DNA of 64,000 bases from Natrinema versiforme (GTDB taxonomy: Archaea; Halobacteriota; Halobacteria; Halobacteriales; Natrialbaceae): positions 682,001-746,000 of the forward strand of contig NZ_CP040330.1 in assembly GCF_005576615.1 (NCBI RefSeq), given 5' to 3'. The translations under genes and the position numbers were made by a program. The notes beneath the pieces were generated by a model. That model did no database searches, was not told the DNA's origin, and saw nothing but the letters and a program-made list of their open reading frames with translations. Of the stretch, positions 1 through 64,000 are shown piece after piece. Every line of letters starts with the position of its first letter. The first letter of the stretch is position 1.

Positions 1-240
1 GCGACGCCCGCCGACGCCGCGCTCATGATGCACCACGAGTGCGACGGCATCTTCGTCGGCAGCGGGATCTTCGGCGCGGAGAACCCGCCGGAGATGGCCG
101 AGGCGATCGTTGAGGCGACCAACAACTGGGACGACCCCGAGACCCTCGCCGAGATCTCGAAGAACCTCGGCAAGAGCATGAAAGGCGACGCGAACGTCGA
201 TCTCCCCGAGGAAGAGAAGATGCAGGGCCGGGGCGTCTGA
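1..240 (+). CDS. pdxS: Pyridoxal 5'-phosphate synthase lyase subunit PdxS (3' end only)
   Basis: The reading frame is open from base 1 and ends at a TGA at 238-240, so only the last 79 residues are present. They contain [10 protein letters not shown] followed by [10 protein letters not shown], the conserved end of the PdxS (PdxS/SNZ) TIM barrel that binds the substrate phosphate, then the usual C-terminal helices with a [11 protein letters not shown] segment. PdxS builds vitamin B6 (PLP) from a pentose phosphate, glyceraldehyde 3-phosphate and ammonia delivered by the glutaminase PdxT; pdxT is not in this window. The C-terminal residues ([12 protein letters not shown]) match the acidic tail common in haloarchaeal PdxS. 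The family call is secure; the start lies off the window. Confidence 0.95.
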
Positions 241-349
241 TCGGCGACTGACCGAATCCCAACCCGTACACTGACTTGCCGAACCGCCGACCGATCGGCA
301 CGCACGCTCGTTTTGTGGCTCTCCCGTCCGGAGCGTGTGAATCTGACCG

Positions 350-712
350 CTACGTGTCCGACTCCCACCACGTCTCGAGCGGCGGAATAATACCCGTTCG
401 GAGAAGCGCGAGAAAGACCAGATACGTTAGCGTTGCACCACAGCACAGTGACAGCACCGGCACCGGCGCGACTCGAGCGCCGACGGCGGCTCCGCCGATC
501 GCTACCGCAAGCGACGCGAGCTGGACCGGCCACCGTTCCCAGTAGTCCCGAACGAGCGCCGGGTCTCGAGCGGCGAGCAGTTCGAAGACGATCGTCCCCG
601 TCCCGCCGACGGGCAGGAAGTAAATCGAGAGCGATGCATCGGTGAGGAAGGCGAGACCGAGGAACGCGGCGAGCGCGATCAGTGCGAGGAGGCCGTCGGT
701 ACTCGTTCCCAT
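350..712 (-). CDS. Small integral membrane protein of unknown function
   Basis: A 120-residue protein dominated by hydrophobic stretches: roughly residues 7-25, 27-46, 64-85 and 88-108 could cross the membrane, so three or four helices. It has no motif I recognise. The ATG lies 6 nt downstream of the homoserine kinase stop on the same strand, so the two are probably cotranscribed, although nothing else ties the protein to threonine synthesis. Codon use and acidic loops match the neighbours. Confidence 0.6.
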   Translation of the reverse strand: MGTSTDGLLALIALAAFLGLAFLTDASLSIYFLPVGGTGTIVFELLAARDPALVRDYWERWPVQLASLAVAIGGAAVGARVAPVPVLSLCCGATLTYLVFLALLRTGIIPPLETWWESDT

Positions 713-718
713 CCGCGG

Positions 719-1606
719 CTACGAGTCGTCCCGGTACAGCGTCGCGCCCTGCCCGATCGCGGTCTGGTAGGCCCGGCTGTCGACGCCGGCTGCGTCGAAG
801 CCGTCGACCATCGCCGAGGCGATCGCCCGCTGGTCCCGTCGGTGACAGACCGCGAGGATCCCCGGCCCGGCCCCGCTGACCGTCACGCCGGTCGCGCCCG
901 CCTCGAGGGCGGCCTCGCGAACCCGGTCGTAGCCGGTGATGAGCCGGGTGCGTTCGGGCGTGACGATATCGTCGTTCATGCCGCTGCCGACGAGATCCGG
1001 ATCGTCTCGCGTCATGCCGACGGTCAGCGTGGCGGCGTTGCCGACGGTGGTGACGACGTCGTCCATCGGGGCCGAGTCGGGGACGACGCCGCGCGCGTCG
1101 CGCGTCGACACGGAGATATCGGGCAGGCAGGCGACGACGGAGACCGACGCGTCGACTTGCGTGACGCCGTCGTCGGTGACGACGGTAAAGCCGCCGAGCA
1201 GTGAGGGCGCGACGTTGTCCGCGTGGGCCTCGCCGGAGACGAGCGCCTCGCCCTCGGCCGCGACGGGGACGAGTTCTTCCCGTGAGCGGCCGCGGTCGTA
1301 GAGCGCGTTCAACGCGATGGCGGCGGCGGCCGCGCTCGCGGCCGACGACCCCAGTCCCGAGGACGGTCTGACGCCCTTGTCGATCCGGATGCGGGCCGGG
1401 GCGTCGAGCGCCTCCGCGACCGCACCGACGGTGTTCTTGGCGGGGTCTTCCGGGATGTACTCGCTGCCGGCACCGGTGATCGAAATCGTCGTTTCCGGGG
1501 CGCGTTCGACCCGGACCACGTCGGCGGGCGTTCCGAGAGCGACGCCGAAGACGTCGAAGCCACTCCCGAGGTTCGCACTCGTCGCAGGCGCCCGCACGGT
1601 GAGCAT
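719..1606 (-). CDS. thrB: Homoserine kinase
   Basis: A 295-residue GHMP-family kinase that phosphorylates L-homoserine on the way to threonine in the cytoplasm. The N-terminus MLTVRAPATSANLGSGFD is the family's first motif. The ATP-binding loop PSSGLGSSAASAAAAAIALN lies near residues 85-104, and the third motif GVTVSGAGPGILAV is near residue 250. I place the start at 1606 because the family begins at MLTVRAP; the frame is open about 35 codons further upstream but that extension is arginine-rich and unlike the family. The length fits homoserine kinases (about 290-310). Homoserine dehydrogenase, the preceding pathway step, is encoded at 62526-63473, far from this gene. Confidence 0.93.
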   Translation of the reverse strand: MLTVRAPATSANLGSGFDVFGVALGTPADVVRVERAPETTISITGAGSEYIPEDPAKNTVGAVAEALDAPARIRIDKGVRPSSGLGSSAASAAAAAIALNALYDRGRSREELVPVAAEGEALVSGEAHADNVAPSLLGGFTVVTDDGVTQVDASVSVVACLPDISVSTRDARGVVPDSAPMDDVVTTVGNAATLTVGMTRDDPDLVGSGMNDDIVTPERTRLITGYDRVREAALEAGATGVTVSGAGPGILAVCHRRDQRAIASAMVDGFDAAGVDSRAYQTAIGQGATLYRDDS

Positions 1607-1782
1607 GCCGATTCCTTCCGAGACGGCAGTCAAAAAGGTAGCGAACGACGCCGACGACATCGCAGGAAAAGCGCCGACGGCATCGCAGAAAAAGCGCCGA
1701 CGGCATCGCACGAAGAGTACCGCCGGCGACCCGAATCGGGACGAAGCCGCGGCGGTCCGTCTACTCGAGACCGTTCGCGGCG

Positions 1783-4700
1783 TTACTCGTCGTCTTCGGA
1801 CGTGCCGAAGGTGAACACGTCGTCGCTCTCGGACCCGCTCTCGTCGGCATCGGTCTCGGTGTCGTTGTCCTCGCTCCCGTCGTCGCTCGCGAGGTCGTCA
1901 TCGGTCGGCGAGCCGTCGCTATCGGTGCTCTCGTCGGCCGCAGCGGCCGACTCGGTGTCGGCAGCCTCGGCGTCGACCGGTTCGAGCGGCTGGCCGGCCG
2001 ACGCGTCAGTCCCGTCCTCGGGCTCGGTCACCGGTTCGACCGCGTGTGCCGCGTCCTCGGCCGCGTCGGTGTCGGCGTCCTCGGTCTCGGTCGTCGTCTC
2101 GAGGTCGGGGTCCGCGAGCGGATCTGCCGTCTCGTCCGCGGCCGACTCAGTCGTCTCGTCGGCGAGCGGATCGGTCGACTCGGTCGCTGGGTCGAACCCG
2201 TTGCCATCGTTCTCCTCGATTCCGAGGATCTCCTCTGCACCCATCTCGGCCGCATCGGCCGGCTCCTCCGTCGCCGACGCGTCGCCGGCGTCGGGAGCCG
2301 TCACGCCGTCGGCCGACGGGTCGGTCTCGAGGGATTCGGCGGCCTGCTCGCCCTCGAGTTCGACCTCGGTTTCGGCCGACTGGTTGTCCGCGCCCGGTTC
2401 GGCGTCGAACTCGATCGCGTCGTCGTCCGCGTCGTCCGCGTCGTCTGCACCCTCGTCGAACGTCAGAGTCTCGTCCGGCTCGGCCTGCTCGCTGTCGGCA
2501 TCCGCATCGAACGTGATCCCCTGCTCCGAGTCGTTCGTCTCACTGGCATCGTCCACGTCGAAGTTCGGCTCGGCCGCGTCGAGTTCCGCGTCCACGTCGA
2601 ACGCTGACTCGATGTCGACCTCGTCGCGGTCGATGTCGGTGTCGAAGCGGTCGAGTGCTTCGGACAGCTGCGAGGCCTGTTCGGAGAGGCTCGAGGCGGA
2701 CTTCGTGACCTCGGTCAGCGCGGTGGTCTGCTCTTCGGCCGCGGCGGCAACGTTCTCGGCTTCGGAGGTCGTCTCCTCGGAGATCGTCGCCGCGTCGTCG
2801 ACCATCGCGACGACCTCTTGGGTGGAGGCCGCCTGCTCTTCGGTCGCCGCGGAAATCTCCTGGACGCCCACGTTCGTCTCCTGTGCGAGGGTGGCGATCT
2901 CCTCGAGCGCGGTGACCGCTTCCTCGACCTGTTCGCTGGCGTCTTCGATGTCTTCGCTCGTGCCTTCGACCTCGGCGGCGGACTCCTCGGTCCGCTCGCG
3001 GATCGCCTCGAGCCGGTCTTCGGCCTCGTCGGCCGCCTCGGCGACGTCCTCGGAGAGTGCCTTGACCTCCTTTGCGACGACCGAGAACCCTTCGTCGTCG
3101 CTGCTCCCACCGGCGGAGCGGGAGGCCTCGATGTTGGCGTTGAGCGCCAGCATGTTGGTCTGTCGGGCAATCTCGGAAATCGTGTTGATCAGCTCGTCGA
3201 TCTGTTGGACCTCTTCCTCGAGCCGGCGGATCTCGGCGACTGCGCTGCCGGCCTCGTTCTCGATCTCGTCCATGGCAGTGATCGCCGCCTGCGCGGCTTC
3301 CTGCCCTTCCTTCCCGGTGTCGACGGTCCGCTCGGCGATGTCGGCCACCTCGTTCGAGGAGGCGGCGATCTCCTCGGTCGTCGTCGAGAGGCCGCTCATC
3401 TCCTGGTTGACCGACTGCAGCGACTCGTTCTGTCGATCCGCACCGTCGGAAATCTCCTGAATCGACTCGGTGACCTGCTGGGAGGCCGAGCGAACCTCCT
3501 CGCTCGAGGCCGTCACCTGCTCGGAGGCGGTCGCGACGTCGGTCGCGAACCGGTTGAGCTCGGCGATGGTCTGCTCGATCTCGTCGAGCATCTCGTTGAA
3601 GTCCTCGGCGATCTCGGCCATCGCCTCGTTGTCGCCGTCCGCCTCCATCCGGGCGGTCAGATTCCCGTCGGCGGCCGCTTCCATCACGTCGCTGTAATCG
3701 GCGGCCGTCTTTTCGAGTTCGTCGTTGATCTCTTGGACGCGCTTGCGTTCGCGTTCGGCGTCCTCGCGGGCGGCTTCCGCCTGCTCAATCTGCTCGCGCA
3801 GGGCGACGCGCATCGAGTCGAAGCCGTCGTAGAGCCGACCGATGTTGTCGATCCGCTCGGTCTCGAGGTCGACGTCGAGGTTACCCTCTTCCATCTGGCT
3901 CGCCTTGTCGGTGAGCCGATCGATCGAGACGGCGGTGTTCCGGCCGAGGACGGCACCGACCATCCCGATCATGAGCACGCCGAGGAGCGTCGCGTAGATA
4001 CCCCATTCGTTAATCGTGGTGACGAACCCGAGCGCCTGATCGGCGGGTTCGACGGTCAGGACGACCCAGTCGGTCCCGAACACGCGGGCGGAACTGGCGA
4101 CGTAGTCGTTTTCGTTGTCCTCGCCGAGGCCATAGGCGTAGTTATCGAACGAGAGGTCCGAGCCGGCGACCTGTTGGGTAGTCGCGCCCTCGGTCCGTGC
4201 GGATTGGGCGAGGCCGGTGTCGTCGCTGTAGGTGTAGCCGAGCGTCTCGTGATCTTCGCCGTAGCCGGCGTTGTCGAGCATGACCTCGTTGTCGCCGTTG
4301 AGGGCCACCGTCGTGACTCCCGTCTCGTCCTGAAGCTGATTCGCGTACGCCTCGAGGTCGGCGGTGTAGACGACCGCTCGGTCGCTGTTTTCGGACGAGA
4401 GCTGGACGTAGGTGATCACGGTCGTGTTCTGGCCGAACTCTCCCTCGGCGAGATAGGCGTCGGAGACCCAGGGAACGGTCTCGGTCGCGTCCGAGTACGC
4501 TCCGCGGGGGACGTTGTTGACATCGTCTATCGACCCATCGCGGAGTTCCTCGTTGGTACTCGCCGTCACCGTCTCGTTGCTGATATCGACGTAGGAGATC
4601 TCGAACGTATCAGCGTCTAAGTGTTCCTCCCAGTCGAGGAAGCGATGTTGGATCGCCGCCGGATCGTCACTGGCGACGACGTCCGATCGGGTGATCGTCC

Positions 4701-4929
4701 CGATCGTGTGTTCGTTCTGTTCGTTCCACATCTGCAGGCTCTGGGCTTCCTGCCCGGCCGCGGATGCGTGATCGTCCTGGACCCGATCCTCCATCTGCGT
4801 CGTGATTGCTCCCGTTGCGCCGTATCCGATCAGGCCGACCGACAGCCCGAGTATGAGCAGCGCGATCCCGAACTTGACCGCGTACCTGCGTCGGATAGCT
4901 TTCGGCACCAACCGTCGAGCGAAATCCAT
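1783..4929 (-). CDS. Methyl-accepting chemotaxis transducer with extracellular Cache-type sensor and long acidic tail
   Basis: A 1048-residue halobacterial transducer. TM1 is about residues 17-38. An extracellular sensor of about 270 residues follows (fits a double Cache domain), then TM2 near 312-335, a HAMP domain near 338-390, a second HAMP-like segment and the methyl-accepting coiled coil. The signalling hairpin reads IARQTNMLALNANIEASR, where CheW and CheA dock. After about residue 775 come roughly 270 residues of acidic, low-complexity sequence. I chose the ATG at 4929 over one 45 bases upstream because a TATA-like TTTATGT lies 24-30 nt before it and because MDFARR begins the usual arginine-rich leader before TM1. 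The gene is divergent from a lipoprotein binding protein at 5206, which may present its ligand. The real ligand is unknown. Confidence 0.93.
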   Translation of the reverse strand: MDFARRLVPKAIRRRYAVKFGIALLILGLSVGLIGYGATGAITTQMEDRVQDDHASAAGQEAQSLQMWNEQNEHTIGTITRSDVVASDDPAAIQHRFLDWEEHLDADTFEISYVDISNETVTASTNEELRDGSIDDVNNVPRGAYSDATETVPWVSDAYLAEGEFGQNTTVITYVQLSSENSDRAVVYTADLEAYANQLQDETGVTTVALNGDNEVMLDNAGYGEDHETLGYTYSDDTGLAQSARTEGATTQQVAGSDLSFDNYAYGLGEDNENDYVASSARVFGTDWVVLTVEPADQALGFVTTINEWGIYATLLGVLMIGMVGAVLGRNTAVSIDRLTDKASQMEEGNLDVDLETERIDNIGRLYDGFDSMRVALREQIEQAEAAREDAERERKRVQEINDELEKTAADYSDVMEAAADGNLTARMEADGDNEAMAEIAEDFNEMLDEIEQTIAELNRFATDVATASEQVTASSEEVRSASQQVTESIQEISDGADRQNESLQSVNQEMSGLSTTTEEIAASSNEVADIAERTVDTGKEGQEAAQAAITAMDEIENEAGSAVAEIRRLEEEVQQIDELINTISEIARQTNMLALNANIEASRSAGGSSDDEGFSVVAKEVKALSEDVAEAADEAEDRLEAIRERTEESAAEVEGTSEDIEDASEQVEEAVTALEEIATLAQETNVGVQEISAATEEQAASTQEVVAMVDDAATISEETTSEAENVAAAAEEQTTALTEVTKSASSLSEQASQLSEALDRFDTDIDRDEVDIESAFDVDAELDAAEPNFDVDDASETNDSEQGITFDADADSEQAEPDETLTFDEGADDADDADDDAIEFDAEPGADNQSAETEVELEGEQAAESLETDPSADGVTAPDAGDASATEEPADAAEMGAEEILGIEENDGNGFDPATESTDPLADETTESAADETADPLADPDLETTTETEDADTDAAEDAAHAVEPVTEPEDGTDASAGQPLEPVDAEAADTESAAAADESTDSDGSPTDDDLASDDGSEDNDTETDADESGSESDDVFTFGTSEDDE

Positions 4930-4947
4930 GGATAGGGAACGCGTGAT

Positions 4948-4964
4948 TTCGTCACTACATAAAT
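4948..4964 (-). promoter_or_regulatory. TATA-box promoter of the chemotaxis transducer
   Basis: Read on the minus strand, an AATTTATGTAG segment lies about 24-34 nt before the ATG at 4929. That is the spacing expected for a leaderless archaeal transcript. It supports the downstream start of the transducer. Confidence 0.45.
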
Positions 4965-5169
4965 TGTCAGCCATGGTTATCGGAGGTGATAATTGGATTT
5001 CGATCCTAGCCGTAGTCTTCGCGAGGGTATTTCCCCGTTACTCGCAACGTATCAGACCCAATATCGTAAAATTAACACCCCACTATCGGGTTCTCGGATG
5101 GGATGGACGATTATCAAACTTGGATAGTAGCCGCCATCGGCTCATGACTCGATCCTGATATTATTCGCA

Positions 5170-5184
5170 AACGTTAAGAAACAT
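5170..5184 (+). promoter_or_regulatory. TATA-like promoter of the solute-binding protein
   Basis: The segment ACGTTAAGAAACAT lies about 25-35 nt upstream of the ATG at 5206, consistent with a leaderless start. The 276-bp divergent region between the two coding starts holds both promoters and no gene. Confidence 0.4.
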
Positions 5185-5205
5185 AGGTCGAAACGACTGT
5201 CCAAT

Positions 5206-6546
5206 ATGGATGACGATGATCACGGACGGGGGAACGTGGGGTCTCCCACCGATGACGGTCAACAGCGCGGTCTCGACCGCCGCCAGATGCTTAAAACGAC
5301 GGCGGGTAGCGCGGCCGGACTCTCGATAGCGGGCTGTCTCGAAACCGCCGGCTCGATCGTCGGCGACGACGAGGTCGAGCCGGTCACGATCGGCGTGCTC
5401 GCGCCCGATCCGGGGAGCGATTCGACCGGCCGCTCGATCGTGCAGGGCGCGCAGATCGCCGTCAACGAACTCAACGATGACGGCGGCATCCTCGGCCGCG
5501 ACGTCGAGATGGTCGTCGGCGATACGAACTCGAGTCCGCTCGAGGCGCGCCGACAGTACCAGCGACTCGTCCTCGAGGAAGGTGCCGACGTCACCGTCGG
5601 CATCTCCACGACCGAGGCGCTCGTCCCGCTGATGGAGGACATCGCCGAACAGGAGACGATCCATCTCACGGCCGGCTCCGCGACGACGACGGCGAGCCAG
5701 AACGTCGCCGACGACTACGAGAAGTACAAGTATCACTTCCGCGTCGGCCCGGTCAACGGAACCAATCTCGCGCAGGCCCAGATCGACTTTCTCACCGACA
5801 AGAGCGATGATCTGGGGTGGGATTCCGTCGCCGTACTCGCCGAGGACTACGCGTGGACCGACGGGCTGTGGGCGTTCTATCAGAGCCAGTTCCCCGAGAC
5901 CGACATCGATGTCGAGATGTGGGAGCGATATCCGCCGGCGACCGACGACTTCTCCGACATTTACACCGAAATCGAGGAGTCGGGCGCGGACGCGGCGTTC
6001 ATCTCGACCGCCCACACCGGGACCGCCGCGCTGCAAGACTGGCGGCCGGAAGAGCGGGAGTTCGAGTTCGGTGGCATTCACGTCCCGATGCAGGACCCGG
6101 CGTACTACGACGCTACTGAGGGTGCCTGCGAGTATGCTACCGGCTACGCCAGCGCGACGGCGACCGCCCAAATCACGTCCAAGACGCAGGGCTTCGCCAA
6201 GAAGTACCAGAACGAAAACGGCGGGACCAGCCCGGTCTACACCGGCTACATCGCATTCGACGCGATCAAGGTGTTCGCCGATGCGGCCGAGCGCGGCGAG
6301 ACCCTCGAGTCCGAGCAGTTAGTCACCCCGCTCGAGGAGACCTCCTTTGAAGGGACGACCGGCAACATCGAGTTCCACGGGCAGAACGATGAACACCCCC
6401 ACGACGTCATCTACGGCGAGGACAAGGTCCATCCGGTCTACTTCCAGTGGCAGGAAAACGACGCCGGCGAGGGCGAGCAGACGGTCATCTGGCCGGAGCA
6501 ACACGCGGCCGAGGGCGACGAATACGAGACCCCGGACTGGTTGTAG
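5206..6546 (+). CDS. ABC-type solute-binding lipoprotein (branched-chain amino acid/urea-type fold)
   Basis: A 446-residue protein with a Tat-lipoprotein signal: twin arginines at 25-26 (LDRRQMLKTTAG) and a lipobox ending SIAGC, with the lipidated cysteine at 44. The mature part is a periplasmic-binding-protein type 1 fold: VTIGVLAPDPGS, then RSIVQGAQIAVNELNDDGGILG, the signature opening of LivJ/UrtA-type receptors. It would sit on the outer face of the membrane and bind a small solute such as an amino acid or amide. No permease or ATPase genes follow. The only partner nearby is the divergent chemotaxis transducer, an arrangement like BasB/BasT and CosB/CosT of Halobacterium. A role in taxis rather than uptake is my inference. 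Confidence 0.88.
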   Translation: MDDDDHGRGNVGSPTDDGQQRGLDRRQMLKTTAGSAAGLSIAGCLETAGSIVGDDEVEPVTIGVLAPDPGSDSTGRSIVQGAQIAVNELNDDGGILGRDVEMVVGDTNSSPLEARRQYQRLVLEEGADVTVGISTTEALVPLMEDIAEQETIHLTAGSATTTASQNVADDYEKYKYHFRVGPVNGTNLAQAQIDFLTDKSDDLGWDSVAVLAEDYAWTDGLWAFYQSQFPETDIDVEMWERYPPATDDFSDIYTEIEESGADAAFISTAHTGTAALQDWRPEEREFEFGGIHVPMQDPAYYDATEGACEYATGYASATATAQITSKTQGFAKKYQNENGGTSPVYTGYIAFDAIKVFADAAERGETLESEQLVTPLEETSFEGTTGNIEFHGQNDEHPHDVIYGEDKVHPVYFQWQENDAGEGEQTVIWPEQHAAEGDEYETPDWL

Positions 6547-6755
6547 GCCGCTCGAGCGGAGCGCCTGCGTTTGTCGATCTGTTCTTGCGGTACGACGGCA
6601 GCATCGCGAGACTGTCTCGGTCCGGAATTCTCGGCTGTGGATGCCTGACGGCGACCGGCCCGGAATTCCAACGCTCATCTCGGTCGGTTTCTCCGCTGTC
6701 GGCCGCCCCGATCCGGTCTATTGTCACAACTGCTCTCGTCGACTGTCTGCTCTCG
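6547..6755. other. Intergenic region between convergent genes
   Basis: The 209 bases between the binding-protein stop and the end of the convergent MFS gene contain no convincing gene, tRNA or repeat. Open frames here run antisense into the MFS gene and have no recognisable protein character. Confidence 0.5.
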
Positions 6756-8033
6756 TCAGTCGTCCGCGTTCGTCTCGGCGGCCGCCTGCGTCTCTGTGAA
6801 CCGACCGCCACCGACCAGCAGCGCGCCCGCGAGGAGTCCGCCGACAGCCGCGAACCCGGCTATCAACGCGAAAAACGCCGTTTGAGAGAGCTCGTCGAGC
6901 ACGAAGCCGCCCAGTGCGATGCTCGCCGCTCCGAAGCCGAACTCCGCGAGGTAGGTAAAGCCGTAGGAGAGCCCGCGGGCGTCCGGCGGCGTGTAGATCG
7001 CGACGGCGTTCTGGTAGAACGGCTGGATGGCGAAGAGGAAGAATCCGAGGACGCCACAGAGGGCGATCACCGGGACGAGCCCGATCTCCGCCGCCGTCGC
7101 CGGGATAAACAGGATCGCGAGGACCGCGAGGACCGCGAAGATGCCCGCGAGTCCGCGGGCCGGTGTAACTCGATCCGTCAGTTTTCCTCCGGCGTACTGG
7201 CCCGCGATCCCGACGACCAACAGGCCAACGTAGATGTAATCAGCGGGCTCGATCCCCTCGAGGCCGGCGGGCAGCGCGAGGCTGCTCATCGCCGGGAGCC
7301 CGTGGAGGATCTCGGGAAGGTAGGTCAGCGTGCCCCGGTAGTAGAGCCCCTCGAAGATGACGAGGGCGAAGACGACGGCGAAGGCGCTCGCGAACAGCGT
7401 CCGCGTGCTCCCGACGAGTTCCGACGCCGACAGCGCCTCGTCGGGGCCGGCGTCGGCCTCGTCCGCGACGGCCGCGGTCGGCTCGAACCCCGCGCTGAGC
7501 CCGTAGAGGACGGCGAAGACACCGGGAATCGCGAGCAACGCGGCGACGAGCGACCAATCGAGGAAGATCAGGAGGGTGGCGGCGACGAACGGCCCCAGCG
7601 CGATGCCGGCGTTACCGGCGATCCCGTGCCACGCGAAGACCGTGCCGCGGTCCTCGACGCCGGTGCTGATGAGCGCGAGCCCGGCGGGGTGGTAGACGCT
7701 GGCGGCGATCCCCCACAGGATCAGCCCGACGGCGATGGCGTAGATCGACGTCGCGAGCGAGAGGACGAGAAAGGAGAGGCTCATCCCGGCGAGACAACAC
7801 AGGATGAGCCGCTTGGTGCCGTATCGGTCCGCGAGGATCCCGCCGGGGAGCGCACCCAGTCCGAACGGGGCGTAGCCGAGCGCGACGATGAGGCCCAACA
7901 GCGTCGTCCCCACGTCGAACTCGGCCAACCAGACGACCAGAAAGATCGGAATCGAGGTCTCGAACCAGTGAACGAGCGCGTGCCCGGCCATCGTAAAGCC
8001 CGCGATCGACCGATCGTTCGCGTTCAGTGCCAT
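6756..8033 (-). CDS. Major facilitator superfamily (MFS) transporter
   Basis: A 425-residue permease with about 12 hydrophobic segments in two halves separated by an acidic cytoplasmic loop (around residues 190-215, rich in D and E). The MFS loop 2-3 signature appears as GGILADRYGTKRLIL, and a degenerate copy, GGKLTDRVTPARG, sits at the equivalent place in the second half. A histidine- and proline-containing helix (SVYHPAGLALIS) resembles helix 4 of fosmidomycin-resistance-type and related drug/metabolite MFS carriers, but the substrate cannot be read from the sequence. The gene is monocistronic, about 75 bp from the deacetylase stop on the same strand. Confidence 0.88.
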   Translation of the reverse strand: MALNANDRSIAGFTMAGHALVHWFETSIPIFLVVWLAEFDVGTTLLGLIVALGYAPFGLGALPGGILADRYGTKRLILCCLAGMSLSFLVLSLATSIYAIAVGLILWGIAASVYHPAGLALISTGVEDRGTVFAWHGIAGNAGIALGPFVAATLLIFLDWSLVAALLAIPGVFAVLYGLSAGFEPTAAVADEADAGPDEALSASELVGSTRTLFASAFAVVFALVIFEGLYYRGTLTYLPEILHGLPAMSSLALPAGLEGIEPADYIYVGLLVVGIAGQYAGGKLTDRVTPARGLAGIFAVLAVLAILFIPATAAEIGLVPVIALCGVLGFFLFAIQPFYQNAVAIYTPPDARGLSYGFTYLAEFGFGAASIALGGFVLDELSQTAFFALIAGFAAVGGLLAGALLVGGGRFTETQAAAETNADD

Positions 8034-8108
8034 GTGCGAATCGTTGTCTCAATCCGCACGCCCCGTCCACTTAGCGGCTTGGAAACCGGCGTCGCCTGTC
8101 TTCACGCG

Positions 8109-9383
8109 TTAGACGTCATACCAGTACTCGCGCTTGAGGTCCGCCGGGAGGATCACGTCCAACTCGCCGGCGGACTCGTATTCGTGGATCGCTTCCACCG
8201 TCGCCTCGAAGTCGGCGAGCAGGTCGCCCTCGAGTCGGTGGAAGAACAGCGAGGTGACCCCCCGCATCGACGCCGTGCGATCGATGGCGGTGCGGGCTTG
8301 CTCGGCGCTGGGCTCGCCGATTCGGGAAGTCTGTCGCGGATTCACGGCGTAGCCCTGGACTGGCCGGCCGCCCGCGAAGCCGATGTCGTGGTGCTGCTCG
8401 ACGAGGGCGAGCGTCCGTTCGTCGTAATCCCCGTGCGGGTAGGCAAAATACTGCGCTCCGTCCTCGAAACCCTCCTTCTCGAGCCACGCTTTCCCCCGCT
8501 CGATCTCGGTTCGTTGGGCCTTGGACTCGAGTTCTGACAGGTGCGGGTGGGAGTAGCAGTGGTTGGCGATGACCCACCCGGCGCCGTGGAGTTCGTGGAC
8601 CTGATCGACGGTGAGTCTCGGGAAGCCGCCGGGGTCGTCGGCACCGCGGGTCTCCGCTTCGATCCGGCCGGGGTTGACGAAGGCGACTGCGGGATAACCG
8701 TACTTCTCGAGGATCGGCAGCGCGCGCGTGTAGTCGGTGACGTGGGCGTCGTCGAACTGGATCATCACCGCTCCGGTGTCGGGTCGCGGGACGAGGTGGA
8801 GGTCGTCGAGCCAGACCGTTCGCGACTCGCCGTCGCCCGTCCTGACGAGGACGTACACCTCCCGAACGGCCGCGGGATCGAACCCGTTCGCGATCCCCTC
8901 GACGCCGAAGTTGTACCGCACGAGGGGAAGCCCGCCCTTGATCCCGCGGCGGTAATCGATCTCGTTTCCCGCGTCGTCGATCAGCCGGAGCCACGGGACG
9001 ACGAGGCCGTCCGACGCGACGGCGAGGCCGGGTACGACGTCGGTGAGATCCCGCGGCTCCGAGAACGCGGTTGCGATTCCGCCAGTCCGCTCGCTCGCCG
9101 GCACGTCGAGGCGGGCGCTCTGCGTGCCGACGACCGATCGACTCGAGTCGGGCGACAGCGTGCCACCGAAGACCTCCCACGAATCGAGGGTTTCGAAATC
9201 GTCGATCGTACCGGCCATCGGGCGGTCTCTCGGCGGCCGATCGCCGGACTCGGGTTCGGGTGACGGATCTGGACCTGCGGTCGCGTTCGGATCGGGCTCC
9301 GTCGGCGGCGACTCGTCACTCGAGGTGAGACAGCCGGCCAGACAGAGCGACGACGTCAGCGCGAGGTAGTGTCGCCGTTGCAT
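8109..9383 (-). CDS. Secreted NodB-type polysaccharide deacetylase lipoprotein
   Basis: A 424-residue protein with twin arginines at 3-4 (MQRRHYLAL) and a lipobox LAGC ending at cysteine 18, so probably exported by Tat and lipid-anchored. A spacer rich in P, E, D and S follows. Residues about 60-195 look like a jelly-roll carbohydrate-binding or concanavalin-like module (IDDFETLDSWEVFGGTLSPD opening). The C-terminal half is a NodB homology domain: QFDDAHVTDY holds the catalytic and metal-binding aspartates and NHCYSHPHL supplies the two metal-binding histidines. The usual TFDDG is changed to QFDDA. The family removes acetyl groups from surface or external polysaccharide; the actual substrate is unknown. 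Confidence 0.85.
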   Translation of the reverse strand: MQRRHYLALTSSLCLAGCLTSSDESPPTEPDPNATAGPDPSPEPESGDRPPRDRPMAGTIDDFETLDSWEVFGGTLSPDSSRSVVGTQSARLDVPASERTGGIATAFSEPRDLTDVVPGLAVASDGLVVPWLRLIDDAGNEIDYRRGIKGGLPLVRYNFGVEGIANGFDPAAVREVYVLVRTGDGESRTVWLDDLHLVPRPDTGAVMIQFDDAHVTDYTRALPILEKYGYPAVAFVNPGRIEAETRGADDPGGFPRLTVDQVHELHGAGWVIANHCYSHPHLSELESKAQRTEIERGKAWLEKEGFEDGAQYFAYPHGDYDERTLALVEQHHDIGFAGGRPVQGYAVNPRQTSRIGEPSAEQARTAIDRTASMRGVTSLFFHRLEGDLLADFEATVEAIHEYESAGELDVILPADLKREYWYDV

Positions 9384-9496
9384 TCACGGTCGGACACGTC
9401 GCTCGCGACTATTGTTACGATCTCGTTACCGTCACCGGTTCGGACGTAATCGGGTCGATACCGAGCTGGTATGTCACGTCTTCGACGCCGCGCGAA

Positions 9497-10084
9497 TCAG
9501 CTGTCGCCGTCCTCGACACCGACCGCCTCCGAGACGTCGACATCGTCGGGTTCGTCCTGTCCGCCGACCACGAGTTCGCCGTCGTCCGTTTCGATGTACA
9601 CGTCGTCGGCGAAGCCGCCCTCGGCGTGGGGATGCTCGGGGTCCTCGAGTCGCTCGGGCGTCGACGGGGCCTCGGGGAGTCCCTCCGGCGGCGCGAACTG
9701 GCCCAGCGGCTCGTCGATGGTCACGTCCCAGCGCTCGAAGAACTCCCGGTAGCGATCGTAGTGAGCCTCGAGTTCGTCGGCGGGGAACTCCATCATCTCG
9801 GTCCAGCCGTGGTTGTAGAAGTCGAAGTTGGCCTGGATGTGGGTGATCTCGCGGGCCTCGGCCTCGGAGTAGCCCGCTTGGAGCGCCCGCAGGTAGGCGT
9901 CCATCGTCGCATCGAAGAGGCCGTCGAGGTGGGCTTTCCGTTCCTCGGCGTGGGCGGGGTCGGCCTTCCCGGTGAAGATCTTGGTGTGGAGACGGACCAG
10001 CCCCGAGTTGGCGACCGAGCGGATGCCGGGGGTCTCGAGGGCCTTCCGATAGGCGAAGTGTTTCGCGTTCTGGCGGAGTTTCAT
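9497..10084 (-). CDS. Conserved haloarchaeal protein of unknown function (probably DUF6149)
   Basis: A 195-residue soluble protein beginning MKLRQNAKHFAYRKAL. It has no signal peptide or membrane segment. The first 130 residues look helical with conserved aromatic and acidic positions (HIQANFDFYNHGWTEMMEFP); the remainder is an acidic tail containing DDVYIETDDGELVVGG. I start it at 10084 because the family begins MKLRQN; an ATG 45 bases upstream adds residues unlike the rest. I recall close relatives across haloarchaea listed as DUF6149 but cannot confirm the number here. No function is known to me. Confidence 0.75.
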   Translation of the reverse strand: MKLRQNAKHFAYRKALETPGIRSVANSGLVRLHTKIFTGKADPAHAEERKAHLDGLFDATMDAYLRALQAGYSEAEAREITHIQANFDFYNHGWTEMMEFPADELEAHYDRYREFFERWDVTIDEPLGQFAPPEGLPEAPSTPERLEDPEHPHAEGGFADDVYIETDDGELVVGGQDEPDDVDVSEAVGVEDGDS

Positions 10085-10383
10085 AGCTCCGTCTTGGGCG
10101 CACGTCCTAAAGAACGGTTCGGACAACATTGTTAGATTCCGACGGATCGAGCGGCCGATCTGCCGATCCGCGCTCGCGGATCGCCATCCGCCGCTCCAGG
10201 ACCGCTTGTCAGAGATGGCAGCAAAGATTGCTCGCTCGAGCGGCGGGCTCGAAGCGGCGGCGGTAAAGCCACTCGGGTGAACATATTCGGCGTTCAGTTT
10301 ACGATCGTTGTGTCATCCCACCCCGTCCGGCAAAATAGACGAGATAGCAACCCACTTTAACCCTCATTACGAACGTTCCGGAT
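10085..10383. other. Divergent intergenic region with a GC-rich hairpin and a TATA-like site
   Basis: About 300 bases separate two divergent genes. I see no gene. An inverted repeat GATCCGCGCTCGCGGATC occupies 10165-10182. Near the right end, CACTTTAACCCTC (about 10351-10363) lies about 22-30 nt before the oxidoreductase ATG and is a plausible TATA box for a leaderless mRNA. Confidence 0.45.
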
Positions 10384-11622
10384 ATGACTCAGTACGTCAT
10401 CATCGGTGACGGGATCTCGGGTAGTTCGGCCGCCGAGACCCTCCGGGAGGAAGACCCGGACGCGAAGATTACCGTCATCACCGATGAGGGGGAGCCATTG
10501 TATAACCGGATTCTTATCAAGGAACACGCGAAGGGAAAGCTCCCCGAAGCCCCCATTTCGATCCACGACGAGGACTGGTACGCGGAACGAGATATCGAGC
10601 TCTCGTTGAACACCTACGTGACGAGCGTCGACACCGACGCGAAGATCATCAACACCCACGAGAGCGGCGAAATTCCGTACGACAAACTGCTCGTTGCGAC
10701 CGGCGGGACGCCGACGCAGCTGCCCGTCGAGAACAGCGACGCGGACGGAATCCATCACTTCTGGACGTTCGAAGACGCCCGCGGTATCCGCGAGCACGCC
10801 GAAAACGCCGACAAGGGCGTCATCGTCGGTGCCGGCCTGCTCGGCATCGACTTCGCGGCCGTCTGTGGCGCACAGGGCATCGAAGCCGACTACCTGATGC
10901 GCGGCGACCGCTGGTGGCGCTACGCGCTCTCGAGCGACGGCGCGGAGATCATGCACGAGGGCATGCGCGAGGTCGGCGTCGAACCGGTCTTCGACAGCGG
11001 CGTCGATCACTTCGAGACGGACGACGACGGGCACGTCACCGCCGCAGTCGACCCCGACGGCGACCGCTACGAGTGTGACTTCGTCGGGGCCGCCATCGGA
11101 CTCACCTTCAACACCGAGTTTCTCCGCGGTGCCGGCATCGAACAGGACAACGGGATCGTCGTCGACGAGTACATGCAGACCAACGTCGACGACGTCTACG
11201 CCGCGGGCGACCTCACCCAGTTCTACGACGTCCTGCTCGGCGAGCAGGGCCAGAACGGTTCGTGGGGATCGGCGAAAGAACAGGGCCGCGTCGCCGCGGT
11301 CAACATGGCCGCCGACGAGGAAGCCGAAGGGTTCCAGTGGGTCTCCTCGTACTCGATTACCCACTTCGACTTCCCGTTCCTCTCCTTCGGACACCCGACG
11401 CTGGGCGACGAACACGCCGAGCGCAAGTACAGCGACACCGAGTGGCGACGCATCGCCTTCAAGGACGGCAAGATCGTCGGCGGCGTCCTCATCGGTGATC
11501 TCTCGCCCCAGAGCAAGTTCAAGCAGCTAATGCGCGAACAGCGCGTCGTCGCCGATCAGGCCGACGTGTTGCTCGAGCAGTCCGTCGATCTGGACGAACT
11601 CGCACCGCCGCAGGAACAGTAA
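10384..11622 (+). CDS. FAD/NAD(P)-dependent oxidoreductase (nitrite reductase large-subunit/rubredoxin reductase type)
   Basis: A 412-residue pyridine nucleotide-disulfide oxidoreductase of the class II-like group. The first Rossmann motif is at the N-terminus (YVIIGDGISGSSAAETL) for FAD. The second, GVIVGAGLLGIDFAAV, lies near residue 140 for NAD(P)H. The FAD C-terminal motif VDDVYAAGDLTQFYD is near residue 275. PLYNRILIKEHAKGK resembles the segment after the first beta-alpha-beta in NirB, rubredoxin and ferredoxin reductases. There is no CxxC redox disulfide in the first domain, so it is not a dihydrolipoyl-type enzyme. The electron acceptor is unknown, and no ferredoxin or rubredoxin gene is adjacent. 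Confidence 0.85.
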   Translation: MTQYVIIGDGISGSSAAETLREEDPDAKITVITDEGEPLYNRILIKEHAKGKLPEAPISIHDEDWYAERDIELSLNTYVTSVDTDAKIINTHESGEIPYDKLLVATGGTPTQLPVENSDADGIHHFWTFEDARGIREHAENADKGVIVGAGLLGIDFAAVCGAQGIEADYLMRGDRWWRYALSSDGAEIMHEGMREVGVEPVFDSGVDHFETDDDGHVTAAVDPDGDRYECDFVGAAIGLTFNTEFLRGAGIEQDNGIVVDEYMQTNVDDVYAAGDLTQFYDVLLGEQGQNGSWGSAKEQGRVAAVNMAADEEAEGFQWVSSYSITHFDFPFLSFGHPTLGDEHAERKYSDTEWRRIAFKDGKIVGGVLIGDLSPQSKFKQLMREQRVVADQADVLLEQSVDLDELAPPQEQ

Positions 11623-11741
11623 CCGCGGTCGTTCGCGGTCGCTCACGCGGTCCGTTTTCGACACCCGGACTCGTTTCCATCCCGTAGCGTCGTCTCTGCG
11701 TTCGAGTGGGCCCTCGCCGGACCGATCGGTCGGTTACCCGG

Positions 11742-11756
11742 CATAACTGTTAAGTC
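11742..11756 (+). promoter_or_regulatory. TATA-like promoter of the small conserved gene at 11778
   Basis: The segment CATAACTGTTAAGTC ends about 22 nt before the ATG at 11778, with the TTAAG core near -27, as expected for a leaderless mRNA. Confidence 0.4.
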
Positions 11757-11777
11757 ATATCGAGTCATTTGGTACCA

Positions 11778-12005
11778 ATGAACATGGCTGCCAGTACACT
11801 CCACCGTCGGTCGCTACGCCTCGAGCGCGTTGACTCGGTCGCGATGGACGCGACCGTTCGCCACGTCGATCAGCTCGATTCGGAGACACTGGGGGCCGTT
11901 TATCGCGCCGTTTCGGACGGGCGACCGGTCACGACCGCCGAAACCGACCTCGAGCCGGGCGAGGTGATCGTCTTTACGGACTACTACCGCGTCGAACGCG
12001 TCTGA
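11778..12005 (+). CDS. Small conserved haloarchaeal protein of unknown function
   Basis: A 75-residue acidic cytoplasmic protein. It opens MNMAASTLHRRSLRLERVDSVAMDATVRHVDQLD and ends with GEVIVFTDYYRVERV. The sequence suggests a small alpha/beta domain but I recognise no functional motif. I use the ATG at 11778 because a TATA-like TTAAG lies at about -27; a TTG nine bases upstream is less likely. Similar short proteins seem widespread in haloarchaea. It is about 90 bp upstream of the next gene on the same strand. Confidence 0.65.
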   Translation: MNMAASTLHRRSLRLERVDSVAMDATVRHVDQLDSETLGAVYRAVSDGRPVTTAETDLEPGEVIVFTDYYRVERV

Positions 12006-12109
12006 GTCGGTTCGTCGCTCCGGCCTGTCGGTACCCGTCGCGAGTGTGTGGTATCGAAGTCGTTTTCCCGCGTGCGCGCCTTCGATGACGCATGAACGGC
12101 GAAAGCGAC

Positions 12110-12502
12110 ATGACCCTGGCATTCGAACTCGAGGCCCTCAAAGAGGTCGCCTCGCCCGAGCGCGTGTTCGAAGACGCCAGAGGCTGGACCGAGTACATCG
12201 GCGTCGTCTCCGAGAAACCGACCTACGTCGTAACCAACTTCACGCGGAAAAACCGCATCCGACAGGACTTCTTCTCCGGCCCCCGCGGGAAAGCCGAGAG
12301 CCTCGAAGGTGTCAAAGACCAGTTCGAGACCGAGCGCTACGTCTACATCGGTGCCAGCGAGGAAGACGAGCAACTGGCCGACGAGGTCGGCTGGGAGTAC
12401 CTCGCCGTCGAGGACGCCGGCGAGGCGGCCGACTGGATTCTGGCGAGCTCGGCCGAAGACGAGGAGGACGACGCGGAGCAGGTCCGCGACGACTGGCCCT
12501 GA
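12110..12502 (+). CDS. Conserved haloarchaeal protein of unknown function (possibly DUF7124)
   Basis: A 130-residue acidic protein with the conserved core MTLAFELEALKEVASPERVFEDARGW and, further on, VTNFTRKNRIRQDFFSGPRGKAESLEGVK. No membrane segment or signal is visible. The basic patch TRKNRIRQDF contrasts with the otherwise acidic sequence and could contact nucleic acid, but that is only a guess. An in-frame ATG at 12092 (MNGESDM...) would add six residues; I prefer 12110 because the conserved part begins there. The last 20 residues are an acidic tail (EDEEDDAEQVRDDWP). Confidence 0.7.
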   Translation: MTLAFELEALKEVASPERVFEDARGWTEYIGVVSEKPTYVVTNFTRKNRIRQDFFSGPRGKAESLEGVKDQFETERYVYIGASEEDEQLADEVGWEYLAVEDAGEAADWILASSAEDEEDDAEQVRDDWP

Positions 12503-12614
12503 TCCAGACCGTCTCCTCACCTGTTAGCGACGGTCGTTTTGTCTCTCGTCTCGAGGTGAGCAGACGCGACTCTGCTGACGAACGATAAGCGGAATCCACA
12601 CGCCTACGTTACGT

Positions 12615-13208
12615 ATGGTTTCAGGGGACACAAACGGATTTTTTGCGTTTCCCTTGTGGGTCGCGGGTGCTATCGTAATCGCAAATCTCCTCCCGTTGAT
12701 CGGGCTCGCCGGGTTCCAGTGGGGAGTCACCGAGTTGGTACTCGTCTATTGGGTTGAGGCAGTGATCGGCACCATCGTCGGGATACTAAAACTAGTCCCC
12801 GTCAGACTCGTCGATGTCCCGTTACCACACCCTCGTTCCAAGCCGTTGCTCAAGGCTCGGCACGGAACGCTGCGTGTTGGCCCTCTCACTGGGTACGTTC
12901 GAAACGCATCAGTTATTGGAGCCCATTCGATGTTTCTCTTCGTGTTTTTCAGTTCGGGGCTCGCGCTGTTCATTCCAGCGTCTCCACTGTACTATGTATC
13001 ACATGAGACGGTCGAGAGCGTAGCGATCGTTGCCGGAATTCTCGCCGGAACACATCTGTTAACCGCGAAGATCTATTTCGACGAGCAACAGTACGATCGA
13101 GCACCGGCGAAGCAGGCCTTTCAGTCGTGGTTCAGAACCGGTGTGGGCGTTACCGGACTCGTCGTCTTATTGTTGCTTCGAGACGGGAACGGCGCTGGTT
13201 CCGCATGA
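12615..13208 (+). CDS. DUF6498-like integral membrane protein, probably the 5' part of a frameshifted gene
   Basis: A 197-residue protein with hydrophobic segments near residues 12-31, 38-58, 97-120, 128-146 and 174-190. The motif VLVYWVEAVIGTIVGILK and a loop with SKPLLKARHG fit the DUF6498 family of membrane proteins known from haloarchaea and bacteria. The frame stops at a TGA (13206-13208) overlapping the ATG at 13205 of the next frame, whose first residues (WPVALSYALVGGKLAM) look like the missing last helix of this protein. Either the genes are translationally coupled by an ATGA overlap or one base has been gained or lost near 13190-13206. Function unknown. Confidence 0.6.
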   Translation: MVSGDTNGFFAFPLWVAGAIVIANLLPLIGLAGFQWGVTELVLVYWVEAVIGTIVGILKLVPVRLVDVPLPHPRSKPLLKARHGTLRVGPLTGYVRNASVIGAHSMFLFVFFSSGLALFIPASPLYYVSHETVESVAIVAGILAGTHLLTAKIYFDEQQYDRAPAKQAFQSWFRTGVGVTGLVVLLLLRDGNGAGSA

Positions 13209-13927
13209 CGGCCTGGCCTGTGGCCCTGTCGTACGCCCTCGTCGGTGGAAAGCTCGCGATGACGTTGCTCTTCCGGTGTCGTGACCGGGATCGGTTCGGG
13301 TTACCTGACCACGACATAAACCCGTTCGAGGATCGGACTGGCGGGAATCTCCTCCAGACTGCTGGCATAACAGCGACGACACTGCCTCGAGTGGAGCGAC
13401 CGACTACGCGACCGCAAGCGACGGTCCGTCCCAGCACTCGGCGGATTCTCGGACTGAGCCCGATTCTCGGGGCATTCATTTCGCGCACTGGGGAACCGAT
13501 CCTGTTCGGTCTCATGGGCGTTTTCGCTCTCGTCGCGGACGTTCGACTGATTCTGCCGCTCCTCGTATTCGCTATCGCACTGGTGTTTGCCGTCGTTCCC
13601 GTGCTGGTGTTCGTCGTGCCACGACACGCGACGCTGGTGTACGAATTCTACGACGATCAACTGGTCTGCTACGATTTCCGGCTGGAAGAACCGGTCTGGC
13701 GGCTCGCGTACGAGGACATGACGGCGGTATCCCTCGAGCGCGGGCTCGACGGCCGGATCGGGGGATACGGACGGGTAGTCGTCGAGACGGGCGACGGCCC
13801 ACCTGCCCGGCTGTCGTATCTCCGAGACTACGAGACGGTCAGTGACCGTCTCGAGCGAGTCATCGAGGATGGATCAGAGCGGGACTCACCAGACACTCGT
13901 TCCGGGTCTTGGATCTCCTCACAGTGA
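13205..13927 (+). CDS. Membrane protein with PH-like domain, possibly the 3' part of the preceding gene
   Basis: From the overlapping ATG at 13205 this encodes 240 residues. A first helix (WPVALSYALVGGKLAMTLLF) would complete the preceding membrane protein. A basic linker follows, then a helical pair near residues 95-140 (GLMGVFALVADVRLILPLLVFAIALVF). After that comes a soluble domain, ATLVYEFYDDQLVCYDFRLEEPVWRLAYEDMTAV and beyond, whose pattern resembles bacterial PH (bPH_2) domains that follow paired helices. The reading frame upstream of 13205 in this phase is arginine-rich nonsense, so translation from further upstream in phase is unlikely. Codon use is normal, arguing for recent rather than old decay if it is a pseudogene. 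Confidence 0.5.
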   Translation: MTAWPVALSYALVGGKLAMTLLFRCRDRDRFGLPDHDINPFEDRTGGNLLQTAGITATTLPRVERPTTRPQATVRPSTRRILGLSPILGAFISRTGEPILFGLMGVFALVADVRLILPLLVFAIALVFAVVPVLVFVVPRHATLVYEFYDDQLVCYDFRLEEPVWRLAYEDMTAVSLERGLDGRIGGYGRVVVETGDGPPARLSYLRDYETVSDRLERVIEDGSERDSPDTRSGSWISSQ

Positions 13928-14108
13928 TATTCCAGACGGATGTCAGTTTGCTACCAGCCACTACATCCGGCTCGTGATGCGCTGTCCGAATCGTATGGAG
14001 AAGACGGCCCGAAGCGACGGTACGACCACCAGTCTCGGTTGGCGGTAGCTTCAGTACGTCACGCTGCGAGTCGTCGCCCTTATGCCCGGCCCATCCGTAG
14101 CGCTGGCA

Positions 14109-14645
14109 ATGGCAGGACCCAGCGTTCCGGGTTCCGACGACGGCGATCACCTCGAGCTTCCCTGCGGGGAGTCCGTTGATCCCCACGAGATCGATCTGGG
14201 GATGCGCGAGTACAACTGTCCCTGCGGCGAGACCCACGCGGTCGTGACCGACGTGCACCCGCCGTCGCGTTTCTTCCCGGAATCGCTCGTGGCCGTTCTA
14301 CAGGAGACGATCGACACCGACGACGAGTTCGAGGAGTTCGGCACGCCCCACCTGATGGGCGTCGTCTTGGAGGAGTTCCCCGAAGCGGTCGTCGTCCACG
14401 ACGCGAGCGACGACGGCGCGGTCGGCTACACGCTGTTGTGGATGACCGACTTCGACGCTCGGCGGCTCCACGAGGTCGTCGTCGAACTCGTCGTCGAACT
14501 CATGGAACACGCGATCAGTCACGCCGAGAACGACGCCGCCGTCAGCGAGTTCGAGTCCCAGATGCTCGAGTTCGACGTGTCGGAGTTCGTCGAGCAGTAC
14601 CGGCGACAGCGGGAGTTCGAGAGCGAACACGACCAGCCGCTGTAG
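14109..14645 (+). CDS. Conserved haloarchaeal DUF5815-type protein with possible zinc-binding cysteines
   Basis: A 178-residue acidic cytoplasmic protein. The N-terminal 45 residues hold LPCGESVDP and YNCPCGETHAVV, three cysteines and a histidine arranged like a small metal site. The rest (VHPPSRFFPESLVAVLQETI onward) looks alpha-helical with a C-terminal QYRRQREFESEH. The family matches what I know as DUF5815, restricted to haloarchaea. I start at 14109 (MAGPSVPGSDDG); the ATG 27 bases upstream adds a hydrophobic stub not typical of the family. The role is unknown. Confidence 0.7.
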   Translation: MAGPSVPGSDDGDHLELPCGESVDPHEIDLGMREYNCPCGETHAVVTDVHPPSRFFPESLVAVLQETIDTDDEFEEFGTPHLMGVVLEEFPEAVVVHDASDDGAVGYTLLWMTDFDARRLHEVVVELVVELMEHAISHAENDAAVSEFESQMLEFDVSEFVEQYRRQREFESEHDQPL

Positions 14646-14712
14646 CTCGGTTTTCAGTCTCGAAGATCGACCGCTGTTCTCCGGAATTAGTGCGTGACAG
14701 CCGGTTGCGACC

Positions 14713-17106
14713 TTACTCCTCGAACGAGACGGCTAACCGAAGCCCGCCGGCGTCGCTCTCGCCGACGGTGACCGACCAGCCGTGGGCCTCGACGACCTCG
14801 GAGACGATAGCCAGCCCGAAGCCGGTGCCGTCGGGGGACGTGCTGTACCCCGACTCGAGGATGTCGCCGCGCTCGCCGGGCGGAACGCCGGGGCCGTCGT
14901 CGGTGATGGCGAACCCGTCGTCAGTGTTCTCGACCGCGATCGTCACGTCGGTCCCGACGTGTTCGCGGGCGTTCCGGAAGGCGTTCTCGAAGCAGACCAG
15001 CAGGCGGTCCGCGTCGGCTTCGATCGTCGGCAGCGGCTCGTCTCGAACGAGTTCGAGGTCCGGATCGACGGTTCTGTGGGCCTGATCGACGACGTCGTCG
15101 ATGTCGACCGGCTCCGTCGCCGTCAGCCGCTGGCCGCTCCGGGCGAGCGTGAGGGCGTTCTCGATGAGATCGTCCATCCGTTCGAGCGCCCAGTCGATCT
15201 CCTCGCGGTAGCGCTCGCCGTCCCCGTCGATGTGGGCCTCGAGGTTCTCGAGGTGGCCCGCCGCGAGGGTCAGCGGGTTCCGCAGATCGTGGGAGACGGT
15301 GCTGGCGAAGGCCTCGAGTCGGTCGTTCTGGCGCTCGAGTTCGGCCGTGCGCGTGGCCAGTTCGTCCTCCCGGCGGGCGCGCTCGAGCGCGGCTTCGACG
15401 TTGGCCGCGAGGATGCGAGCGAGCGTGATCGTCTCGGGATCGAAGTCGTTCGGCGTCGTCGAACTGGCGATGAAAATCCCCGTCGTCCCGAGCGGGATGT
15501 GGGCCTCGCTGCGGACCGCCGTCTCGGGGTTGCGAACGTTCTCGGCGCGGCGGACGTCGCCGTGAACGATGGTCTCGCCGGCCTCGAACGCGTCCCACGA
15601 GATCCCGTCGCCCGGGCCGATGGACGGAACGGAGCCGAACAGCGCTTCGGTGCGGTCGGTCGCCGCCGCGGGGACGAGGACGCCTCGCTCCCGCACCGAA
15701 TCGGCGCTCGAGTCGGTCACGGCGGGCGGCTCATCGGCGCTCACGGCGTGGTACTCCGCACGTTCCTCGTACAAGTGGACCGAGTTGATCTCGAGCGACA
15801 GCGCGTCGCGGGCGATCTCGCTCGCGACGCGAGCGACCTCGTCAGTGCGTTCCGCGGCCATCAGTCGGCGCGTCCCCTCGTGGAGTTTCCGAATCCGGCG
15901 CTCGCGTTCCATTCGATCGCTGATGTCCCGGATCGCACCGACGCTGCCGGCGAGCGAGCCGTCCTCGGCGACCAGCGGGGCGACGTTGTTCTCGACCAGA
16001 AACGGCTCGCCGTCGAGGGGCCGGAACTCCATCTCGAAGGTGCCCCACGTCCGGTCGTCGTCCGCGAGGATATCGATCAGTAACTCCTTGGCCCGCTCGA
16101 CGTCTTCGGCCGACATGTAGCTCGACGGGTGACCGCCGACGAGTTCGTCGCGCGTGGTCCCCAGAGCGTCGGCCATCGCGTCGTTGGCCATCTCGATCCG
16201 CCCCGTCGCATCGAGGACGTACATCGAATCGCCGACCGTATCGACGAGCGTGCGGTATCGCTCGAGTTCGCGCTCCCGGCGTTTCTGCTCGCTGATGTCG
16301 GTGTAGATCGCGTACTCGTGGACCTCGCCGTCGATGTCGGCCGCGAAGCCGCGCAGGAAGAAGTCCCTGCGCCCCTCGGCCGTTACCCGCTCGACGGTCG
16401 TCGAGATCACCTCTCCGAGGCCGACCGTCTCGGCGATAGACACCGGCCCCTCGTCGTCCGGGACGAGGATATCGTCGAGCGAGCCGCCAGCGATATCCTC
16501 GCGTTCGTAGCCGAAGATGTCCTCGAAGGCGGGGTTGACATCGACGATTCGATTGGGATCGGTGCGATGAGTCACGATGACCGGGTCGGGGCTGTACTCG
16601 AACAGCGCGGCGAACCGGTCGCGCTCGGTTCGGAGGGACCGTCGTTCCCCGTCCGGCTGAAGCGTGCCCACATCCGTTTCTCTGCCGTTCGCCGCCGCTG
16701 GCTCATCGACGATCGCCCGAAGCTGTGCGACCAGCCGCTCGAGCGAGTCCGCGTGCCCCTTCGGGACGTACCCCGCGAATCCGGCCGTCACGGCGTCGCT
16801 GGCGAGCCGTTCGTCGCCGTCGGCGGTGTAGAGCACGACCGGCGCGTCCGCGACGCCGTCGGCTCGGATGCGGTCGTACAGCGACAGCACGTCGGTCTCC
16901 GCGAACAGATCAGTTACGACGCACGTGCGCCCGCTCGCGTCCGCGACCGCGTCGCGGAGTTCGGTTGGCGTCGCGACTGGCTCGACGGCGAGCCCGTCGG
17001 TGGCCGACTCGAGGCCGTCGGCGATCCGACGGCGATCGTCGGGGTCCGGATCGGCGTAGACGACGGTGGTGGGTCGCTGGAAACGGGTGAGACCGAACGC
17101 GGCCAT
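14713..17106 (-). CDS. Hybrid-type sensor histidine kinase: receiver-like, PAS, PAS, GAF, HisKA, HATPase
   Basis: A 797-residue soluble kinase. Residues about 12-130 form a receiver-like domain (VVYADPDPDDRR acidic pair, aspartate in CVVTDLF, conserved lysine in YVPKG). Two PAS domains follow: FEYSPDPVIVTHRTDPNRIV near 170 and LVDTVGDSMYVLDATGRIE near 290. A GAF domain (GTRRLMAAERTDEVARVASE) starts near 410. The dimerisation and phosphoacceptor motif is ASTVSHDLRNPLTLAAGH with its histidine near 590. The ATPase domain has the N box ENAFRNAREH, DDGPGVP and GTGFGLAIV. With no membrane helix it must sense an internal cue. No cognate regulator gene is adjacent. A TATA-like ACCTTATGA about 30 nt upstream of 17106 supports the start. 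Confidence 0.9.
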   Translation of the reverse strand: MAAFGLTRFQRPTTVVYADPDPDDRRRIADGLESATDGLAVEPVATPTELRDAVADASGRTCVVTDLFAETDVLSLYDRIRADGVADAPVVLYTADGDERLASDAVTAGFAGYVPKGHADSLERLVAQLRAIVDEPAAANGRETDVGTLQPDGERRSLRTERDRFAALFEYSPDPVIVTHRTDPNRIVDVNPAFEDIFGYEREDIAGGSLDDILVPDDEGPVSIAETVGLGEVISTTVERVTAEGRRDFFLRGFAADIDGEVHEYAIYTDISEQKRRERELERYRTLVDTVGDSMYVLDATGRIEMANDAMADALGTTRDELVGGHPSSYMSAEDVERAKELLIDILADDDRTWGTFEMEFRPLDGEPFLVENNVAPLVAEDGSLAGSVGAIRDISDRMERERRIRKLHEGTRRLMAAERTDEVARVASEIARDALSLEINSVHLYEERAEYHAVSADEPPAVTDSSADSVRERGVLVPAAATDRTEALFGSVPSIGPGDGISWDAFEAGETIVHGDVRRAENVRNPETAVRSEAHIPLGTTGIFIASSTTPNDFDPETITLARILAANVEAALERARREDELATRTAELERQNDRLEAFASTVSHDLRNPLTLAAGHLENLEAHIDGDGERYREEIDWALERMDDLIENALTLARSGQRLTATEPVDIDDVVDQAHRTVDPDLELVRDEPLPTIEADADRLLVCFENAFRNAREHVGTDVTIAVENTDDGFAITDDGPGVPPGERGDILESGYSTSPDGTGFGLAIVSEVVEAHGWSVTVGESDAGGLRLAVSFEE

Positions 17107-17329
17107 CTCGTTCGTACAGACGGACGGAACGAGCCGTCATAAGGTGCACGGCCCGAATCCGGTGATAACCGATCGCTCGAGTCGAACGCGCGTCTTCGGA
17201 GCACTGTGTGAGCTTCACACCCACCCGGTGAACAGCGGGTGCTATCGCGGCAACCGGACCGGTTCGGGCCGTCGCTCCCGCCTCGAGTTCGAATTTCGAA
17301 AAGCCATTTCGAGATTCGTACTGTATCGT

Positions 17330-17345
17330 GGGGCTTATTACGATG
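17330..17345 (+). promoter_or_regulatory. TATA-box promoter of carB
   Basis: The segment GGGGCTTATTACGATG centres about 33 nt upstream of the carB ATG at 17371 and is the best TATA match in the divergent gap between the histidine kinase and carB. Confidence 0.45.
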
Positions 17346-17370
17346 TGCGAACTCCAATTCGACAAGACAA

Positions 17371-20300
17371 ATGAGTACGGACACCGCCGCGGACGGCGAG
17401 ACGGGTGACGGTCGCACGATCTTATTGATCGGCAGCGGCCCGATCCAGATCGGACAGGCCGCCGAATTCGACTATTCGGGCGCACAGGCCTGCCGAGCAC
17501 TGCAGGAGGAGGGCGCTCGCGTCGTCCTCGTCAACTCGAATCCGGCGACGATCATGACGGACCCGGAGATGGCCGATGAGGTCTACATCGAGCCGATCAC
17601 GACCGACGCCATCGCCGAGATCATCCGCAAAGAGCGACCCGACGGCGTCATCGCCGGACTGGGCGGTCAGACGGGGCTGAACGTCACCGCCGAACTGGCC
17701 GAGGAAGGCGTTCTCGAGGAGTACGACGTCGAGATCATGGGAACGCCGCTTGACACGATCTACGCGACTGAGGACCGCGACCTCTTCCGCCAGCGCATGG
17801 AGAAGATCGGTCAGCCGGTCCCCGCCTCGACGACCATCTCGCTCGACGAGGGCGAGGAGGTCTCGGAGATGACCGAGGCAGGCTTGAAAGAGCGCGTCCA
17901 GGCCGCCGTCGACGAGGTCGGCGGGCTCCCGGTCATCGCCCGCACGACCTACACGCTGGGCGGCTCCGGCTCCGGCGTCGTCCACGAGATGGACGAACTG
18001 CTGCGCCGCGTCCGCAAGGGGCTGCGCCTCTCCCGCAACAGCGAGGTCCTCATCACCGAGTCCATCGCCGGCTGGGTCGAGTACGAGTACGAAGTGATGC
18101 GCGACGCCGACGACTCGTGTATCATCATCTGTAACATGGAGAACATTGACCCGATGGGCATCCACACCGGGGAGTCGACGGTCGTCACGCCCTCCCAGAT
18201 CGTCCCCGACGAGGGCCACCAGGAGATGCGTACCGCCGCACTCGACGTGATCCGCGAACTCGGCATTCAGGGCGGCTGTAACATCCAGTTCGCGTGGCGC
18301 GACGACGGCACCCCCGGCGGCGAGTACCGCGTCGTCGAGGTCAACCCCCGCGTCTCCCGTTCCTCCGCGCTGGCCTCCAAGGCGACCGGCTACCCGATCG
18401 CCCGCGTGACCGCGAAGGTCGCGCTCGGCAAGCGACTCCACGAGATCACCAACGAGATCACCGGCGAGACCACCGCCGCCTTCGAGCCCGCGATCGACTA
18501 CGTAGTCACCAAGGTCCCGCGCTGGCCCAAAGACAAGTTCGACGACGTCGACTTCGAACTGACCACGGCGATGAAGTCGACCGGCGAGGCGATGGCCATC
18601 GGCCGCACCTTCGAGGAGTCCCTGCTCAAGGCGCTTCGCTCCTCGGAGTACGAACCCGACGTCGACTGGGCCGAACTCTCGGACGCGGAACTCGAGGAGC
18701 ACTACCTCGAGCGCCCGTCGCCGGACCGTCCCTACGCGATGTTCGAGGCCTTCGAGCGCGGCTACACCGTCGAAGAGGTCCAGGAACTCACCGGCATCTT
18801 CGAGTGGTACACCGAGCGCTTCAAGCGCATCGCGGACTCCACGCTCGCCGCCCAAGCGGGCGACTTCACCGAGGCCGCGATCGCCGGCCACACCAACGCC
18901 AGCATCGCCGCGACCGCGGGCGCGGACGTCGACGCTGTCGAGACAGAAGTCCCCGGCCGCACCTACAAGCAGGTCGACACCTGTGCGGGCGAGTTCGAGG
19001 CCGAGACGCCGTACTACTACTCCGCGCGTAAGTCCGAGTTCGAGTCCGGTCCGCTGCTCGGCGACGCCGCCGCGGGCGAGCTCGAGGTCGACCGCGATCT
19101 CGAGAGCGTGATCGTCGTCGGCGGCGGCCCGATCCGCATCGGACAGGGCGTCGAGTTCGACTACTGTTCGGTCCACGCGGTCCGCGCGCTGCGCGAACTC
19201 GGGATCGACGCCTACGTCGTGAACAACAACCCCGAGACGGTCTCGACGGACTACGACACCTCCGACGGCCTCTTCTTCGAGCCGATCACGGCCGAGGAGG
19301 TCGCCGACGTGGCCGAGGCCACGGGGGCCGACGGCGTGATGGTCCAGTTCGGCGGCCAGACCTCCGTCAACATCGGCGAACCGCTCGAGGACGAACTCGC
19401 GCGCCGCGGACTCGACTGCGAGGTCATGGGCACGTCCGTCGAAGCGATGGACCTCGCGGAGGACCGCGACCGCTTCAACGCCCTGATGGACGAACTGGGC
19501 ATCGCCCAGCCGGAGGGCGGCACCGCCTTCTCCGAGGAGGAGGCGCTCGAACTGGCCCACGACATCGGCTACCCCGTCCTCGTCCGTCCCTCCTACGTGC
19601 TGGGCGGCCGTGCAATGGACGTCGTCTACAACGACGCGGAGCTCCAGACCTACATCGAGGAAGCGGTCCGCGTCGCGCCCGATAAACCGATCCTCGTGGA
19701 CGACTTCCTCGAGGACGCGGTCGAACTCGACGTGGACGCGGTCTCGGACGGCCGCAACGTGCTCATCGGCGGCATCATGGAACACGTCGAGAGCGCGGGC
19801 GTCCACTCCGGCGACTCCGCCTGCATGATCCCGCCGCGCTCGCTCGACGAGGACACGTTAGAACGCGTCCGCGAGGTCACCGAGGATATCGCCGAGGCGC
19901 TGAAGACGAAGGGGCTGCTAAACGTTCAGTTGGCCGTCCGCGACGGTGAAGTGTACGTGCTCGAGGCGAACCCGCGTTCCTCGCGTACCGTGCCGTTCGT
20001 CTCGAAGGCGACTGGCGTCCCGATCGCCAAACTCGCCGCGCAGGTCATGGCCGGCGAGACCCTCGAGAGCCTCGATGCCGACGAGCAGATCCCCGACCAG
20101 ACCTCGATCAAGGAGGTCGTCCTGCCGTTCGACCGCCTGCCGGGCTCGGACCCGCGTCTCGGCCCGGAAATGAAGTCCACCGGTGAGGTCATGGGGACGG
20201 CAAGCGACTTCGGTACGGCCTACTGGAAGGCCCAGCAGGCCGCCGACAACGCCGTCAGCGAGGGCACCGCCGTCGTCGACCTCGACGTCGACGGCTTCGA

Positions 20301-20547
20301 GGACCACTTCGACGTCGCCGAGTTCGACGACGTGCCCCAAGCCATCCGCGAGGGCGAGGTCGACTTCGTCGTCAGCCGCGATCGCGACTCCCTCGAGATG
20401 GCCGTCGAGGAGGAGATTCCGTACCTGTCGACGGTCGCCAGCGCCGAGGCCTACGTCGAAGCTCTCGACGGCTTCGACGGCGAACTGGATGTCTCGTCGG
20501 TGTCCAGCCGGCCGAAGACGGTGTCCGGATGGGGTGAGTCCGAGTAA
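17371..20547 (+). CDS. carB: Carbamoyl-phosphate synthase large subunit
   Basis: A 1058-residue enzyme that makes carbamoyl phosphate from bicarbonate, glutamine-derived ammonia and two ATP for pyrimidine and arginine synthesis. Both halves show the duplicated ATP-grasp plan. GSGPIQIGQAAEFDYSG opens the first and GGGPIRIGQGVEFDYCSVHA the second, each with VNPRVSRSSALASKATGYPIA or its partner EANPRSSRTVPFVSKATGVP. A C-terminal MGS-like domain (about 930-1058) would be the allosteric site. I start at ATG 17371, which has a TATA box at about -33 and gives the family's N-terminus. The length fits the family (about 1070). carA, the glutaminase subunit, is not in this window. Confidence 0.97.
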   Translation: MSTDTAADGETGDGRTILLIGSGPIQIGQAAEFDYSGAQACRALQEEGARVVLVNSNPATIMTDPEMADEVYIEPITTDAIAEIIRKERPDGVIAGLGGQTGLNVTAELAEEGVLEEYDVEIMGTPLDTIYATEDRDLFRQRMEKIGQPVPASTTISLDEGEEVSEMTEAGLKERVQAAVDEVGGLPVIARTTYTLGGSGSGVVHEMDELLRRVRKGLRLSRNSEVLITESIAGWVEYEYEVMRDADDSCIIICNMENIDPMGIHTGESTVVTPSQIVPDEGHQEMRTAALDVIRELGIQGGCNIQFAWRDDGTPGGEYRVVEVNPRVSRSSALASKATGYPIARVTAKVALGKRLHEITNEITGETTAAFEPAIDYVVTKVPRWPKDKFDDVDFELTTAMKSTGEAMAIGRTFEESLLKALRSSEYEPDVDWAELSDAELEEHYLERPSPDRPYAMFEAFERGYTVEEVQELTGIFEWYTERFKRIADSTLAAQAGDFTEAAIAGHTNASIAATAGADVDAVETEVPGRTYKQVDTCAGEFEAETPYYYSARKSEFESGPLLGDAAAGELEVDRDLESVIVVGGGPIRIGQGVEFDYCSVHAVRALRELGIDAYVVNNNPETVSTDYDTSDGLFFEPITAEEVADVAEATGADGVMVQFGGQTSVNIGEPLEDELARRGLDCEVMGTSVEAMDLAEDRDRFNALMDELGIAQPEGGTAFSEEEALELAHDIGYPVLVRPSYVLGGRAMDVVYNDAELQTYIEEAVRVAPDKPILVDDFLEDAVELDVDAVSDGRNVLIGGIMEHVESAGVHSGDSACMIPPRSLDEDTLERVREVTEDIAEALKTKGLLNVQLAVRDGEVYVLEANPRSSRTVPFVSKATGVPIAKLAAQVMAGETLESLDADEQIPDQTSIKEVVLPFDRLPGSDPRLGPEMKSTGEVMGTASDFGTAYWKAQQAADNAVSEGTAVVDLDVDGFEDHFDVAEFDDVPQAIREGEVDFVVSRDRDSLEMAVEEEIPYLSTVASAEAYVEALDGFDGELDVSSVSSRPKTVSGWGESE

Positions 20548-20593
20548 CGTCGCCCCGAACTGGTCCGTAATCGCGCCTGCCACTGGTCTCTGA

Positions 20594-20610
20594 ATAGCCG
20601 ATCCGGCTAT
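20594..20610 (+). terminator. Hairpin 3' of carB
   Basis: ATAGCCG-ATC-CGGCTAT is a perfect 7-bp inverted repeat 47 nt after the carB stop. It lacks an immediate T run, so terminator function is uncertain. Confidence 0.25.
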
Positions 20611-20727
20611 CGGTCGGCGCTCGGCTTTCTTCACTGCGCTCAGTTCCCTCGTCGCTCGTCTCGGCACAGAAATGTATACTATCTCACGTTCTTTTCCCCG
20701 CTCGAGCACTACGCCGGGTCGCGACCC

Positions 20728-21885
20728 ATGTCCGAACAGACCAGACGCGACGTGCTTCGGCTCGCGACAGCATCGGCCACTGCCGGCGTCCTCACGCTCG
20801 GGTCGGCGGCGGCCGCCCAATCGAACGACGGCGAGTGGACGCGGGCGGAGTCGCCGACCGACAAAGCGCTGAATGACGCCGTCGATACCGCCGCGGGGCC
20901 GTTCGCGGCCGGTGCCGACGGGAACGTCATCGCTCGAGGCGAGGGCGGTTGGCGAAAAGTCGTCGACTACGGTCCGCAGGCCCGGAGTCGTCGCCTGACC
21001 GGCATCGACGCGACCGACGACGGCAGTGCGGTCTGGTTCGTCGGCGGAAGCGGCGTTATCGGCGAATACAATGTTGAGACACAGACACTGACGAACTACT
21101 CCGCGCCGAAGGGGAAGACGAGCACGTGGGAGGACTGCGCCGTGCGGGGAACCGCCGGCGAGAACGAGCGCGTCTCCTTCGTCAACGGCTCCGGCGAACT
21201 CCTCGTCGGCGTCCGACAGGACAGCGGCGCGATGCAGTACGAGGCGGTGATCGAACCCGGCGGCGGCTCGACCATTCCGGGTATCGATTTCCACGCCCGC
21301 GAGGCCGGCCACGTCTGTACCACCAGCCAGTTCGTCGGCGAGACGACCGACGGCGGGCAGACGTGGGAGCAGATCGGTATCGACTTCGCGGGCGGCGCGT
21401 TCTTCGACCTCGCGAGTCGGGGCGAGCGAGACGTGAACGTCGCCGCCGGCTCCGGGATCGTCTATCGGTACGACGGCTTCCGCTGGACGCCCCACGTCGT
21501 CGACGACCAGCGACGGGCCATCCGCGCCGTCGACCGCGACGGGAGCGCCGGGCTCGCGGCCGGCGACGGCGGGACGATCTACGAGCGCCAGTCCGCCGGC
21601 CAGTGGCAGCAGTACGAGACCGCGGTCGAATCGAAACTCGACGGCGTCGCGACGGGGTCGGCGTACGACATCGCGGTCGGCGACGGCGGCACGATCCTCG
21701 AGCGAGCGGTAGCGAGTTCCGACACCGACGCTGACGACGGGAACAGCACCGACACCGGCGACGAGAACGGGACGAACTCGACGGCGATCACGACCGCAAC
21801 GGTCTCGACGAACACGCTCTCGGTCGACTCGCTCTCGGTCGAGAACTACGTCGAAGGGGAGTGGATCGAAGCGTCGGGGCAGTAG
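20728..21885 (+). CDS. Tat-exported beta-propeller protein of unknown function
   Basis: A 385-residue protein with a twin-arginine signal (TRRDVLRLATASATAG, arginines 6-7) and a likely signal peptidase cleavage after the AAAA stretch near residue 32; there is no lipobox cysteine. The mature part contains repeated blades of the kind GDGGTIYERQ, GDGGTILERA, GGSGVIGEYN and GADGNVIARGEGGWRKV, together with TTDGGQTWEQIG. These resemble YCF48/BNR-type propeller repeats. The C-terminus is a threonine- and serine-rich linker followed by a short beta segment. It probably sits outside the cell; ligand and role are unknown. Confidence 0.7.
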   Translation: MSEQTRRDVLRLATASATAGVLTLGSAAAAQSNDGEWTRAESPTDKALNDAVDTAAGPFAAGADGNVIARGEGGWRKVVDYGPQARSRRLTGIDATDDGSAVWFVGGSGVIGEYNVETQTLTNYSAPKGKTSTWEDCAVRGTAGENERVSFVNGSGELLVGVRQDSGAMQYEAVIEPGGGSTIPGIDFHAREAGHVCTTSQFVGETTDGGQTWEQIGIDFAGGAFFDLASRGERDVNVAAGSGIVYRYDGFRWTPHVVDDQRRAIRAVDRDGSAGLAAGDGGTIYERQSAGQWQQYETAVESKLDGVATGSAYDIAVGDGGTILERAVASSDTDADDGNSTDTGDENGTNSTAITTATVSTNTLSVDSLSVENYVEGEWIEASGQ

Positions 21886-21891
21886 GCCCGA

Positions 21892-22551
21892 TTAGCGTCC
21901 GAATCGGATATCGACCGTCGTGCCGTCGGTTTCGGTTTCCGTGACCCGTACCGCGGGGACGACCGCGCGGAGTCGCCTCGGGATGAGTCGGTCGAGCGTC
22001 GCCCCGATCGCCGCGAGTCGTTTCCGACACAGCGAGTAGAGGCCCGCGAACGCGACGAGCCCGACGAGAGCGGTGTCGGCCGCTGCCGGCGTGGCTCCCG
22101 CCGATATCGCGACGGCCGCGAACGCGAGACAGACGAGGAAGTCCTCCGGCGCGCCCGAGTACCGGACGTACCGGCGCGGGCGGTGCCACCGCCCGAGGGC
22201 GTGGTTGTAGACGCCGTTCTCGGTCACCGGGTTCCAGGGTTCCCGCTCCGCGCTGCCGCCGAGCACGTCGGAGACGGAGTGCAGGGCGGCACCGCCGACT
22301 GCGACCGTCAGGACTAGCAGCCCGGGCGACGATGTCAGGAGAAACGCGCCGAGCGAGACGCCGGAGAGGGCCGAAAAGCCGACCGGATAGTGCAGCGTCT
22401 TCCGGTGGCTCGCAAGCAGGTCGGCGTCGGGCGCGACCCCGCCGACGAACGCGGCCGCGAGCAGGAGGGGAACCCCGACGTGGTCGCCCAGAACCGGCAG
22501 GGCGACGACGACAGCGGCGAGGGCCATAAATCCGTGCGTGAGCGCCATCAT
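21892..22551 (-). CDS. YdjM/LexA-regulated-type membrane-bound metal-dependent hydrolase
   Basis: A 219-residue membrane protein. The signature APDADLLASHRKTLHYP near residues 40-57 matches the DUF457/YdjM family motif (PD.D....HR...H), whose histidines and aspartates are thought to bind metal. A second conserved stretch, HSVSDVLGG...EPWNPVTENGVYNHALG, follows around residue 90. About five hydrophobic helices are visible. I start at the ATG at 22551 (MMALTHG), which places the family's opening helix at the N-terminus. The enzymatic activity of the family has not been established as far as I know. It converges on the propeller gene with 6 bp between the stops. Confidence 0.8.
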   Translation of the reverse strand: MMALTHGFMALAAVVVALPVLGDHVGVPLLLAAAFVGGVAPDADLLASHRKTLHYPVGFSALSGVSLGAFLLTSSPGLLVLTVAVGGAALHSVSDVLGGSAEREPWNPVTENGVYNHALGRWHRPRRYVRYSGAPEDFLVCLAFAAVAISAGATPAAADTALVGLVAFAGLYSLCRKRLAAIGATLDRLIPRRLRAVVPAVRVTETETDGTTVDIRFGR

Positions 22552-22714
22552 AGCGATACTGTTCCCTACATAGCACTCAGTGCTGATAAACAACGAGGCT
22601 TCGACCACAGGCACGCCTCGATCGAGCGGCCCGGAGACCGACCGCTGTTCGAGTCGAGACGGGCGTTGCGACTCGAGTCCGGGTTCGATCCGATCGAGAA
22701 GGAAGCCGCGAGGC

Positions 22715-23422
22715 TCAGCGCAACGACGGCGTCTTTCGTCTCGCGTTCCGGAGTTCCTTGGTCAGGTACTGCCACGCCGTCGTGCGCTCGCCGATCGCGG
22801 CGGTCCGTCCGGCCCGCATCGACTCGAGGATCGTCGCCGGAGTCGGGGACGCCGCCGCGGGCAGTCGGACCTCGGTGACCGCGCGGCCGACGTGGTCGGC
22901 CCGGTGGGCGTCGCTCCCGCCGAACTGCGGGTAGTCGTTGCGTCTCGCGAAGCGTTCGGACTGTCGGTTGCGGACGTTGGTGACTGCGTGGGCGTTGTAG
23001 ACTTCGATGCCGTCGACGCCGTCGATCGCCCCCTCGCGGGCTCCGTGTCGGGACCGCTGGAAGGGGTGCGGAACGACCGCGATGCCGCCCGCGTCCTGAA
23101 ACGTCCGCGCCGTCTCGACGAGGGACCGATCGGGTTCCGGCGCGGCGTCGATGCCGATCGCGAGCAAGTGTCCGTCGGCGGTCGAGACTTCACAACCGAC
23201 GATGACGGCGAGATCGTCCGGTGCCAGCGCCGCGGCCCGCGTCGCGCCGTCGATCGTGTCGTGATCGGTGACGACGATCCCGTCGAGGCCGACGGACCGC
23301 GCCGCGCGGACCAGTTCCGCCGGCGTCGTCTCCCCATCGTACGAGGCGTCGGTGTGGACGTGGGGATCGATGCGCACCGTCCGCGGCCGCCGCTCGTCAC
23401 CGCTCACCGCACGACCGGTCAT
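22715..23422 (-). CDS. PHP-domain phosphoesterase
   Basis: A 235-residue PHP hydrolase with the full set of metal ligands: DPHVHTDAS at the N-terminus, VTDHDTI, GCEVST, VVPHPFQ and GGSDAHR. Single-domain PHP proteins of this size include 3',5'-nucleoside bisphosphate phosphatases and histidinol-phosphatase-like enzymes. The sequence also resembles the PHP proteins that sit beside phospholipid genes in haloarchaea, so I leave the substrate open. Its ATG at 23422 overlaps the stop of the upstream CDP-alcohol phosphatidyltransferase (ATGA), so the two are translationally coupled and probably form an operon. Confidence 0.88.
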   Translation of the reverse strand: MTGRAVSGDERRPRTVRIDPHVHTDASYDGETTPAELVRAARSVGLDGIVVTDHDTIDGATRAAALAPDDLAVIVGCEVSTADGHLLAIGIDAAPEPDRSLVETARTFQDAGGIAVVPHPFQRSRHGAREGAIDGVDGIEVYNAHAVTNVRNRQSERFARRNDYPQFGGSDAHRADHVGRAVTEVRLPAAASPTPATILESMRAGRTAAIGERTTAWQYLTKELRNARRKTPSLR

Positions 23423-24117
23423 AGGTAGCCGAACTCGAGGCCGATCGCCAGTCCGATCGCGGCCACCGCGGCGATCCCGGCCAGTACGTGGGTCGTGTCG
23501 GTCTTGTAGGCCTTGTAATCCGAGACCATCAAGGGGCAGACGACGCCGATGGTGAGTCCCGCGAGCCAGCCGTTCCAACTCCCGACGAGCACGGCGAGGA
23601 AGTAGTTCGCGACGACGACGAGATTCGTGTGGACGACGGTAGTCCCGTGATAGAAGCTCGCAGCGCCGTCGGACCCGAACCCTTCGCTGTTGTGACGAAC
23701 CAACCGCAGGCCGCCGAACGCGAGGACGAGAAATCCAACGACGAGGCTCGCAAAGACGTTCGGCGCGAGGACGAAGTGATACAGGAGCACCGCCGGGACC
23801 AGATACGCGAAGATGTCGATGAACGAGTCTACCTGCCGGCCGAAGGGTGACGACGTTCCCGTTCGGCGGGCGTACCAGCCGTCAGCTTTGTCCAACAGAA
23901 AGGCCCCGAACATGGCCAGCAGCGCCCAGTTCGGCTCCCCTCGAGCGAACAGGAGCGCACTGGCCCACCCGACGAAGAGTGCGCCGAGGCTGATGTAGTC
24001 GGCACCCGTGAGCCGTTCGAAGACGTTCGTTCTGTCCGCCGCGTTTCCGACCCGCCGATCGGCGAGATCGAACCGGTTCCAGACCCCTCGTATCGCCTCG
24101 CGCAGTTCGTTGGGCAT
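23419..24117 (-). CDS. CDP-alcohol phosphatidyltransferase family protein
   Basis: A 232-residue membrane enzyme with the complete CDP-OH-P motif D-x2-DG-x2-AR-x8-G-x3-D-x3-D (DKADGWYAR, then G and the two aspartates in RQVDSFIDIF). It has about six hydrophobic helices. Members join a CDP-linked lipid (in archaea CDP-archaeol) to an alcohol such as serine, glycerol phosphate or inositol phosphate. Which alcohol is used here cannot be told from the motif. I start at the ATG at 24117; a GTG at 24138 would add seven residues. It overlaps the PHP gene by 4 bp. A lipid headgroup role for the pair is an inference. Confidence 0.88.
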   Translation of the reverse strand: MPNELREAIRGVWNRFDLADRRVGNAADRTNVFERLTGADYISLGALFVGWASALLFARGEPNWALLAMFGAFLLDKADGWYARRTGTSSPFGRQVDSFIDIFAYLVPAVLLYHFVLAPNVFASLVVGFLVLAFGGLRLVRHNSEGFGSDGAASFYHGTTVVHTNLVVVANYFLAVLVGSWNGWLAGLTIGVVCPLMVSDYKAYKTDTTHVLAGIAAVAAIGLAIGLEFGYL

Positions 24118-24232
24118 CCGCTCGGGTGGAGACACCACCGCGATCGGTATAAATCTGCTCTGGGAATTATTTACTTAGGAGAATTCTATATAGGTTTGTA
24201 GGGCTACGTTCCGCTCGAGAACGGTAGGGAGG

Positions 24233-24802
24233 TCACGCCGCTCGCGTCGTCCGGTGGGTGAACGGGCCGATTCGAACGTAACGTCGGGTCCGGCGGGGGA
24301 CGAAGCCGTGGCGCTCGAACAAGGCGCGCGAGGGCGCATTATCGAGGGCGACGAGCGCGGTCGCCTGTCGGGCACCCCGCTCGTGGGCCTGTCGACAGGC
24401 CTCGGCGAGCATCGCGGTCGCGATGCCGCGGTTTCGGTGGTCCGGATCGACGAAGACGCGCCTGATGTAGGCTCCCTCGAACGCGAGCGTCCGTTCTAAG
24501 GGATGGATCTCGTGGGTCGCGTCGACGGAGCAAAAGAGGTAGCCCCGCGGTGTCTCGTTCTCGAGCGCCGCGACGACCATCTCGTCGGGACGGAGTTCCG
24601 CCACGGGCGCGTCGAGCCCCGTCACCCGCTCCGGTTCGCAGACGGCGACCTCGTACGAACTGTCCTCGCTCCCGTCGACGGCGGCGTCCTCGAGCGTCGC
24701 GACGTACTCGTACATCACCGTCGCCGTGATACCGATTCGCGCGAGCGCATCGTAGACGGCCCGGCCGTACCGGTTTCGGGTCAACCGCCAGAGCTGTGGC
24801 AT
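24233..24802 (-). CDS. GNAT-family N-acetyltransferase
   Basis: A 189-residue acetyltransferase. The acetyl-CoA binding motif A is RRVFVDPDHRNRGIATAML (R-x2-G-x-G/A type), followed by ALVALDNAPSRALFERHGFVPRRTRRYVRIG, the usual motif B region. The N-terminal 60 residues (MPQLWRLTRNRYGRAVYDALARIG) are a family-specific extension. I start at 24802 because the longer frame begins with low-complexity, arginine-rich residues. The substrate is unknown. It lies 116 bp upstream of the phosphatidyltransferase start on the same strand but a TATA-poor gap separates them. Confidence 0.82.
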   Translation of the reverse strand: MPQLWRLTRNRYGRAVYDALARIGITATVMYEYVATLEDAAVDGSEDSSYEVAVCEPERVTGLDAPVAELRPDEMVVAALENETPRGYLFCSVDATHEIHPLERTLAFEGAYIRRVFVDPDHRNRGIATAMLAEACRQAHERGARQATALVALDNAPSRALFERHGFVPRRTRRYVRIGPFTHRTTRAA

Positions 24803-24920
24803 CGAGCGGGTGATTTCGCCGCCGATCGAATAAGTTTCGGGGTCGCTAAACGGCGGGCCCGCGGCTCCGGATCGAAACGGGAGCAGTCGTCTCGAGTCGG
24901 GAGATCGCGCTGCCGGCCGC

Positions 24921-26588
24921 CTACTCGAGTGCGTACCAGTCGAAGCGCTCAACCGCGTACCGGTAGGAGACGAGCGGCGCGATCAGGCCGCCGATCAGTA
25001 CGATCCACGCCCCGACGGTGATCCCGTGTGCGGAGATCGAGAGGTCGGGAGCCGGCGACCACGCGGCGACCGACGCGATCAGCCCGGCGATCGCCTCGGG
25101 GGCCTCGAGATAGAGCACGAGCGCGGCGACCGTGGGGAGGACGATCGCGAGCGTGTAGACGACGAAGGCGGTCTTGCTCGGCATCACGGCCTCGCGGTTG
25201 TTGGTCACGTTGACGCTGCCAAAGCGGGGGAACGCCGACCCAATCCCGGACGCCAGCGCCGGCGTGACGACCGCGCCGACGGCGGTCCCGGCGACCAAGG
25301 CCGCAGTCCGCTCGAGCGAGAGCGGGCTGACGATCCCCAGGACGGCAGGGACGAGCAGTGCGAACGGGACGCTGACGAGCGCGGCGGCGACGATCCGGCC
25401 TCGAATCGCTTGGCGACCGGTGAGCGTCGATGTGACGACGGCCGGCAGGCCCGTCCCGAGGTCGCCGAGCGGGTTGAGCGTGAACAGGACACCGGCCGCC
25501 CAGACGACGTAGAGGGAGAACAGGACGGCCATGAACGACGGCACCGTCCCGGCCTCGATGATCTGCTGGATGAAGCCGAGCGTCCCGAGCAGCGGGTAGC
25601 CGACGTACGCCAGTCGAATCGGGGACCGCTTCGTTCGGCGGATCGCCGTCACTGCGACCGTCCGAACCGGCCGGGAGAGCGTTCCGGAGAGGAAACCATT
25701 GAGCCGGTCGGACGACGTTTCCTCGGAGACTTCCTCGTCGCCGGTACGGGCCGGATCCGCGAACCAGTGTCGCCGTGCGGTGGGGACGCCGATCGCGACC
25801 GCGACGCCGGCGACGAGCGCCGAGCCGACGATCGCGCCGCCGATCAGGGGCATCGACGGATCGACGCCCGGGATGCCGAGCAGGAGGACGTGTCCGGGCC
25901 AGCCGAGCGGGCTCGCCTGCAACCGCGTGAACAGCGTTCCCATGACCGTGTTGAAGCCGCCGGTCGCGACTGCGCCGAAGTAGACGATCCAGAACGCGGC
26001 GAACAGCAGCGTCCGATACCGGGCAACCGGCTCGTAGACGGTGATCAGATGCCGGACCAAGACGCCGATAACGAACCCGACGGGAACGACGGTGAGTAGG
26101 ACGAGTCCGACCAGCAGCGGCGCGGCGATCACCGGGAGTATCGTTCCCGCACCGGACGCGAACGCGGCCCCGAAGATCACCGCGGGCGGCACCAGCCACG
26201 CCGCAAAGAGCGCGATCTCCGCAGCCACGACGCCGACGACCGTGTTTCGAACCGGCGTCGACAGCAGGAGGAAGGCCGTTTTGTCGATATCGGCGACCGC
26301 GGTCACCGCCCGCATGACCGACATGAGGAGCAAGAACAGCCACAGAACCGCGACGCCGCCGCTCACGATCTCCGTGACCGTCGTCTCGACCTCCGTCGAC
26401 AGCGTTCCGGCGGCGGCCTGTTCCCCGAGTTCCGGGAGCAGGACCAGGCCGATGGCCGTAACCGGCCCGAGCATGAACAGCGCGACCACGGCCATCATGA
26501 GCAGTTTGGTTCGGTCGCCGGCTACCGCACGAACCGTGCGCCGGACTTCCGTTTCGGCGACGGTGATCGATATCGGTACGTGTGCCAT
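24921..26588 (-). CDS. ABC-2-type transporter permease
   Basis: A 555-residue membrane protein with about 12 hydrophobic helices. It begins MAHVPISITVAETEVRRTVRAV and has the EVRRTVR element typical of the N-terminal amphipathic helix of ABC-2 exporter subunits. Two halves are separated by a basic-acidic loop near residues 275-300 (ARTGDEEVSEETSSDRLNG). It is divergent from an ABC ATPase at 26854 with a shared 265-bp promoter region, so I infer the two form one exporter. The substrate is unknown. The length is roughly double a single ABC-2 subunit, suggesting a fused or internally duplicated permease. Confidence 0.8.
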   Translation of the reverse strand: MAHVPISITVAETEVRRTVRAVAGDRTKLLMMAVVALFMLGPVTAIGLVLLPELGEQAAAGTLSTEVETTVTEIVSGGVAVLWLFLLLMSVMRAVTAVADIDKTAFLLLSTPVRNTVVGVVAAEIALFAAWLVPPAVIFGAAFASGAGTILPVIAAPLLVGLVLLTVVPVGFVIGVLVRHLITVYEPVARYRTLLFAAFWIVYFGAVATGGFNTVMGTLFTRLQASPLGWPGHVLLLGIPGVDPSMPLIGGAIVGSALVAGVAVAIGVPTARRHWFADPARTGDEEVSEETSSDRLNGFLSGTLSRPVRTVAVTAIRRTKRSPIRLAYVGYPLLGTLGFIQQIIEAGTVPSFMAVLFSLYVVWAAGVLFTLNPLGDLGTGLPAVVTSTLTGRQAIRGRIVAAALVSVPFALLVPAVLGIVSPLSLERTAALVAGTAVGAVVTPALASGIGSAFPRFGSVNVTNNREAVMPSKTAFVVYTLAIVLPTVAALVLYLEAPEAIAGLIASVAAWSPAPDLSISAHGITVGAWIVLIGGLIAPLVSYRYAVERFDWYALE

Positions 26589-26819
26589 CAGCCGCCACCT
26601 CGGTTCGGACGGACGTGGGACGAGCGGTCGTGACTCATACTCGAAACTCCGTGACGCGCTCAGTAAACTATTTGGATTTCTGTCATTCCGTGCGCACCGA
26701 TCGACCCGTCAGGTTCGGCAGTCGATGGCGGTCTCTGACACTCGAGTCACTGGTTTTCGGGCTCGGTCTCGAGCGATGGTCGAGGGTCGGACGGCGACAC
26801 CATCACTGCAGCATATGAC

Positions 26820-26832
26820 ACACATTTAATTA
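26820..26832 (+). promoter_or_regulatory. TATA-box promoter of the ABC ATPase gene
   Basis: CACATTTAATTAT lies with its TTTAATTA core about 27 nt upstream of the ATG at 26854, a good archaeal TATA box for a leaderless mRNA. Confidence 0.55.
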
Positions 26833-26853
26833 TGTCGCGGTGAAAGGAATCCT

Positions 26854-27636
26854 ATGAGCCCTGTCGACGGCCTCGCCATCGAAACCGACGGACTGACCAA
26901 ACGGTACGGCGAGACGACCGCCGTCTCGAATCTCACGATGGACGTCGAGCGCGGCACGGTCTACGGATTCCTCGGCCCGAACGGCGCGGGGAAGACGACC
27001 ACGATGCGGATGCTGACGACGCTGACGAAGCCGACCGACGGGACCGCCCGCGTCGCCGGCCACTCAATCGCGGACCGCGAGTCGGTCACCCCTCACATTG
27101 GCTACCTTCCCGAGGAGCCGCCGGTCTACGACGAACTCTCCGGCCGCGAACAACTCGAGTACGCCGCCGGCCTGCGGGACATGCCCGAGGCCGACGCCGA
27201 CGAGCGCATCGAGTCGCTGCTTAGGCGGTTCGACCTGCTCGCGGACGCGAACAAGCGTATCGAGGACTACTCGAAGGGGATGCGCCAGAAGGTCGGCGTC
27301 ATTCAGGCGGTCCTCCACGAACCGGCCGTGGCCTTCCTCGACGAGCCCACGAGCGGGCTCGATCCCCGCGCCGCGCGGACGATGCGGGACACCATCGCCG
27401 AACTCGCCGATCGGGAGATGACCATCTTCCTCTCGACGCACATCCTCCCGGTCGTCGACGAACTGGCCGACGAGATCGGCGTGCTCCACGACGGCGAACT
27501 CGTCGCGGAGGGCGACCCCGAGACGCTCAAGTCGCGTGCCGAGACCGGCGACGCCCGCAGCTTGGAGGACGCCTTCCTCGAGATCACCCGCGAGCACGGA
27601 CAGGAGGGTGTCGCGGCCGAGCAGACGTTCGAGTGA
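26854..27636 (+). CDS. ABC transporter ATP-binding protein
   Basis: A 260-residue nucleotide-binding domain. Walker A is GPNGAGKTTT near residues 41-50, the signature is YSKGMRQKV near 146, Walker B is VAFLDEPTSGLDP near 165, and the H-loop is FLSTHIL near 195. The YSKGMRQ form of the signature is typical of DrrA/NatA/CcmA-type ATPases that work with ABC-2 permeases, matching the divergent permease at 24921-26588. It energises export of an unknown substrate. The last 25 residues are an acidic tail. Confidence 0.92.
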   Translation: MSPVDGLAIETDGLTKRYGETTAVSNLTMDVERGTVYGFLGPNGAGKTTTMRMLTTLTKPTDGTARVAGHSIADRESVTPHIGYLPEEPPVYDELSGREQLEYAAGLRDMPEADADERIESLLRRFDLLADANKRIEDYSKGMRQKVGVIQAVLHEPAVAFLDEPTSGLDPRAARTMRDTIAELADREMTIFLSTHILPVVDELADEIGVLHDGELVAEGDPETLKSRAETGDARSLEDAFLEITREHGQEGVAAEQTFE

Positions 27637-27845
27637 GGCGAGCGCAATTCGGGCGACGGCGCCTCGAGTCGGACCCGGCCGTGGGAAGATCCCGATCGAC
27701 GAGACGAGCAGAGAATCCCGAAGCGAGCCGTAGCTGCCTGCTGTAGCGTTAGATACCCCATATGATTTTAGTATCCGGCTCCCGTACTACCGTCCGGTGG
27801 TGAGAAGGCATGGTGCAGAGAGACTTGACCTCCTCCCGCGCCTGA
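27637..27845. other. Intergenic stretch with a possible transposon-end relic
   Basis: About 200 bases after the ATPase stop show no gene. At 27824-27855 the sequence CTTGACCTCCTCCCGCGCCTG and the paired ACCTCC (27828-27833) and GGAGGT (27850-27855) resemble the hairpin ends of IS200/IS605-type elements found in haloarchaea. No transposase or TnpB frame accompanies it. Confidence 0.3.
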
Positions 27846-28100
27846 AGACGGAGGTATGCGCTATCGGTCTGTATCACCGGCATCGATCTCGAGTCCCGAC
27901 TCACCGATTACGTCGCGACGATCGACCGATACGATCTCCTGCTCGGCCTGATTCCGTCGGGCTTCGCGGCCGCCGTCCTCGCTGGTCGCCTCCTCGGTCT
28001 CCCCGTCGAAACGACCCTTCTCTGGGGCGTCGCCATCGCCGCTATCGCGCTGCTCGACGGGCTGTTCGTCCGTCCCCCGACGAAGCCTCGCGACGTTTGA
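27846..28100 (+). pseudogene. Start-less ORF for a small two-helix membrane protein
   Basis: In the frame ending with TGA at 28098-28100 the translation from 27885 reads DLESRLTDYVATIDRYDLLL, then two hydrophobic segments (GLIPSGFAAAVLAGRLLGL and TTLLWGVAIAAIALLDGLFV) and a polar end. This looks like a genuine small haloarchaeal membrane protein. However, between the in-frame TGA at 27843-27845 and that sequence there is no ATG, GTG or TTG. The codon where a start is expected (27882-27884) is ATC. The ATG at 27856 is in a different frame. So either a start codon has mutated, a frameshift has removed the N-terminus, or a rare start is used. A relic of a mobile element lies directly upstream. 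Confidence 0.45.
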
Positions 28101-28237
28101 ATTCGCTCCTCGGTCCTCGCAATCTCGCTCGAGTACGAGCACGCGGAGCCGTTTCTCGAGTCAGTGACGGGAGTTCGGCCTGCTCGGACGGTATCTCCGT
28201 CGGCTGATTCCGGATATTCTCGGTTCGGGCGACCGGA
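28101..28237. other. Intergenic stretch, nothing recognised
   Basis: Between the start-less ORF and the convergent cupin gene I see no gene, RNA or repeat. Confidence 0.4.
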
Positions 28238-28609
28238 TCAGGGATCGAAGACCCCGCGCTCGAGGCCCTCGCGGACGGGTTCGTGCTCGGCGTCCGTCGG
28301 GGGCGGACTCGTGACGAGCAGAGCCTCGAGTCGGCCGTCCTCGTCGGCTCGAACGCCGCGGTCGACGTCGGCTTCGACGGCGATCACGTCGTCGGGACCG
28401 ACGATGTGCTCGGTTTCCCCCTCGCGGACGACGCCGGTGCCGGAGCGGACACAGATCGTCACGTCGCTGCCGGGTGCGTGGACCGGGATGAACTGCCCCG
28501 GCTCGAAGTAGCCGAGGACGGCCTTCATCCGGTCGCTCCGGAAGACCGGTTGGGCGCTGAATCGATGCTCGTCGTACGTTCGTTCGGTGTCGAAATCCGT
28601 CGCTGGCAT
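28238..28609 (-). CDS. Cupin-domain protein
   Basis: A 123-residue single-domain cupin. The two conserved cupin motifs read GQFIPVHAPGSDVTICVRSGTGVVREG and PDDVIAVEADVDRGVRAD. In motif 1 the usual paired histidines are reduced to one (VHAPG) and motif 2 lacks its histidine, so the metal site may be altered. No signal peptide is present. Function could range from an enzyme to a small-molecule sensor; the sequence does not decide. It ends facing the start-less ORF and starts about 180 bp from the divergent phosphohydrolase gene. Confidence 0.78.
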   Translation of the reverse strand: MPATDFDTERTYDEHRFSAQPVFRSDRMKAVLGYFEPGQFIPVHAPGSDVTICVRSGTGVVREGETEHIVGPDDVIAVEADVDRGVRADEDGRLEALLVTSPPPTDAEHEPVREGLERGVFDP

Positions 28610-28749
28610 GGATGATTGCCTCCGATGGTCTCACTAGCAGGTCTCCGTGCCGGACGGGTCGCTCTTCTCCCGAATTTGTTCGTATCATTGGGGCTACGCT
28701 CGAGCGACCGGGGACAGCGGACGGCTTCGGTCACGGGTATATTTCTATG

Positions 28750-28764
28750 TATTACTCGTTAAGT
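28750..28764 (+). promoter_or_regulatory. TATA-like promoter upstream of the EEP-family gene
   Basis: ATTACTCGTTAAGTG lies with its TTAAG core about 30 nt before the ATG at 28791. It favours that start over the ATG at 28824. Confidence 0.4.
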
Positions 28765-28790
28765 GAATATTCTCTTTCCAAACAAGAACT

Positions 28791-29915
28791 ATGGCGTTTC
28801 GATCGGTAATCGGTGTCGGAGGCATGACCAACGACACGAATCCGTCCACGGTTCGACGGCGAACAGCGCTGAAAGCTGGCACGGCGGGACTCGGAAGCAT
28901 CGTACTCGGTGCCTCGGGCGCAGTCCGTTCCGTCCGAGCGGAACCCGAGTCGTATCGGTTCCTCTGGGTGAACTCGTGGCTCGTCGACGGTATCGAGGGT
29001 GTCCTGGGCTCGTCGCTCAACGTCGCGGCGAAACCGCAGTATCAGGAGCGGGCGGTCGAACTCGGCCAGCGGCTGGGTGCGGAGGGCTACGACATCGTCG
29101 GGCTCTGTGAAGTGTTCAACGACGAACAGGAGACGGTCGAGACCGAGTACGCCGACGCTGCCGGGACCGGAACGGCGGTTTCGGGTCCCGAACCGGACGG
29201 CGGCGAGAAGGGAGCGGGATTGCTGGATCTGGTCTCGGGCGTTTCCGTGACCGATCGGGCGACACTCGAGTACGACGCGGAACCGGACGACAACCTGACC
29301 TACGTCGACGCACACGTCGGGAAAGGTGCACACTACGTCGAACTGGACCTCGGGCCCGGGAAGATAGACCTGTTCACGACACATCTGGTGACCGGGTCGC
29401 CCCTCCCGTGGGCCGACGGCGGTGACGAGGACATCCCGGCACTGCGAGGCCAGCAACTCGACGAACTGGGCGAGTTCGTCGCCGAGCAGACCAGTCCGGA
29501 GAACGTGACCCTCGTCGCGGGCGATTTCAATATCGCGCCGGACGGCGAGGCGGCCGACGCCCTCGAGAGGTTCGCATCGACTGCCGGGCTGTCCGACGTG
29601 TGGCTCGACCACGGGAACGGGCCGGGCGGAACGAACGACGATGCGATCGTCAACGGGTGCGCCTTCGATTCGAGCGATGCACCGCCGGCGTATTGTCCCA
29701 ACGACGACGCGGGCGAGCGGATCGATTACGCCTTCCTCGAGGAGCCCTCGGCCGATCACGCGATGGAACTGAGCGTCGAAACGATCGATCGCCGCGTGTT
29801 CTGGCGGGAACTCGCGCCGCCGTCCCAGTTCTACGCCGACGACGACGGCGAGGTCCCCAACTACCTGACCGATCACGTCGGGCTGGAACTGTCGCTGACG
29901 GCGACGAGCGCGTGA
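28791..29915 (+). CDS. Secreted endonuclease/exonuclease/phosphatase (EEP) family protein
   Basis: A 374-residue protein with a Tat signal: TVRRRTALKAGTAGLGSIVLGASG and probable cleavage after VRA near residue 48. The mature part is a DNase I/sphingomyelinase-type EEP fold with metal-binding glutamate in GLCEVFND, aspartate and asparagine in LVAGDFNIAPDG, RIDYAF near the end and the catalytic histidine in LTDHVG. EEP proteins hydrolyse phosphodiesters in nucleic acids or lipids; an extracellular role is implied by the signal, but the substrate is unknown. The ATG at 28791 fits a TATA box at about -30; an ATG at 28824 is an alternative that shortens only the region before the arginines. Confidence 0.82.
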   Translation: MAFRSVIGVGGMTNDTNPSTVRRRTALKAGTAGLGSIVLGASGAVRSVRAEPESYRFLWVNSWLVDGIEGVLGSSLNVAAKPQYQERAVELGQRLGAEGYDIVGLCEVFNDEQETVETEYADAAGTGTAVSGPEPDGGEKGAGLLDLVSGVSVTDRATLEYDAEPDDNLTYVDAHVGKGAHYVELDLGPGKIDLFTTHLVTGSPLPWADGGDEDIPALRGQQLDELGEFVAEQTSPENVTLVAGDFNIAPDGEAADALERFASTAGLSDVWLDHGNGPGGTNDDAIVNGCAFDSSDAPPAYCPNDDAGERIDYAFLEEPSADHAMELSVETIDRRVFWRELAPPSQFYADDDGEVPNYLTDHVGLELSLTATSA

Positions 29916-30079
29916 GACGCGGGTCGATCGGCAGCCGTCGTATTCTTTCACACGCCGCGGACCGACGAGCGCCGAGTGCAACGCCGAACTCGGGCGTCGA
30001 CCGGTCCCGCGGACCGCTCGAGACACGGCGCGAGAGCGGAGTCCGACACCCTAAAGCGGCCGGACTCTGTGGTTCGGAT

Positions 30080-32704
30080 ATGGAGTATCACGAGGCGGCG
30101 GACTTCCTCTTCGATCTGCGGCGGTTCCGCCCGAAGCCGGGCACGGAGTCGACGGCCCGGCTGCTGGCCCACCTCGGGAACCCACACGACGACGTCGACT
30201 TCGTCCAGATCGCCGGCTCCAACGGGAAGGGGAGCACGGCCCGAATGCTCGAGCGGACCCTGCGGGAAGCCGGCTATTCCGTCGGCCTCTACACCTCGCC
30301 ACACCTCGAGGACCTCCGCGAGCGCGTCCGCGTCGACGGCCGGAAAATCCCCCGCGCCGCGGTCTGTGAGTACGTCGACGCTGCCAGCGAGTACATCACG
30401 GAGCGCGGTGCCGACGGCGACTCGCCGACGTTTTTCGAGACGATGACCGCAATGGCGATCTGGCAGTTCGGCCGCGAGGACGTCGATATCGCCGTCCTCG
30501 AGGTCGGTATCGGCGGCAAGTACGACGCCACGAGCGTCGTCGACCCGGTCGCGAGCGCGGTGACGAGCGTGACCTTGGAGCACACGGGCATCCTCGGCGA
30601 TACCGTCGAGGAGATCGCCCGCGACAAGGCCCACGTCGCGCCGGCCGACGCACCGCTCGTGACGGGCGTCACCGGGAGCCCGCTCGAGGCGATCCGCGAG
30701 GTCGCCGGCGACGTGGTGACCGTCGGACCGAAGCCGGACGAGAACGATGGCGACGACGAGGGCTCGCGACCGGACGTCCGCGTCGCCTACGGCGGGCGGA
30801 CCAACCACACCGAAGCCGCCGTCTCGATCGACGCCGACGACTGGGACCTCGAGACGCGGATTCCGTTGCTGGGTGCATACCAGGCTGAAAACGCGGGTAT
30901 CGCCGCGCCCCTCGCCCGGCAGGTCGGCGACGTCTCGGGGACGGACCTCGAGCGCGGCCTGCGGAGCGCCCACTGGCCGGGCCGGTTCGAGGTGCTCGAC
31001 ACCGAGCCGCTGGTCGTCCTCGACGGCGCGCACAACCCGGGAGCCTGCGAGGGACTCGCCGAGACGCTCGGGACCTACGACTACGACGACCTCCACCTCG
31101 TCTTCGGCGCGATGCACGACAAGGACCACCGCGAGATGGCCGCCGCCCTGCCGACGCCCGATATCGTCACCGCGACCGAACCGTCCCTCGATCGCGCCGA
31201 GGAGTCGGCCGTCCTCGCGGACGTCTTCGCGGACGCCGGTGCCGGCACCGTCCGAACCGAGCCGGCAGTACCGGACGCGCTCGCAAGCGCCCTCGCGGAC
31301 GCCGAGCGCGACGACTGCGTGCTCGTCACCGGCTCGCTGTTCGCGGTCGCCGAGGCCCGCTCGAGGTGGACCCGAACCGATGTTTCGAAGCGGGTCCGCG
31401 ACCGCTCGGACGCACGGGACGCGCTCGAGGCGGCGAACGTCGCCGCGGGCGACGTGGAACGGCTGGACGGCGACGCCGTCCACCGGGTCATCAGGACGGC
31501 GCTGCGGGACCGGCAGGCGACCGTCCTCAAGGAGGAACTGCTCCGGGTCGGCGGCGAGTGCGCCCTCTCCGGCCTCGAGCGGGACGACGAGGCCGTCGAC
31601 GCCGTTCTAATGGGCACGCTCGCCCAGTTCGAGGCGCTCGTCGGGGCCCTCGAGAACCGATCCCGGCCCCACGGGCTGGCCGATGTCACCCGCGAGTTGC
31701 GGACGACCCTCGAGATCGACGCCGGTGCCGGAGTCGATCCCGGAGCCGAAGCGGAGACGGGTGCGGATGGCGGCGATGAAAAAAGCGACGCCGCAGCCGC
31801 CGTAACTGACGTATCGGAGGCGGATCACCGGACGGGTCCGGCTCACGCACCCGGCTGGACGACAGAGGGCTCGAGCGGCCCGGACTACCCGTGGACAGAC
31901 CGAACGGCCGTGATGGGAATTCTGAACGTCACGCCCGACAGCTTTCACGACGGCGGCGAGTACGACGCGCTCGAGGACGCCGTAACCCGCGCCGAGGCGA
32001 TGATCGAGGCCGATGTCGACGTGATCGATATCGGCGGGGAGTCCACCCGGCCGGGCGCAGATCCCGTCTCGGTCGCGGAGGAACTCGATCGGGTCGTCCC
32101 CGTGATCGAACGGATCGCCGACCTCGACGCCCTGATTTCGGTCGACACCCGGCGGGCCGCCGTCGCCGACGCCGCGCTCGAGGCCGGCGCGGACATCATC
32201 AACGACGTCTCGGGACTCGAGGACCCCGAGATGCGGTTCGTCGCGGCCGACCACGACGCGGGGCTGGTCGTCATGCACAGCATCGACGCGCCAGTCGTCC
32301 CGGACCGCGATATCGAGTACGACGACGTCGTCGCGGACGTGATCGACCAGCTCTCCGAGCGCATCCTGCTGGCCGAGAAGGCCGGGCTCGACCGGAGTCA
32401 GATCATCGTCGACCCCGGTATCGGCTTCGGCAAATCGGCGGCCGAGAACTTCGAACTCCTCGATCGGATCGACGAGTTCCACGCGCTGGGCTGTCCGGTG
32501 CTGTTCGGTCACTCCCACAAATCCATGTTCGAACGGGTCGGTCGCGAATCCGGCGAGCGACTCGAGGCGACCGTCGCGGCGAGCGCGCTGGCGGCCGACC
32601 GCGGGGCCGACCTGATTCGCGTCCACGACGTAGCCGAGAACGTCGCCGCGGTCCGGACGGCGCTGGCGGCGCGCGATCCGGAGCGGTTCGACTGGGGCTC
32701 GTGA
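30080..32704 (+). CDS. folCP: Bifunctional folylpolyglutamate/dihydrofolate synthase and dihydropteroate synthase (FolC-FolP fusion)
   Basis: An 874-residue fusion. Residues about 1-430 are a FolC Mur-ligase fold: P-loop IAGSNGKGSTARML near 49, EVGIGGKYDATSVV, and VVLDGAHNPGACEGL near 315. Residues about 435-560 form an extra helical domain seen in haloarchaeal FolP proteins. An acidic, alanine-rich linker (about 560-600) follows. From Met612 comes dihydropteroate synthase: MGILNVTPDSFHDGG, DIGGESTRPGA, INDVSG, DPGIGFGKSAAENFELL, FGHSHKS and IRVHDVAENV. It would condense a pterin with p-aminobenzoate and then add glutamate. FolCP fusions are established in haloarchaea. I start at ATG 30080; the upstream open extension is low-complexity and antisense-like. 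Confidence 0.95.
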   Translation: MEYHEAADFLFDLRRFRPKPGTESTARLLAHLGNPHDDVDFVQIAGSNGKGSTARMLERTLREAGYSVGLYTSPHLEDLRERVRVDGRKIPRAAVCEYVDAASEYITERGADGDSPTFFETMTAMAIWQFGREDVDIAVLEVGIGGKYDATSVVDPVASAVTSVTLEHTGILGDTVEEIARDKAHVAPADAPLVTGVTGSPLEAIREVAGDVVTVGPKPDENDGDDEGSRPDVRVAYGGRTNHTEAAVSIDADDWDLETRIPLLGAYQAENAGIAAPLARQVGDVSGTDLERGLRSAHWPGRFEVLDTEPLVVLDGAHNPGACEGLAETLGTYDYDDLHLVFGAMHDKDHREMAAALPTPDIVTATEPSLDRAEESAVLADVFADAGAGTVRTEPAVPDALASALADAERDDCVLVTGSLFAVAEARSRWTRTDVSKRVRDRSDARDALEAANVAAGDVERLDGDAVHRVIRTALRDRQATVLKEELLRVGGECALSGLERDDEAVDAVLMGTLAQFEALVGALENRSRPHGLADVTRELRTTLEIDAGAGVDPGAEAETGADGGDEKSDAAAAVTDVSEADHRTGPAHAPGWTTEGSSGPDYPWTDRTAVMGILNVTPDSFHDGGEYDALEDAVTRAEAMIEADVDVIDIGGESTRPGADPVSVAEELDRVVPVIERIADLDALISVDTRRAAVADAALEAGADIINDVSGLEDPEMRFVAADHDAGLVVMHSIDAPVVPDRDIEYDDVVADVIDQLSERILLAEKAGLDRSQIIVDPGIGFGKSAAENFELLDRIDEFHALGCPVLFGHSHKSMFERVGRESGERLEATVAASALAADRGADLIRVHDVAENVAAVRTALAARDPERFDWGS

Positions 32705-32807
32705 TCGCGTAGAGTCCCATCGCAAATTGATTCTCCGCCACTGCCTGAGAGACGGGACGGTTTTCGAACGACGATCAGCCGTCACCAGCTGCGTCGATCT
32801 CGGGCGT

Positions 32808-35800
32808 CTATTCCGCCGGCCCGCAGCCCAGCGATCGATGCGGGCAGTGCCGGCAGTGCTCGCCCGGCGTCGTCTCCCGAAACGAGGGCTCGTCGACCGC
32901 CTCGAGTGTCTCGAGGACGGAGTCCCACGACGGGAGGTCGTCGGGCTCCATGAGGTCGACGCGAGGGCCGTCGACGTCGCCGACGTAGACGTAGCCGACG
33001 GCCGAAATCGGCTCGTCGAACTGGTCCTCGCAGGCCCGCAGGTAGAGCGCCAACTGGACGGCCTCGTCGGGGGAGAGCCGCTCGGCGGTGGCCTTGTAGT
33101 CGAGGACGGCGAGCCCGCCGTCGGGCAGCCGCCGGACCGTGTCCACGTAGCCGACTACGTCGCCGGTCACGCCGGCCACGTCCTCGAGCGAGAAGGGCAA
33201 CTCCGCGGCCAGCGGCTCCCAGTCGGCGACCGGCCGATCGAACGCGGGCGCGGTCGCCTCGAAGTACCGGTCGACGCAGGCGAGGACGCCCTCGCGGTGT
33301 GCGAGCAGGTCGCGCGCGGTGAGCTGTCGCACGGCCGCCTCGCGCCACGCCCCGCGGCCGTGGTACTCGCGGTGGAAGGCCTCCTCCGCCACGTCGTGGA
33401 AGACGGTGCCGACGATCCGCGCCGACGGGTCGGCAGCCGCTGCGGTCTCGGTTCCGACTCTTTCCGCCCACTCGAGCGGATCGGGGTCGTCGATCGCTCG
33501 GACGACGTGATCGAGGTAGTGTTTCCGCGCGCAGGTCTCGTGGGTGTCCATCGCGGAGTAGCTGTGACGCATCGCGACCGGCAGTTCGGTCGCCGTCGCG
33601 AGCGTCTCGACCGGGAAGCGGACGGTGTCGGTCGTCAGCGCGGAGAGCCGGCGGCCGCTGGGAACGCGAGTCGCCGGCTCCGAGCCGTCGGCCGACGCCG
33701 CCTCGAGCGGGCCGTGACTCGCGGCGTCGGCGGCCGATAGCAGGGTCCCGTCGCGAAGCTGTCGACCCAGTCGGTGGACGGTCTCGATCGCCTCGCGAGT
33801 CTCGAGGGGCTCGACGGGGCGGTCCCCGTAGTCGGCGTAGTAGGTGATGGTCCCCGGGCTCTCGCCGGCCGAGGCGGCGATCTCGTCCGTGCGGTCGACG
33901 ACCGTTTCGGGGTAGACTTCGCGCACCCGCTCGAAGCTCTCGGTCAGCGACGACCAGAGGTCCATCCGCTGGCCGGTCACGGACCACTCGATGTCGGTCG
34001 CCAGACACGCATCGGCCGTCGACGCCGCGAGTTCGTCCTCGTCGCCGTCGTACTCGTAGTCGGAGCCGAACACGAACAGGTGGTTCTCGGCTCGAGTGAG
34101 CGCGACGTGGAGCACCCGCCACTCCTCGCCGACCCGCTCCGCGGCGAGGTCGGCATGCAGCGGGGAGTCGACCTCGTCGTCGAGCGTCGCGGCCAGCAGC
34201 CGGTACCGCGCTCGCTCGACGTAATCCCCGTCGACGCACCACTCCTCGTCCGAGAGGTAGGGCACGAGGACGGTGTCGAACTCGAGGCCCTTCGCCTGAT
34301 GGACCGTCATCACGTCGACGCAGTCGTCGGATCTGGTCCCGCGGGTCCGGTCGCTCCCGCCGCTCCGAAGCGTCTGGGCGAGCGCGTCCATGAACTCGGT
34401 CGAGAGCGACTGGACGACGCCGTCGGCGTCGTAGGCCTCGACGAACCGCTCGAGGCGGTCGAACTGGCCCCGCTCCTCGCTCGTACAGAACCACTCGATC
34501 CGGGTGAGCTCTCGGAACCGGCGGACGAATCCCGAGAGCGGGTAGACGTCCCGGACCCGCTCGAGTTCCGCGAGGTGGTCCCGAGCGGTCGCGAGCCCGT
34601 CGGGGTGCTCGAGGTCGAGCGCCGCCGGATCGGTCGCCGTCACCGCGTCGTACAGCGAGCCATCTCGCCGTTGCAGCGCCGCGAGGTCGGCCTCGGGGAG
34701 CCGGTACCGGTAAAGCAGCACGCGCCGGAGGTGGGCGTCCGCGTCCGGCTCGACGAGGACGCGCAGGTACGAGAGCACCGTCTGAATCCCGGGCGAGATC
34801 TCCCCGCGGGGCGAGCCGGAGATCTCGTAGGGAATCTGCAGGTCCCGCAGTTCGTCCGCGACGGCCTGTGCGTGGCGATTCGTCCGGACGATGACCGCGA
34901 GATCGCCCAGCGAGCGCCGGGGGACGTTCGCGGCCTCGCCGTTGAGCAGCCGCGAGACCGTCGTCGCGACCTGTTCGGGCGTCGACTGGGGCACCGCGTC
35001 GCTCTCGACCTTGACGACGCGGTCCGGCGGCTCCGCCTCGTCGTAGGTCCCGCGCGTCCGGCCGTCCTCCCGCAGCGTCTTCGAGGACTGCGGGCCGTAG
35101 TCACAGCCGTTGGTCAGGTCCAGGATCTCCTGTCTCGAGCGGAAGTTGAGCTCGAGTTCGATCGCCTCGTGGTCGTCGTAGGCCTCTGCCAGCCGGTCGA
35201 GCCCCTCGCGGTCGGTGCCGCGCCAGCCGTAGATCGCCTGGTCCTTGTCGCCGATCGCGAGCAGGTCCGGCCGGTCGGGGCCGTCCGTGAGTTCGGTGAC
35301 CAGCGAGAACTGGGTCTCGTCGGTGTCCTGAAACTCGTCGCAGTAGACCTGCGTCCACTGGCCGGTGATCTCGCTTGCAATCGTCTCACGGGCCGTCGGC
35401 CCGTTCGACATCTCCGCGGAACGTCGTTCCGCGCTCTCGTCGTCCAGCAGCCCCGTCGCCGTCCGCACCAACTCGTCGAAGTCCATCGTCCGCTCGGCCT
35501 CGAGCGCGTCGTGGTAATCCGCGTAGACGTCGGCGTAGTGGCGGGCCAGCCGGAGGAACTCGACGTAGTGTTTCAGGCGACCGAAGGGAGTCTGTTCGAT
35601 CCGGCTCGTCGCCTGCCCCCAGATCCGGTTGCCGAACAGCGCCCGCGGCAGGTGTTTCGTGGTCCGGTCGTCCAGCGAGAGCGTCTCGATCGTGTTCGTC
35701 ACGCACGTCTGGAGGGTCCGGAGATACCGGTCGATATCTCGAACCACGTCGTCCTCGCGGAACGTGTCCGGTGCCTCCGCGATCTTCTCCCGACAGTAGG

Positions 35801-36500
35801 AAACGAGCTTGCCGTAATCGACCAGCGACTCCCGGGCCGTCTCGAGGTGCTCGTCCCGGTTGAAGTACCGGAACGCCTCGTTGTCGAAGGAGAGGTCGTC
35901 GCCGGCCGTTCGCTCGAGCCAGAGGACGAACTCGTTGCACAGCTCGAGGGTGCGAACCGGCGGCAGCCCCGACTGTAAATCCTCGGGCGTGATGTCTTCT
36001 TGGCTCATCGACTGGATGAACCGGTCGACCGAGTCGACGAGGTCGGCCGGCGAGCCGTCGTTGCGGGTCGATGCGGCCGCGAAATCGTAGTCGTTGGTCG
36101 CGAGTAACCGGCCGATGAGCCGCCGTCGCGTGCGCTCGGTGACGACGTCGAACTCGGGCGAGTAGCCCAGATAGTAGGCGTACTCACGGACCAGCCGGTA
36201 GCAAAAGGAGTGGTAGGTGTAGACGTCGATCGCCGCCGCGGCGTCGGGATCGAGCCGCTCGGCGACCGCCGTGCGGATGCTCGCGGCGGCCTCGTTGGCG
36301 AAGGTCAACACGAGCACGTCGTCGGGATCGACGTCGCCCCGCTCGACGGCGCGCTCGAGTCGGACGAGCATCGTCGTCGTCTTCCCGGTGCCCGCGCCCG
36401 CGTCGACGGAGGTACAGGCCGCGCGGCTGTCGATGACCGCCTCCTGATTGCCCTTCGGTTCGATGTCCTCGGCCGCTCCGTCCCGCGGCGTCTCACCCAT
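32808..36500 (-). CDS. UvrD/AddA-like SF1 helicase with C-terminal iron-sulfur PD-(D/E)XK nuclease
   Basis: A 1230-residue protein, the last gene of a three-gene operon. SF1 motifs are complete: Walker A VDAGAGTGKTTT (residues 33-43), VLTFANEAA, DEXX box YCDEFQDTDETQ, GDKDQAIYGWRG, ELNFRSRQEI, motif V VMTVHQAKGLEFDTV and motif VI HVALTRAENHLFVFG. The C-terminal about 250 residues are an AddB/Cas4-type nuclease: GTVFHDVAEEAFH, aspartate in VGYVDTV, LDYKAT with Asp1134 and Lys1136, and QLALYLRACE. Cysteines 990, 1216, 1219 and 1226 match a C...CxxC..C iron-sulfur frame. By family it should unwind and degrade DNA ends. The ATG overlaps the upstream gene by 8 bp. Confidence 0.93.
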   Translation of the reverse strand: MGETPRDGAAEDIEPKGNQEAVIDSRAACTSVDAGAGTGKTTTMLVRLERAVERGDVDPDDVLVLTFANEAAASIRTAVAERLDPDAAAAIDVYTYHSFCYRLVREYAYYLGYSPEFDVVTERTRRRLIGRLLATNDYDFAAASTRNDGSPADLVDSVDRFIQSMSQEDITPEDLQSGLPPVRTLELCNEFVLWLERTAGDDLSFDNEAFRYFNRDEHLETARESLVDYGKLVSYCREKIAEAPDTFREDDVVRDIDRYLRTLQTCVTNTIETLSLDDRTTKHLPRALFGNRIWGQATSRIEQTPFGRLKHYVEFLRLARHYADVYADYHDALEAERTMDFDELVRTATGLLDDESAERRSAEMSNGPTARETIASEITGQWTQVYCDEFQDTDETQFSLVTELTDGPDRPDLLAIGDKDQAIYGWRGTDREGLDRLAEAYDDHEAIELELNFRSRQEILDLTNGCDYGPQSSKTLREDGRTRGTYDEAEPPDRVVKVESDAVPQSTPEQVATTVSRLLNGEAANVPRRSLGDLAVIVRTNRHAQAVADELRDLQIPYEISGSPRGEISPGIQTVLSYLRVLVEPDADAHLRRVLLYRYRLPEADLAALQRRDGSLYDAVTATDPAALDLEHPDGLATARDHLAELERVRDVYPLSGFVRRFRELTRIEWFCTSEERGQFDRLERFVEAYDADGVVQSLSTEFMDALAQTLRSGGSDRTRGTRSDDCVDVMTVHQAKGLEFDTVLVPYLSDEEWCVDGDYVERARYRLLAATLDDEVDSPLHADLAAERVGEEWRVLHVALTRAENHLFVFGSDYEYDGDEDELAASTADACLATDIEWSVTGQRMDLWSSLTESFERVREVYPETVVDRTDEIAASAGESPGTITYYADYGDRPVEPLETREAIETVHRLGRQLRDGTLLSAADAASHGPLEAASADGSEPATRVPSGRRLSALTTDTVRFPVETLATATELPVAMRHSYSAMDTHETCARKHYLDHVVRAIDDPDPLEWAERVGTETAAAADPSARIVGTVFHDVAEEAFHREYHGRGAWREAAVRQLTARDLLAHREGVLACVDRYFEATAPAFDRPVADWEPLAAELPFSLEDVAGVTGDVVGYVDTVRRLPDGGLAVLDYKATAERLSPDEAVQLALYLRACEDQFDEPISAVGYVYVGDVDGPRVDLMEPDDLPSWDSVLETLEAVDEPSFRETTPGEHCRHCPHRSLGCGPAE

Positions 36501-37542
36501 CGAACCGCACCTCCTGACCGATGTACTCCTGACAGCAGACGGTGTATTCGCAGTCAGGACAGGCGTGTTCCTCGATCTGATCCCAGCGGTCGGACGGATC
36601 GAACGGCCCGGAGATGAGGCTCGAGGCGACGGTTGCGAGTCGACTATCGACGGTCTCGTTTCGGTGATCGTGGGTCATGCCGTAGGTGTGGTGATCGACG
36701 TAGACGTCGGTGAGATCGACGACCTCGAGGCTCGTCTCGACGGTGTCCCGGACCCAGTTCACCGCCGTCCCAGACCGGTCGGCCAGCGGAATCTGGACGT
36801 ATCGGCAGGTCCGATCGCCCAACTCGAGCCGGTCGCGGAGGGTACGGAGCCCGTCGATGACGACGGCGGTCTCGAAGAGCGAACCCACCGGGTCCGGGTC
36901 GAACGCGTCCCGCTCGTCGTCGAAGTGGTCGGTGAAGAGGTCGGCCACGTCGCCCTCCCAGTCGGAGCGATAGCGCAGGCGGCCGAGCGGTGCGAGCGTC
37001 GGGACGAACCGGACGCCGACGATCGACGAGCCGTCGCCGTAGACGTAATCGACCGTCGCGTCGATCGTCACCGCGTCGGCCGCGGGCGGGTCGGAGCCGC
37101 CCGCCGCGTCGGGGAGCGCGACCGTACTCGAGAGCGGTAGCTCCGGCCCGATCAGTTCGCCGCGGGCCGCATCGGCGTCGAGGGCCTCGAGCCCCGCGGC
37201 GTGGTCGACGCCGACGCGTTCGAGGTACGCCGAAAGCGTCGCCTCGAGCACCCGCCGTTCGTGGCGGCGCTGGGCGACGGAGTGGAACGGCTCGTCGTGG
37301 TCGGTCCACAGCGCCGAGAGCCGGTCGCGGGCGACGGTTTCGAGCCCCGCGCGGTCGGTCTCGCCGCTCCGGAGCGCGTCGCAGATGGCGGTCCGCAGGA
37401 GGGCGACGCGGTCGTCGACGGCGTCGTCGTCGCTCCCCTCGAGTCCGTGGACGTGGGCGAACTCGTGCCGCCGGGGGCAGTGAAGCGCGGTGCGGAGCCC
37501 GTCGACCGAAAGCGAGGCGGCGCTCGAGTCGGTGTCAGTCAT
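36493..37542 (-). CDS. Iron-sulfur PD-(D/E)XK nuclease-like protein, probably catalytically inactive
   Basis: A 349-residue protein between the other two genes of the operon, overlapping each by 8 bp. Cys22 (LHCPRRHEFAHVHG) and the C-terminal cluster Cys328, Cys331, Cys336 and Cys337 (ACPDCEYTVCCQEY) have the spacing of the four-cysteine iron-sulfur pin of AddB, Cas4 and related nucleases. In the core, the position expected to hold D-Y-K reads IVGVRFVP, so the metal-binding aspartate and catalytic lysine appear missing, although TIDATVDYVYGDG keeps the strand shape. It resembles the nuclease domain of AddB encoded as a separate subunit. A structural or DNA-gripping role is an inference. I start at 37542; the longer frame adds arginine-serine nonsense. 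Confidence 0.75.
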   Translation of the reverse strand: MTDTDSSAASLSVDGLRTALHCPRRHEFAHVHGLEGSDDDAVDDRVALLRTAICDALRSGETDRAGLETVARDRLSALWTDHDEPFHSVAQRRHERRVLEATLSAYLERVGVDHAAGLEALDADAARGELIGPELPLSSTVALPDAAGGSDPPAADAVTIDATVDYVYGDGSSIVGVRFVPTLAPLGRLRYRSDWEGDVADLFTDHFDDERDAFDPDPVGSLFETAVVIDGLRTLRDRLELGDRTCRYVQIPLADRSGTAVNWVRDTVETSLEVVDLTDVYVDHHTYGMTHDHRNETVDSRLATVASSLISGPFDPSDRWDQIEEHACPDCEYTVCCQEYIGQEVRFDG

Positions 37543-39817
37543 CGCGGACCACCTCGCCTGCGGCGAACTCGAACTGCGAGCGGATCGCCTCGGCGAGTTC
37601 GTCGTCGATATCGCCCTCCTCGAGGACGACCGCGATCTCCTCGAACAGCGTCTCGGTCTCGCCGAGATCGGCCTCGCCACCGGTGCTCGCCTCTCGGAGC
37701 ACCCGCTCGAGTTCGCCCCGCGGCTGGGCCAGCAGCGCCTCGAGCGCGTTCGTCTCGCCGTGGATCGCCGCGTCCGCGGCGGCGTCGATCTCCTCGAAGG
37801 CGAGGCCGGGCGTCGATTCGATCAGTTTCAGGTAGCGCGACTCGTCGTAGGTTCGCTGCAGGCTTCCCGAACCCCGCTCGTAGGAACAGCAGTAGAGCGC
37901 GCGTTCGGCGGCGCGAGCCCCGAGCGCGAGTCGCCTGCGGGACCGCTGGGCGTGGTACGACTCGAAGGGGTCGCCGATATCGGCTGCGTCGACCGTTTCG
38001 AAGGTCTCCGCGATGTCCGCGTCCGAGGGGGCCGTGACCGCGGGATAGGCCGGCATGTTCCGGAGCCACGCCGTCGGGAACAGCTGTGTGAGGAACTGTT
38101 CGCCCGGGTAGGTCTCGTCGATCAGATCCAGCAGGAAGACCGCCTTCCGCGAGTCGTACTTGAGGTCGTCGACGGCACAGACGGTGACGCCGCCGGTCGG
38201 CGGCCGCGTCTCGACCGCGTGGACGTACGGCGCGTCGTACTGGATCGTCCGGCGGAGCATCCGGCGTAGCCCCTGCCAGTCCGGCCCGACCAGATCCGTC
38301 TCCTCGACGAACCGGGCGATCTCGAGGACCCGCCGGACCCCCTCGTACTGCTCGCGGGCGTCGATCCAGTCCTCCTCGCGGGCGATCCGCCCCTTCAGGT
38401 CCGTCTCCCGGATCCAGCGCTCGAGCGAACGGCGGACGCTCGCCCCGGCGGTCGTCGCCAGCAGGTCCGGCGAGAACTCGGGGACGCGGGCGCGGAGTCG
38501 GTCCAGCGAGATGTCCCGCGGGTCGCTCGAGTCCCGCCTGTGGTCGGGCGACTCGGCTCGAGCGAGTTCGTCGCCGCCGTCTCGCTCGCGTTCGCACTGG
38601 AGCGTGACGACCGCGTAGAGTTCGTTCACCGCGGGATCGTCCGCCAGCGAGGGAGTACCGATCGTCGCCGTCGGCACGCCGGCGTCCCGGAGCCGCCGTC
38701 TCGTCTCCGGTACCCGTTCGATCCGCGGGACCGCGACGGCGAACTCGTCGTGAGACCAGCCGTGGCGGTCGCGCAGCGATTCGATTTCGGTCGCGACCGC
38801 CTGCACCTGTTCGCGGGCCGTCTCGGTCCGAACACGTCGCGCGACGCCCGCCGGCTCGGCGTCTCCGGGTTCAGCCCCGGCCGCCGCGTCGGGCGTGGTT
38901 CGATCCGGCATCTCGCCGGTCGCGAGAAATCGAGTGATGGCGCGATGTGGGGGTGAGGGAGGTGAACCCTCGGTACCGTCTTCGGCGGCGGCCACGGGCT
39001 CGAGCGGCTCGACCTCGAGGCCGGCCTCGGTCGCGATAGTCGCGACGCGGCCCGGTTCGACCCGCGTTCGCTCGACGCTGGCGTGGCGCTCGCCGAGACA
39101 GACGAGGTCGGCGTCGCGCGTGAGCGCCGCGAGGTACCGGCGGTCGAGCCGGCGGTACTCCTCGAATTCGACGGCGAGAACGGCGTCGAACGAGCCGGTG
39201 ACGCGGGTTCGCAGGCCGTCGGCGTCCGCCTCGAGCAGGTCGACCGCCTGCGGGACCACGTCGGCCCGCTCGACGTAGTCCCGGTCGTCGAGCTCCGCGT
39301 GGAACCGGTCGTTCATCGCGTACAGGAAGGCGAGACAGTCGTGGGGATCGTCGCTCTCGAGATCGTCGAGCCGGAGCCGCTGGCGGGTCGCCTCGAGCAG
39401 CAGTTGCCCCACGTCGCGCGAGAAGCTCTCGTGGGCGGCCGCGCGCTCGAGGTAGTCGGGCACCGCGCGGCTCGCGCCGTCGATCACCAGCGAGATGAGT
39501 TCGATACGTTCCTCGTACTCGAGGCGGGAGAGCGTGGGATCGTATTCCTCGATGGTTTTCGAGGCGTGTTCCGGCAGCGATTCGATCCGGGGCGAACGGG
39601 GTCCCCCGTCAGCCGGCTCGCGGTCGATCTCGGCCAGCGCGTCGGTCAGGGACTCGAGGCCCGTCGGATGTCGTTTCAGGACCAGAACGTTTCGCGGGCC
39701 GTGTTCAGCCGCGAGGGCGGCGTATTCGACGGCGACGGTCGCGAACACGTCGCTACCGGGGGCGGGGCCCGGGAGGAGCTTGCAGGTTCCGTCGAGTGCG
39801 GGCGGCGGGGACGCCAT
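37535..39817 (-). CDS. Inactivated SF1 helicase, AddB/RecC-like subunit
   Basis: A 760-residue protein, first gene of the operon. The N-terminus KLLPGPAPGSDVFATVAVEYAALAAEHG has the layout of an SF1 motif I (beta strand, loop, helix), but residues 17-23 read GPAPGSD instead of GxxGxGKT, so ATP binding is probably lost. Later segments match AddB landmarks: EFAVAVPRIERVPETRRRL (motif IV region), VTVCAVDDLKYDSRKAVFLLDLIDETYPGE (the motif with VFVLGLxEGxFP in AddB) and SRRRLALGARAAERALYCCSYERGSG (motif VI position). It lacks the C-terminal nuclease of AddB; that role seems carried by the next gene. In RecBCD terms it is the RecC-like scaffold. The call rests on motif layout, not alignment. Confidence 0.72.
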   Translation of the reverse strand: MASPPPALDGTCKLLPGPAPGSDVFATVAVEYAALAAEHGPRNVLVLKRHPTGLESLTDALAEIDREPADGGPRSPRIESLPEHASKTIEEYDPTLSRLEYEERIELISLVIDGASRAVPDYLERAAAHESFSRDVGQLLLEATRQRLRLDDLESDDPHDCLAFLYAMNDRFHAELDDRDYVERADVVPQAVDLLEADADGLRTRVTGSFDAVLAVEFEEYRRLDRRYLAALTRDADLVCLGERHASVERTRVEPGRVATIATEAGLEVEPLEPVAAAEDGTEGSPPSPPHRAITRFLATGEMPDRTTPDAAAGAEPGDAEPAGVARRVRTETAREQVQAVATEIESLRDRHGWSHDEFAVAVPRIERVPETRRRLRDAGVPTATIGTPSLADDPAVNELYAVVTLQCERERDGGDELARAESPDHRRDSSDPRDISLDRLRARVPEFSPDLLATTAGASVRRSLERWIRETDLKGRIAREEDWIDAREQYEGVRRVLEIARFVEETDLVGPDWQGLRRMLRRTIQYDAPYVHAVETRPPTGGVTVCAVDDLKYDSRKAVFLLDLIDETYPGEQFLTQLFPTAWLRNMPAYPAVTAPSDADIAETFETVDAADIGDPFESYHAQRSRRRLALGARAAERALYCCSYERGSGSLQRTYDESRYLKLIESTPGLAFEEIDAAADAAIHGETNALEALLAQPRGELERVLREASTGGEADLGETETLFEEIAVVLEEGDIDDELAEAIRSQFEFAAGEVVRDD

Positions 39818-39849
39818 CGGTTGTACGTCACCGTGTATGGCCGAATCCC

Positions 39850-39862
39850 TACTTAAATGTGG
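39850..39862 (-). promoter_or_regulatory. TATA-like promoter of the helicase-nuclease operon
   Basis: On the minus strand CACATTTAAGTAG lies about 33-45 nt before the ATG at 39817. It is the only strong TATA match in the gap to the divergent CBS gene and would drive all three overlapping genes. Confidence 0.45.
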
Positions 39863-39961
39863 GCACGACCTGCTCGCTGTCTGTCATCCCGGGACCGATC
39901 GACCGACGATCGCCGCCTGTGCGGTCTCCGCGCTCGTCCGGAGCGGCTCCAGTCCGACAAT

Positions 39962-39976
39962 CCTTATATTGTATAC
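39962..39976 (+). promoter_or_regulatory. TATA-box promoter of the CBS-domain gene
   Basis: CCTTATATTGTATAC ends about 16 nt before the ATG at 39992, with the TTATAT core near -27. It supports that start and a leaderless mRNA. Confidence 0.55.
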
Positions 39977-39991
39977 CGAATACGGTACAGT

Positions 39992-40396
39992 ATGGAGGAT
40001 ATTTTCGTCGCTCGAGTCATGTCCTCGTCACTGCACACGGTGGCGCCGGACACGCTCGTCGAGGACGCCGCACAGGAAATGCTCGACAACGAAATCGGCT
40101 CGGTCGTCGTCGTCGACGACGACAACCGGCTCGAGGGGATCCTGACGACGACGGACTTCGTCAAGATCGTCGCCGAACAGAAGCCGAAAGACCAGACGCC
40201 GGTCTCGACGTACATGAGCGCCGACGTCGTGACGGTCACGGCCCAGGACAGCATCCGCGACGCCGCGGACACGATGGTCGAACGGGGCTTTCACCACATC
40301 CCCGTCATCGACGAGGACGAGGGCGTCATCGGCATGGTCACGACGTCGGATCTGGCGGGCTACATTTCTCGCGTCCAGTCGCCGAGTCCCGAGTAA
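39992..40396 (+). CDS. Two-CBS-domain protein
   Basis: A 134-residue protein made of a CBS pair. The first repeat is VMSSSLHTVAPDTLVEDAAQEML...RLEGILTTTDFV and the second MSADVVTVTAQDSIRDAADTMVERGFHHIPVID...VIGMVTTSDLA. CBS pairs bind adenosine ligands and usually act as regulatory modules; here nothing else is fused, so it may act in trans or bind DNA/RNA partners. The start at 39992 is favoured by a TATA box at about -27; the frame upstream in phase is arginine-rich and not protein-like. It is divergent from the helicase-nuclease operon. Confidence 0.9.
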   Translation: MEDIFVARVMSSSLHTVAPDTLVEDAAQEMLDNEIGSVVVVDDDNRLEGILTTTDFVKIVAEQKPKDQTPVSTYMSADVVTVTAQDSIRDAADTMVERGFHHIPVIDEDEGVIGMVTTSDLAGYISRVQSPSPE

Positions 40397-40471
40397 TCGA
40401 GGCTCGCTCGGAAGCGGGCTCTCGAGGCCGTCGCCGGGGCTGGACCCGTACGGAACGGCCACGTCATGCTA

Positions 40472-41485
40472 TCAGCTCGAGGCTCGCGGGACGAAGGGAC
40501 CGAAATCGGCGGTTCGTGCGGCGATCGTCGCGATCCGGAGCGCGTAGCTCAGCAGGACCATAAACGGGAGGAAGACGAGGACGACGCCGCCGGCGGCGAT
40601 CGCCAAGAGGAGCCACGTACTCGAGATCGCCCCGACTAACTGCGAGTACGAGAGCATGAGCAGCCCGCCGCCGACCAGCGTCGGAAACCCGACGTATAGC
40701 AACATCCGCGAGAGGACGGCGAGTTCGTGCTGGACGTACAGCGTCTTGAACGTCTGGCGGGCGACCGCGAGAAAGCCCAGCAGTTCGATCAACTCCTCGA
40801 GCGGTTCCGTCTCGTCGAAGACGTCGTCCCACTCGTCTCGGAACGTCCGCGCCGCGTGGTAGTAGTTCCCCTGATGGTGACCGAGCACTGCCGACAGCGC
40901 CTCGAACGTCCCGAATTCGGCGTCCTCGAGCGCGTTCGAGACCGTCTCGCCGTCCGACTCGAAGGTCTCGATGAACCGCTCGACTTCCGCCCGCTTGTCC
41001 GGGTCGGCGTCGTCCGCGAGCGCGTCGGGAAGCCGCCGGGCGCGGACGACGGTCGCGGTGACGATGACGTTCAGGAAGGCGGCCGGTGACGCCGGACTGA
41101 CGCCCGACTCGGTCAGTTCCTCGACGTCTCGTTGAAACTCGGTCATGCCGTCGAACCGATCCCTGAGATCCGGCGTCCAGCCCAATTCCTGGGAGAGGAC
41201 GAGCTGGTTGATCGCCAGGACGATCGTGATGAACGGCAGCGTTCCGCCGACGAGCGAGCCGTAGAGCGTCACGACGGTTCCCGCGTCGGTCACCGGAAAC
41301 AGTCCGGCGACGTACAGCGCGATGACGGCGGCGTACAGGCCCGCCGTCAGTAGTCCGGCGATCGCCAGTCGGTGACCGTCGAGCATCAGCCAGCGCCTGA
41401 GCGGCGATTCGGTTATCTTCTGGTAGGTCAACTGGCTCTCTTCGCCGTCCGCGGTCGTGGACAGCTCCCGGTCGCGTGCGCTCAT
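40472..41485 (-). CDS. Membrane protein of unknown function with a cytoplasmic helical domain
   Basis: A 337-residue protein. Two hydrophobic segments near residues 38-62 and 70-95 precede a long soluble, acidic and helical region (about 100-245, including FNDV-like VTATVVRARRLPDALADD and GHHQGNYYHAARTFRDEWDDVF). Two more helices lie near residues 265-290 and 295-325. This 2 + loop + 2 layout resembles bestrophin-like and other small channel families, but I see no diagnostic motif and do not assign one. I start at the ATG at 41485 (MSARDREL) because the sequence upstream is low-complexity. Confidence 0.65.
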   Translation of the reverse strand: MSARDRELSTTADGEESQLTYQKITESPLRRWLMLDGHRLAIAGLLTAGLYAAVIALYVAGLFPVTDAGTVVTLYGSLVGGTLPFITIVLAINQLVLSQELGWTPDLRDRFDGMTEFQRDVEELTESGVSPASPAAFLNVIVTATVVRARRLPDALADDADPDKRAEVERFIETFESDGETVSNALEDAEFGTFEALSAVLGHHQGNYYHAARTFRDEWDDVFDETEPLEELIELLGFLAVARQTFKTLYVQHELAVLSRMLLYVGFPTLVGGGLLMLSYSQLVGAISSTWLLLAIAAGGVVLVFLPFMVLLSYALRIATIAARTADFGPFVPRASS

Positions 41486-41564
41486 AGCGACTCGACAACG
41501 CCGGTGGTGAAAAGAACGGGCGGCAGCGCCACCCGTTGAAACGGACGGCCACGCGATCGGACCG

Positions 41565-41981
41565 TTACTCGACGGCGAACATCTCCCCGTCCAGTCGCCG
41601 GCCGCCGGTCCAGCACTCGCGGGCGAACCAGGCGAGATAGCCCATCGCGAAGACCGTGATCGCGACGGTGAGCAGCCACGGACCGCTGGCGACCTCGAGC
41701 GAGCGGAGCTGGGTGATTCCGAACACTCCCGTGCCGACCGCGAGCGCGCCGATCCCGACGGCGGCCACGCGGGGCCAACCGACGGGCCGACCCGCGACGA
41801 CGAGTCGCTCACGAGTGCCGGCGAGGAGCAACGCGACGCCGACGACGGCGAGCCAGCCGGCGAGAAGTAGCGTCGACGCTCCGCTCGGGTCGCCACCGAC
41901 GACGAACAGTCCCGCTAACAGCAGGGTCGCGACGCCGCCACCGGTGAACCCGCGGCGAACGACGGCCTTCAGTCCGCTCAT
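41565..41981 (-). CDS. Four-helix membrane protein of unknown function
   Basis: A 138-residue hydrophobic protein with four clear helices (about residues 13-29, 36-54, 72-92 and 101-119) and short charged ends. No motif is recognisable. It lies 79 bp upstream of the start of the membrane protein at 40472-41485 on the same strand and may be cotranscribed. Base composition is like its neighbours. Confidence 0.6.
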   Translation of the reverse strand: MSGLKAVVRRGFTGGGVATLLLAGLFVVGGDPSGASTLLLAGWLAVVGVALLLAGTRERLVVAGRPVGWPRVAAVGIGALAVGTGVFGITQLRSLEVASGPWLLTVAITVFAMGYLAWFARECWTGGRRLDGEMFAVE

Positions 41982-42117
41982 CGAGCGGTCGGTTTCGCCG
42001 GAACGCAGTTAGTCGTTCCCACTCGGTCGCGAGCGGGTGCCGGCGCGCTCGAGTCGCGTCCCGTCGGCCGGTCCGCTCGAGTCGCCGGCGTCGCTGCCGG
42101 ACACCGATCGGCTCCGA

Positions 42118-45081
42118 TCAGTCGTCGTCCATCGGCGCCGTCACGGGCTCGACCCGCTCGCCGCGCGGCCCCTCGAGGTCGATCTTCGGCAGCAGGTCGC
42201 GCAGGTAGCGCCCGGTGTGGGAGTCCTCGAGTCGCGCGACGTCTTCCGGCGTCCCGGTGGCGACGATTTCGCCGCCGTTCTCGCCGCCCTCGGGGCCGAG
42301 GTCGATGACGTGATCGGCGTTCTTCACGAGGTCGAGCTCGTGCTCGATGACGACGACGGTGTTGCCGTTGTCGGTCAGCCGGTGGAGGACGTCGATGAGC
42401 TTGCGCTCGTCCTCGCTGTGGAGCCCGGTGGTGGGCTCGTCGAGCAGATAGAGCGTCTCGCCCGAGTCCTTCTTCCCCAACTCTTCGGCGAGCTTGATCC
42501 GCTGGGCCTCGCCGCCCGACAGCGTGGTCGAGGGCTGGCCGAGTTTCATGTAGTCGAGTCCGACGTCTTTCAGCAGCTTGAGCCGCCGGCGGATCTGGCT
42601 CGATGACTCGAAGAAGTCGTAGGCCTCCTCGACCGACATCTCGAGAACGTCGGCGATGGTCTTGCCCTTGTAGGTGACGTCGAGCGTGGCGTCGTTGTAG
42701 CGCGCGCCGTCGCACTCCTCGCAGGGAACGTAGACGTCGCTCAGGAAGTTCATCTCGATTTTCACCGTTCCTTGCCCGCCACACTCCTCGCAGCGACCGC
42801 CCTTGACGTTGAACGAGAAGCGCCCCTTCTCGTAGCCGCGCTGTTTCGCGAGCTTCGTCGAAGCGAACAGCTCGCGGATGTAGTCGAAGACGCTGGTGTA
42901 CGTCGCGGGGTTCGATCGCGGGGTCCGGCCGATCGGCGACTGGTCGATCAGCCGCACGGTCTCGATCTGATCGAGCCCCTCGAGGGCGTCGTGATCGCCC
43001 GGAATCACGGACGTGTTGTCGTTCATCTGACGGGCGAGGCCCTTGTAGAACACCTCGTGCATGAGGGTGGACTTCCCGGAGCCTGAGACGCCCGTAATGG
43101 CGGTGAAGCAGCCCAGCGGGATGTCGACGTCGAGGTCCTTGAGGTTGTGCTGGCGCGCGCCGCGGATCGTCAGCGCGCCGTCGGGGTCGCGTCGCTCGTC
43201 GGGGACCGGAATCTGTCGTCGACCGGAGAGGTAGTCGCCGGTGACCGAGTTCTCGGTCGCCGTGACCTCCTCGACGGAGCCGTTGGCGACGACCTCGCCG
43301 CCGCGCTTGCCGGGGCCGGGCCCCATGTCGATGACGTTGTCCGCCCGGCGCATCGTCTCCTCGTCGTGTTCGACCACGAGGAGGGTGTTGCCCAGATCGC
43401 GGAGCTCCTCGAGGGTATCCAGCAGCCGGTCGTTGTCCCGCTGGTGGAGTCCGATCGAGGGCTCGTCGAGCACGTAGAGGACCCCCACGAGACCGGAGCC
43501 GATCTGCGTGGCGAGCCGAATCCGCTGGCTCTCACCGCCCGAGAGCGTCGAGGCCTCCCGATCGAGCGTGATGTAGTCGAGGCCGACCTCGCACATGAAG
43601 CCGAGTCGCGCCCGGATCTCTTTCAGGATCTCCTCGGCGATGACCTTCTCGCGCTCGGTGAGGTCCGCTTCCATCGCCTCGAAGTGGTCGCGAGCGTCGC
43701 CGATGCTCATCGCGTTGATCTCCGTGATGGCGGTACCGTCGACCAGCACCGCTCTCGAGGCGGGCTTCAGGCGGGTGCCGTCACAGGCCGGACACTCCGT
43801 GACCGACATGTAGTCCTCGATGTGTTCGCGGGTCGAGTCGGAGTCGGTCTCGAGGTACCGGCGCTCTAAGTTCGGGATGACGCCCTCGAAGTGCTTCCGC
43901 TTCCGGCGGGTACCGTTCTTGGTGCTTCGCTTGAACACCACTTCGCCGTCCGTGCCGTAGAGGAACGCCTGCTGGACGTCCTCGTCGAGGTCTTCGAACG
44001 GCGTCGACAGCGAGACGCCGAAGTGCTCGGCGACGGCGTCGAGGCGGGTCTGATAGTACGAGCGGTTGTAGCTCCACGGCTCGAAGACGTGCTTGAGCGG
44101 CTTGGACTCGTCTTGCAGGACGAGGTCCTCGTCGACCTCCTTCGTCTCGCCGAGTCCCTCACACTCCGGACAGGCACCGTGGGGCGAGTTGAACGAGAAC
44201 GATCGGGTCTCGATCTCGGGGATATCGATCCCGCAGTGCGTACAGGCGAGATCCTTCGAGAACTCGACGACGAACCGGTCGTTCGCCTCGGTCTCCTCGC
44301 CGAGCGCACCGGTCCGGCGGGCCTCTTCGCCGAGGTCCGCGGCGACTTCTTCGGAGGCGTCCGGCAGGATGACCTTCAGGACGCCCTCGGCCTCGTCGAG
44401 CGCCGTCTCGACGCTGTCGATGATCCGCGGGCGGGCCTCGGTCGAGACCTTCACGCGGTCGACGATCACGTCGACGGTGTGATCGAAGTTCTCGTCGAGA
44501 TCGGGGTCGTCCATCGCGAGGTCGTACTCCTCGCCGTCGATCTCGACGCGGGCGTACCCCTCGGAGACGAGTTCCTCGAAGAGATCCTCGAACGCACCCT
44601 TCTGGTCGCGGACGACGGGTGCCGCGAGTTTGGCCTTGGTTCCCTCGGGCAGCTCGAGGATGCGCTCGACCATGTTCTGGGCCGACTGCTCGCCGACTTC
44701 GCGACCGCACTCGGGGCAGTGGGGCGTGCCGACGCGGGCGTAGAGCAGCCGCAGGTAGTCGTGGAGTTCGGTGACGGTCCCGACCGTCGATCGGGGGTTG
44801 TTCGCGGCGTTCTTCTGGTCGATCGAGATCGCCGGCGAGAGGCCCTCGACGGTCTCGACCTGCGGTTTGTCCATCTGGCCGAGGAAGTTCCGCGCGTAGG
44901 CGGAGAGGCTCTCGATGTACCGGCGCTGGCCTTCCGCGTAGACCGTCTCGAACGCCAGCGAGGACTTGCCCGAACCCGAGAGGCCGGTGACGACGGTAAA
45001 CGCCTCGCGGGGGATCGTCACGTCGATGTCCTTGAGGTTGTGCTCCTCCGCGCCGCGCACTTCGATGGTGTTCTTACTCAT
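42118..45081 (-). CDS. uvrA: Excinuclease ABC subunit A
   Basis: A 987-residue nucleotide-excision-repair damage sensor of the ABC ATPase superfamily. The first Walker A is [20 protein letters not shown] near residue 33 and the second [19 protein letters not shown] near 665. ABC signatures are [20 protein letters not shown] and [17 protein letters not shown]. Zinc modules are at HCPECG (about 120), [25 protein letters not shown] (about 275) and [23 protein letters not shown] (about 750). Archaea with UvrABC are mostly halophiles and methanogens. uvrB and uvrC are not adjacent. Length is a little above the bacterial 940, from acidic insertions typical of halophiles. Confidence 0.97.
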
Positions 45082-45267
45082 AATAGTATGATCGAAATTA
45101 GGTGTGGTGGTGATCGATTCGGTGGACGATCAATCGTGGTTGAGTCAGTGGCCGGAGTGACTTAACGTGTCTGAAAGACCACTACTGTAGTGTGCTACTA
45201 GTCCTTTAAATTCAATCTACTATTATAGCAAAAGACATATATGACAATAAGAAATATAGAGGCATGG

Positions 45268-46083
45268 ATGATTAGAAGAAAAATCCTTCCGTTAGTAGTA
45301 GTAGTAGCCGGAATTGTAGGAGCCACTGGCAGCACGATAGCAGTCCAATCATCTCCAGAAGGTATAGATTCTAATTCCTCTGTGAAGTCTATCAATACAG
45401 AGAAAATCACAAATAATCAAAATATATCCGAAGAGGACATCACGTATGCAAATGCTACTTTGGTTGTTTCAAAGAAGAATCCAACTATAGGGACTGCTTC
45501 AGAAGAAGTGATTGTTCCTATTGTTAGTGGTAACAAATCTGAGGTTATCAGAACTCCTGAATTAAACGAGAAAAATTACAAGTCTAACGATAGAATCTCT
45601 ATTCAAGCGAATCAGGAATATTCCGATAGCGATACTACCATGGAAGACGATAATATGGGGTATCATGATCTGTACTCTGAAATCGAAGGTGAAGCCGATC
45701 TTAAAAACCAACTCAAGTGGGAGGCCGAAGGTTCTGGCCAAACAACTACAGCTTTCGAAGAAGTCCCAGAGACAGTAACGCTTTCTTCAGAAATTGAATT
45801 TCATGGAGCAGCAGTTTCAGAGGTCTCTATCCCTCCGGGCGTGAGTTTTGAAGTTGATGGTTCTTCAGCTGAAGTAACCTTGGAGGTTGATGGGGATGAA
45901 TTTGATGAAGACGAAGACTGGCACAATCTCATGCATGAGTATGCTAACGCTGAAGCTACTTCATATGTGTCAATTTATGGGATTACGCAATCAGATTCAG
46001 TCACATTTGATTATGGTTCAGATGGTGGAGTTACACTTAGTCAAGAAGTTGGTGATGATTGTCTTACTAGATGGTCATGCTAA
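45268..46083 (+). CDS. Secreted protein of unknown function in an AT-rich island
   Basis: A 271-residue protein with a Sec-type signal: MIRRKILPLVVVVAGIVGATGS then a polar stretch. The mature part is acidic and rich in S, T, E and D, with beta-strand-like segments (ATLVVSKKNPTIG, VTLSSEIEFHG, VSFEVDGSSAEVTLEVDGD). It has two cysteines near the C-terminus (DDCLTRWSC) that could pair. I recognise no family. Codon use (AAT, AAA, TCT, GAA) is unlike every other gene in the window, which argues for acquisition from a lower-GC source. An ATG at 45241 would add nine residues; I chose 45268 because it gives a conventional signal peptide. Confidence 0.65.
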   Translation: MIRRKILPLVVVVAGIVGATGSTIAVQSSPEGIDSNSSVKSINTEKITNNQNISEEDITYANATLVVSKKNPTIGTASEEVIVPIVSGNKSEVIRTPELNEKNYKSNDRISIQANQEYSDSDTTMEDDNMGYHDLYSEIEGEADLKNQLKWEAEGSGQTTTAFEEVPETVTLSSEIEFHGAAVSEVSIPPGVSFEVDGSSAEVTLEVDGDEFDEDEDWHNLMHEYANAEATSYVSIYGITQSDSVTFDYGSDGGVTLSQEVGDDCLTRWSC

Positions 46084-46093
46084 ATAACAGTTA

Positions 46094-46119
46094 TTAAATA
46101 ATATCACTGTATTATTTAA
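46094..46119 (+). terminator. AT-rich hairpin after the foreign gene
   Basis: TTAAATAATA (46094-46103) and TATTATTTAA (46110-46119) are perfect 10-bp reverse complements around a 6-nt loop, 11 nt after the stop codon. It could end the transcript, or be part of the boundary of the acquired segment. Confidence 0.4.
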
Positions 46120-46368
46120 ATGTATTAAATAAACGGATTATTCCCCAAGGGATCCCCCGCGACGAACCTCGTCCGCAGGTAATAACGACCGCCCGTTGTC
46201 GCTCACCGCGACGAACGCTGATTCCGTTTTTCGGAGCGCTATACCCGATAGCCGCCGCTCTCTTTCTGGACTACGGGGACGTTCCGTCTCGACCTCCTCG
46301 AGCGAACCTGGTGCCCGGCCCCACCGTCAGGACCAAAGTAACTTCGGCTGGCAGCCCAAAGGACGCGT
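46120..46368. other. Intergenic boundary of the AT-rich island
   Basis: AT-rich sequence continues to about 46145, then composition returns to normal at CCCCAAGGGATCCCCC. I see no gene or RNA up to the ATG at 46369. Confidence 0.45.
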
Positions 46369-46896
46369 ATGAGCGACGACGCCGCGGACGACCTCGCGGT
46401 CGACGAATTCGTCGAGTACTGCCGCACGCAGGCCGGTCTCCTCTCGGGCAGCGTCGAGACGATGGGCGAGGAAGCCGACGAACTGCTCGACGAGATCGAT
46501 CAGGAGATGGCCGAGATCCGGTCGCGCCTCGAGGCGCTGCCGGACGAGGTGGAAGCGACCGAATCCCCGTCGACCGCGGACGTGCCGGACGCGAGCGAGG
46601 TCGACGTCGCGGCGATCGAGGAGTTACAGCAGGAACTCGAGGAGAAACAGCTGCTCGTCGAGGCGAAACAGGCCCGCATGCAGGCGTTTCAGGATCTCGC
46701 CGCCGGGTACACCGACCTCGCCGAGGAACTGTCGTCGGCCGTCGACGACGGACAGGAGGCGCTGACCCGCGTCATCGAGTTCGAGGCCGACGCCGACGCG
46801 CCGGCGTACTTCGACGAGCGGGAGACGATGGTCGAGGCCGCGGCCGCGTCCGCTGAAGCCGAGTCGGAACCCGAATCCGAATCGCAGTCCGAGTAA
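46369..46896 (+). CDS. Conserved acidic coiled-coil protein of unknown function
   Basis: A 175-residue, highly acidic protein with heptad-like coiled coil between about residues 25-60 (TMGEEADELLDEIDQEMAEIRSRLEAL) and 80-125 (IEELQQELEEKQLLVEAKQARMQAFQDLAAGYTDLAEEL). A low-complexity acidic end follows (EAESEPESESQSE). There is no membrane segment. It looks like a haloarchaeal protein of unknown role. It is convergent with the aminotransferase gene, 12 bp away. Confidence 0.6.
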   Translation: MSDDAADDLAVDEFVEYCRTQAGLLSGSVETMGEEADELLDEIDQEMAEIRSRLEALPDEVEATESPSTADVPDASEVDVAAIEELQQELEEKQLLVEAKQARMQAFQDLAAGYTDLAEELSSAVDDGQEALTRVIEFEADADAPAYFDERETMVEAAAASAEAESEPESESQSE

Positions 46897-46908
46897 CCGA
46901 TTCCGCGG

Positions 46909-47820
46909 TCAGAACTCGTTCTCGAGGGCCTCGAGCACCGCGTCCACGTCCGCTCGGTCGTTGAACGCGTGGACCGACGCGCGGATCGCGTCCGGCGTCG
47001 GCAGCGGTCGGACGACGATCCCCCGATCGGCGAGGCGCTCGACGGTCGTCTCCGGATCGTCCACGTCGATCGTCACCAGTCCGGACTCGTACTCGCGCGG
47101 GCTCAACAGTCTCTCGTCCGGAACGCCCGCTTTGAGACGGTCGGTGAGCATCTCGATCCGGCGCTGGATCGTATCGATCCCGACGTCCTCGAGCACCGCG
47201 ATCGCTTCCGTCAGCCCGGCGTAGGGAGCGGGGCTCGCGGTGCCGACCTCGAACCGCCGCGCGCCCGCTGCGTACCGATAGTCGCCGGCGTTCTCGTCCT
47301 CGACGCTTCGGTAGCCGATCGCGGCGGGGACGCAGTCCGTCTCGACGCCGTCGCGGACATAGAGGAAGCCGGCACCGAAGGGACCGAGCAGCCACTTGTG
47401 GCCCGCCGCGACGACGAAGTCGGCACCCCACCCCTGCACGTCGACGGGTACCTGCCCGGGCGACTGAACGGCGTCGACGAGCACCAGTGCCCCGGCGTCG
47501 TGGGCGATGTCGACGATCTCCGAGACCGGCAGTCGCGTCCCGTGGGTCCACGTGAGCGAACTCACACAGAACAGCGTCGCGTCTTCGGCCGCCGCTTTCA
47601 CGGCCGCGAGATCGAGCCGCCCACTCTCAGTCTCGAGCACCCGTACCTCGACGCCGTACTCGCGCTCGAGGCGCTGCCACGGCAGGATCCCCGCGGAGTG
47701 CTCGAGGGCCGATTCGGCCGCGTCGACGACGCGGCGCGGGCTCGGCCCGCCGGCGCCCCAGTTGCAGTAGACGGTCGACTCGAGGGCCGGCATCGTCTCG
47801 CGGATATCGATCGGTTCCAT
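46909..47820 (-). CDS. Class V aminotransferase (cysteine desulfurase-like) with an internal deletion
   Basis: A 303-residue fold-type I PLP enzyme. The PLP-lysine is in VVAAGHKWLLGPFGAGFLYV and the pyridine-binding aspartate in LVLVDAVQSPGQ. The family is usually about 365 residues. Here the N-terminal NWGAGGPSPRRVVDAAESALEH runs straight into SAGILPWQRLEREYGVEVR, so roughly 65 residues that normally lie between, including the T-x-STT-G-N phosphate-binding loop, are missing without a frameshift. Activity is therefore doubtful. Relatives desulfurate cysteine or act on other amino acids; I cannot say which applies. It converges on the coiled-coil gene. Confidence 0.8.
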   Translation of the reverse strand: MEPIDIRETMPALESTVYCNWGAGGPSPRRVVDAAESALEHSAGILPWQRLEREYGVEVRVLETESGRLDLAAVKAAAEDATLFCVSSLTWTHGTRLPVSEIVDIAHDAGALVLVDAVQSPGQVPVDVQGWGADFVVAAGHKWLLGPFGAGFLYVRDGVETDCVPAAIGYRSVEDENAGDYRYAAGARRFEVGTASPAPYAGLTEAIAVLEDVGIDTIQRRIEMLTDRLKAGVPDERLLSPREYESGLVTIDVDDPETTVERLADRGIVVRPLPTPDAIRASVHAFNDRADVDAVLEALENEF

Positions 47821-47985
47821 TACGGGGTCGTTCGGGCGGTCCCGTGTTCGGTCTGACGGTTACTCCGCTGTCGGTCGTTCGGATCTATCTCGGGAATGAG
47901 AGAGTTCGACAGTATCCGAGCCGCTCACCTCTCCGACGACCTCCGTATTGGGCGCTATCGAGGCCGAATTGTGCCGATAGACGAA

Positions 47986-47999
47986 GTAGTATTTAAGCA
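47986..47999 (+). promoter_or_regulatory. TATA-like promoter of nirK
   Basis: GTAGTATTTAAGCA is the best TATA match in the 280-bp gap. It lies about 105 nt before the nirK ATG, so the mRNA would have a leader of roughly 80 nt. Confidence 0.4.
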
Positions 48000-48086
48000 C
48001 CCTCGATATGGTGGTACACGTCAACTCGCTTACCATCGCCCGGGAATCGTCGATACGACTGAACGTATGTCCCCCCTACGAGCAAG

Positions 48087-48093
48087 TGAGGAG
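48087..48093 (+). promoter_or_regulatory. Shine-Dalgarno site of nirK
   Basis: TGAGGAG lies 7 nt before the ATG at 48101. With the distant TATA box it indicates a leadered, SD-dependent mRNA and decides the start. Confidence 0.45.
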
Positions 48094-48100
48094 AAGACCA

Positions 48101-49189
48101 ATGACCACGACCCGACTCAACCGACGACACGTACTACAGGCGCTCGGGGCGGCCGGTGTCGGTGCGGTGGCCGGCTGTCTCGGCGGCGATGCGGAGGGGA
48201 ACGGTGCGGAAAGCGACACATCGGCGGATGAGGAGGGACTGCCAGCAGCGAAGGCTGTCGATGTCGACCGAATCGCGCGGGACCCCACGGACATCCCGGC
48301 TCCGGTCGACTGGGACGAGCCCCGCGAACACGACATCACGATCCGAACCGAACGGGTGACCGCCGAGATCGAGCCGGGGGTCACCTTCGAGTACATGACC
48401 TTCGAGGGGCAGGTGCCGGGGCCGATGATCCGAGTTCGGCGCGGCGATCGGGTGAACCTCACGTTCGAGGTGCCCGAGGACATGAACAAGGTCGGGCACA
48501 ACATGGACTTCCACGCGGTCTACGGCCCCGGCGGCGGGGCCGACGCGACCACGATCGGGCCGGGCGACGACCCGACACAGATCAGCTTCACGGCCGACTA
48601 CGCGGGCGTGTTCATCTACCACTGTGCGATCCCGAACATGGACATGCACATCAGCAGCGGGATGTTCGGCTCGATCCTCGTCGAGCCCGAGGACGGCCTC
48701 CCCGAGGTCGACACCGAGTACTACCTCGGCCAACACGAGATCTACACCGACGGCGAGGTCGGCGAGGAGGGCCACCACAGCTTCGACTTCGACGCGATGC
48801 TGGCCGAACAGCCCACCTACGTCGTCTTCAACGGCCAAGCCTACGGCTTCACCAAGGACGGCGGCCAGCCCATGCAAGCCGAAACTGGCGAAACCGCCCG
48901 CGTCTACTTCGCCAACGGCGGCCCGAACCTGCTGAGCTCGCTCCACCCCATCGGGAACGTCTGGAGCCGCTACTACCGCGACGGCGACCTCCTGACCGAC
49001 CCCGAGAAAAACATCGAGACCGCGCCCGTCGCGCCGGGAACCACCACCGCCGCCGAGATGGAGTTCCCCGTGCCCGGCCCGGTCAAGATCGTCGACCACG
49101 CGCTGACCCGCGCCGGCCGCCGCGGCGCACTCGGCGTCGTCAACGTCGACGGCGAGCCCACCCGCGACCTCTACGACGAAGATCCGTGA
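48101..49189 (+). CDS. nirK: Copper-containing nitrite reductase (Tat lipoprotein)
   Basis: A 362-residue multicopper enzyme that reduces nitrite to nitric oxide outside the membrane. The signal has twin arginines at 8-9 (NRRHVLQALGAAG) and a lipobox VAGC with Cys26. Type 1 copper ligands are His133 (HNMDFH), Cys175 (YHCA), His183 and Met188. Type 2 ligands are His138 and His174, with a later histidine in the second domain (SLHPIGNVWSRY or VDHALTRA). The spacing matches NirK of Alcaligenes. The start at 48101 has an SD site; the longer upstream frame is not signal-like. There is no nor, halocyanin or regulator gene next to it. Confidence 0.93.
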   Translation: MTTTRLNRRHVLQALGAAGVGAVAGCLGGDAEGNGAESDTSADEEGLPAAKAVDVDRIARDPTDIPAPVDWDEPREHDITIRTERVTAEIEPGVTFEYMTFEGQVPGPMIRVRRGDRVNLTFEVPEDMNKVGHNMDFHAVYGPGGGADATTIGPGDDPTQISFTADYAGVFIYHCAIPNMDMHISSGMFGSILVEPEDGLPEVDTEYYLGQHEIYTDGEVGEEGHHSFDFDAMLAEQPTYVVFNGQAYGFTKDGGQPMQAETGETARVYFANGGPNLLSSLHPIGNVWSRYYRDGDLLTDPEKNIETAPVAPGTTTAAEMEFPVPGPVKIVDHALTRAGRRGALGVVNVDGEPTRDLYDEDP

Positions 49190-49376
49190 TCCGTGAGCGG
49201 AATCGCCCGCCAGCCTCGACTCTTTTCGATTCGTTGTGAGACCGACTCGAGAGGGTGAGAGTGAGAGCCATCGGTACGATACCGCCGGTCAGTCCATCGC
49301 GCGTGATAGCACGGTTCTCACAGCAGGGAGAACGCAGAAACCGAACCGCCTTCCCGACCGATGGAAACAGGGTTGT

Positions 49377-49388
49377 ATACTTATATCG
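49377..49388 (+). promoter_or_regulatory. TATA-box promoter of the membrane-protein gene at 49411
   Basis: ATACTTATATCG lies about 23-34 nt before the ATG at 49411, the spacing for a leaderless transcript. Confidence 0.5.
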
Positions 49389-49410
49389 GTTCGACTGCCA
49401 GTGTCACCCG

Positions 49411-50202
49411 ATGGTGTTCGCCCCCATTTCGGCGATGACGTTCGATGCCAGCGATCCGGCCGCGACGGTCGCGATCGGACGGTTGTTCGCGTATCTCGCG
49501 ATGGGTGTCGCAGCGACGGTGTTGCTCTACTACGGGACGATTTACGTCCGCGAGGTCCTCGCCGTCGAGGCCGGTACCGAACAGTGGTTCCTCCTGATCG
49601 GCATCGGTGCGGCGATCGTCTACGCCGCCGCCGGCGTCAGTTCGCTGCTGCTCGAGTCCGAGTGGATCGGCCGGTTCGTCGACGGTGCGATCCTCTTTTT
49701 CATCCTCTTTCTCGCGCTGGCGATCCGCGCGATGTACCACGAACAGCCGGGTGCGGACGACCGCTCTCGGCTGCTGCCCGCGTGGGCGGACTACGTCGTC
49801 GTCGCCGGGTTTATCGCCGCGTGGTGGGCCACGTTCTTGGTCGAGACCTCCTCGAGCCGGCTGGTCGTGGCGGTCGGCTGGGTCGTCACGTCGGCGTGGG
49901 CGGTGCTCTACGCCGTCCGCGCCGTTCGCGTCCACGAGGGGACGACGTTCGCCGCGCTGACCCGCCACCTGCTGCCGGCGATCGTCTGCGTGACTGCGGT
50001 CGTCTTCGTCGACCTGCTCGCGACCCACCTGAACGGCTACGGCGCGCTCGCCGACGCCGCGTGGCTCGTCGGGACGACGCTCGTCGCCGCCTTCCTGTTC
50101 GACACCGCCGTAGCGATCCGCCAGCAGGGCGGCGAACTCGAGCGGCTCTACGACTGGACGACGTGGCGCGAGCAGTCGTTCGACGACCGGTCGGTCGAGT
50201 GA
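49411..50202 (+). CDS. Multi-helix membrane protein of unknown function
   Basis: A 263-residue protein with about seven hydrophobic helices (first near residues 22-44, then 52-72, 79-97, 120-137, 143-160, 184-200 and 210-228). It ends with a charged, tryptophan-containing tail (LERLYDWTTWREQSFDD). No motif is recognised. A TATA box at -27 supports the ATG at 49411. It follows nirK by about 220 bp on the same strand but has its own promoter, so a link to denitrification is not supported. Confidence 0.65.
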   Translation: MVFAPISAMTFDASDPAATVAIGRLFAYLAMGVAATVLLYYGTIYVREVLAVEAGTEQWFLLIGIGAAIVYAAAGVSSLLLESEWIGRFVDGAILFFILFLALAIRAMYHEQPGADDRSRLLPAWADYVVVAGFIAAWWATFLVETSSSRLVVAVGWVVTSAWAVLYAVRAVRVHEGTTFAALTRHLLPAIVCVTAVVFVDLLATHLNGYGALADAAWLVGTTLVAAFLFDTAVAIRQQGGELERLYDWTTWREQSFDDRSVE

Positions 50203-50226
50203 GTCGGCGACCGCGACGAGCCGGAC

Positions 50227-50466
50227 TCAGAGTTCGCCGCGCAGGACGACTTCGTTGTCGACCCGCTGGAGCATGTCTTCGGTGACGACGTAGTCCTCGT
50301 CGTCTTCGCCCTCCCAGCCGACGGAGGCGAGCACCTGTTCCGCGACGCTCGGATCGGGGTCGACGTAGGCCCGCTGGCCCTCGACCTTCGCGACGATTCC
50401 GAGTTCCTTCCCCTTGACGTCGACGACCGTTTTCCCGACCGCGTCGTCGGTCAATGGTGCTGTCAT
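50227..50466 (-). CDS. PRC-barrel domain protein
   Basis: A 79-residue protein. The segment VGKTVVDVKGKELGIVAKVEGQRAYVDPD is a PRC-barrel opening (strand, glycine-rich turn, strand). PRC-barrel domains occur in RimM-type RNA processing and photosynthetic reaction centres. Small haloarchaeal single-domain versions have no known role. It ends facing the membrane gene, with 24 bp between stops. Confidence 0.75.
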   Translation of the reverse strand: MTAPLTDDAVGKTVVDVKGKELGIVAKVEGQRAYVDPDPSVAEQVLASVGWEGEDDEDYVVTEDMLQRVDNEVVLRGEL

Positions 50467-50690
50467 ATGCAGTCGCTACGACGACGAGCCGGGTAAACGA
50501 ACGGCCGTCCCGTGCCGGTGAGACCAGCGACGGTCGAGGTGGGAACTGTCTCGACCGACCGAGGTGAGCGAACCCGGCTGCACACGCGCCCCGGACCTAT
50601 TTGATGCTGGCACTCGAGACTAGCGGTGACGCGTCCGACCGTGCGTCGACGTCACTATCGCTGCCACGACCGCTCCGATACCCATTACCC

Positions 50691-50840
50691 ATGACACACA
50701 CGCTCGAGATCAGCGACGACCTGAAGGACCGACTCGACAGCCACTGCGAGGAGGGTGAGACACCGGCGGAACTCATCGAGGAATTGGTGTCGATGTACGA
50801 GACCGAAGGGGCGTTCCTGCAGGAAGGCTACTCCGAGTAG
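50691..50840 (+). CDS. Small haloarchaeal protein, possibly a ribbon-helix-helix type (DUF7557-like)
   Basis: A 49-residue acidic protein: MTHTLEISDDLKDRLDSHCE, then TPAELIEELVSMYETEGAF and a GYSE end. The pattern, a short beta strand followed by two helices, fits a ribbon-helix-helix fold as in many antitoxins; no toxin gene is adjacent. Near-identical proteins are common in haloarchaea, which I recall as DUF7557. I start at 50691; an upstream ATG in phase (50601) adds low-complexity residues. Confidence 0.6.
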   Translation: MTHTLEISDDLKDRLDSHCEEGETPAELIEELVSMYETEGAFLQEGYSE

Positions 50841-50896
50841 CGGATGCGCCTCGAGTACCGCCGCGTCGTTCTTTCGAGGCCGAGAGGGGACGATCG

Positions 50897-50938
50897 ATGA
50901 CGGTCGAACAGGTGTGGGAGATGCTGACACTCAAGTAG
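50897..50938 (+). CDS. Possible 13-residue micro-ORF
   Basis: ATG at 50897 to TAG at 50936-50938 encodes MTVEQVWEMLTLK. It lies between the small RHH-like gene and the stress-protein gene. There is no clear SD or TATA box of its own. The composition looks peptide-like, but it is too short to support a firm call. Confidence 0.15.
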   Translation: MTVEQVWEMLTLK

Positions 50939-50959
50939 CCCGTCCCCGTACCGACCGGT

Positions 50960-51376
50960 ATGCACCTGCTGGTCGCGCTCGACGACTCGGAGCCGGGGTG
51001 GGCGGCCCTCGAGTTCGCGTGCACCGAACACGTTGACGACGACATCACTGTGGTCCACGCCGTCGACCCGACCAATAGCAGCTACGGCGAGGTGGCACAC
51101 CTCGGTCCGGACGTGTTGCTCGAGCGCCAGCAGGAGGCTGCCCGGGAACTGCTCGCGTCGGCCGAAGACCGTGCGGCCGACGAGGGCTGTTCGCTCGAGA
51201 CGGAGACGGTTATCGGCCAGCCGGCCGACGCGATCGTCGACTACGCCGCGACCAACGACGTCGATCGAATCATCGTCGGAAGCCACGGCCGGACCGGGTT
51301 CTCGAGGGTGTTACTGGGTAGCGTCGCCGAACGGATCGCCCGGCAGGCACCCGTTCCGGTGACGATCGTCCGGTAG
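50960..51376 (+). CDS. Universal stress protein (UspA family)
   Basis: A 138-residue protein of the ATP-binding UspA type. The N-terminus MHLLVALDDSEPGWAALEFA and the glycine signature GSHGRTGFSRVLLGSVAERI (G-x2-G-x9-G-S) near residues 110-129 are both intact, so it is probably an ATP-binding member. Usp proteins bind ATP and support stress survival; specific partners are unknown. It follows the micro-ORF and RHH-like gene on the same strand. Confidence 0.9.
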   Translation: MHLLVALDDSEPGWAALEFACTEHVDDDITVVHAVDPTNSSYGEVAHLGPDVLLERQQEAARELLASAEDRAADEGCSLETETVIGQPADAIVDYAATNDVDRIIVGSHGRTGFSRVLLGSVAERIARQAPVPVTIVR

Positions 51377-51528
51377 TCGTTTCCGCCGCTGTTCGGGGCA
51401 ACGGGAGCGTTCGGCCCCCACCTGTAAATGCCTCGAGCGGCGTAGTACTGCCCGCAAGCGCGCGACTCGGACGTGGACTGACCGACACTCGAGCGGGTCG
51501 GCGTCGACCGAACGACCGCAACAGGACA

Positions 51529-51541
51529 GACTAATTAAGGC
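51529..51541 (+). promoter_or_regulatory. TATA-box promoter of the geranylgeranyl-reductase-type gene
   Basis: ACTAATTAAGGCC lies with its AATTAAG core about 27 nt before the ATG at 51561. Confidence 0.5.
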
Positions 51542-51560
51542 CCACCACAGTCTCGATTAC

Positions 51561-52811
51561 ATGAACGATCGCTACGACGTAGTCATCGCCGGTGCCGGCC
51601 CCGCCGGCGCACAGTGTGCCCGCGATCTCGCCGCCAGAGGGTACGACGTCGTCGTCCTCGAGACCGAGGCCGAGGACGGGTTCCCGCGTCAGAGCAACAA
51701 GTCCACCGCGGGGACGTTCCACTCCATGATGGCCGCGTTCGGCATCCCGGACGATGTCGTGATGCAGTACACCGACAGCGTCGTCCTCGAGTCGCCGACC
51801 GAACACTACGTCCGCGACCAGACCGGCGCGGTACTGGAGTTCGCGGACTTCAAGCGGTATCTCGTCCGCGACAGCCGCGACCGCGGCGCCGAGTACCGCT
51901 TCGACGCCCGCGTCACCGCGCCGATCATGGAGAACGGCGAGATCGCCGGCGTCACCTACAACGGCGACGAGGAGGTCTACGGCGACATCGTCATCGACGC
52001 GACGGGACCGAACGCGCCCCTCGCGAAGGAACTCGGCGTCGTCGACCTCGAACGCGAGAACCAGGCCATCGGCATCGAGTACGAGTTCGAGGGGATCGAT
52101 ATCGATCGCCCCGGCTTCGCCGACCTGCGCGACGCCATGATGTTGCGCCTGGACCACGATATCGCGCCCGGCGGCTACTCCTGGATCTTCCACACCGGCG
52201 AGGACACCGCCAAGGTCGGCCTCTGTTACATTCAGAACGACAGCCACGACCAGTACAGCCGGGACGATTTCACCATCGACGACTACCTCTCTCACTGGCT
52301 CGATACCGATCCGCGGTTCCAGGACGCAGAGCGGATCGAGGGCAAACAGCACCGCGGATCGGCCCACATTCAGGCACCCGGCGACCTCCACACCGATCGG
52401 TTCATGGCGATCGGCGACACCGTTCCGAGCCTCGACCCGCTCTGGGGCGAGGGGATCAACAAGTGCATGCTGTCGGGTCGGGCCGCCGCCGCCACCGCCG
52501 ATAGCGTCCTCAAACACGACGGCGTCGAGCCGACCGCCGAGAACCTCGAGGTCTACGAAACCCTCTGGCACCGCGACGTCGCACCCAACGCCAAGAGCCG
52601 ACTGCTGATGACCCAGCTCCTCTATCTCGCGCCGAACGACCGCTACGACAAGCTCATGCGGGACCTCCAGCGACTCGACGACGACACGCTGGCCAAAGCG
52701 AATAAGGGCGACACCCTCGCGATCGCACGCCTGCTCGAGCCCGGGGACGCGCCGCTGCTCGTCGACCTCGCGAAACAGCGCCTCGATTTCGATCTCGGCT
52801 CCTTGCTGTAA
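51561..52811 (+). CDS. Geranylgeranyl reductase family flavoprotein
   Basis: A 416-residue FAD enzyme. The dinucleotide motif is DVVIAGAGPAGAQCARDLAARG near residues 6-27; the conserved FAD loop is HTDRFMAIGDTVPSLDPLWGEGINKCMLSGRAAA near 280-310. Family members reduce isoprenoid double bonds, as in digeranylgeranylglycerophospholipid reductase of archaeal membrane lipids. The sequence lacks the exact PxxG pattern I know from the best-studied lipid reductase, so menaquinone or other isoprenoid substrates are also possible. It is a single gene with its own TATA box. Its orthologues seem common in haloarchaea. Confidence 0.85.
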   Translation: MNDRYDVVIAGAGPAGAQCARDLAARGYDVVVLETEAEDGFPRQSNKSTAGTFHSMMAAFGIPDDVVMQYTDSVVLESPTEHYVRDQTGAVLEFADFKRYLVRDSRDRGAEYRFDARVTAPIMENGEIAGVTYNGDEEVYGDIVIDATGPNAPLAKELGVVDLERENQAIGIEYEFEGIDIDRPGFADLRDAMMLRLDHDIAPGGYSWIFHTGEDTAKVGLCYIQNDSHDQYSRDDFTIDDYLSHWLDTDPRFQDAERIEGKQHRGSAHIQAPGDLHTDRFMAIGDTVPSLDPLWGEGINKCMLSGRAAAATADSVLKHDGVEPTAENLEVYETLWHRDVAPNAKSRLLMTQLLYLAPNDRYDKLMRDLQRLDDDTLAKANKGDTLAIARLLEPGDAPLLVDLAKQRLDFDLGSLL

Positions 52812-52904
52812 GCCGTCGCGGCCAACTCGGTTACCGCCCGCTACTCGTCGTCGTTACGATTGTGACCGAAAACCCAGCGACCGCTTCGGAGAGCCGGCGG
52901 CGAA

Positions 52905-54545
52905 TTAGGCGAGAAACTGTGACTCGAAGGACTGAACGCTCTCGTCCGTGCCCGCGAGAACGACCGCGTCGTCGCTCTCGAGGACGAACGACGAGGGGTC
53001 GAACTCGACGATCGTCTCGCCGTCGCGAACGGCGGCGAGGACGGTACAGCCCGTCCGCGAGCGGACGTCGGCGTCGACGACGGTCCGTCCCGCCAGCCGC
53101 CCCGCGGGGAGTTTCACGACGTCGATCTGTCTGTCGACGGCGAGCACCTCCTCGTCCTCGAAGACGGTCGAAGCGAGCATCCGCCCGCTGACGGTCGCCA
53201 GCGACTGCACGTAGTCCGCGCCGGCCCGGTACAGCTTCTGCTCGCTTTCCGCGTCGTTCGCCCGGACGACGATGTCGACCGACGGGTTCAGGTCCCGCGC
53301 GACGAGCGTTGCGAAGATCGCCGTCGTGTCGTCGTCGAGGGTGACGATCACCGCGGACGCGTCGTCGATGCCGGTCTCGCGGACCGCCGTCGGATCGCGG
53401 GCGTCACCGATCACGTCGACGCCCTCCTTGTCGGCGCTGTCGAGAACGGTCACTCGAGAGTCCGTCTCGGCGAGCGCCTCTCCCGCCGCGTCCCCCGCTT
53501 CGCCGTAGCCGGCGATCACGACGTGCCGGGCCGAGAAGGGTTGGACTGTCGACGCCGCCTCGGATCGCAAGGTGTCGATCCGGTCAGCGTCCCCCGCGAC
53601 GAGCAGTCGCGTGCCCGTATCGAGTTCGCGATCCGGCGGAATCGGGCTCTCGAACTCGCCGTCGATCCACGCGCCGATGCCGTCGACGCCGAATCGCTCG
53701 CGGAGCCGGACGTCGCCGGCGGTCCGCCGGCAGAGGTCGCTCCCCTCCGCGATCGAGAGTTCGACCAGTTCCAGCCCGTTTCCGATTTCGACGCCCTCGT
53801 CGACCGCGGTCGTCACGGCCGTCGGCACCCGGTGGGCGAGGCTCTCGCCGAGCAACTGGCGCGGCGAGAGCACCTCGTCCGCGCCCGCGATCCGGTGGTA
53901 CTCCCCCAGCCGCTGGTCCTCGACCAGCGTCACGATCCGCACGTCGGGGTTGGCCTCCCGCGCCGAGAGGACGATGCTCGCGTTCGTGTCGTCGGCTGAA
54001 TCGGCCACGACCGCCGTCGCCCGTTCGATGCCGGCGTTCTCGAGGACGTCGGTCGACTCGGGGCCCCCGTGGACGACCCGCCGGTCCGTTTCGTGTAGTT
54101 CGGTCGCCGTCCCCTCGTCGGACTCGACGACGACGTACTCCTGCCCGCGGGACTCGAGTTCCTCGATGAACGCCTCTCCGCGGGACGTGTACTCGCAGAT
54201 GATCACGTGATCCTCGAGATCGGGAACGGCCGTCGGGGCCGTCGTCGAGAGCGCGTTTCGAAGCCACGGGACGGCGAAGACATCGACCGCGGTGAGGATC
54301 AGGCCGATCCCCATGACTTGCAACCCGATGGTCAAGATATACATTTGCGGCGTCGCCCAGCCCGCATCCTCGCCGTATCCGGTCGTGGTGAACGATTGAA
54401 AGACGATTCCGAGCGATCGAAAGAGCGGCTGCGGATCGTTCTCCCACGTCGCCATTCCGTAATTGTACACCAGCGTGGAGACGACGGTCGTTACGACCAC
54501 TAGCCCGATGTAGTAGCCGGTGCGGCGGGACCTCCACAGTGACAT
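52905..54545 (-). CDS. Potassium channel with two RCK (TrkA) modules
   Basis: A 546-residue protein. TM1 is near residues 9-30. The pore loop TTTGYGED has the selectivity filter TTGYG at 54-58, a variant of TVGYG. TM2 is near 70-90. Two RCK halves follow: HVIICEYTSRGEAFIEEL (TrkA-N, about 115) with a TrkA-C segment near 265, and HVVIAGYGEAGDAAGEAL (about 330) with a second TrkA-C segment at the end. It would pass K+ under control of a bound ligand. I start at 54545 (MSLWRSRRTG), the normal basic leader before TM1; upstream sequence is low-complexity. It is divergent from the ZIP gene. Confidence 0.88.
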   Translation of the reverse strand: MSLWRSRRTGYYIGLVVVTTVVSTLVYNYGMATWENDPQPLFRSLGIVFQSFTTTGYGEDAGWATPQMYILTIGLQVMGIGLILTAVDVFAVPWLRNALSTTAPTAVPDLEDHVIICEYTSRGEAFIEELESRGQEYVVVESDEGTATELHETDRRVVHGGPESTDVLENAGIERATAVVADSADDTNASIVLSAREANPDVRIVTLVEDQRLGEYHRIAGADEVLSPRQLLGESLAHRVPTAVTTAVDEGVEIGNGLELVELSIAEGSDLCRRTAGDVRLRERFGVDGIGAWIDGEFESPIPPDRELDTGTRLLVAGDADRIDTLRSEAASTVQPFSARHVVIAGYGEAGDAAGEALAETDSRVTVLDSADKEGVDVIGDARDPTAVRETGIDDASAVIVTLDDDTTAIFATLVARDLNPSVDIVVRANDAESEQKLYRAGADYVQSLATVSGRMLASTVFEDEEVLAVDRQIDVVKLPAGRLAGRTVVDADVRSRTGCTVLAAVRDGETIVEFDPSSFVLESDDAVVLAGTDESVQSFESQFLA

Positions 54546-54703
54546 ACGCCACCTATTCGACGGACGGCTGTTGACGGTACCGGTCGATGCGATCGACGTA
54601 AATCCCGACCACGACCCCGCATACGAGGGCTCTATCGACACCGAAACGGCCAGAGAGACCGTCTCCGCCGCCGATTTATATCTCCGGTTCCACGTTCCGA
54701 CGG

Positions 54704-55501
54704 ATGGCGCTGCTCGAGAACCTCGTGTTGGTGTTCGTCGCCGGCCTGATCACGGCGCTTGCGACCGGTCTCGGCGCGCTCCCGTTTTTCTTCTTCGAGG
54801 GACTCAGCGACCGGCGAAACGTGATCCTCTGGGGGCTCTCCTCCGGGATCATGGTCTCGGCATCGCTGTTCGGCCTCGTCGAGGAGGGGCTGGCCGAGGG
54901 GACTCCGCTCGAGATCGCGATCGGGATGGCGGCCGGGGTCGCGCTCGTCGTCCTCGCACACGACGTGCTGATGGACACCGAGATCGATCCCCACCAGTAC
55001 GAGGAAGCCGATTTCAAGAAACTCGTCCTCATTCTCGGAATTCTGACCGTCCACAGTTTTCCCGAGGGCGTGGCCATCGGCGTCTCCTTCGCCGATCTCG
55101 GCCTCGAGGGCGGCACCGAACTCCTCGGCTTTACGGTCCCAGTCCTCGCGATTTTCATGACGATCGCGATTTCGATCCACAATATTCCCGAGGGGACCGC
55201 GATCTCGATCCCGCTGCGCTCGATGGACATCGCCAACTGGAAGCTGGTCTGGTGGGCCGTCTTCTCGAGTCTCCCCCAGCCGATCGGGGCCGTCCTCGCG
55301 TTCGGCTTCGTCCGCTACGCCCGGGAGTTCCTCCCCTACGGCTTCGGCTTCGCCGCCGGCGCGATGATCTATCTGGTGCTCACGGAGTTCGTCCCCGAAG
55401 CGCTCGAGATCGGGGAGCGACTGCCTCGAGGCGGGAAGCCCGAACTCGCGGGTGGCATCGCCGTCGGGGTACTCGTGATGGTGCCGCTCGCGTTCGTGTA
55501 A
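54704..55501 (+). CDS. ZIP-family metal transporter
   Basis: A 265-residue membrane protein with about eight helices. The ZIP signature motifs are HSFPEGVAIGVSFADLGLEG in TM4 and HNIPEGTAISIPLRS in TM5, carrying the histidines, prolines and glutamates that bind Zn2+ or other divalent metals. It resembles the GufA/ZupT branch. Short acidic loops replace the histidine-rich loop of many ZIPs. It moves metal into the cytoplasm; metal specificity cannot be read from the sequence. The gene is divergent from the K+ channel gene. Confidence 0.9.
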   Translation: MALLENLVLVFVAGLITALATGLGALPFFFFEGLSDRRNVILWGLSSGIMVSASLFGLVEEGLAEGTPLEIAIGMAAGVALVVLAHDVLMDTEIDPHQYEEADFKKLVLILGILTVHSFPEGVAIGVSFADLGLEGGTELLGFTVPVLAIFMTIAISIHNIPEGTAISIPLRSMDIANWKLVWWAVFSSLPQPIGAVLAFGFVRYAREFLPYGFGFAAGAMIYLVLTEFVPEALEIGERLPRGGKPELAGGIAVGVLVMVPLAFV

Positions 55502-55525
55502 CGGCTGCTGTGGCCGTCGTCACAC

Positions 55526-55993
55526 CTACTCGAGCACCCGCCCGTGCTCGTCGATCTCGCCCTTCACGATCCGGGTCGAGGAGATTCGCTCGCCGTCGTC
55601 GGCGTAGACGTAGGGCGCGACGATTCCCGACAGCGGCTCGAATCCGCGTTCGCGCCGTCGCTCGTTGATCGCCTCGAGTTCGGGAGCCGTCTCGGGGGAG
55701 ATCACCAGCGCGTCGATCGACGGCTCGTCCGTTGCGATCCCGTACTCGGACTCGAGCGTACGCAGTTCGACCTCCCGATCCCACTCGTCGAGGGCGGCGA
55801 GTTCGTCGGTCACGGCTCGGGTCCGCTCCTCGAGCGACGGGATCGGGCGGGGTTCGTGACGCGTTTCGACCGCCAGTTCGTCGCCCGTTACCGCGACGAC
55901 GACGCCGCCGTCGCCGAAGCGGAGCGCGTGCTCGAAGAGGGATCGATGGCCGTCGTGGAGCGGCCCGAACGTACCGGCGACTGCGACTCGCAT
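55526..55993 (-). CDS. coaD: Phosphopantetheine adenylyltransferase (archaeal CoaD)
   Basis: A 155-residue nucleotidyltransferase of the HxGH superfamily. GTFGPLHDGHRSLFEHAL holds the HDGH signature, and ISSTRIVKGEID near the C-terminus is the ISSTxI-type motif. It joins ATP and phosphopantetheine to make dephospho-CoA, the penultimate CoA step, by the single-domain archaeal form. Starting at 55993 (MRVAVAGTFGPLHDG) puts the motif at the N-terminus as in the family; the longer frame is low-complexity. It is followed on the same strand, upstream, by the MOSC gene. Confidence 0.93.
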   Translation of the reverse strand: MRVAVAGTFGPLHDGHRSLFEHALRFGDGGVVVAVTGDELAVETRHEPRPIPSLEERTRAVTDELAALDEWDREVELRTLESEYGIATDEPSIDALVISPETAPELEAINERRRERGFEPLSGIVAPYVYADDGERISSTRIVKGEIDEHGRVLE

Positions 55994-56110
55994 GGGCGAA
56001 CCGAGTACGAGAGCCCCCATAACTGTGGTGCGGCTCGGCCGGCGGCGAGCCGAAGCCAAAACAGTCCGCTGGCCGAGCCGGACCGGCTCCGCTGCGACAA
56101 AGGCGACGCC

Positions 56111-56569
56111 TCAGACCCGTTCGACGCGCGTTCTATCTGTCACCGTCCCGCCCTCGAGAATCCGCGCCCGAAGCCCGCCGCGGTGAACCAGCGCCTCGCG
56201 GACGCCCTGTTTCTCGAGGTGGGACTCGAGGTACGAACACGGCTCGCAGAGCTCTATGCCCTCGCAGAGGACCGCCCCGATCCGAAACCGCTCGCCGACC
56301 AGTCGGTTCAGCGCGACGCCCTCCGTCGTGAGATTTCGTCGGTGCACCCCCGGCTCGAGGGGAATATCGTAGTCGCGCTCGACCGCTTCGAGGGCTTCCG
56401 ATTCGATCAGGGTCAGATCACACCCCTCGCGGTCGGCGAACGTGCCCTCGCTGGCGAAGTAGCGGTCTCCCTCGAGACCCCGCCCGGCGACCGCCTCGAC
56501 GCGGTCGACTCGGTCCATCGGTGCGCCCTGTGCCGACGCGACGTGGATCGCCCGGATTCGACCACTCAT
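56111..56569 (-). CDS. MOSC-domain protein
   Basis: A 152-residue stand-alone MOSC domain. GRGLEGDRYF is the family's opening motif, DLTLIESEALEA and LNRLVGERFRIGAVLCEG follow, and the conserved cysteine is in CEPCSYLE. MOSC domains bind a persulfide or sulfur on that cysteine and act in molybdenum-cofactor sulfuration or reduction of N-hydroxylated compounds. Which partner this short version serves is unknown. It starts at ATG 56569 and the coaD gene follows it downstream. Confidence 0.85.
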   Translation of the reverse strand: MSGRIRAIHVASAQGAPMDRVDRVEAVAGRGLEGDRYFASEGTFADREGCDLTLIESEALEAVERDYDIPLEPGVHRRNLTTEGVALNRLVGERFRIGAVLCEGIELCEPCSYLESHLEKQGVREALVHRGGLRARILEGGTVTDRTRVERV

Positions 56570-56609
56570 ACGAGGGAGATGGAACTGCTCGGACGTAATC
56601 GCTCCGACA

Positions 56610-56651
56610 TCACACCGACTCCGGCAACCAGCCGCCGTCGACCTCGAGGTT
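56610..56651 (-). pseudogene. Leftover C-terminal tail of an SDR dehydrogenase gene
   Basis: On the minus strand the sequence reads NLEVDGGWLPESV followed by TGA. It is nearly identical to the last 13 residues of the intact SDR gene next door (NLEVDGGWLPETV, stop at 56772-56774). The DNA differs at only a few positions. Nothing of the rest of a second SDR gene is present beyond this tail, so it is a remnant left by duplication and deletion, or a product of recombination between copies. Confidence 0.6.
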
Positions 56652-56732
56652 CTACACCCACCGTTTTACTGCGTCGGGGTCTCTCACTCCGTTCGAGACC
56701 CGCTCCTCGCAAAAATCTGGACCAAAAACTAC

Positions 56733-56753
56733 CCGCGGCGCACTGCGCCGCGG
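56733..56753 (-). repeat. GC-rich inverted repeat in the SDR flank
   Basis: CCGCGGCGC (56733-56741) and GCGCCGCGG (56745-56753) form a perfect 9-bp stem around ACT. It follows the A-rich CAAAAATCTGGACCAAAAAC. The whole unit resembles a dispersed intergenic element I recall from other haloarchaeal genomes, but that cannot be verified here. Confidence 0.4.
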
Positions 56754-56771
56754 TTCGACTGTTCGTCGCAC

Positions 56772-57512
56772 TCACACCGTCTCGGGGAGCCAGCCGCCGT
56801 CGACCTCGAGGTTTTCCCCGCTAACGTAGCCGCTCTCCGGGTCGAGGAAGAAGTACAGCGGCGCGATCAGGTCCTCGAAGCTCGCGGGCCGGTCGCGGGG
56901 CAGTTCCTCGGGAAATTCCGCGGAGTTCTCGACGACGTACGGCGAGATAGCGTTGACCGTGATCCCGTCGTCTTGCGTGTCGGCCGCGAGCATGCGCGTA
57001 AACATCAACACGCCCTTCTTCGCGACGAAATAGGGGAAGTTCTTCGGACTCACGAGGCCCTGCTCGCTCGAGGCGTAGCCGATATTCACGATCCGCCCGT
57101 ACTCGCCCTCTCGCATCTCGGGCAGCGCCCGCTTCGAACAGAGATAGGTCCCGTTGAGATTGGTCTCGAGGACGCGGTTCCACGCCTCGAACTCGAGGTC
57201 GGCCCAGTGGGCGGGCGCGAAGTCGCCGACGTTGTTCACCAGCACGTCGACGCTCCCGAGTTCGGCCTCGACGGCCGAGAAGAGCCCGTCGACGCTCTCG
57301 GGATCGGTCACGTCGCCCTGAATCGTCATCGCGTCGGACCCGCTGCGTTCGCGGGCCTCGTCGGCCACCTCGCGAGCGGCATCGGCGCTCGTGTGGTAGT
57401 GAACCGCCGTCCGCGCACCGCAGTCGGCCGTCGAAAGCAGGAGTTCGCGACCGACACCGACCGCTGCGCCCGTAACGAGTACCGTTTGCCCGTCGAGATC
57501 CGGTCCCTCCAT
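56772..57512 (-). CDS. Short-chain dehydrogenase/reductase (SDR)
   Basis: A 246-residue classical SDR. The nucleotide motif is VLVTGAAVGVGRE (TGxxxGxG type), followed by VDVLVNNVGDFAP (NNxG). The catalytic tyrosine and lysine are in YFVAKKG (YxxxK) near residue 165, and the serine or substrate site lies in NIGYASSEQ. The C-terminus NLEVDGGWLPETV is typical. The substrate is unknown, though many haloarchaeal relatives are annotated as 3-oxoacyl reductase-like. I start at 57512 (MEGPDLDGQTVLVTG). A second copy of its tail lies just downstream at 56610-56651. Confidence 0.9.
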   Translation of the reverse strand: MEGPDLDGQTVLVTGAAVGVGRELLLSTADCGARTAVHYHTSADAAREVADEARERSGSDAMTIQGDVTDPESVDGLFSAVEAELGSVDVLVNNVGDFAPAHWADLEFEAWNRVLETNLNGTYLCSKRALPEMREGEYGRIVNIGYASSEQGLVSPKNFPYFVAKKGVLMFTRMLAADTQDDGITVNAISPYVVENSAEFPEELPRDRPASFEDLIAPLYFFLDPESGYVSGENLEVDGGWLPETV

Positions 57513-57631
57513 GTCCCAGCCGTCGGTGACGGCGTGGAAAAATCGACCGGTTACGCACACGCAAGTGCCCCGCTGCGGACGGTGTTCCCTAACCCGCGGA
57601 TTTACGGCGGTGGACAGGTAACCCCTCTGCT

Positions 57632-58084
57632 ATGTTAGATACAGTGTTGCTCGCCGTCGGTCCCGGTGACGCCGACCGCAGCGATCAACTGGCCGAAGCG
57701 GTCCTCGAAGTAGCGAAGCCCGCCGACGCGACCGTCGTTCTCGCACACGTGTTCACGAGCAACGAGTACGACGAGGTACTCGACCGCCTCGAGTTCGATA
57801 CGGACGCCGATACGGTCGACCCCGACGCGGTCGCGGCGCGCCATTCGACGATCCACGACCTCGAGTCGGTCCTCGAGGAACACGGCGTCGACTACGAGGT
57901 ACAGGGAGGCGTCGGGGAACACGGACCGACGATCGTCGATCTGGCGGCGAGTACTGAAGCCGACCGAGTCATCGTCGGCGGGCGGCGGCGCTCGCCGACG
58001 GGCAAGGCCGTCTTCGGCTCGACGGCACAGGAAGTCATGCTGTCGGCTCCCTGTCCGGTCACGTTCGTCCGTCACGACGAATAG
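57632..58084 (+). CDS. Universal stress protein, first of a tandem pair
   Basis: A 150-residue UspA-family protein: MLDTVLLAVGPGDADRSDQL at the N-terminus and VIVGGRRRSPTGKAVFGSTAQEV near residues 110-130, the ATP-binding glycine signature in a modified form. The centre is acidic. It is 141 bp upstream of a close paralogue on the same strand; both share GGRRRSP...KAV and the APCPVTFVR/APCPITYFR ends. The pair therefore arose by tandem duplication. Confidence 0.88.
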   Translation: MLDTVLLAVGPGDADRSDQLAEAVLEVAKPADATVVLAHVFTSNEYDEVLDRLEFDTDADTVDPDAVAARHSTIHDLESVLEEHGVDYEVQGGVGEHGPTIVDLAASTEADRVIVGGRRRSPTGKAVFGSTAQEVMLSAPCPVTFVRHDE

Positions 58085-58189
58085 ACCGCTGCTCGGTCGC
58101 GTCGGGTGACCTCGCGCAGTACGCCACAGTGTCGTCCGAGTGACGACGCCACGCGACATGACGAGCGTGCTGTAATACCGCCTTGACGA

Positions 58190-58202
58190 GAATACTTAAG
58201 CG
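58190..58202 (+). promoter_or_regulatory. TATA-box promoter of the second stress protein gene
   Basis: AATACTTAAGCGG lies with its ACTTAAG core about 27-33 nt before the ATG at 58226. Confidence 0.5.
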
Positions 58203-58225
58203 GGTGGCCAGACCATTGTGAGCGT

Positions 58226-58690
58226 ATGGCAATCGATACGGTGCTTCTCGCGGTCGGTCCCATGGACACAGTGCGCGCGCCGGAACTCGCCGAAACGGTC
58301 CTCGAGATCGCGGACCCCCTCGAGGCGACCGTCGTGATCGGGCACGCGTTCACGGCGGACGAGTACGAGGACGTCCGCGAGGACCTCGGCTTCGATGACC
58401 GCGTCGAGGACGTCGATCCCGACGCGGTCGCCGCCCGGCGTGCGCCGGTCCCGGAACTCGCCGAGCGGTTCGAGGCGGCCGGCGTCGAGTACGAGATCAA
58501 GGGCGCGCTCGGCGAGGTCAGCACGACGGTCGTCGATATGGCGATCGATGTCGACGCGGACCGGATGGTCGTCGGCGGCCGGCGGCGCTCGCCCGCCGAA
58601 AAGGCCGTTCTCGGCTCCGTTTCACAGGAAATCATCCTGCAGGCACCCTGTCCGATCACGTACTTCCGCGACCTCGACGTAATGGAGTAG
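58226..58690 (+). CDS. Universal stress protein, second of a tandem pair
   Basis: A 154-residue UspA-family protein like its neighbour: MAIDTVLLAVGPMDTVRAPEL at the start and VVGGRRRSPAEKAVLGSVSQEI near residue 115. In this copy a glycine of the loop is replaced by glutamate (SPAEKA versus SPTGKA). It has its own TATA box, so it is regulated separately from the first copy. Both are acidic, soluble and lack a signal. Confidence 0.88.
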   Translation: MAIDTVLLAVGPMDTVRAPELAETVLEIADPLEATVVIGHAFTADEYEDVREDLGFDDRVEDVDPDAVAARRAPVPELAERFEAAGVEYEIKGALGEVSTTVVDMAIDVDADRMVVGGRRRSPAEKAVLGSVSQEIILQAPCPITYFRDLDVME

Positions 58691-58786
58691 CGACGCCACC
58701 GCGAGGCGGTCACCGATTCCGTTCGCCGCCGTCTCGCTATCGGCTCCGTAACGTATCGAAATTGCTACTCGTCGCCGAGTATAATC

Positions 58787-58801
58787 TGGGTAGTTAAGTA
58801 C
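58787..58801 (+). promoter_or_regulatory. TATA-like promoter of the ROK kinase gene
   Basis: TGGGTAGTTAAGTAC has its GTTAAG core about 30 nt before the ATG at 58826. Confidence 0.45.
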
Positions 58802-58825
58802 GGTGACGGTCGTCGCTAGGACAAC

Positions 58826-59803
58826 ATGGTCTACTATGCGGGCGTCGATCTCGGCGCGACCAACGTCCGGGCCATCGTCGCCGAGGCCGACGGGACGACG
58901 ATCGGCGTGAGTCGCCGATCCACACCACGCGGGCCGACGGGTATCGACGTGACTGAGGGTGTGCTTCGAACGCTTCGCGAGGCGTGTGGCGACGCCGGGG
59001 TCGACCCCGAGCGAATCGCCGCCACAGGGATCGGCTCGATCGGGCCGTTCGACCTCGCGGAGGGCGCGGTGATCGATCCGGCCAACCTCCCGAGTTCGAT
59101 CGACCGGATCCCACTGACGGGACCGATCGCGAAACTGATCGACAGCGAGGACGTCTACCTCCACAACGACACCGCCGCGGGCGTCATCGGCGAGCGCTTT
59201 CACGCCGCCAGCAACCCGGACGACATGGCCTACATCACTATCTCCTCGGGGATCGGTGCCGGCGTCTGCTGTGATGGGTCCGTGATGAGCGGCTGGGACG
59301 GCAACGTCGGCGAAGTCGGCCACTACGTCGTCGATCCCCGTGGCCGCCTGACGTGTGGCTGTGGCCGCGAGGGCCACTGGGAGGCCTACTGCTCGGGCAA
59401 CGCCATCCCCGACTACGCCCGGCTGCTCGCCGAGGACGACCCGACGATCTCGACGAATCTCCCGCTCGAGGGGGCGGAGTTCACGGCGAAGGACGTCTTC
59501 GAGCTGGCGGGGGAGGACGAACTGGCCGATTACGTCATCGAACAGCTCGCCCACTGGAACGCGATCGGCGTGACCAACGTGGTCCACGCGTTCGCGCCGA
59601 TCGTCGTCTCCTTCGGCGGCGCGGTCGCCCTGCACAACGAGGAACTCGTCGTCGATCCCATCCGCGAGCGCGTCTCCGAGATGGTCATGACGAACGTCCC
59701 CGAGATCCGGGTCACCGACCTCGGCGACGACGTCGTCGTCGAAGGCGCACTGGCGAGCGCGCTGACCGAGGGAACCGGCGATCGGCGACGGATGCGCGGC
59801 TGA
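58826..59803 (+). CDS. ROK-family sugar kinase (glucokinase-like)
   Basis: A 325-residue ROK kinase. The N-terminal phosphate loop is YYAGVDLGATNVRAIVAE, the catalytic aspartate lies in HNDTAAGVIGE, and GEVGHYVV and the zinc motif TCGCGREGHWEAYCSG (CxCGxxGxxE-type) are complete. ROK kinases phosphorylate hexoses such as glucose, N-acetylglucosamine or fructose. Haloarchaeal ROK glucokinases are known, so glucokinase is the best guess, but the sugar is not encoded in these motifs. It starts 135 bp after the stress protein gene. Confidence 0.88.
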   Translation: MVYYAGVDLGATNVRAIVAEADGTTIGVSRRSTPRGPTGIDVTEGVLRTLREACGDAGVDPERIAATGIGSIGPFDLAEGAVIDPANLPSSIDRIPLTGPIAKLIDSEDVYLHNDTAAGVIGERFHAASNPDDMAYITISSGIGAGVCCDGSVMSGWDGNVGEVGHYVVDPRGRLTCGCGREGHWEAYCSGNAIPDYARLLAEDDPTISTNLPLEGAEFTAKDVFELAGEDELADYVIEQLAHWNAIGVTNVVHAFAPIVVSFGGAVALHNEELVVDPIRERVSEMVMTNVPEIRVTDLGDDVVVEGALASALTEGTGDRRRMRG

Positions 59804-59929
59804 ACCGCTCGCGGACGACGCCCCGAGCGCTCTCGAGTCGGCATCGCGGAGACGTGAGACGAGCCCACGAGCCTCGAGTGCGGCCGCGAGCAGCCACCTT
59901 CTATGTACCTGCAGCACCCACCGGTGGGT

Positions 59930-61375
59930 ATGGAGCGGAGAGCGTTTCTCGCGACGAGTGGTGCCGCCGGCCTCGCCCTGTCCCTGCCGGGCACAGCCGC
60001 GGCGTCTCGATCGAGTCCCGCGGTCGCCCGGCGCCAGAGCGGCTACGAACCGCTCGGTCAGGTCCCGGTCGGCAGCGCTGCAGAGGCCGTCGTCGGCGAC
60101 GACGGGGAGACCGCCGCCGTCGCCGTCGCGACCGGGTTCGTGACCGTCGACGTGAGCGATCCCGCCGACCCGACAATCCTCGCCGAGGAACGCGACATCG
60201 AACTCGAGGGGGAATCCCTGTCCCAAATCCTCGACGTGACCGTCGACGGCGACCGACTGGTCGTCGCGGGCCCGGCCAATCCGGGTCCCGGAATCAAGGG
60301 ATTTCGCTGCTACGACGTGAGCGATCCCGCCGACCCCGCCTCGATCGGCGCGTACGAAACCGGCTACCACATCCACAACTGCTACCTCGAGGACGAACTG
60401 CTGTTCGTCGCGGCGAACACACAACGGGAGAATCCGCTCGTCATCTACGACGTCGGCGGCGACGAGATTGCCCACGTGGGCACGTGGTCGCTGCTGGATC
60501 GCGAGCCCGGCTGGCGCGATACCAACATGTTCGCCCGCTATCTCCACGACGTCTACGTTCACGACGGGATGGCCTACCTCGCCCACTGGAACGCGGGGAC
60601 CTATCTGGTCGACGTCACCGATCCGACCGAGCCCGAATACGTCTCGCACGTCGCGGAGACCACGCTCGCGGAGCAACGCGAGATCGACGACTGGCGGGAC
60701 GCCGCCTACGGATTGCCGGGCAACGATCACTACGCCGCGGTCGACGAGACCGGCGACCTCATGGCCGTCGGGCGGGAGGCGTGGGCGACCGGCGGCCCGG
60801 CTCCCGATCGGCCGGGCGGGATCGACCTCTACGACGTGAGCGATCCTTCGGAGCCGGTACACCGCGGGTCGATCGACCCCCCGCGGACGACCGACGAGTC
60901 ATACGGCGGGGGCACGTGGACGACATCGCACAACTTCGAACTGCGCGACGACCGACTCTACTCGTCGTGGTATCGCGCCGGCGTGAAGATCCACGACGTG
61001 AGCGATCCCGCTGACCCCGAGCAACTCGCGTGGTGGCGCGACCCCGCCGAGACCGGCTTCTGGACGGCTCGGGTCCTCGAGCCCGGCGAAACGTTCGTCG
61101 CGAGCAGTACCGAGGCGATTCGGAACACGTCGATCAAAGGGGCGCTCTATACCTTCCCGATCGAAGCGGGCGAACAAACCGATCCGCCGTCGCTGCAGGA
61201 GCCCGGCGGCTGGGGGGCCGACAGTAACGGGTCGAACGAGACGAACGGGGCTGCCAACGAAACCGAAGCCGACGGGGGCGACGACTCGATTCCCGGGTTT
61301 ACCGCCCTCGGTGGCCTCGCCGTCGGTGGGATGGGACTCGAGTGGCTGCGCCGGCGCGGAAACGTTCAGGATTAA
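59930..61375 (+). CDS. LVIVD-repeat surface protein with Tat signal and PGF-CTERM-like anchor
   Basis: A 481-residue exported protein. The signal is MERRAFLATSGAAGLALSLP with twin arginines at 3-4. The mature part has five [YVH]DVSDP/TDP repeats (VDVSDPADP, YDVSDPADP, VDVTDPTEP, YDVSDPSEP, HDVSDPADP) spaced along a beta-propeller, each followed by a glycine-rich turn, typical of LVIVD-repeat proteins. A threonine/asparagine/glycine-rich linker leads to SIPGFTALGGLAVGGMGLEWLRRRGN, a PGF motif, a hydrophobic helix and an arginine cluster, the archaeosortase PGF-CTERM arrangement. It should be fixed to the cell surface. Function unknown. The ATG at 59930 gives the signal sequence. Confidence 0.82.
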   Translation: MERRAFLATSGAAGLALSLPGTAAASRSSPAVARRQSGYEPLGQVPVGSAAEAVVGDDGETAAVAVATGFVTVDVSDPADPTILAEERDIELEGESLSQILDVTVDGDRLVVAGPANPGPGIKGFRCYDVSDPADPASIGAYETGYHIHNCYLEDELLFVAANTQRENPLVIYDVGGDEIAHVGTWSLLDREPGWRDTNMFARYLHDVYVHDGMAYLAHWNAGTYLVDVTDPTEPEYVSHVAETTLAEQREIDDWRDAAYGLPGNDHYAAVDETGDLMAVGREAWATGGPAPDRPGGIDLYDVSDPSEPVHRGSIDPPRTTDESYGGGTWTTSHNFELRDDRLYSSWYRAGVKIHDVSDPADPEQLAWWRDPAETGFWTARVLEPGETFVASSTEAIRNTSIKGALYTFPIEAGEQTDPPSLQEPGGWGADSNGSNETNGAANETEADGGDDSIPGFTALGGLAVGGMGLEWLRRRGNVQD

Positions 61376-61435
61376 TCCGTGGAATTTCGGCGGCGTGACC
61401 GAACTTATACACCGTTCGAGTGCCTAGCACGGGGC

Positions 61436-61801
61436 ATGACTGACTCCGAGGACGAGGCGTCGCTGAAAGAACGCGTCGAGCAGTGGATGGCCCGGGAGAT
61501 GCCGATTATCCAGATGCACGGCGGGACCAGCGCAGTGCGGGCGGCCGACGCCGAGACCGGCGAGGTCATCATCGAACTCGGCGGCGGCTGCAAGGGCTGT
61601 TCGGTCAGCGACGTGACGACGGGCAACATCGAAGCCGAACTCATCACGTGGCCCGAGATCGACGAGGTCACCGTCCGCGTGCCCGACGCGCGCGACAGCC
61701 TCGGCGGCCCCGACCAGCCCGAAACCATCATGGGCGTCGACCGGACCGAGGGCGGTCGCGGCGACTGGGGCTCGTCGAACCCGGGCAAAGACCACCTCTG
61801 A
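61436..61801 (+). CDS. NifU-like (Nfu) iron-sulfur scaffold domain protein
   Basis: A 121-residue protein. The C-terminal-type NifU domain is recognised by VIIELGGGCKGCSVSDVTTG, with the CxxC pair that binds a transient [4Fe-4S] cluster, and by the preceding MPIIQMHGGTSAVR. The acidic C-terminus (RTEGGRGDWGSSNPGKDHL) is extra. It is likely a scaffold for iron-sulfur assembly. Starting at 61436 (MTDSEDEASL) fits; the frame upstream in phase is within the preceding gene's 3' end. It is about 150 bp before the ACT gene. Confidence 0.85.
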   Translation: MTDSEDEASLKERVEQWMAREMPIIQMHGGTSAVRAADAETGEVIIELGGGCKGCSVSDVTTGNIEAELITWPEIDEVTVRVPDARDSLGGPDQPETIMGVDRTEGGRGDWGSSNPGKDHL

Positions 61802-61940
61802 GTCCGCTGGGAAATCGCCGTTCGCGGCTGCACGCCGCGTGGCCCTCGTTGACAGGGTCGGAGAGTTTTGGCAAGTCCTATATCCTTTTACGCGCCCGTT
61901 ACGGACATCAGATATCATGACGACGAGTAGACGCCCGCAG

Positions 61941-61950
61941 AAAGGAGGTG
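61941..61950 (+). promoter_or_regulatory. Strong Shine-Dalgarno site of the ACT gene
   Basis: AAAGGAGGTG is close to a perfect SD. It lies 6 nt before the ATG at 61957 and 3 nt before that at 61954. I prefer 61957. Such strong SDs are uncommon in haloarchaea and imply a leadered mRNA. Confidence 0.6.
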
Positions 61951-61956
61951 TCGATG

Positions 61957-62526
61957 ATGGGTAACCCGCCAGCGGACGGCGACGAGGACGACCCCGACGC
62001 CGAGACCGACGGCGGCCTCCGAGCCTATACCGTCAGGCTCGAGCTCGTCGACGAACCCGGCGAGTTGCTCCGCGCGCTCGCCCCGATCGCCGACAACGGC
62101 GGCAATCTGTTGAGTATCCACCACGAGCGCGGCAACATCACGCCGCGCGGCCACATCCCCGTCCAGGTCGATCTGGAGTGTCCCCCCGATCGGTTCGACG
62201 ACGTCGTCGAGGGGCTCCGCGGTGCCGGCGTCAACGTGATTCAGGCCGGCGCAGAGCACTACGGCGAGGAGATAAACGTCGTACTGGTCGGCCACCTCGT
62301 CGAAACCGACCTCTCGAATACGCTCTCCCGCATCGAGGACGAAGCCGACGCCGTCGTCCTCGACCTCTCGCTCGCCGCGCCCGAAGGGACCGGCGGCATC
62401 TCGAGTGCGCGCGCCCGACTCGCGATCGACTCCGGCCGGTCGTCGGAAGCGCTCGCGGCGATCCGCTCGATCGGGACGGACAAGGAACTGACCGTCGTCG
62501 AACCCCTGCTCGGAGGTGACGCCTGA
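61957..62526 (+). CDS. ACT-domain protein, probable partner of homoserine dehydrogenase
   Basis: A 189-residue protein with an N-terminal ACT-like regulatory domain (RAYTVRLELVDEPGELLRALAPIADNGGNLLSIHHERG) and a second half (NVVLVGHLVETDLSNTLSRIEDEADAVVLDLS) that may form a second ACT-like module. ACT domains bind amino acids such as threonine or serine. The stop codon overlaps the homoserine dehydrogenase start by one base (TGATG), so the proteins are made in step. Because that dehydrogenase lacks its own ACT tail, I infer that this protein supplies amino-acid feedback in trans. The start is set by an SD site. Confidence 0.75.
   Translation: MGNPPADGDEDDPDAETDGGLRAYTVRLELVDEPGELLRALAPIADNGGNLLSIHHERGNITPRGHIPVQVDLECPPDRFDDVVEGLRGAGVNVIQAGAEHYGEEINVVLVGHLVETDLSNTLSRIEDEADAVVLDLSLAAPEGTGGISSARARLAIDSGRSSEALAAIRSIGTDKELTVVEPLLGGDA
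62513..62520 (+). promoter_or_regulatory. Internal Shine-Dalgarno site of hom
   Basis: GGAGGTGA, lying inside the end of the ACT gene, is 5 nt before the hom ATG at 62526, supporting coupled translation. Confidence 0.55.
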
Positions 62527-63473
62527 TGAAACTCGCAATCCTCGGTGCCGGTGATGTTGGTCGCTCTGTGGCCGATCTCGCCGGCGAATACGATCACGAG
62601 GTCGTCGCGCTCGCCGACTCGACTACCGCGACGGTCAATCCGAACGGAATCGCCGTCGACGACGCCCTCGAGCGCAAGGTCGGCGACGAAGCCCTCGGCC
62701 CCGGCGTCCCAGAAGACGTCTTCGAGATGGAGTACGACGTGCTGGTCGAGGCGACGCCGACGACGCTGGGCGACGCCGAACCCGGCTTCTCGCACGTGAA
62801 ACGCGCACTCGAGGCCGACCGCCACGTCGTCCTCGCGAACAAGGGCCCGGTCGCCGAACGCTACGAGGAACTCCGCGCGCTCGAGGCCGACAGCGCGGGC
62901 TCGATCCGGTTCGAAGCGACCGTCGGCGGCGCGATTCCAGTGCTCTCGACGGTCGAAGACTGCACGCCACAGGCCGTCACCGCGGTCCGGGGCGTGCTCA
63001 ACGGCACGGCGAACTTCATCCTCACCCGGATGGCCGCCGAGGGACTGGACTACGAGCACGTCCTCGCGGAGGCCCAGGATCTGGGCGTCGCCGAGGCCGA
63101 CCCCACCTTCGATGTCGACGGGACCGACGCCGCGCTCAAGTTCGTCATCCTCGCGAACGTGCTCGCTGACGGCGGGTTCTCGCTCGAGGACGCGACCGTC
63201 GAGGGTATCCAGGACATTCCGGGCAGCGCGCTCGATCTCGCCGCCGAGGACGGCCGCACGATTCGGCTCATCGGCGAGGCGACCCGCGACGGCGTCCGCG
63301 TCGGCCCGCGGCTCGTCCCCGAGAACGGGGCCCTCGCAGTCACGGGCACGCGTAACATCGTCCAGATCGAAACTCGCAACGCCGGCTCCCTGCACTCGAG
63401 CGGCCGCGGTGCCGGCGGTCCGGAGACGGCGACGGCGGTCCTCTCCGACGTCGGCCGACTGCCGCCGCTGTAA
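62526..63473 (+). CDS. hom: Homoserine dehydrogenase
   Basis: A 315-residue NAD(P)-dependent enzyme that reduces aspartate semialdehyde to homoserine. The nucleotide motif is LAILGAGDVGRSVADLA at the N-terminus. The substrate and catalytic region includes VVLANKGPVAE, IPVLSTVED, LNGTANFILTRM and ADPTFDVDGTDAALKF with the catalytic aspartates and lysine. The polypeptide stops where the C-terminal ACT regulatory domain of many bacterial enzymes would begin; that function seems to lie in the coupled upstream ACT gene. Homoserine kinase, the next step, is at 719-1606. The start at 62526 is supported by an SD site. Confidence 0.93.
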   Translation: MKLAILGAGDVGRSVADLAGEYDHEVVALADSTTATVNPNGIAVDDALERKVGDEALGPGVPEDVFEMEYDVLVEATPTTLGDAEPGFSHVKRALEADRHVVLANKGPVAERYEELRALEADSAGSIRFEATVGGAIPVLSTVEDCTPQAVTAVRGVLNGTANFILTRMAAEGLDYEHVLAEAQDLGVAEADPTFDVDGTDAALKFVILANVLADGGFSLEDATVEGIQDIPGSALDLAAEDGRTIRLIGEATRDGVRVGPRLVPENGALAVTGTRNIVQIETRNAGSLHSSGRGAGGPETATAVLSDVGRLPPL

Positions 63474-63630
63474 CCCGCGATCGTCGTTTCTTTCGTCATC
63501 GTTCTCCGACCGCGCCGTTGCACTGGAACGTTCCGGAGTGTGTGAATGCTAGCCAAACCGCAAGAAGGCGTCGGGGTAGACCGAATACGCTTTCGAAATG
63601 GTTTTAACCGCAACGAGCCAAAGAGACCGA

Positions 63631-63639
63631 TATAAGCGC
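63631..63639 (+). promoter_or_regulatory. TATA-box promoter of the aEF-1alpha gene
   Basis: GATATAAGC has its TATAAG core about 27 nt before the ATG at 63661, ideal for a leaderless, strongly expressed mRNA. A second AT-rich site, GGTTTTAACC (63600-63609), lies further upstream. Confidence 0.6.
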
Positions 63640-63660
63640 CTCTGCGCGTGAGCTACAACA

Positions 63661-64000
63661 ATGAGCGACCAACACCAGAACCTGGCCATCATCGGTCACG
63701 TTGACCACGGGAAGAGTACGCTCGTGGGACGACTCCTCTACGAGACGGGGAGCGTACCCGAGCACGTCATCGAACAGCACCGCGAAGAAGCAGAAGAGAA
63801 GGGCAAGGGCGGCTTCGAGTTCGCCTACGTCATGGACAACCTCGCCGAGGAGCGAGAGCGCGGTGTCACCATCGACATCGCCCACCAGGAGTTCTCCACC
63901 GACGAGTACGACTTCACCATCGTCGACTGTCCTGGTCACCGCGACTTCGTGAAGAACATGATCACGGGCGCATCCCAGGCGGACAACGCCGTCCTCGTCG
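63661..64000 (+). CDS. tuf: Translation elongation factor EF-1 alpha (5' part only)
   Basis: The first 113 codons of the archaeal elongation factor 1A, a GTPase that delivers aminoacyl-tRNA to the ribosome. G1 is [20 protein letters not shown], the switch I/G2 threonine lies in [12 protein letters not shown], and G3 is [19 protein letters not shown]. The KFEFAYV-like [19 protein letters not shown] before it is typical of archaeal and eukaryotic EF-1A. The frame is open through the window end at 64000. The gene is the usual start of a conserved haloarchaeal translation operon with rpsJ downstream, off the window. Confidence 0.97.

Follow-up and report, generated by a model that had tools for sequence, protein, structure and literature searches.

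A three-gene operon of Natrinema versiforme and other haloarchaea: a probable AddAB/RecBCD-type helicase-nuclease with a divided AddB-type chain

The operon and its surroundings

The window, a stretch of 64,000 nucleotides from Natrinema versiforme (contig NZ_CP040330.1, positions 682,001 to 746,000), contains three consecutive genes on the minus strand, denoted P1, P2 and P3. P1 (37535..39817, 760 aa) encodes a predicted inactivated SF1 helicase-type subunit of the AddB/AdnA/RecC kind, without a nuclease. P2 (36493..37542, 349 aa, with its ATG at 37542) encodes an Fe-S subunit of the PD-(D/E)XK fold, the putative counterpart of the C-terminal nuclease domain of AddB and AdnA, and P3 (32808..36500, 1230 aa) a predicted SF1A (UvrD-type) helicase with a C-terminal Fe-S nuclease of the RecB type. 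The end of P1 overlaps the start of P2 by 8 bp (37535..37542, minus strand), and the end of P2 overlaps the start of P3 by the same length (36493..36500, minus strand), exactly as the preliminary description of this DNA had reported. In 38 related loci, an 8-bp overlap was present at 35 of the P1/P2 junctions and also at 35 of the P2/P3 junctions, and is therefore not due to chance. That these are chance reading frames was ruled out by their conservation in all loci.

The TATA-like promoter noted previously is the sequence TTTAAGTA (39850..39857, minus strand), which is 40 nt upstream of the start of P1 and is kept in relatives: TTTAA(A/G)TA is found about 40 nt before the ATG of P1 in most of those from Natrialbaceae. 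Between this TATA box and the start of P1 is a 16-nt block, CATACACGGTGACGTA (39824..39839, minus strand), which is conserved across Natrialbaceae, often reads CATACTCGGTGACGTA in relatives, and is a possible initiator or operator.

The promoter region is shared with a divergent CBS-domain gene on the plus strand (39986-40396), which sits beside the operon in 35 of the 38 loci. The excision repair gene uvrA (42118-45081, minus strand) lies about 2.3 kb upstream, and was found a few kb from the operon in at least 18 of the 38 loci, a number limited by the length of flank fetched. Downstream is a plus-strand FolC-FolP fusion (approximately 30077-32704), which joins a folylpolyglutamate synthase of the Mur-ligase type to a pterin-binding dihydropteroate synthase and recurs in 13 of the 38 loci. 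With these neighbors, the window locus has the appearance of a repair-type locus that is stable in the chromosome. In the neighborhood examined there were no recognised defence genes next to the operon, including no Argonaute or PLD gene. The operon had no match among phages or viral contigs, by which a phage origin was ruled out. NurA was present in all 59 haloarchaea tested, including this one, where its gene lies apart from the operon; thus, HerA-NurA has not been replaced by the operon.

Inheritance and distribution of the three genes

Relatives of P1 were present in all 24 genomes of the same genus that were searched, and one scan of a genome collection returned P1 relatives at 38 loci, all in Natrialbaceae. 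The order P1-P2-P3 was maintained in every one of these, and synteny and overlaps were also seen in 20 divergent loci. Of 242 haloarchaeal genomes, 87 contained P1, 83 P2 and 85 P3 (the last counted at E ≤ 1e-80); these were the same genomes, and the genes were adjacent on the same contigs. Four genomes gave no P2 call; direct reading of the ORFs revealed P2 in three of them (G137, G176 and G179), and the fourth (G092) contained only a broken P1. P2 was a separate gene in all loci examined. The preliminary description had claimed a linked gene set and had named unlinked, independently distributed genes as evidence against it. The survey of haloarchaeal genomes showed no such pattern, and the linkage stands.

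The three genes are inherited as a unit. In trees of 19 lineages, P1 and P3 shared 16 of 16 splits, while P2 shared 11 of 16 with each; a P3 with unrelated neighbors was ruled out by this congruence. All three trees separate two clades with a support of 99–100: clade A, in which the active site of P2 is intact, and clade B, which includes the window and in which it is lost. This state switches a single time on each tree, so that the inactivation of P2 was probably one event, in the ancestor of clade B, although the trees are unrooted and formally allow P2 to have been regained.

The window copy, in clade B, is chromosomal and vertically inherited in Natrialbaceae. Copies of clade A are carried by plasmids and located within defence islands, at times beside Argonaute-PLD genes. 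Relatives of the operon were found on 16 haloarchaeal plasmid records, where the neighbors include AAA ATPases, type III and type I restriction-modification, BREX-5, and PLD/tyrosyl-DNA phosphodiesterase genes. A Piwi gene lies ≈2–3 kb upstream on the same strand in eight genomes (G040, G045, G068, G081, G132, G159, G178 and G234), and on a plasmid of Salinigranum marinum (L111:7151-18421) the genes for Piwi, PLD, P1, P2 and P3 form one run. Cheng et al. (2024) showed plasmids and a virus to be restricted by a haloarchaeal Argonaute-PLD system, and recorded a helicase gene without a name next to some ago-agaP operons (PMC11442185); the association of clade A with these systems may account for that gene. 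On a plasmid of halophilic archaeon DL31 (L131:469-13462), a lone P3 adjoins a transposase, near genes for a metallophosphoesterase, SMC, NurA and DUF87.

We considered the possibility that the operon, including the copy in the window, is mainly an anti-invader defence system that degrades foreign DNA ends produced by Argonaute-PLD or restriction enzymes, with repair as a secondary role. The plasmid records, the restriction-modification or BREX-5 genes that adjoin several relatives and the Piwi and PLD genes that directly adjoin some are all consistent with this idea, as are the helicase gene noted by Cheng et al. (PMC11442185) and the assignment of UvrD-Cas4 fusions to defence (PMC5704561). 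However, the window copy is a chromosomal one that has passed vertically through Natrialbaceae, next to the CBS gene, often close to uvrA and without recognised defence neighbors, and no match exists in phage or viral contigs. A mainly defensive role that extends to the window is therefore unlikely, even if a real contender. It is most likely that the chromosomal copy serves break repair, and that the clade A copies degrade or process invader DNA.

The subunits and their predicted activities

P1 alone gave no Pfam match and no significant NCBIfam match. A profile built from 19 diverse P1 members, however, ranked AddB first among solved structures (3u44_B, E 6e-8), the kind of hit that the preliminary description had sought for this protein, followed by UvrD1 (1e-7) and AdnA (2e-4); the match to AddB spans only positions 62–328 of the profile. 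(Profile searches of the PDB with the narrow alignments A1 and A2 and with alignment A5 led nowhere.) The AlphaFold2 model of P1 was of low to modest confidence (pLDDT 61, pTM 0.38), but matched SF1 helicases over nearly its full length in Foldseek, with E-values of 1e-19 for UvrD/Rep, 8e-17 for AddB and 3e-16 for AdnA, so that UvrD fits the model at least as well as AddB does. VIA-align superimposed 560 residues on AddB (Z 11.7, rmsd 9.7) and 497 residues on Rep (Z 18.0, rmsd 11.9). None of the 19 lineages has a Walker A, and each carries another residue in place of the motif II Asp. Taken with the fold matches, this indicates that P1, as judged from sequence and model, has the SF1 fold but lacks a motor. 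The inactivated helicase-like protein proposed earlier is thereby upheld, and model matching did not reveal the non-SF1 fold that would have spoken against it. As a reference for Chi recognition we used the ionic latch E129/R629 of Bacillus subtilis AddB; the P1 position aligned to Glu129 is not conserved, in a region where the alignment is weak.

In P2, Pfam detected only the first half of a PDDEXK_1 domain (E 2e-6). Profile searches of the PDB with P2 gave no sequence match to AddB, and the resemblance is one of fold: the top four Foldseek matches to its AlphaFold2 model (pLDDT 71) were all AddB (probability 0.96–0.99, E 2.5e-3 to 6.4e-3), and VIA-align gave Z-scores of 11.9 for the nuclease domain of AdnA, 11.7 for ACE1 (an Argonaute-associated Cas4), 11.4 for AddB and 9.9 for Dna2. 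All 19 lineages share four invariant cysteines, at positions 22, 328, 331 and 337.

Other archaea of the same phylum (L106-L110) possess a two-gene form, in which an AddB of about 1040 aa is followed by AddA. These proteins scored 1e-20 to 2e-24 with the NCBIfam model addB_Gpos and 1e-94 to 1e-103 with the addA models; as this is below the NCBIfam cut-offs, the pairs are probably not annotated as AddB-AddA operons. The P1 profile detected the ≈1040-aa AddB of each of the five loci; in two, L106 and L109, the P2 profile also detected the C-terminal part of this AddB. An AddB/AddA-like pair, consisting of a PD-(D/E)XK protein and a UvrD helicase and followed by an AAA ATPase, is also present on the Haloferax lucentense plasmid pSVX82-3 (L128:1-7539).

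P3 contains the Pfam domains UvrD-helicase (2e-49), UvrD_C (6e-27) and PDDEXK_1 (1e-21), and its profile matched PcrA (4e-92), AdnB (5e-70), AddA (3e-65) and RecB (2e-38) in the PDB. The helicase residues K40 of Walker A, DE 388-389 of motif II, R454 and R803 are invariant in 19 lineages, as are H1035, D1120, D1134, K1136, Q1149 and Y1153 of the nuclease and the cysteines at 990, 1216, 1219 and 1226. The earlier view of P3 as an active-looking SF1 helicase fused to an Fe-S nuclease thus agrees with its sequence, in which all SF1 motifs and catalytic residues are intact. When placed in a tree with archaeal AddA and archaeal UvrD-Cas4 fusions (six of each) and three PcrA/UvrD rows, but without AdnA/AdnB or bacterial AddA, P3 formed a clade of its own (support 100/100) outside both the archaeal AddA and the fusions, and its grouping with AddA was weak (82/73). 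This separation leaves the earlier suggestion that an Fe-S nuclease had moved or been copied onto AddA without support, and a copy derived from P2 was ruled out; UvrD fusions with Fe-S nucleases were in any case already known (PMC5704561).

P3 holds all of the catalytic parts, and could be a stand-alone helicase-nuclease of the UvrD-Cas4 type, with P1 and P2 as regulatory partners (an inhibitor or loader) and not as structural equivalents of AddB. PcrA outscores AddA as a match to P3, lone UvrD-Cas4 fusions exist (L101-L105, L130), and one plasmid carries P3 alone beside a transposase. Nevertheless, P3 does not fall in the archaeal UvrD-Cas4 clade, both P1 and P2 resemble AddB in fold, P1 also by sequence, the three genes are nearly always together and co-inherited, and P1- and P2-like parts are fused in a single AddB chain in other archaea. 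We consider such an arrangement improbable.

The catalytic DxK is missing from P2 of the window, where V177-R178-F179 takes its place. The site reads V-x-F, with both D and K replaced, in all 24 Natrialbaceae, whereas P2 of clade A retains an active-site DxK (FDYK, IDYK). With this loss, P2 of the window lineage is probably a dead nuclease. The preliminary description of P2 as iron-sulfur nuclease-like was thus correct with respect to the AddB/AdnA nuclease fold and the four cysteines, but had overlooked the missing catalytic residues. Such residues are relocated in some other PD-(D/E)XK enzymes, and D165 of motif II is invariant in P2, as are the four cysteines, but the replacement of D and K by V and F throughout the 24 Natrialbaceae makes it very improbable that P2 of the window is still active through a migrated or unusual active site. 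Retention of the Fe-S clamp after the loss of catalysis fits the role of the AddAB cluster, which is essential for binding broken DNA according to the title of Yeeles et al. (2009; cited in PMC4824097).

Proposed mechanism and comparison with known systems

The operon is likely to encode a single helicase-nuclease that processes DNA ends and belongs to the AddAB/AdnAB/RecBCD kind, with its AddB-type chain divided between two proteins. The best reading is that this enzyme resembles AddAB in clade A and RecBC in clade B. By analogy with these enzymes, we infer the assembly of P1, P2 and P3 into one complex, its polarity, the roles of P1 and P2 and its role in the cell. At a DNA end, P3 would load on the strand that ends in 3', translocate in the 3'-5' direction, unwind and cut; P1 would act as a non-translocating wedge or scanner through which one strand passes, and P2 as an Fe-S clamp that helps to hold P1 on the DNA end. 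In clade B, a single motor and a single nuclease, both part of P3, would do all the work, as in RecBC: with the catalytic residues of P2 lost, all cutting would fall to the P3 nuclease. In clade A, the two intact-looking nucleases could cut the two strands, in accordance with the AddAB plan.

Break resection in archaea is commonly attributed to Mre11-Rad50 together with HerA-NurA. A 2020 review of Haloferax volcanii assigned resection to Rad50-Mre11 and did not mention AddAB (PMC7776575), and we found no published description of the three-gene operon in the open-access literature. More tentatively, the operon may represent a further, three-subunit class of archaeal end-resection enzymes, whose chromosomal lineage independently converged on the single-nuclease RecBC design by killing the AddB-side nuclease and keeping the Fe-S clamp, and whose sister lineage would have been recruited as the motor-nuclease arm of haloarchaeal Argonaute-PLD immunity. 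A widespread haloarchaeal enzyme of the AddAB/RecBCD type would make processive, possibly Chi-like regulated resection testable in archaea, and the two clades provide a natural experiment on the effect of losing the second nuclease.

Among the known systems, HerA-NurA differs in kind, as the operon encodes neither a HerA ATPase nor a NurA nuclease and NurA has its own gene elsewhere in the genome. PADLOC returned generic UvrD/GajB similarity only; Gabija is set apart because these matches are of the GajB-type UvrD and no OLD-family GajA is a neighbor. The haloarchaeal Argonaute-PLD system (APAP) is related by location, since its Piwi and PLD genes immediately precede some clade A operons (system described in PMC11442185), but the window copy has no such neighbor. 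UvrD-Cas4 fusions share the domain design of P3, a UvrD-type helicase with an Fe-S Cas4-like nuclease, and the type III restriction-modification context of some clade A copies. However, they were described in defence contexts without P1 and P2 (Makarova et al. 2017, PMC5704561), and P3 and the six archaeal reference fusions form separate clades, both at 100/100.

RecBCD, like clade B, combines a single active nuclease with a dead nuclease fold on the side of the inactive helicase (RecC). It differs in that RecC is one chain and that P3 is only weakly similar to RecB, and no gene resembling RecD, the SF1B helicase chain, was seen in the operon and its neighborhood. RecB and RecC are not known to carry an Fe-S cluster, which is predicted for P2 and P3. 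Mycobacterial AdnAB (PDB 6ppu, 7sjr) has a helicase-nuclease architecture on both sides; the P3 profile scores AdnB slightly above AddA, and the fold of P2 best matches the AdnA nuclease domain. However, AdnA is one chain with recognisable Walker A/B motifs (PMC13309787), and both AdnAB chains combine a motor with a nuclease, whereas P1 has neither a nuclease nor Walker A. In AddAB of B. subtilis (PDB 3u44, 4cej), AddB is one chain that includes the Fe-S nuclease, here divided between P1 and P2, and this nuclease is catalytically intact, as it is in P2 of clade A but not in P2 of the window and the rest of clade B. The AddA nuclease lacks Fe-S cysteines, of which P3 has four of the appropriate type, and P3 lies outside the archaeal AddA clade. 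AddAB nevertheless has the same set of parts: an inactivated SF1 subunit, an Fe-S nuclease-fold domain, and an active SF1A helicase with a C-terminal nuclease, to which P3 corresponds by its sequence motifs.
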